DNA of 15,317 nucleotides, from assembly GCA_018260755.1 (NCBI GenBank), contig JAGTWP010000002.1, positions 36,724 to 52,040 of the forward strand. Reading direction: 5' to 3'. Shown here piece by piece: positions 1 through 15,317 of the stretch. The notes under the pieces were generated by a model, which saw nothing but the letters and a program-made list of their open reading frames with translations, had not been told where the DNA came from and searched no databases. The stretch is from Candidatus Altarchaeum sp. GTDB taxonomy: Archaea; Altiarchaeota; Altiarchaeia; Altiarchaeales; Altiarchaeaceae. A program made the position numbers and the translations under genes. Positions within the stretch are counted from its first letter, which is position 1. Every line of letters begins with the position of its first letter.

Positions 1-168
1 CTCTACAATTAAAATGTATGTTTTATTAGTATTACTCTACAATTAAAAATTCCAATATCTTAAATTACGATTGAACATATAAATAACATAACGGATAAAT
101 TTCATTTAAATTTCTATCAAACTTAATTATCATACTTTTATATACTTTTATATACTTTTACAATTAAG
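1..168 (+). promoter_or_regulatory. Promoter region of the ABCE1 gene with phased 10-bp repeats
   Basis: This gene-free stretch is almost entirely A and T. The 14-mer CTCTACAATTAAAA occurs at 1-14 and again at 35-48, and a shortened form (TTTTACAATTAAG) ends at the start codon at 169. Three tandem copies of the decamer [CT]ATACTTTTA fill 131-160. Each junction creates a TATA-like TTATATAC; the copy at 139-146 lies 23-30 bp before the ATG, the right place for a leaderless or nearly leaderless archaeal transcript, and a second lies at 149-156. No Shine-Dalgarno sequence is visible. The T4 tracts repeat every 10 bp, so the DNA may be intrinsically curved. Which TATA copy is used is not known. 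Confidence 0.55.
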
Positions 169-1923
169 ATGAGAATAGCTGTGCTAAACAAGGATAAATG
201 TAAATACAAGGATTGCAACTATTTATGCGTTCGTTTATGTCCTATGAACAAAAGAGGAGGCAAAACAATTGTTGTTAATCCCGAAAGCCAGAATCCGAAA
301 CCTGAGATAAATGAAGTAATATGTACTGGATGCGGGATATGTACAAATCGCTGTCCTGCGAAAGCGATTCACATAATAAATTTACCCGATGAAATAGGAA
401 CTCCGATTCATCAGTACGGAAAGAACGGATTTCGCATATTTAACCTTCCGTCTCCTAAGAAAGGTGTTGTCGGAATTGTCGGAAAAAACGGAATCGGAAA
501 GTCAACAACCTTGAAAATTTTGAGCGGACAGATAATACCTAATTTATCCTATATAGACAAGGAAGCTAACTGGGGGGATATAATAAAATATTTCAAGGGT
601 AAAGAATTACAAAAATTTTTCTTAAAAATTTCAAAAAACGAGCTCAACTTTTCCTATAAGCCACAATTCGTTGAAGGCATCAGAAAAATTGTTAAGGGAA
701 AAGTTCGAGATGTTATAAAGTATAATCATAAAAATTTTGACGCTCAAAAAAGAAATTTATTGCACGAACTGAACATTAACTTCTTAGATAATAATGTGGA
801 GGAATTAAGCGGAGGGGAATTACAAAAATTAGCAATATACGGCTGTTTATCAAAGGATGCGGACATTTATCTGCTTGATGAACCGTCATCATATCTGGAT
901 GTTGAGGAACGGCTAAATTTAGCAAAGGTTATCAGCGGCATCAACGGTGTTCAGGATAAATTTATCATTTTGGTTGAACACGATCTGGCATTGCTTGATT
1001 ATCTGAGCGATTATATTTATGTTATTTTCGGAAAGTCAGGTGCTTATGGAATAATATCTAATATAAAATCAACACGAATCGGTATAAACGAGTATTTAGA
1101 CGGATTTTTAAAGGCGGAAAATATGCGGTTCAGGAACAGCATCAAATTTGAGGTAATCAGAGCAAGAAACAGGAAATTTCCGTTCCTACTTGCAAAATAT
1201 CCTTCGTTTACAAAAAGTTACGAACATTTCAAACTTGCTGTTGACGGAGGCGAAATTTATAAAGGACAAATCGTAGGCGTTCTCGGAAAAAATGCAAGTG
1301 GAAAAACAACATTTATTAAAATTTTGGTAGGTGCTGAAAAAGATGACACGAACAAGGTTGACATTCATTTAAAAATTTCGTATAAGCCGCAGTATATTTC
1401 GGTTATGGATATGAAGGTCAGGCAGTTAAATTTAAAGGATGAACTGATTGAGAAATTTTCGATTAAGGATTTGTTAGAGAAGAACATTGATGAATTGAGC
1501 GGGGGCGAATTACAAAAAGTTGCAATAGTTGATTGTCTTTCAAAGGATGCGGACATTTATTTATTTGATGAACCATCTGCTTATTTAGATGTTGAAGAAC
1601 GACTGAATCTGGCAAAATTTTTGCGTTCGTTTGCTGGAGAAAAAGAAAAAGGTATCTTTGTTATTGACCATGATATTTTGTTTATTGATTATATCAGCGA
1701 TGCGCTCATTGTTTTTGAAAGAAAGAAAGATGATGCTCCATCCATCGTTGAAGGACATGCTTCTTCCATATTAAATGTCAGGGACGGAATGAATAAATTT
1801 TTAAAATCGGTCGGGATAACATTCAGGAGAGAGCCGGAAACAGGAAGGCCCAGGGCAAATAAATGCGATAGTGTTATAGATAGGGGGCAGAAAGAAAAAG
1901 GAGAATATTACTATGCGGATTAA
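169..1923 (+). CDS. rli: ABCE1/Rli1 ribosome-recycling ATPase (Fe-S twin-ATPase)
   Basis: This is a full-length ABCE1/Rli protein (584 aa; the family is about 590). In the cytoplasm ABCE1 splits ribosomal subunits after termination using ATP, working with Pelota or aRF1. Two 4Fe-4S sites are visible: Cys11, 16, 20 and 24, then Cys52, 55, 58 and 62. The first ATPase has Walker A GKNGIGKST (105-113), signature LSGGELQ (213-219), Walker B LLDEP (235-239) and switch His271. The second has GKNASGKTT (373-381), LSGGELQ (443-449), LFDEP (465-469) and His501. The hinge motif ENMRFR (317-322) lies between them. No key residue is missing. The ATG at 169 follows a TATA-like element at leaderless distance and has no Shine-Dalgarno. 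It converges on apgM with a 30-bp gap. Identification is secure. Confidence 0.97.
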   Translation: MRIAVLNKDKCKYKDCNYLCVRLCPMNKRGGKTIVVNPESQNPKPEINEVICTGCGICTNRCPAKAIHIINLPDEIGTPIHQYGKNGFRIFNLPSPKKGVVGIVGKNGIGKSTTLKILSGQIIPNLSYIDKEANWGDIIKYFKGKELQKFFLKISKNELNFSYKPQFVEGIRKIVKGKVRDVIKYNHKNFDAQKRNLLHELNINFLDNNVEELSGGELQKLAIYGCLSKDADIYLLDEPSSYLDVEERLNLAKVISGINGVQDKFIILVEHDLALLDYLSDYIYVIFGKSGAYGIISNIKSTRIGINEYLDGFLKAENMRFRNSIKFEVIRARNRKFPFLLAKYPSFTKSYEHFKLAVDGGEIYKGQIVGVLGKNASGKTTFIKILVGAEKDDTNKVDIHLKISYKPQYISVMDMKVRQLNLKDELIEKFSIKDLLEKNIDELSGGELQKVAIVDCLSKDADIYLFDEPSAYLDVEERLNLAKFLRSFAGEKEKGIFVIDHDILFIDYISDALIVFERKKDDAPSIVEGHASSILNVRDGMNKFLKSVGITFRREPETGRPRANKCDSVIDRGQKEKGEYYYAD

Positions 1924-1953
1924 TATGCTTTCATCATTTGGAGCATTTAAATT

Positions 1954-3192
1954 TTATGCCCCGAATTTCTTTCCCCTTCCGCTTAAATCCATTAAAATAT
2001 TGAGCAAATCGGTTCCTTTAATCACTCCAAGACCTCCTTTCGCACATTCTCTCTCGCTAAATTTAGAAATTTTATCTGTTCTTACATCTCCGAGAATTGC
2101 GAGCGGAACAGGGTCTCCGCTGTGCTCTTTTACAGTTACGGATGTCGTATGGTCTGCTGTCAAGGCAAGTGTCGCATTTAAATTTTGAGCAAGTAATTTT
2201 CCGATAAACATATCTATTCTTTCAATCATTTCAACCTTTCCCTTAAAATCGCCGTCATGAGAAATTTCATCTGTACCTTTAATGTTAATGAGAATAAAGT
2301 CGTGTTTGTTCTCTTTTAATTCTTTTATACATGCATCTATCTTTCCTCCAATGTTTGAGTCCTTATGTCCAGTTGCACCATCAATCTCAACAACATCTAA
2401 TCCGACTGCTCTGCATATACCTTTGATCAAATTTACTCCTGCTATACCTACACCTTTCATTCCGTATTTTTCGCTAAATTTCGGAATTTCGCCTATTTTT
2501 CCAGCACCCCGGGCAAGTACGATGTTTGCAGGTAGCATTCCTTTATCTAATCGTTCATTCTGAATTTCGCTGTTGTTTAAAATTTCATACGCCTTTTGAG
2601 TAAATTTATTTAAAATTTCTGCTGTTCTTTTTGATGAATTCGTATTAGCCAAAGGAACAACATTTTTTATTTCGCCTTCGCTGTGCGGGTCGCTGTCGGA
2701 AATTTTTTCGGATAAATTTTTACCTCTTAATACTAAAACACCTCTGTGTCCGGAAGATGCCTTAAAAATTGCCTCTACATCTTCAATCTGAAAATTTAAC
2801 AGAACTCCAAGTTTTTCCAGTCCGAATTCACCCCTTCCCGCTCTCCTGTCGGTTATGAAAAGTTTGTCATTTTTCTTTTCAGCAGTAGCGAAATTACACC
2901 TGAAAGCAATGTCGTCTTTGGTCAAATTTAATCCAACACCTAATGCCTCAAAAGGCCCTCTTCCTGTGTAATATTTATAAGGGTCATAACCGAGTAATGC
3001 CAAATGTGAGGTGTCACTTCCCGGTGGAATTCCATAGCCGATAGGATTCATAATTCCGCAGATGCCATCTCTTGCTATTTTGTCCATGTTTGGCTTGTTT
3101 GCAACTTCAAGAGGGGTTTTGTTGTTGCGGTTTTTGTCCGGCCTGTCTGCCATTCCGTCACAAATGAGCAATACGATTTTTTTTTGCTGCAT
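1954..3192 (-). CDS. apgM: 2,3-bisphosphoglycerate-independent phosphoglycerate mutase, archaeal type
   Basis: The enzyme interconverts 3- and 2-phosphoglycerate in lower glycolysis/gluconeogenesis and belongs to the alkaline phosphatase superfamily. At 412 aa it matches the archaeal ApgM length. The N-terminal metal motif is LLICDGMADRP (Asp12). PGSDTSHL (58-64 region) aligns by motif with the nucleophile loop of bacterial iPGM, which makes Ser59 the likely phospho-acceptor. GTDEISHDGD (306-315) and ADHTT (346-350) supply further metal-binding Asp and His residues. The phosphatase-like core is intact with no frameshift. The ATG at 3192 lies right behind an AT-rich TTTTTAAA stretch with no Shine-Dalgarno. 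The gene follows the Trm-G10-like gene on the same strand with a 105-bp gap containing a strong T-rich stretch, so separate transcription is likely. Confidence 0.95.
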   Translation of the reverse strand: MQQKKIVLLICDGMADRPDKNRNNKTPLEVANKPNMDKIARDGICGIMNPIGYGIPPGSDTSHLALLGYDPYKYYTGRGPFEALGVGLNLTKDDIAFRCNFATAEKKNDKLFITDRRAGRGEFGLEKLGVLLNFQIEDVEAIFKASSGHRGVLVLRGKNLSEKISDSDPHSEGEIKNVVPLANTNSSKRTAEILNKFTQKAYEILNNSEIQNERLDKGMLPANIVLARGAGKIGEIPKFSEKYGMKGVGIAGVNLIKGICRAVGLDVVEIDGATGHKDSNIGGKIDACIKELKENKHDFILINIKGTDEISHDGDFKGKVEMIERIDMFIGKLLAQNLNATLALTADHTTSVTVKEHSGDPVPLAILGDVRTDKISKFSERECAKGGLGVIKGTDLLNILMDLSGRGKKFGA

Positions 3193-3240
3193 TTTAAAAA
3201 TTTAAAATTTATAAAAAATATACTGCATAAATTAAAAATA

Positions 3241-3282
3241 GTATAAAATAAAAAGAAAAAGTGTTAAATAAAAAGATTCCTG
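3241..3282 (-). terminator. U-rich transcription terminator behind the Trm-G10-like gene
   Basis: Read on the minus strand, this stretch just after the methyltransferase stop contains several T5 runs (CTTTTTATTTAAC, then CTTTTTCTTTTTATTTT). No hairpin is needed: archaeal RNA polymerase commonly terminates on U-rich tracts. It also lies about 50-90 bp before the apgM start, so it would separate the two genes. Confidence 0.55.
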
Positions 3283-3297
3283 ATTTTAAATAAATTT

Positions 3298-4278
3298 TTA
3301 TTCTTTTTTTAACACACAAATCCTTCTTGTTAGACCACTATGAACCCTGACCATGTGTTCCTCTACAAGTTTAAATTTATAAAAATCATAATCAACCCCA
3401 TCTTTTGATACGATAATCGCAAATTTACCTTCTTTAAGCAAATTATATGCGGTTATCATAAATTTATCATAAAGTTGTGTAAGATTTTTGTTTGTCGTAA
3501 AAGATGACCTTCCATAAGGTAAGTCAGTAACAATCGCATCAAAAAAATCCTTCTTTTTCATTTTTAATGCATCCCCAACTTTTAAATTTTCAGCCCCGTA
3601 GTGGACACCGTAAAAATCCAGATTTTTTATACATCCTTTTATCATATACTCGCTGATGTCTTTTCCAAAAATTTTCATACCCATAAGTCCCGCCTCAACC
3701 AATATTGCCCCGGAGCCGCAAAACGGGTCTAAAATTTGAGCACCTTCTTTTACCCTCGCCAGATTTACTAATGTTCTTGCAAGTTTCGGATGCATTGTAA
3801 CAGGAACCGTAAAGGGCCTGTTTAAAGGCATTCTCTGAATAAAATTCTCTCTGTTTTTATTTATTCCCGAAACATAAGAATTTTCCGAATACAAACACAT
3901 CACTTCGTTTTCATAATTTTTAAGTTTCACGGTTAACTTTTCATTATGTTTTTTTATCATTTCTCCAAATCTTTGTTCAAGTGCAGGATCTTTAAAATTT
4001 CCAATTGCATAACTTGTAACCCTGAAAGTTCCTGAAATCCGGGCTGCAACCTTTTTTGCGACATCCTCCAAATTTTCTCCGTGAGCAATGAACTCACACA
4101 TAATTTTTGCCATAGACATTCTTTCAAAAGGAAATTTTTCACAGGAAAAAATGTAAAGCCGGCCTTTTTCATAAATTTTTGAAAAATTTTTATTTTCAGT
4201 GTAACTTTCAATTAATCCGTTTGCCTCTGCTTTTGGAAGTGTAATATTGTCCCCTGAAAGATAAAGTAAAATATTCAT
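3298..4278 (-). CDS. trmG10: THUMP-domain tRNA guanine-N2 methyltransferase, Trm-G10 (position 10) type
   Basis: The protein (326 aa) is laid out like archaeal Trm-G10, which methylates G10 of tRNA to m2G/m2,2G with S-adenosylmethionine. A poorly conserved N-terminal part with a THUMP-like region (roughly 40-140) precedes RPFTVPVTMHPKLART (154-169), the family's typical entry to the Rossmann domain. Motif I is DPFCGSG (184-190), followed by EAGLMG. The catalytic motif IV is TDLPYGRS (251-258), with Leu where many relatives have the first Pro of DPPY; I believe this variant is tolerated but could not check. The C-terminal GLTRRI motif is present. The ATG at 4278 has a TATA-like element at about 4321-4331 and no Shine-Dalgarno. 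Another m2G enzyme of the same superfamily is the main alternative. Confidence 0.88.
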   Translation of the reverse strand: MNILLYLSGDNITLPKAEANGLIESYTENKNFSKIYEKGRLYIFSCEKFPFERMSMAKIMCEFIAHGENLEDVAKKVAARISGTFRVTSYAIGNFKDPALEQRFGEMIKKHNEKLTVKLKNYENEVMCLYSENSYVSGINKNRENFIQRMPLNRPFTVPVTMHPKLARTLVNLARVKEGAQILDPFCGSGAILVEAGLMGMKIFGKDISEYMIKGCIKNLDFYGVHYGAENLKVGDALKMKKKDFFDAIVTDLPYGRSSFTTNKNLTQLYDKFMITAYNLLKEGKFAIIVSKDGVDYDFYKFKLVEEHMVRVHSGLTRRICVLKKE

Positions 4279-4425
4279 ATTACAAATTTAGAGTTTGAAA
4301 TTTAATTTTCATAAGATATTTTTATAAAAGAACTAAATTTGAAAAACATTAATTTGAAAAAAAAGAATAAAAATAGAGTTCAATGCTTACAAAAGATGGG
4401 TTGACTTATGGAGAGAGGAGTAAAC
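4279..4425. promoter_or_regulatory. Divergent promoter region between trmG10 and the DNA methyltransferase
   Basis: The two genes are transcribed away from each other across this AT-rich spacer. On the minus strand a TATA-like CTTTTATAAAA (about 4321-4331) sits some 45 bp from the trmG10 start. On the plus strand GAATAAAAAT (around 4365) could drive the methyltransferase with a leader of about 30 nt, consistent with that gene alone having a ribosome binding site. No obvious operator palindrome is seen. Confidence 0.4.
4416..4420 (+). promoter_or_regulatory. Shine-Dalgarno AGGAG deciding the methyltransferase start
   Basis: AGGAG (within GAGAGGAG) ends 5 nt before the ATG at 4426. The alternative ATG at 4408 has no such site. 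This is the only convincing Shine-Dalgarno in front of a gene in the window, so it both picks the start and sets this gene apart. Confidence 0.7.
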
Positions 4426-5331
4426 ATGGAAATCAAAAACAAAAAAATTGGAACCAAAACGAGTGCTTTCGGCTCGCCAGGAAGGATTAACCACGACTCA
4501 ACAAAGTTTTATTCAAGCAGATTATATGAAGGCTTGCCTAAAGAGTATGTATCCGACTATGTAGAGAATCCTATCCCCCCAAAATTTTTAGATAAGATAT
4601 TATGCAAATCAAGTGAACAAATGAAGGAATTACCGGATAGCAGTATTCATCTAATGGTGACTTCACCACCTTACAATGTGGGAAAGGAATACGACGAAGA
4701 TCTTACACTTGATGAGTATCGAGCATTTTTAAAAAGTGTGTGGAGCGAAGTTAAAAGGGTTCTTGTCCCGGGTGGAAGAGCATGTATCAACATTGCAAAT
4801 CTTGGAAGAAAACCATACATTCCACTTCATGCTTTTATTATTGAGGATATGCTTGACTTAGGATTTTTAATGAGGGGTGAAATTATATGGAATAAATCCT
4901 CAAGTAGCAGCCCTTCGACTGCATGGGGAAGTTGGCAAAGTGCTGCAAATCCTGTACTCAGAGATGTTCATGAGTATATTTTAGTGTTTTCAAAAGGTGA
5001 TTACAATAGAATTGCTAATGGAAAACAGAACACAATTACAAAAGAACAGTTTATGGAATGGACAAAATCAATTTGGACAATGAATGCCGAAAGTGCAAGA
5101 CGCATTGGACATCCAGCACCTTTTCCGGAAGAACTTCCATATCGGCTGATTCAACTATATTCATTCAAAGACGACATAGTAATTGATCCTTTTATTGGCA
5201 GTGGGACAACGGCGGTCTCGGCAGTCAAATCAGAAAGAAAATTTGTTGGTTATGAGATAAATCAGGGGTATATTTCACTTGCAAAAAAGAGGTTGATGCC
5301 ATATCTTACACAGACAAAAATCGTACTTTAA
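4426..5331 (+). CDS. Beta-class DNA methyltransferase, probably N4-cytosine, orphan
   Basis: This is a site-specific DNA methyltransferase of the N6/N4 family, transferring a methyl group from SAM to an exocyclic amino group. Motif order is beta class. Counted from the chosen start, TSPPY (79-83) comes first, then a target-recognition region with HEYILVFSKG and GHPAPFPEELP, then DPFIGSGTT (254-262) for SAM binding near the C-terminus. SPPY is typical of m4C enzymes. The N-terminus (SAFGSPGRINHDSTKFYSSR) resembles a leader I associate with orphan m4C enzymes. I chose ATG 4426 (301 aa) over 4408 (307 aa) because of the AGGAG. No endonuclease gene is adjacent, and a decayed-looking stretch follows. 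The target is unknown; the near-absence of CTAG in the window makes CTAG a candidate. Host-encoded regulatory methylation or a leftover of a restriction system are both possible. Confidence 0.88.
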   Translation: MEIKNKKIGTKTSAFGSPGRINHDSTKFYSSRLYEGLPKEYVSDYVENPIPPKFLDKILCKSSEQMKELPDSSIHLMVTSPPYNVGKEYDEDLTLDEYRAFLKSVWSEVKRVLVPGGRACINIANLGRKPYIPLHAFIIEDMLDLGFLMRGEIIWNKSSSSSPSTAWGSWQSAANPVLRDVHEYILVFSKGDYNRIANGKQNTITKEQFMEWTKSIWTMNAESARRIGHPAPFPEELPYRLIQLYSFKDDIVIDPFIGSGTTAVSAVKSERKFVGYEINQGYISLAKKRLMPYLTQTKIVL

Positions 5332-5553
5332 ACGGCAAAACAAACAAAAAACAGGAGAAAAGAGGGGCTGTTAAAGGGAAAATTCAAGTTGAAATGAGGA
5401 AAGGATGATGAGTGGTAGGTAAAAGATAATACAAAGACGAGGAAAGTTGAATCTTTTGGAGAATTAGCAAAAATTCCCCTGGTGAAATTGAAAAATATAA
5501 AAGAATAGAAAAAATAATAAACTTTCATAAAATAATCTAATTACTTATAAAAA
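5332..5553 (+). other. Decayed-looking stretch behind the methyltransferase
   Basis: This spacer is richer in G and purines than the other intergenic stretches. It holds short open pieces in different frames broken by stops. One reads KQEKRGAVKGKIQVEMRKG before a stop near 5408; another at 5419-5508 reads VKDNTKTRKVESFGELA, then KIPLVKLKNIKE and a stop. No intact start or full frame is seen, so I do not call a gene. It sits where a cognate restriction endonuclease gene often lies and could be its remnant. It may equally be noncoding. TTTCATAAAA at 5523-5532 is a plausible TATA box for the next gene. Confidence 0.3.
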
Positions 5554-5769
5554 ATGTCAGAACAATCAAAAAAATTTGGGAAGGTGTGTGCATCTTGCGT
5601 TCAAATGTTTGATATAATGGAGGGAAGATGGGCTAAGATGGATGCTAAAAGCAGAAAGACCATTGAGGTAAAAAATACTCTCAGAAGATATGAAAGAGTA
5701 AGTGAAATTACCTTGGAAGAAGCAGTTATCTTACTGAAAAAAGGAGGTAAAGATAAGAAACAAAATTAA
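5554..5769 (+). CDS. Small conserved-looking protein of unknown function (71 aa)
   Basis: I do not recognise this gene. The product is small and basic, with one CASC pair (Cys12 and Cys15) near the N-terminus, an acidic/aromatic stretch MFDIMEGRWAKMD (18-30), a probable helix around EITLEEAVILLKK (52-64) and a lysine-rich tail. Two cysteines alone could make half a zinc site, for example in a dimer. TTTCATAAAA at 5523-5532 lies 22-31 bp before the ATG, which supports a leaderless transcript from 5554. ATG codons at Met18 and Met22 are alternatives but would lose the cysteines. The reading frame, basic charge and promoter spacing suggest a real gene. It may belong with the methyltransferase upstream or stand alone. 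Confidence 0.6.
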   Translation: MSEQSKKFGKVCASCVQMFDIMEGRWAKMDAKSRKTIEVKNTLRRYERVSEITLEEAVILLKKGGKDKKQN

Positions 5770-5822
5770 AAATTTCAAAACAATTTAGATAAAAAGTAAA
5801 TTTAAAATTCAATTCCAAAATT

Positions 5823-5893
5823 TAATAAATTTAACCAAAATAATCTTAATAAATTTAACCAAAATAATCTTAATAAATTTAACCAAATAATCT
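5823..5893 (+). repeat. Three tandem 24-bp repeats upstream of valS
   Basis: The unit starts TAATAAATTTAACC and ends AATAATCT. Copies lie at 5823-5846, 5847-5870 and 5871-5893, the last being one A short. They end 34 bp before the valS start codon, with a TATA-like TTTATTTTAA (5905-5914) between. The copies may be binding sites for a regulator of valS, or slippage products without function. Confidence 0.85.
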
Positions 5894-5927
5894 TATTACA
5901 TTCGTTTATTTTAAAACAAATTTTAAA

Positions 5928-8348
5928 ATGCTCCCGAAGGACTATAACTTTTTAGAGGTTGAGAAAAAATGGCAGAATGAATGGACAACAGGAAAATACA
6001 GCGAAATTTTTAAATTTAATGAAAATGACAGCGACAGCGAGGTTTATGTTATTGACACGCCGCCGCCATTCACGAGCGGAAAGCTGCACATGGGACATGT
6101 TCTAAATTTTATATGGATTGATGTAATAGCACGATTTAAACGTATGAAAGGGTTTAATGTCCTGTGTCCGCAGGGATGGGATACCCAGGGACTGCCTACA
6201 GAATTAAAGGTTGAACAAAAATACAAGGTAAGAAAGAACGAACGGGAAAGATTCAGGAAATTGTGCGTTGAATGGACAAAGGAATTTATTGCAAATATGA
6301 AATTCCAGATGACTGTGATTGGCTATGTTCCCGATTGGAGCAGAGAATACAAAACGATGGATCCAGATTATTGGAAAGCAGTCCAATATTCGCTGCTCAA
6401 ATTTTACGAAAAAGGAATGATTTACAAAGCAAAGCACCCTGTTCATTTTTGTCCGTCCTGCGGAACAGCAATTGCAAAGGCGGAGATTGAATACACAACA
6501 AGAGAAACGACATTAAATTTTATAAAATTTTATTTAGATGCGGAAGATGCCGGGCCATCAAATTCAAATGATGAAAATTTCATAACTATAGCAACAACAA
6601 GACCCGAATTAATTCAGGCATCCGTCGCTGTGTTTGTCCATCCGAATGATGAAAGATACAAAAATTTAATCGGAAAATTTGTTCATGTTCCTTTGACAGA
6701 CAGAAAGGTAAAAATCATAGCGGAAAGCGAAGTAGATATGAATTTCGGAACGGGAATCGTTATGATATGTTCTTTCGGAGATGAGCATGATGTTAAGTGG
6801 ATTTACAAATACAATCTGGAAGTAATAAATGCTATTAACGAATATGGAAAATTGACAAACTTATGCGGAATTTATGCTGGCTTAAAGGTTGAAGAAGCGA
6901 GAAAGAAAATTATTGAAGATCTTAATGCAAAAAATTCTATTGTTAGACAGGAAAAAATAAGCCAAAATGTTGGGATTCACGAAAGATGCAAGAAACCGGT
7001 TGAATTCATATCAACAGACCAGTGGTTCATAAAAGTTATTGATTTTAAAGACAAAATTTTAGAAAAAAGTAAAAATATAATGTGGATTCCGGATTATATG
7101 GAAAAACGATTTGATGACTGGGTTGAAAATATGGACTGGGACTGGGTTATATCAAGACAAAGGGTCTTCGGAACACCTATTCCGTTTTACTATTGCGAAA
7201 ACTGTAGTAAAATAATTCCTGCTGAAATTTCCGAGCTGCCGATAGATCCGACATTGAAGGAAAAAAAATGTCCGGATTGTGGAAAAATTTTAAGTCCCGC
7301 AGGAGATGTTTGTGACTGCTGGGTTGATTCCAGTATAACTCCTTTAATTATTTCAAAGTGGCTTACCGATGAAAAATATTTTAATAAAACATATCCTTCA
7401 TCGCTTCGTCCGCAGGGGCATGAAATCATAAGAACATGGGCATTTTATACTATATTCAGATGCCTTACTTTAACAGAGCAAATTCCTTTTAACAAAATTT
7501 TGGTTAACGGGATGGTTTTCGGACCCGACGGAAAAAAGATGTCAAAATCACTTGGAAATGTTGTTGAACCAAATGAAATTGTTGTCAAATACGGAGCAGA
7601 TGCGGTAAGACAGTGGGCATGCACATTTGTTCCAGGAAGCGATACTACTTTGATAATGAAGGATATTGATTACGGAAAAAGGTTTATAACAAAATTGTGG
7701 AATGCGGCAAGGTTTATTGAAATGAATTTGCAGGACTATGAACATAATCAAAACGAAAATTTTGAAAATTTATTGACACCTGTTGACAAATGGATACTTG
7801 CAAAATGTGATGGAATGATTGAGAAAACCGGCCAGGCACTGGAAAATTTTAATTTCACCATAATGAAGGACCTGCAAAATTTCGTATGGCACGATGTCTG
7901 CGACAATTATCTTGAGCTTGTGAAATATCGCCTGTATGAAAATATTAATAAGAATGCAGCACAATACACTTTGGACATTTTACTCCGAAATTTAATGAAA
8001 TTGCTCGCTCCATTCATTCCGCACATAGCAGAGGAAATTGAGCAAAATTTTAACAAAGATGGTGGAAGTGTTCACGGCAAGGGAAATTTTCCAAATGTTA
8101 TCGGAATTGACAAAAAATATCTGAATGTTGAAAATGTTGTTGCCATTATTGAGGCGATAAGGAAATTTAAAGGTGACAACAAGTTCAAATTGAGCGAAGA
8201 AATAAGCAAGGTAAAAATTTATGGGAAGCAGGATGCGACTGAGGTGAAATTTATTGAGGAATGTGTTATTGACATAAAAAAGGCGGGAAAGGTTAAAGAG
8301 GTTGAAATTTTTTATAGTGGTGTGTTTAAGGTTGAATGTGAAAGATAG
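5928..8348 (+). CDS. valS: Valyl-tRNA synthetase
   Basis: Class I aminoacyl-tRNA synthetase charging tRNA-Val in the cytoplasm (806 aa, somewhat shorter than typical ValRS). The N-terminal signature PPPFTSGKLHMGH (45-57) contains HMGH, and PQGWDTQGLPTE (81-92) follows. The editing (CP1) domain spans about 190-350 with ATTRPE (222-227) and FGDEHDVKW (283-291). WDWVISRQRVFGTPIPF (404-420) distinguishes ValRS from IleRS. KMSKS is at 537-541, then the helical anticodon-binding domain from about 630. Cysteine pairs at 175/178, 423/426 and 448/451, with others nearby, look like zinc knuckles. The C-terminus ends soon after the anticodon domain with only a short tail. The ATG at 5928 follows ACAAATTTTAAA with no Shine-Dalgarno. 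It appears to be a single-gene transcription unit. Confidence 0.95.
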   Translation: MLPKDYNFLEVEKKWQNEWTTGKYSEIFKFNENDSDSEVYVIDTPPPFTSGKLHMGHVLNFIWIDVIARFKRMKGFNVLCPQGWDTQGLPTELKVEQKYKVRKNERERFRKLCVEWTKEFIANMKFQMTVIGYVPDWSREYKTMDPDYWKAVQYSLLKFYEKGMIYKAKHPVHFCPSCGTAIAKAEIEYTTRETTLNFIKFYLDAEDAGPSNSNDENFITIATTRPELIQASVAVFVHPNDERYKNLIGKFVHVPLTDRKVKIIAESEVDMNFGTGIVMICSFGDEHDVKWIYKYNLEVINAINEYGKLTNLCGIYAGLKVEEARKKIIEDLNAKNSIVRQEKISQNVGIHERCKKPVEFISTDQWFIKVIDFKDKILEKSKNIMWIPDYMEKRFDDWVENMDWDWVISRQRVFGTPIPFYYCENCSKIIPAEISELPIDPTLKEKKCPDCGKILSPAGDVCDCWVDSSITPLIISKWLTDEKYFNKTYPSSLRPQGHEIIRTWAFYTIFRCLTLTEQIPFNKILVNGMVFGPDGKKMSKSLGNVVEPNEIVVKYGADAVRQWACTFVPGSDTTLIMKDIDYGKRFITKLWNAARFIEMNLQDYEHNQNENFENLLTPVDKWILAKCDGMIEKTGQALENFNFTIMKDLQNFVWHDVCDNYLELVKYRLYENINKNAAQYTLDILLRNLMKLLAPFIPHIAEEIEQNFNKDGGSVHGKGNFPNVIGIDKKYLNVENVVAIIEAIRKFKGDNKFKLSEEISKVKIYGKQDATEVKFIEECVIDIKKAGKVKEVEIFYSGVFKVECER

Positions 8349-8572
8349 AAAAATTTCGCGGATAGAGTAAGTGAAAGACACGAACGGAGTGAGCATAAGA
8401 TGACATAAGCAAACAATAGTATTTCTATTATTTTAAATATTTCGTATTCTTTTAAATATTTATTTTCAGAGCCTATATTTTTTTAAATATATATTTATTA
8501 AAACATAATTATTTATAGAAATAATTAATAATCAATAAAATTAAAAATTTAAAAAATTTAAAAAATTTAAAA
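8349..8572 (+). promoter_or_regulatory. Spacer with valS terminator-like tract and promoter of the 68-aa gene
   Basis: A slightly GC-richer islet (8355-8405) containing CACGAACGGAGTGAG follows the valS stop; it may be a degenerate dispersed repeat. T-rich tracts with two copies of TTTTAAATATTT (about 8430-8465) could terminate valS. TATA-like elements AAATATATATTTA (8485-8497) and TTTATAGAA (8512-8520) face the next gene. Just before its ATG the 9-mer AAAAAATTT is repeated about three times (8543-8569). No RNA gene is apparent. Confidence 0.4.
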
Positions 8573-8779
8573 ATGGAAGAATACAAAATGGTAGATAGAT
8601 CTCTATTAAAATGCTGGAAAGAACAGATTCAAGAAGTGAAAGAAAATATCCGAGGAAGAATTTTAGAAGTTAGAGGATTTGGGGGCCTTGATGATACCTC
8701 AAAAGAAATGGCAAAATCTATTCAAAATCTGGATGATGCAATAGAAAATCTAAATAATGCAATAAATGCAATAGAATAA
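8573..8779 (+). CDS. Unknown small coiled-coil protein (68 aa)
   Basis: Unrecognised. The product is acidic and predicted helical. After Cys14 and a middle part (EVKENIRGRILEVRGFGG) comes a C-terminal tail of near-perfect heptads (IQNLDDA, IENLNNA, INAIE; 50-68) with I/L at core positions, so a short parallel coiled coil or oligomerisation tail is likely. No signal peptide or membrane segment is present. The ATG at 8573 could be replaced by Met6 at 8588; neither has a Shine-Dalgarno. The last three codons (ATA GAA TAA) are the first bases of a 59-bp tandem repeat that continues downstream, so the gene end was part of a duplication. Whether it has a role in the tungstate/molybdate cluster that follows is unknown. 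Confidence 0.55.
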   Translation: MEEYKMVDRSLLKCWKEQIQEVKENIRGRILEVRGFGGLDDTSKEMAKSIQNLDDAIENLNNAINAIE

Positions 8780-8932
8780 ATTTAAAGTAAATAAAAAATA
8801 AATAAAAAATAAATTTAAAAGAAAAAAATATAGAATAAATTTAAAGTAAATAAAAAATAAATAAAAAATAAATTTAAAAGAAAAAAATATAGAATAAATT
8901 TAAAGTAAATAAAAAATAAATAAAAAATAAAT
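8771..8932 (+). repeat. 59-bp tandem repeat (2.7 copies) from the 68-aa gene end towards wtpA
   Basis: Copies start at 8771, 8830 and 8889 (exact 59-bp steps), each beginning ATAGAATAAATTTAAAG. The third is identical for 44 nt and then diverges. Only A, T and a few G occur, and TAA stops are present in every plus-strand frame. Short internal periods of about 11 bp put A5-A6 tracts in helical phase, so curved DNA is expected. The repeat fills most of the space between the 68-aa gene and wtpA. Confidence 0.9.
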
Positions 8933-8949
8933 AAAATCCAAAATAAATT
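8893..8949 (+). repeat. Left copy of a 57-bp direct repeat flanking wtpA
   Basis: This block (AATAAATTTAAAGTAAAT at its left, AAAATCCAAAATAAATT at its right) matches 10388-10444 at 55 of 57 positions without gaps; the two differences are A to G. It ends 7 nt before the wtpA start codon and overlaps the third 59-bp tandem copy. Confidence 0.9.
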
Positions 8950-8956
8950 AAACAAA

Positions 8957-10384
8957 ATGGCAAACATAAATAAAATTTTAATCGGAATTGTGGTTTTAGC
9001 AGTAATCGGAGTTGTTTTGTTAAGCGGTTGTGTTGAAGAAAAACAGACATCAGGAAATATATCCCAAAATATAACACAAAATGCAGCAAATCAGGGAAAT
9101 ATTGAATTAAAGGTTTTCCATGCGGGAAGTTTAACCGAACCGTTGGCAGAAGTTGAAAAGGAATTTGAAAATCAACACAAAAATATTGATGTTCAGAGAG
9201 AAGCCGCAGGAAGTGTGCAAACAATTAAAAAGGTTACGGAATTGCACAAAGATGTAGATGTTGTCGCCTCTGCAGATGCTTTCTTAATTCCGAAAATGAT
9301 GTATCCTAACTATTCGGATTTCACAATAAAATTCGCAACAAATGACATTGTAATTGCTTATACAAATAAAAGCAACTATTGGAATGAGATAAATGAAGAT
9401 AACTGGTATCAAATTTTAAGAAAGGACGATGTTAAATTTGGTTTTTCAAATCCAAACAATGATCCTTGCGGTTACCGTTCTATAATGACTATGCAACTTG
9501 CAGAATTTAAATATAATGACAGCAAAATTTTTGATGATTTGGTTGAAAAAAATACTAATATTAAAGCAAACTGCAATTCAACATGTACTATTGTTGTTCC
9601 GAATTCAACACAAATAAATCCGGATACAAATAAAGTGATGGTAAGAAGTCTGGAAATGGAACTAATCAGCGGGCTTCAAAGCAGAGAGATTGACTATTTC
9701 TTTATATATAGAAGTGTTGCGGTTCAGCAAAAATTTAATTTTATTGAATTGCCTTCGAAAATTAATTTGGGAGATGATTCAAAGAATAAAATTTACAACA
9801 GGGTTAATGTTAAGCTGGCAAACGGACAGGTTCAGCAGGGAAACGCTATTGTTTATGGAGTTACTATTCCAAAAAATGCACAACACAAAAAAGAAGCAGT
9901 TGAATTTGTAAAATTGTTGATAAGCAAAGATGGCAGAAAAATTTTTGAAAATTTAGGACAACCGCCATTAAATCCAGCAATTGTTGATAATATAAGTAAT
10001 ATTCCTATTGAATTGAAAGAATTTGTCATTGAGGAAAAACCAAAGGAAAATATTCCAACAAAAGATGCAAGCAAGACAGATAAAACCAGCACTCTGAAAA
10101 TTGGTGAAAAGACATTCACATTTGAAGAACTCTCATCGCAATGCGAAAAGAAGGAAATTAACAATCAAACAGGAATTGCACTTGATTGTATAATTAAAAA
10201 AGGAATTGATGAACCGGAAAAATATACTTATGCATTAATTGGATCTGATGGTTATCAAAAAACAGTTACTTTTGAGGACACGCAAAAAGGAATATTAACT
10301 AATAATGAATCGCAGGTGGTTTTTGAACACTTACCAAAGGGGTATAGAGTTAGAGATATGGTTGAGATTAGACCGAGTAAATAA
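8957..10384 (+). CDS. wtpA: Tungstate/molybdate-binding lipoprotein WtpA with extra C-terminal domain
   Basis: This is the receptor of an ABC importer for tungstate or molybdate, anchored outside the membrane. A hydrophobic signal (6-24) ends in the lipobox LLSGC with Cys25, followed by an Asn/Gln-rich linker. The periplasmic-binding fold (about 50-355) shows VFHAGSLTEPL (53-63), GFSNPNNDPCGYRS (162-175) and QGNAIVYGVTIP (294-305), all typical of WtpA. At 475 aa it is about 120 residues longer than the usual family length. After a Lys/Pro linker (358-376), residues 378-475 (IGEKTFTFEEL, then GIALDCIIKKG, GSDGYQKTVTFED, LPKGYRVRDM) resemble the small Oxidored_molyb (sulfite-oxidase-like) fold. 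The permease and ATPase genes follow. Oxyanion preference cannot be read from sequence. Family assignment is firm; the extra domain is an inference from pattern. Confidence 0.92.
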   Translation: MANINKILIGIVVLAVIGVVLLSGCVEEKQTSGNISQNITQNAANQGNIELKVFHAGSLTEPLAEVEKEFENQHKNIDVQREAAGSVQTIKKVTELHKDVDVVASADAFLIPKMMYPNYSDFTIKFATNDIVIAYTNKSNYWNEINEDNWYQILRKDDVKFGFSNPNNDPCGYRSIMTMQLAEFKYNDSKIFDDLVEKNTNIKANCNSTCTIVVPNSTQINPDTNKVMVRSLEMELISGLQSREIDYFFIYRSVAVQQKFNFIELPSKINLGDDSKNKIYNRVNVKLANGQVQQGNAIVYGVTIPKNAQHKKEAVEFVKLLISKDGRKIFENLGQPPLNPAIVDNISNIPIELKEFVIEEKPKENIPTKDASKTDKTSTLKIGEKTFTFEELSSQCEKKEINNQTGIALDCIIKKGIDEPEKYTYALIGSDGYQKTVTFEDTQKGILTNNESQVVFEHLPKGYRVRDMVEIRPSK

Positions 10385-10387
10385 AAA

Positions 10388-10444
10388 AATAAATTTAAAG
10401 TAAATAAAAAGTAAATAAAAAGTAAATAAAATCCAAAATAAATT
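10388..10444 (+). repeat. Right copy of the 57-bp direct repeat flanking wtpA
   Basis: It begins 3 nt after the wtpA stop and is 55/57 identical to 8893-8949. Here the internal 11-mer GTAAATAAAAA occurs as a cleaner tandem run (about 10400-10432), giving A tracts spaced one helical turn apart. Its placement tight against both ends of wtpA suggests the gene moved or was duplicated together with this flank. Confidence 0.9.
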
Positions 10445-10495
10445 GTAACTATTCAACCACCCCCTTCAATAAGTAAAATATTTTGTAACTATTCA
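10443..10495 (+). repeat. Direct repeat TTGTAACTATTCA, 40 bp apart
   Basis: The 13-mer TTGTAACTATTCA occurs at 10443-10455 and 10483-10495. Between them is a C-rich patch (ACCACCCCCTTC) unlike the surrounding AT-rich DNA. The pair may be ends of a decayed insertion element or binding sites for a metal-responsive regulator; neither could be confirmed. Confidence 0.7.
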
Positions 10496-10510
10496 GAGGG
10501 TACAAAAATT

Positions 10511-10570
10511 TACTGAAAATTTATAAATAAATTTTCAATCTTAAAAAATATTTCAAATATTTTTTAATAC
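10511..10570 (+). repeat. Two stacked perfect palindromes with TAC/ATC/TAC junctions before wtpB
   Basis: TAC (10511-10513) is followed by a palindrome with 10-bp arms (TGAAAATTTA, 10514-10523; partner 10528-10537; loop TAAA). Then comes ATC (10538-10540), a second palindrome with 13-bp arms (TTAAAAAATATTT, 10541-10553; partner 10555-10567; one-base centre C), and TAC (10568-10570). The same order and junction triplets occur at 15219-15317. The element lies 41 bp before the wtpB start. It may be an operator, an RNA structure in the wtp transcript or a dispersed repeat. Confidence 0.85.
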
Positions 10571-10611
10571 CTGCAAAAATTTCAAAAAATACAAAAAATC
10601 AAAAATTTTAA

Positions 10612-11379
10612 ATGAAAGAAAAACTTATCATTGCATTCGCAATTTTAGGTGCATTGGTCTTGCTGTTTATTTTAATTCCGTTGGCAAATTTAATTTTATC
10701 AGCTATATTTGATACACAAATTTTTATTGAAAATTTAACCGACGAAGTAGTTCTGAAATCCATACTTTTGAGTTTCTTATCTGCATTTTTGGCAACATTG
10801 CTCGCATTTATATTCGGAGTTCCTCTTGCTTATTTTTTGGCGAGAAAAAATTTTTACGGAAAGTGTTTTATTGAAGGTCTGATTGATGTTCCCGTTGTTG
10901 TTCCGCATACGGTTGCAGGAATTGCATTATTAACTGTTTTTGGCACACATGGACTAATCGGACAATTTTCATTTATAAGATTTGTTGATGCAATTCCGGG
11001 AATTATAATAGCAATGTTGTTTGTAAGCATTCCGTTTATAATAAATTATTCCCGGGAGGGCTTTGAGAGTGTAGATGTCCGACTGGAAAATGCTGCAAGG
11101 ACATTGGGAGCAACTCCGTTTTATGTATTCTTAAAAATTTCATTTCCTCTGGCATTCAGAAATATTTTTGTCGGAGCAGTGATGACATGGGCACGGGCAA
11201 TGAGTGAATTCGGAGCAATAGTGATGATTGCTTATTATCCTATGATTGCGACAACAATAATATATGATAAATTTTTAACCACCGGACTAGATGCCTCACG
11301 GGCAGTTGCAGCAATATTGCTGATATTCTGCCTGCTCGTATTTATACTTTTAAGATTGCTAATTAAAAAGAAAAAATAA
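10612..11379 (+). CDS. wtpB: Tungstate/molybdate ABC transporter permease WtpB
   Basis: This is the membrane channel of the importer, 255 aa, the usual size for ModB/WtpB permeases. Hydrophobic segments lie at about 5-31, 48-76, 93-112, 126-146, 183-208 and 228-250, giving six likely helices. DVPVVVPHTVAGIALL (92-107) is typical of molybdate/tungstate permeases. The EAA loop that docks onto the ATPase reads ENAARTLGATPFYVFLKIS (159-177) with its conserved Gly166. The basic C-terminus ends KKKK. The ATG at 10612 follows AAAAATTTTAA with no Shine-Dalgarno. It is separated from wtpA by 227 bp holding repeats and palindromes, unusually wide for an operon, but lies only 8 bp from wtpC. Confidence 0.94.
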   Translation: MKEKLIIAFAILGALVLLFILIPLANLILSAIFDTQIFIENLTDEVVLKSILLSFLSAFLATLLAFIFGVPLAYFLARKNFYGKCFIEGLIDVPVVVPHTVAGIALLTVFGTHGLIGQFSFIRFVDAIPGIIIAMLFVSIPFIINYSREGFESVDVRLENAARTLGATPFYVFLKISFPLAFRNIFVGAVMTWARAMSEFGAIVMIAYYPMIATTIIYDKFLTTGLDASRAVAAILLIFCLLVFILLRLLIKKKK

Positions 11380-11387
11380 ATTTTAAA

Positions 11388-12437
11388 ATGTTAAAAATCC
11401 AAAATTTATCTTTAAAACTTGGAAAATTTGAATTAAAAAACATAAATTTGGAAGTTAATCAGGGCGAATACTTCGTAATTATTGGAGAAACCGGAGCGGG
11501 AAAAACAATACTGCTTGAGTGTATTGCGGGCTTACACAAATACAGCGGAAAAATTTTTATTGACGGAATTGATATTGGCAATGTTCCCATAGAAAAGAGG
11601 AATATCGGTCTGGTTTATCAGGATTATGCGTTATTCCCAAATTTAAATGTCCGGGACAATATAAAATTCGGATTAAAAATTAGAAAATTCCGCGAAGAAA
11701 TGATTAATGAATATGTCGGCGAAATTTCAAAAATTTTAAAGATATCCTATTTGTTGAACAGGAATGTTGAAACTTTAAGTGGCGGAGAAAAGCAAAGAAT
11801 ATCATTAGCAAGGGCATTAGTTATAAATCCGAAAATTTTGCTTTTGGATGAACCGCTTGCCGCATTAGACCCTAATACACAAAATGAAATTAAGACATTT
11901 CTGAAAAAAATTCACAAAGAGAGAAATTTAATAACTATTCATATAACTCACAATTTTGAAGAAGCAATATCTTTGGCGGATTGTCTTGCAATAATTCACA
12001 GCGGAGAAATTTTGCAAACAGGAAAATCAGATGAAATTTTTAGAAATCCCAAGTCGGAATTTGTCGCAAAATTTACCGGAGCGGAAAATTTATTTGAAGG
12101 CATCAGCAGGGTTGAAAACGGGATTGCGATTATTGATGTCAATGGAATAAAAATATACTCAACAAATTTGAATGAAGGCAATGTTCATTTTCTCATCCGT
12201 CCGGAAAACATTCTGATTTCAAAACAATATCTTTTATCAAGTGCGAGAAACAGTTTCAAGGGAAAAATATCTCAAATTTCAAAAATTCCAAACCGGGAAA
12301 GTATAATAAAAGTTGTTGTTGATGCCGGAATTCCGCTTGCTGTTTTTATAACTAAGCAGGCGTTTGAGGAATTAAATTTAAACATCAGCGGCGAAATTTA
12401 TGTTTATTTCAAGGCAAGCGGGGTTTATGTGTTTTAA
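11388..12437 (+). CDS. wtpC: Tungstate/molybdate ABC transporter ATPase WtpC
   Basis: This is the cytoplasmic ATPase driving the WtpB channel (349 aa). Walker A is GETGAGKT (33-40), the Q-loop glutamine is Gln78 (VYQDYALFP), the signature LSGGEKQR (130-137), Walker B LLLDEP (151-156), the D-loop ALDP (159-162) and the switch His188 (ITHNF). The C-terminal part from about 230 (GAENLFEG, then FLIRPENI at 268-275, and a last segment from about 285) fits the TOBE-type oxyanion-sensing domain of this family. The ATG lies 8 bp after the wtpB stop, preceded by ATAAATTTTAAA rather than a Shine-Dalgarno, although it is almost certainly co-transcribed. All catalytic motifs are intact. Confidence 0.94.
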   Translation: MLKIQNLSLKLGKFELKNINLEVNQGEYFVIIGETGAGKTILLECIAGLHKYSGKIFIDGIDIGNVPIEKRNIGLVYQDYALFPNLNVRDNIKFGLKIRKFREEMINEYVGEISKILKISYLLNRNVETLSGGEKQRISLARALVINPKILLLDEPLAALDPNTQNEIKTFLKKIHKERNLITIHITHNFEEAISLADCLAIIHSGEILQTGKSDEIFRNPKSEFVAKFTGAENLFEGISRVENGIAIIDVNGIKIYSTNLNEGNVHFLIRPENILISKQYLLSSARNSFKGKISQISKIPNRESIIKVVVDAGIPLAVFITKQAFEELNLNISGEIYVYFKASGVYVF

Positions 12438-12480
12438 AATTTTGTTATAATTGTTATTTTTTATATTCTTTTCATTTGGA
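12438..12480 (+). terminator. T-rich terminator behind wtpC
   Basis: Just after the wtpC stop the plus strand reads AATTTTGTTATAATTG and then TTATTTTTTATATTC and CTTTTC. Such U-rich tracts without a GC stem are the usual archaeal terminator. The next intact gene lies on the opposite strand, so transcription should end here. Confidence 0.5.
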
Positions 12481-12498
12481 ATTAAGTCGTTTATACAT

Positions 12499-12625
12499 TT
12501 AGGGGTCGGGGGTCGCTGTTGCAGTTATCCAAACTCTTTCTTTTTCAACAAATCTCGCCACATCTCCCGCATATATCCGCTTCTACATCCTGCAACACAA
12601 TTCCATTTATCTTAATATTAACCAT
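12499..12625 (-). pseudogene. Probable frameshifted small zinc-knuckle protein
   Basis: On the minus strand an ATG at 12625 opens a 26-codon frame (MVNIKINGIVLQDVEAD, then ICGRCGEIC) that ends at a TGA (12545-12547). The overlapping frame continues with ARFVEKERVWITATATPDP to a TAA at 12499. One single-base shift inside GRCGE would join them into a protein of about 41 aa with a CxxC knuckle. The stretch is markedly GC-richer than neighbouring spacers, as expected for former coding DNA. It starts 30 bp after the aldolase stop on the same strand. A YgiT-like antitoxin zinc finger is a loose resemblance only. It could instead be an intact 26-aa peptide or a sequencing error. Confidence 0.4.
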
Positions 12626-12655
12626 CAATGTTTAAATTTGATTAATTTTAGCATA

Positions 12656-13801
12656 TCACATTGATTCTATTGCCTTTCTCACAACTTCTCCGCTTCCTTT
12701 ACCGTTGAATGCTTCAAAATATTCAATTGCAGATGCTTTGCATGCTTTATAAATTTTATTTTTGTAGTTGGTGTCAATGTTTGCTATTTCTTTCTTGAAG
12801 GGCTTTATAGCATGCTTTATGTTCTTCCCGATAATCTCCTTGTCAGACATCAAGGGATTTTTGGCTTTAGCGTTAGCTCTGTATTTATCTAAAGTCCACA
12901 GTTCCATCTTTTTAACAAGATCCTGAGGCATATTTTCAATCGCAATATCCTGCCAGTGTGTGGCAACATTTCCCTTAGCTATTCCTGCATTAATTAATTT
13001 GTGCATAAGCTCAAGAGGCGTTCCCGTAATCCCATGCTGTGCTATTTTCACTCCGAGAGGGGCTATTGCATTTGCAACATCTCTTGTTCTTTTGTCGTCA
13101 ATGCCTAAAAGAGGTATTACATTTCCGTAAGCGTCGTAAACATTCCCGTGAATAGTTCCATTATTTGTTGCAAGAAGGTCCGGGTATATGTCATTTTCGT
13201 GGAGTGCTTTTATAAAAGTTACTGCTTCATCAACTGTTGTAAGCTCCTGCTTTCCGGTTTTAGTATCAATTTTTCCTATCTCTCCGACTTCAACCTCCAA
13301 GCTATAATCTGCTCTCGTTTTGCCATTCTCTTTCATTAATTTTTCTATTAATTTAGCAAAGTGTGTTGTAATTTTAATATTTACTGCAAGCTGATCTATT
13401 GTCTTTGCGGCAGTTATGTCAAAATTATGTGAAGCGTCAATTGCAAATGATGTGAACCCTGCGTCAATTTCCTTTTTGATTAAGTCCTCTGCTGCTGCAA
13501 TGGCTGCAGGAGTGTTTTCTGCAATTGTTATATGGTCTCCGTGAATGCTGTAAGGTATGTTGGAGTTGGATGCTTTTACTGTCTCACGGCAGACACGCGC
13601 AAATTCATCAGGCGACTGATCAGTATAACCAATCTCTGACTTTGCTATTTCAAATAATACGGCTGCATCCATTTCTTTAGCTGCCTCAATTATACCTCTG
13701 AAACATTGCTGTATTCTTATATTTGCTGCCATCACAATCACATTCTTGTTTTTAAGTGCATCAAAAATTAATTTTCCTGAAACCGGGTTTTTGTAGTCCA
13801 T
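12656..13801 (-). CDS. Class II (zinc) aldolase, fructose-bisphosphate aldolase-like
   Basis: A zinc-dependent aldolase of the FbaA/GatY/KbaY superfamily (381 aa), expected to cleave fructose 1,6-bisphosphate or a related ketose bisphosphate into dihydroxyacetone phosphate and an aldehyde. SIHGDH (85-90) corresponds to the family HxDH, giving catalytic Asp89 and zinc His90. EVEVGEIG (169-176) carries the conserved acidic residues. GTIHGNVYD (215-223) and QHGITG (255-260) supply zinc ligands His218 and His256. The C-terminal 100 residues are longer than in GatY, as in larger FbaA forms. The ATG at 13801 has a TATA-like GTATATAT at 13828-13835. It is divergent from a phosphofructokinase gene, which supports the fructose-bisphosphate substrate. 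Tagatose-bisphosphate aldolase activity is the alternative. Confidence 0.85.
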   Translation of the reverse strand: MDYKNPVSGKLIFDALKNKNVIVMAANIRIQQCFRGIIEAAKEMDAAVLFEIAKSEIGYTDQSPDEFARVCRETVKASNSNIPYSIHGDHITIAENTPAAIAAAEDLIKKEIDAGFTSFAIDASHNFDITAAKTIDQLAVNIKITTHFAKLIEKLMKENGKTRADYSLEVEVGEIGKIDTKTGKQELTTVDEAVTFIKALHENDIYPDLLATNNGTIHGNVYDAYGNVIPLLGIDDKRTRDVANAIAPLGVKIAQHGITGTPLELMHKLINAGIAKGNVATHWQDIAIENMPQDLVKKMELWTLDKYRANAKAKNPLMSDKEIIGKNIKHAIKPFKKEIANIDTNYKNKIYKACKASAIEYFEAFNGKGSGEVVRKAIESM

Positions 13802-14136
13802 CTTTTATTTTTGTTCAGATTATATTAGTATATATCGGAGTTTTTCTTAATTAAGGTAAATTTCCAGTTATAAATTTAAATAATTTAATCAATTAATATC
13901 CCGAAACAAAAAATTACAAATTTTAGTTAACCTGGTAATTACATAGACAAGTATAAAAATTCTGAAATTTGTGTGGTTAAGATTGAAATTATTTTCAAAA
14001 CACAGAATTTTGAAAATATCCGAGCAACGGCGAGGTTATATAACAATTTGTAAAGAATATTTCGGATTTTAGAATCCATCTTATATTTATTTTGTTATAA
14101 AATAAATTATCACAATCAAATAATATATTTTATAAA
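13802..14136. promoter_or_regulatory. 335-bp divergent spacer between aldolase and phosphofructokinase
   Basis: On the minus strand TATA-like GTATATAT (13828-13835) lies 27-34 bp before the aldolase start. On the plus strand TTATATTTA (about 14081-14089) and a second AT run next to the start face the kinase gene. Several inverted repeats occur: 13991-14017 (separate entry), GTTATATAAC (14035-14044), GGATT/AATCC (14064-14077), and ATTTATTTT with its partner (14085-14093, 14099-14107). ATC follows both 14017 and 14077 directly, as in the palindrome arrays elsewhere. A GC-richer CGAGCAACGGCGAGG sits at about 14020-14034. No open frame or tRNA was seen. Confidence 0.5.
13991..14017 (+). repeat. 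Dispersed palindrome, 10-bp arms, copy before phosphofructokinase
   Basis: The arm ATTTTCAAAA (13991-14000) pairs perfectly with 14008-14017 around a 7-nt loop CACAGAA. The core is nearly the same as the palindrome at 15196-15218 (TTTCAAAAC arm, loop GCAGA), so the kinase gene is flanked by two related copies. Confidence 0.85.
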
Positions 14137-15117
14137 GTGATGTTAAATACGAATAAAAAAATTGCAATTATTACACCCGGAGGGGATGCACCGGGAATAA
14201 ATACATGTATCAGGGCAGTTGTCAATTGTGCGATTGATTCTGGCTTTGAAGTTGTAGGTGTGATGAACGGCTATCAGGGGCTTATAGATGAAATCCCTGT
14301 TAGAAGATTAGATGCCGAAGTAGTAAAGAATATAATTCACAGTGGCGGCACAATGTTAAAAAGTTCAAGATGTACCCAAATCAAAAATCCTGCTGGCTTA
14401 TCAAAAGCAGTAAAGACATTAAAAAAGAATAAAATTACTCATCTTATTGTTATTGGTGGCAATGGTTCTGTCATAGGGGCTGAAAAAATTTCAAAAAGCG
14501 GTATTTCTGTTATCTGCATCCCTGTAAGTATTGACAATGATATTTTCGGAACCGATGAAACAGTCGGTTTTGATACCGCTATAAATACAGCTGTTGGTGC
14601 GATTGACAAAATTCGTGATGTGGCAATTAGTTTTGACTGTGTGTTTATAATAGAAGTAATGGGAAGACATCACGGTTTTCTCGCAGTTGAAGTCGGGCTT
14701 GCCACAGATGCAGAATTTATTTTAGTTCCGGAAATAAAACAGGACATCAATAAAATTTGTGATAAATTAAAAGAATATCAAAAAAAGAAAAAGACATCTG
14801 CAATAATTGTTTTTGCCGAGGGTTGCGGCGATGTTAAAAAACTTGCGAAACAAATTTCTCACAACACAGGAATCAAAATAAGGACAGACACCGTCGGTTA
14901 TATTCAAAGAGGCGGCCATCCATCAGCACGAAGCAGAAATCTTGCGAGCCGCTTCGGAAGTTTCGCGATTGATTTAATTTCAAAAGGTTATAAAAACAGA
15001 GTTATCGTTTTGCACAAAAGTGAAATAAAATCACTATCTATACAAAAAGTAATTTCCGAAAAAAAGGAAGTAGATATTGAGACATTAAAACTCGCAGAAA
15101 AATTTGCCAGATATTAG
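14137..15117 (+). CDS. pfkA: 6-phosphofructokinase, PfkA family, atypical donor site
   Basis: Cytoplasmic kinase converting fructose 6-phosphate to the 1,6-bisphosphate (326 aa, like bacterial PfkA). PGGDAPGIN (14-22) is the nucleotide loop and GGTMLKSSR (70-78) matches the E. coli GGTFLGSAR. The catalytic loop PVSIDND (129-135) keeps Asp133 and Asp135. MGRHHGFLA (175-183) and QRGGHPSARSR (sugar-phosphate side) are conserved. Two positions are odd. The Mg-ATP motif GGDGS reads GGNGS (107-111), with Asn109 for Asp. The residue that is Gly in ATP enzymes and Lys in pyrophosphate enzymes (PGTIDND/PKTIDND) is Val130. Gly110 still favours ATP. The frame opens with GTG at 14137 immediately followed by ATG at 14140, which may be the true start. 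It is divergent from the aldolase. Confidence 0.92.
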   Translation: MMLNTNKKIAIITPGGDAPGINTCIRAVVNCAIDSGFEVVGVMNGYQGLIDEIPVRRLDAEVVKNIIHSGGTMLKSSRCTQIKNPAGLSKAVKTLKKNKITHLIVIGGNGSVIGAEKISKSGISVICIPVSIDNDIFGTDETVGFDTAINTAVGAIDKIRDVAISFDCVFIIEVMGRHHGFLAVEVGLATDAEFILVPEIKQDINKICDKLKEYQKKKKTSAIIVFAEGCGDVKKLAKQISHNTGIKIRTDTVGYIQRGGHPSARSRNLASRFGSFAIDLISKGYKNRVIVLHKSEIKSLSIQKVISEKKEVDIETLKLAEKFARY

Positions 15118-15120
15118 ACA

Positions 15121-15141
15121 TGTTATAAAATAACTTTTTCA
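15121..15141 (+). terminator. Small hairpin plus T run behind phosphofructokinase
   Basis: Right after the stop, GTTAT and ATAAC form a 5-bp stem with loop AAA, followed directly by CTTTTTC. This fits a weak terminator for the kinase transcript. Confidence 0.45.
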
Positions 15142-15195
15142 CCTTTGAATTCCTTTAAAATTTGGTAGTGATAAATATGTAATGCCGAAGGATAT

Positions 15196-15317
15196 TTTCA
15201 AAACGCAGAGTTTTGAAATACTAAAAATTATAAATTTTTAATCTTTAAAAATCTGCAAGATTTTTAAATACTGAAAATATTCAGATTTTCAATCTTACAA
15301 AATGTTTGGAACATTTT
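15196..15317 (+). repeat. Array of five different palindromes joined by alternating TAC and ATC
   Basis: Palindrome 1: arm TTTCAAAAC (15196-15204), loop GCAGA, partner 15210-15218; then TAC. Palindrome 2: arm TAAAAATT (15222-15229), loop ATA, partner 15233-15240; then ATC. Palindrome 3: arm TTTAAAAATCT (15244-15254), loop GCA, partner 15258-15268; then TAC. Palindrome 4: arm TGAAAAT (15272-15278), loop ATTCAG, partner 15285-15291; then ATC. Palindrome 5: TTACAAAATGTT (15295-15306), loop TGG, partner from 15310 cut by the window edge after AACATTTT. All visible arms pair without mismatch. Two types alternate, TAC-TRAAAAT..-ATC and ATC-TTNNAAAA..-TAC, with a period near 50 bp. There is no coding frame. 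Confidence 0.88.

Follow-up and report, generated by a model that had tools for sequence, protein, structure and literature searches.

Tandem two-hairpin units in Altarchaeum genomes, a probable small non-autonomous mobile element inserting 3' of (A/T)TAC

The window analysed here, a stretch of 15,317 nucleotides from Candidatus Altarchaeum sp., ends at base 15317 together with its contig (C13, 52040 bases) in a genome of 1.32 Mb and 78 contigs, and the repeats described in it below are given on its forward strand. An ATP-type 6-phosphofructokinase is encoded at 14137-15117; when it was sought in the three other Altarchaeum genomes for a comparison of the locus no match was obtained, and the gene was possibly gained by the source species. 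Just after this gene lies the remnant (15115-15163) of a dispersed MITE-like repeat, T5, which starts with TAGACATGTTRYAAAATAAC and whose sequence is common to at least nine other loci in the genus; where a copy is complete, it closes with ..TTTGCAACAACTCTA, which loosely repeats the start in inverted orientation. Nested in the T5 remnant is an element of type T3, of which the left terminal inverted repeat GGTAGTGATAAATATGTAATG (15164-15184) is present, whereas the right one falls past the end of the contig. The T3 end also bounds a TnpB-bearing element on contig C109 of another Altarchaeum genome, G003 (locus L299), there with an inverted right end and an 8-bp target duplication, AAACATAA.

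Within the T3-type element an array of five palindromes occupies positions 15196-15317, and the linkers between them are three bases each and read TAC, ATC, TAC and ATC, which confirms the layout that an earlier note on this DNA had reported. The first palindrome (TTTCAAAAC-GCAGA-GTTTTGAAA, 15196-15218; arm 9, loop 5) is of type D, the usual hairpin preceding arrays. Following a TAC linker (15219-15221), unit 1 consists of hairpin A (TAAAAATTATAAATTTTTA, 15222-15240; arm 8, loop 3), an ATC linker (15241-15243), hairpin B (TTTAAAAATCTGCAAGATTTTTAAA, 15244-15268; arm 11, loop 3) and the TAC that closes it (15269-15271). Unit 2 has hairpin A (TGAAAATATTCAGATTTTCA, 15272-15291; arm 7, loop 6), an ATC linker (15292-15294) and a hairpin B (TTACAAAATGTTTGGAACATTTT, 15295-15317) that is truncated by the contig end and has visible arms at 15299-15317 (8/3). 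Other copies of the cut hairpin (TTACAAAATGTTTGGAACATTTTGTAA, found 13 times between ATC and TAC) have the palindrome completed by GTAA, and GTAA would be expected as the next bases after 15317.

With arms of at least 7 and gaps of 3 nt, the longest chain of perfect palindromes in the window is four, the fifth palindrome being truncated. The possibility raised in the earlier note, that shuffled AT-rich sequence might give such chains, was not borne out, as chains never exceeded two in 200 dinucleotide shuffles of the window or in 5000 shuffles of its AT-rich tail. In 177 kb of stretches from the same genome, 70 palindrome pairs with arms of at least 7 and a gap of 3 were observed against 1.5 in shuffles, a count that shows the linker rule and not a genome-wide density because the stretches were picked around matches; in 61 of the 70 pairs the linker was GAT, ATC, GTA or TAC, and gaps of 0-2 were enriched far more weakly. 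A chance origin of the palindrome chain is ruled out by these shuffles of window, tail and 177 kb.

The chain of palindromes described earlier is real, but the true repeat is a unit of two unlike hairpins, A-ATC-B-TAC, of about 50 bp (period 50.6 +/- 3.1 bp), and the first palindrome belongs to a third type, D. Array statistics were taken from sequence stretches around matches in four Altarchaeum genomes. Hairpin A (T[GA]AAA..TTT[CT]A) measures 17-24 nt and follows TAC; lengths of 17, 19, 21 and 23 nt with a loop of 3 nt dominate, the arm length varying symmetrically. Hairpin B (TT..AA) is mostly 24-27 nt long and follows ATC, and this fixed order of type and triplet upholds the direction that had been assigned to the array. 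In total, 274 A hairpins were found in 171 arrays, 109 of them with a single unit, 41 with two units and the largest with eight, and exact tandem dimers and tetramers of units are present. The tetramer (A/T)TAC, which makes up 0.9% of sequence positions, immediately precedes hairpin A in 221 of the 247 units obtained by a search that did not demand it. At two loci (L318 and L316) A and B of one unit share an identical core (AAAATCTGCAAGATTTT; AAAATTTATAAAATTTT), which suggests that copying between neighbouring hairpins may occur.

A D hairpin (TTTTCAAAAC-n-GTTTTGAAA) often precedes the first unit of an array, and an imperfect hairpin of type C (ATCTCCGAACGAAGTGAGGTGAT) or type E (TACACGAACGAAGTGAGCGTA) often follows the last. 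Two features are retained in hairpin C, a T.T mismatch and tandem G.A/A.G mismatches, of which both GA are present in 140 of 166 copies, and its remaining pairs vary with compensation. The C family (ATCTCCGAACGAAGTGAGGTGAT and variants) occurs at many loci in all four genomes, with 97 matches to one pattern in G001 alone. A related D-C pair is found in the window at 13990-14039, where a perfect palindrome (13990-14018) is followed by an imperfect C hairpin, ATATCCGAGCAACGGCGAGGTTAT (14016-14039), in which both the T.T and the tandem G.A mismatches are kept.

The pattern of hairpin A with its flanks, searched for because further copies had been called for, is spread through the genus, with 42 matches in the source genome (G000), 10 in Altiarchaeales archaeon A3 (G001), 75 in Ca. 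Altarchaeum sp. CG2_30_32_3053 (G002) and 93 in Candidatus Altarchaeum sp. HURL_140 (G003), all of them fragmented metagenome assemblies that are 65-87% complete. The other archaeal genomes searched, 57 in number and including 25 from the same class, gave no match. Twelve contigs of the source genome end in arrays (C7, C8, C13, C32, C38, C43, C45, C47, C63, C66, C72 and C78), and since so many contig ends fall within arrays, breakage of the assembly at these repeats helps to explain the frequent interruptions. Single matches to the A pattern occur in unrelated bacteria and look like chance. A viral origin was also considered and rejected: IMG/VR yielded two A-pattern matches only (L037 and L038), judged to be chance, and none to the E hairpin, and the 83 scattered matches to the T1-end pattern in that collection were obtained with a pattern that is too loose. 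No prior description of these units was found in the literature searched, which included few subscription papers.

A second copy in the window links the units to mobile carriers. At 10485-10570, between genes for a tungstate-type binding protein and a permease, the left end of T1, an IS66-type MITE, lies at 10485 (C13:47208) and is followed by one A-ATC-B-TAC unit (10514-10570). T1 has the terminal inverted repeats (GTAACTATTCAG), the 8-bp target duplication, exact in 29 of the 57 T1 copies printed, and the related transposase of an IS66-type MITE, the latter as a broken IS66 transposase (PF03050 match, G001:C134) inside the T1 ends of a 1.7-kb copy in G001. As a carrier, T1 fits the IS66 family of MITEs; the hairpin units are inserts in it and are also found outside it. 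A second family, T2 (GTATTTGTTTAGCTAATT), has 8-bp target duplications too, and of the 41 A clusters in the source genome, 29 are no more than 450 bp away from the end of a T1 or T2. Altogether, the MITE families in which hairpin units were found number at least three and are unrelated, and units also lie outside any MITE. In G003, arrays (L052, L075, L118 and L109) are also enclosed in repeats that read CACACGAAGACACAGAGACACAAAG..CTTTGTGGCTTTGTGTGA.

Comparison of empty and filled sites supports the suggestion of the earlier note that the array is a hairpin-type mobile repeat, as does the covariation described below. On the 5' side of an Lrp-like gene, the sole empty/filled case found in unique sequence, G002 is empty: stop and start codons are separated by 23 nt, of which 19 nt end in AAATAC and are followed by ^ATAA and ATG. 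In G001 the same 19+4 nt are split by exactly 106 bp, corresponding to two units, and in G003 by 176 bp, corresponding to three units plus a single A-type hairpin, with the flank length unchanged. At this locus whole units have thus been precisely gained or lost 3' of TAC. Base elements of T1 (101 bp) read TTTAC^CTACG when empty and are filled with one unit in G000 and G001 and with two in G003, the hairpins differing between these species, and T2 likewise has an empty form, TTTTAC^ATAGTC, alongside filled forms. Insertion is thus seen 3' of a fixed 4-5 bp without further target duplication at AAATAC^, TTTAC^ and TTTTAC^. The D/C junction is an exception, its short form GAAA^ATCTCC having no TAC; this form may reflect a deletion between similar hairpin arms or a unit phased as TAC-A-ATC-B. 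Many matches to joined flanks are repeats within arrays, and only the T1, T2, D/C and unique-locus cases were used. At the atpB locus no clear empty/filled comparison was obtained because the genomes differ widely downstream.

The claim that pairing rather than sequence is preserved held when changes in the two arms were counted together. Among 40 different A hairpins of 19 nt, the fraction of paired cells is 93.8% and 18 cells are changed on both sides against 6.8 in shuffles, with none of 500 shuffles reaching 18, and in 27 C hairpins 21 such double-changed cells compare with 7.5 in shuffles; as the sequences are related to one another, these figures are not probabilities. Mismatches that would form G-U in RNA of one strand (33) are matched by those that would form G-U on the other strand only (A-C, 31), and this overall equality points to pairing that is kept at the DNA level or by strand-symmetric copying. 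At the loop-closing pair alone, T.G was counted 24 times and C.A 11 times. Compared with shuffles, the fold reaches a z of -6.2 as DNA and of -3.6 as RNA.

The analogy with REP/BIME hairpins drawn in the earlier note holds well for the layout but not for the enzyme. REP, BIME and REPIN sequences with their RAYT (TnpA_REP) transposases are short intergenic palindromes of which pairs replicate, with higher-order arrays, compensatory changes and a short tag by the hairpin (PMC3116915, PMC3733652). The Altarchaeum units are likewise intergenic palindromes at high copy number that are paired, arrayed, compensated and tagged. In contrast to the REPIN, in which inverted copies of one REP form one long hairpin, they are made of two unlike tandem hairpins, A and B being separate, adjacent and joined by ATC; the tag is (A/T)TAC before A, with the linker ATC, and not GTAG or CGTC; and they are archaeal, are nested in MITEs and come without a detected Y1 (RAYT) transposase. 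Y1_Tnp (PF01797) was found in none of the four Altarchaeum genomes at their 65-87% completeness, in searches that were positive in five control genomes and in G012, a genome of the same class.

Two other systems resemble the units. The PATEs of Haloquadratum walsbyi are archaeal and transposase-free, with two near-terminal palindromes, 52-bp terminal-only forms, a 5' target of 4-5 bp without target duplication and heavy nesting of mobile elements (PMC3119063). Host domain, lack of a transposase, two palindromes, a size of about 50 bp, a 5' target and nesting are shared by the Altarchaeum units, which differ in forming tandem arrays of up to eight and in that no IS605-type element with A/B ends was found among nine Altarchaeum TnpB regions. 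The double-hairpin or repetitive hairpin-forming elements of fungal and sponge mitochondrial DNA are very short two-hairpin units, tandem, intergenic and variable between close relatives (PMC2800124). Presence and absence between close relatives is also seen for the Altarchaeum units, a likeness in working for which no common descent is claimed; there the hosts are organelle genomes, and here a fixed TAC target, an ATC linker and nesting in an IS66-type MITE are found. On these comparisons, the units are read as an archaeal variant of the REPIN, PATE and double-hairpin kind, that is, as a mobile double-hairpin element.

We propose that the array probably consists of head-to-tail copies of a small, non-autonomous mobile element of two unlike hairpins, A-ATC-B-TAC, of about 50 bp, which inserts 3' of (A/T)TAC and is carried by MITEs. 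A unit would insert immediately 3' of an (A/T)TAC already in place and restore the target with its own TAC end, target and end product both being visible in the sequences. The next unit would land beside the restored TAC, or the unit would duplicate in tandem, and either way of amplification would yield alternating TAC and ATC. MITEs of several families, one of them IS66-type, bring units to new places, as seen from their 8-bp target duplications. A paired DNA form, with single-strand or cruciform hairpins, may be needed for movement as in IS200/IS605 and REPIN, copying from arm to arm perhaps contributing to the pairing, and the mover would be a hairpin-recognising enzyme with an IS200/IS605-like choice of target. 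Against this proposal, neither a transposase nor any other gene is tied to the units, gain in G001 and G003 and loss in G002 are not formally separated, recombination between shared MITE hairpins could partly spread arrays, and the short D/C form is without TAC.

Arrays that are transcribed into a structured RNA, or act as terminators or mRNA-stability elements, and are selected for their RNA fold would have stable covarying hairpins, a negative RNA fold z and the observed bias towards T.G at the loop-closing pair. The multi-hairpin RNA that the earlier note had offered has nevertheless become highly improbable. Arrays are intergenic in 130 of 132 cases, in classes of intergenic region that match the background, and their orientation to tandem genes (28:22) is without bias; this random gene orientation and the failure to find a recurrent neighbour gene family beside the arrays argue against RNA or terminator roles. 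The near-equal mismatch totals, the DNA fold signal exceeding that of RNA, the lack of an Rfam match at the gathering threshold and the presence that differs by species at one locus also speak against them. Terminal-only PATEs, in which A and B are the left-end and right-end hairpins of an IS200/IS605-type transposon with the target TTAC or ATAC and the Y1 transposase has been lost or is absent from the assemblies, would fit the fixed tetranucleotide 5' of the unit without duplication, the two near-terminal palindromes, the length of about 50 bp close to that of the 52-bp Haloquadratum forms (PMC3119063), and the TnpB genes present in G001 and G003. This origin is nonetheless quite unlikely, as no Y1_Tnp was found in the four genomes and A/B hairpins are missing from the ends of the nine TnpB-bearing regions examined; among the regions whose ends are visible, most have terminal inverted repeats. 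The TnpB gene of L299 (G003:C109, about 23677-25009; PF01385, PF07282 and PF12323) lies in an element bounded by the inverted ends GGTAGTGATAAA and flanked by an 8-bp target duplication; these terminal inverted repeats set it apart from IS605-type elements, which have none. Six more TnpB genes of G003 (L300-L305) are located between inverted ends AGTGATTTCGCTTT..AAAGCGAAATCACT at different insertion places.

The units might also be passive cargo, the hairpin pairs having arisen in MITEs, spread by MITE transposition and recombination between shared hairpins, lengthened by replication slippage and been kept paired by template switching at palindromes, which copies one arm onto the other. The closeness of most source-genome clusters to T1 or T2 ends and the exact tandem dimers and tetramers fit such a history, as do the cores shared by A and B of one unit, and the symmetric changes in arm length and near-equal G.T and A.C mismatches agree with arm copying. 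We consider it rather unlikely, because units are confined neither to one MITE family nor to MITEs as such and mostly stand after (A/T)TAC with exact junctions, and because nothing but whole units has been added at the unique-sequence locus. An element that itself moves to (A/T)TAC is the reading we prefer. More tentatively, the units may constitute a self-standing class of archaeal mobile DNA, in which two-hairpin units of about 50 bp are moved in folded form, single-stranded or cruciform, by an enzyme other than Y1 that attaches them 3' of TAC, and in which the companion hairpins with tandem G.A mismatches serve as a recognition or end module.

Altarchaeum genomes contain many apparent, very small mobile units, and one orthologous site is cleanly seen empty in one species and filled in others, yet the transposase that accounts for hairpins of this sort in bacteria was not found. 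It can now be tested which enzyme moves double hairpins, and whether their pairing persists through selection for movement or through copying between arms.
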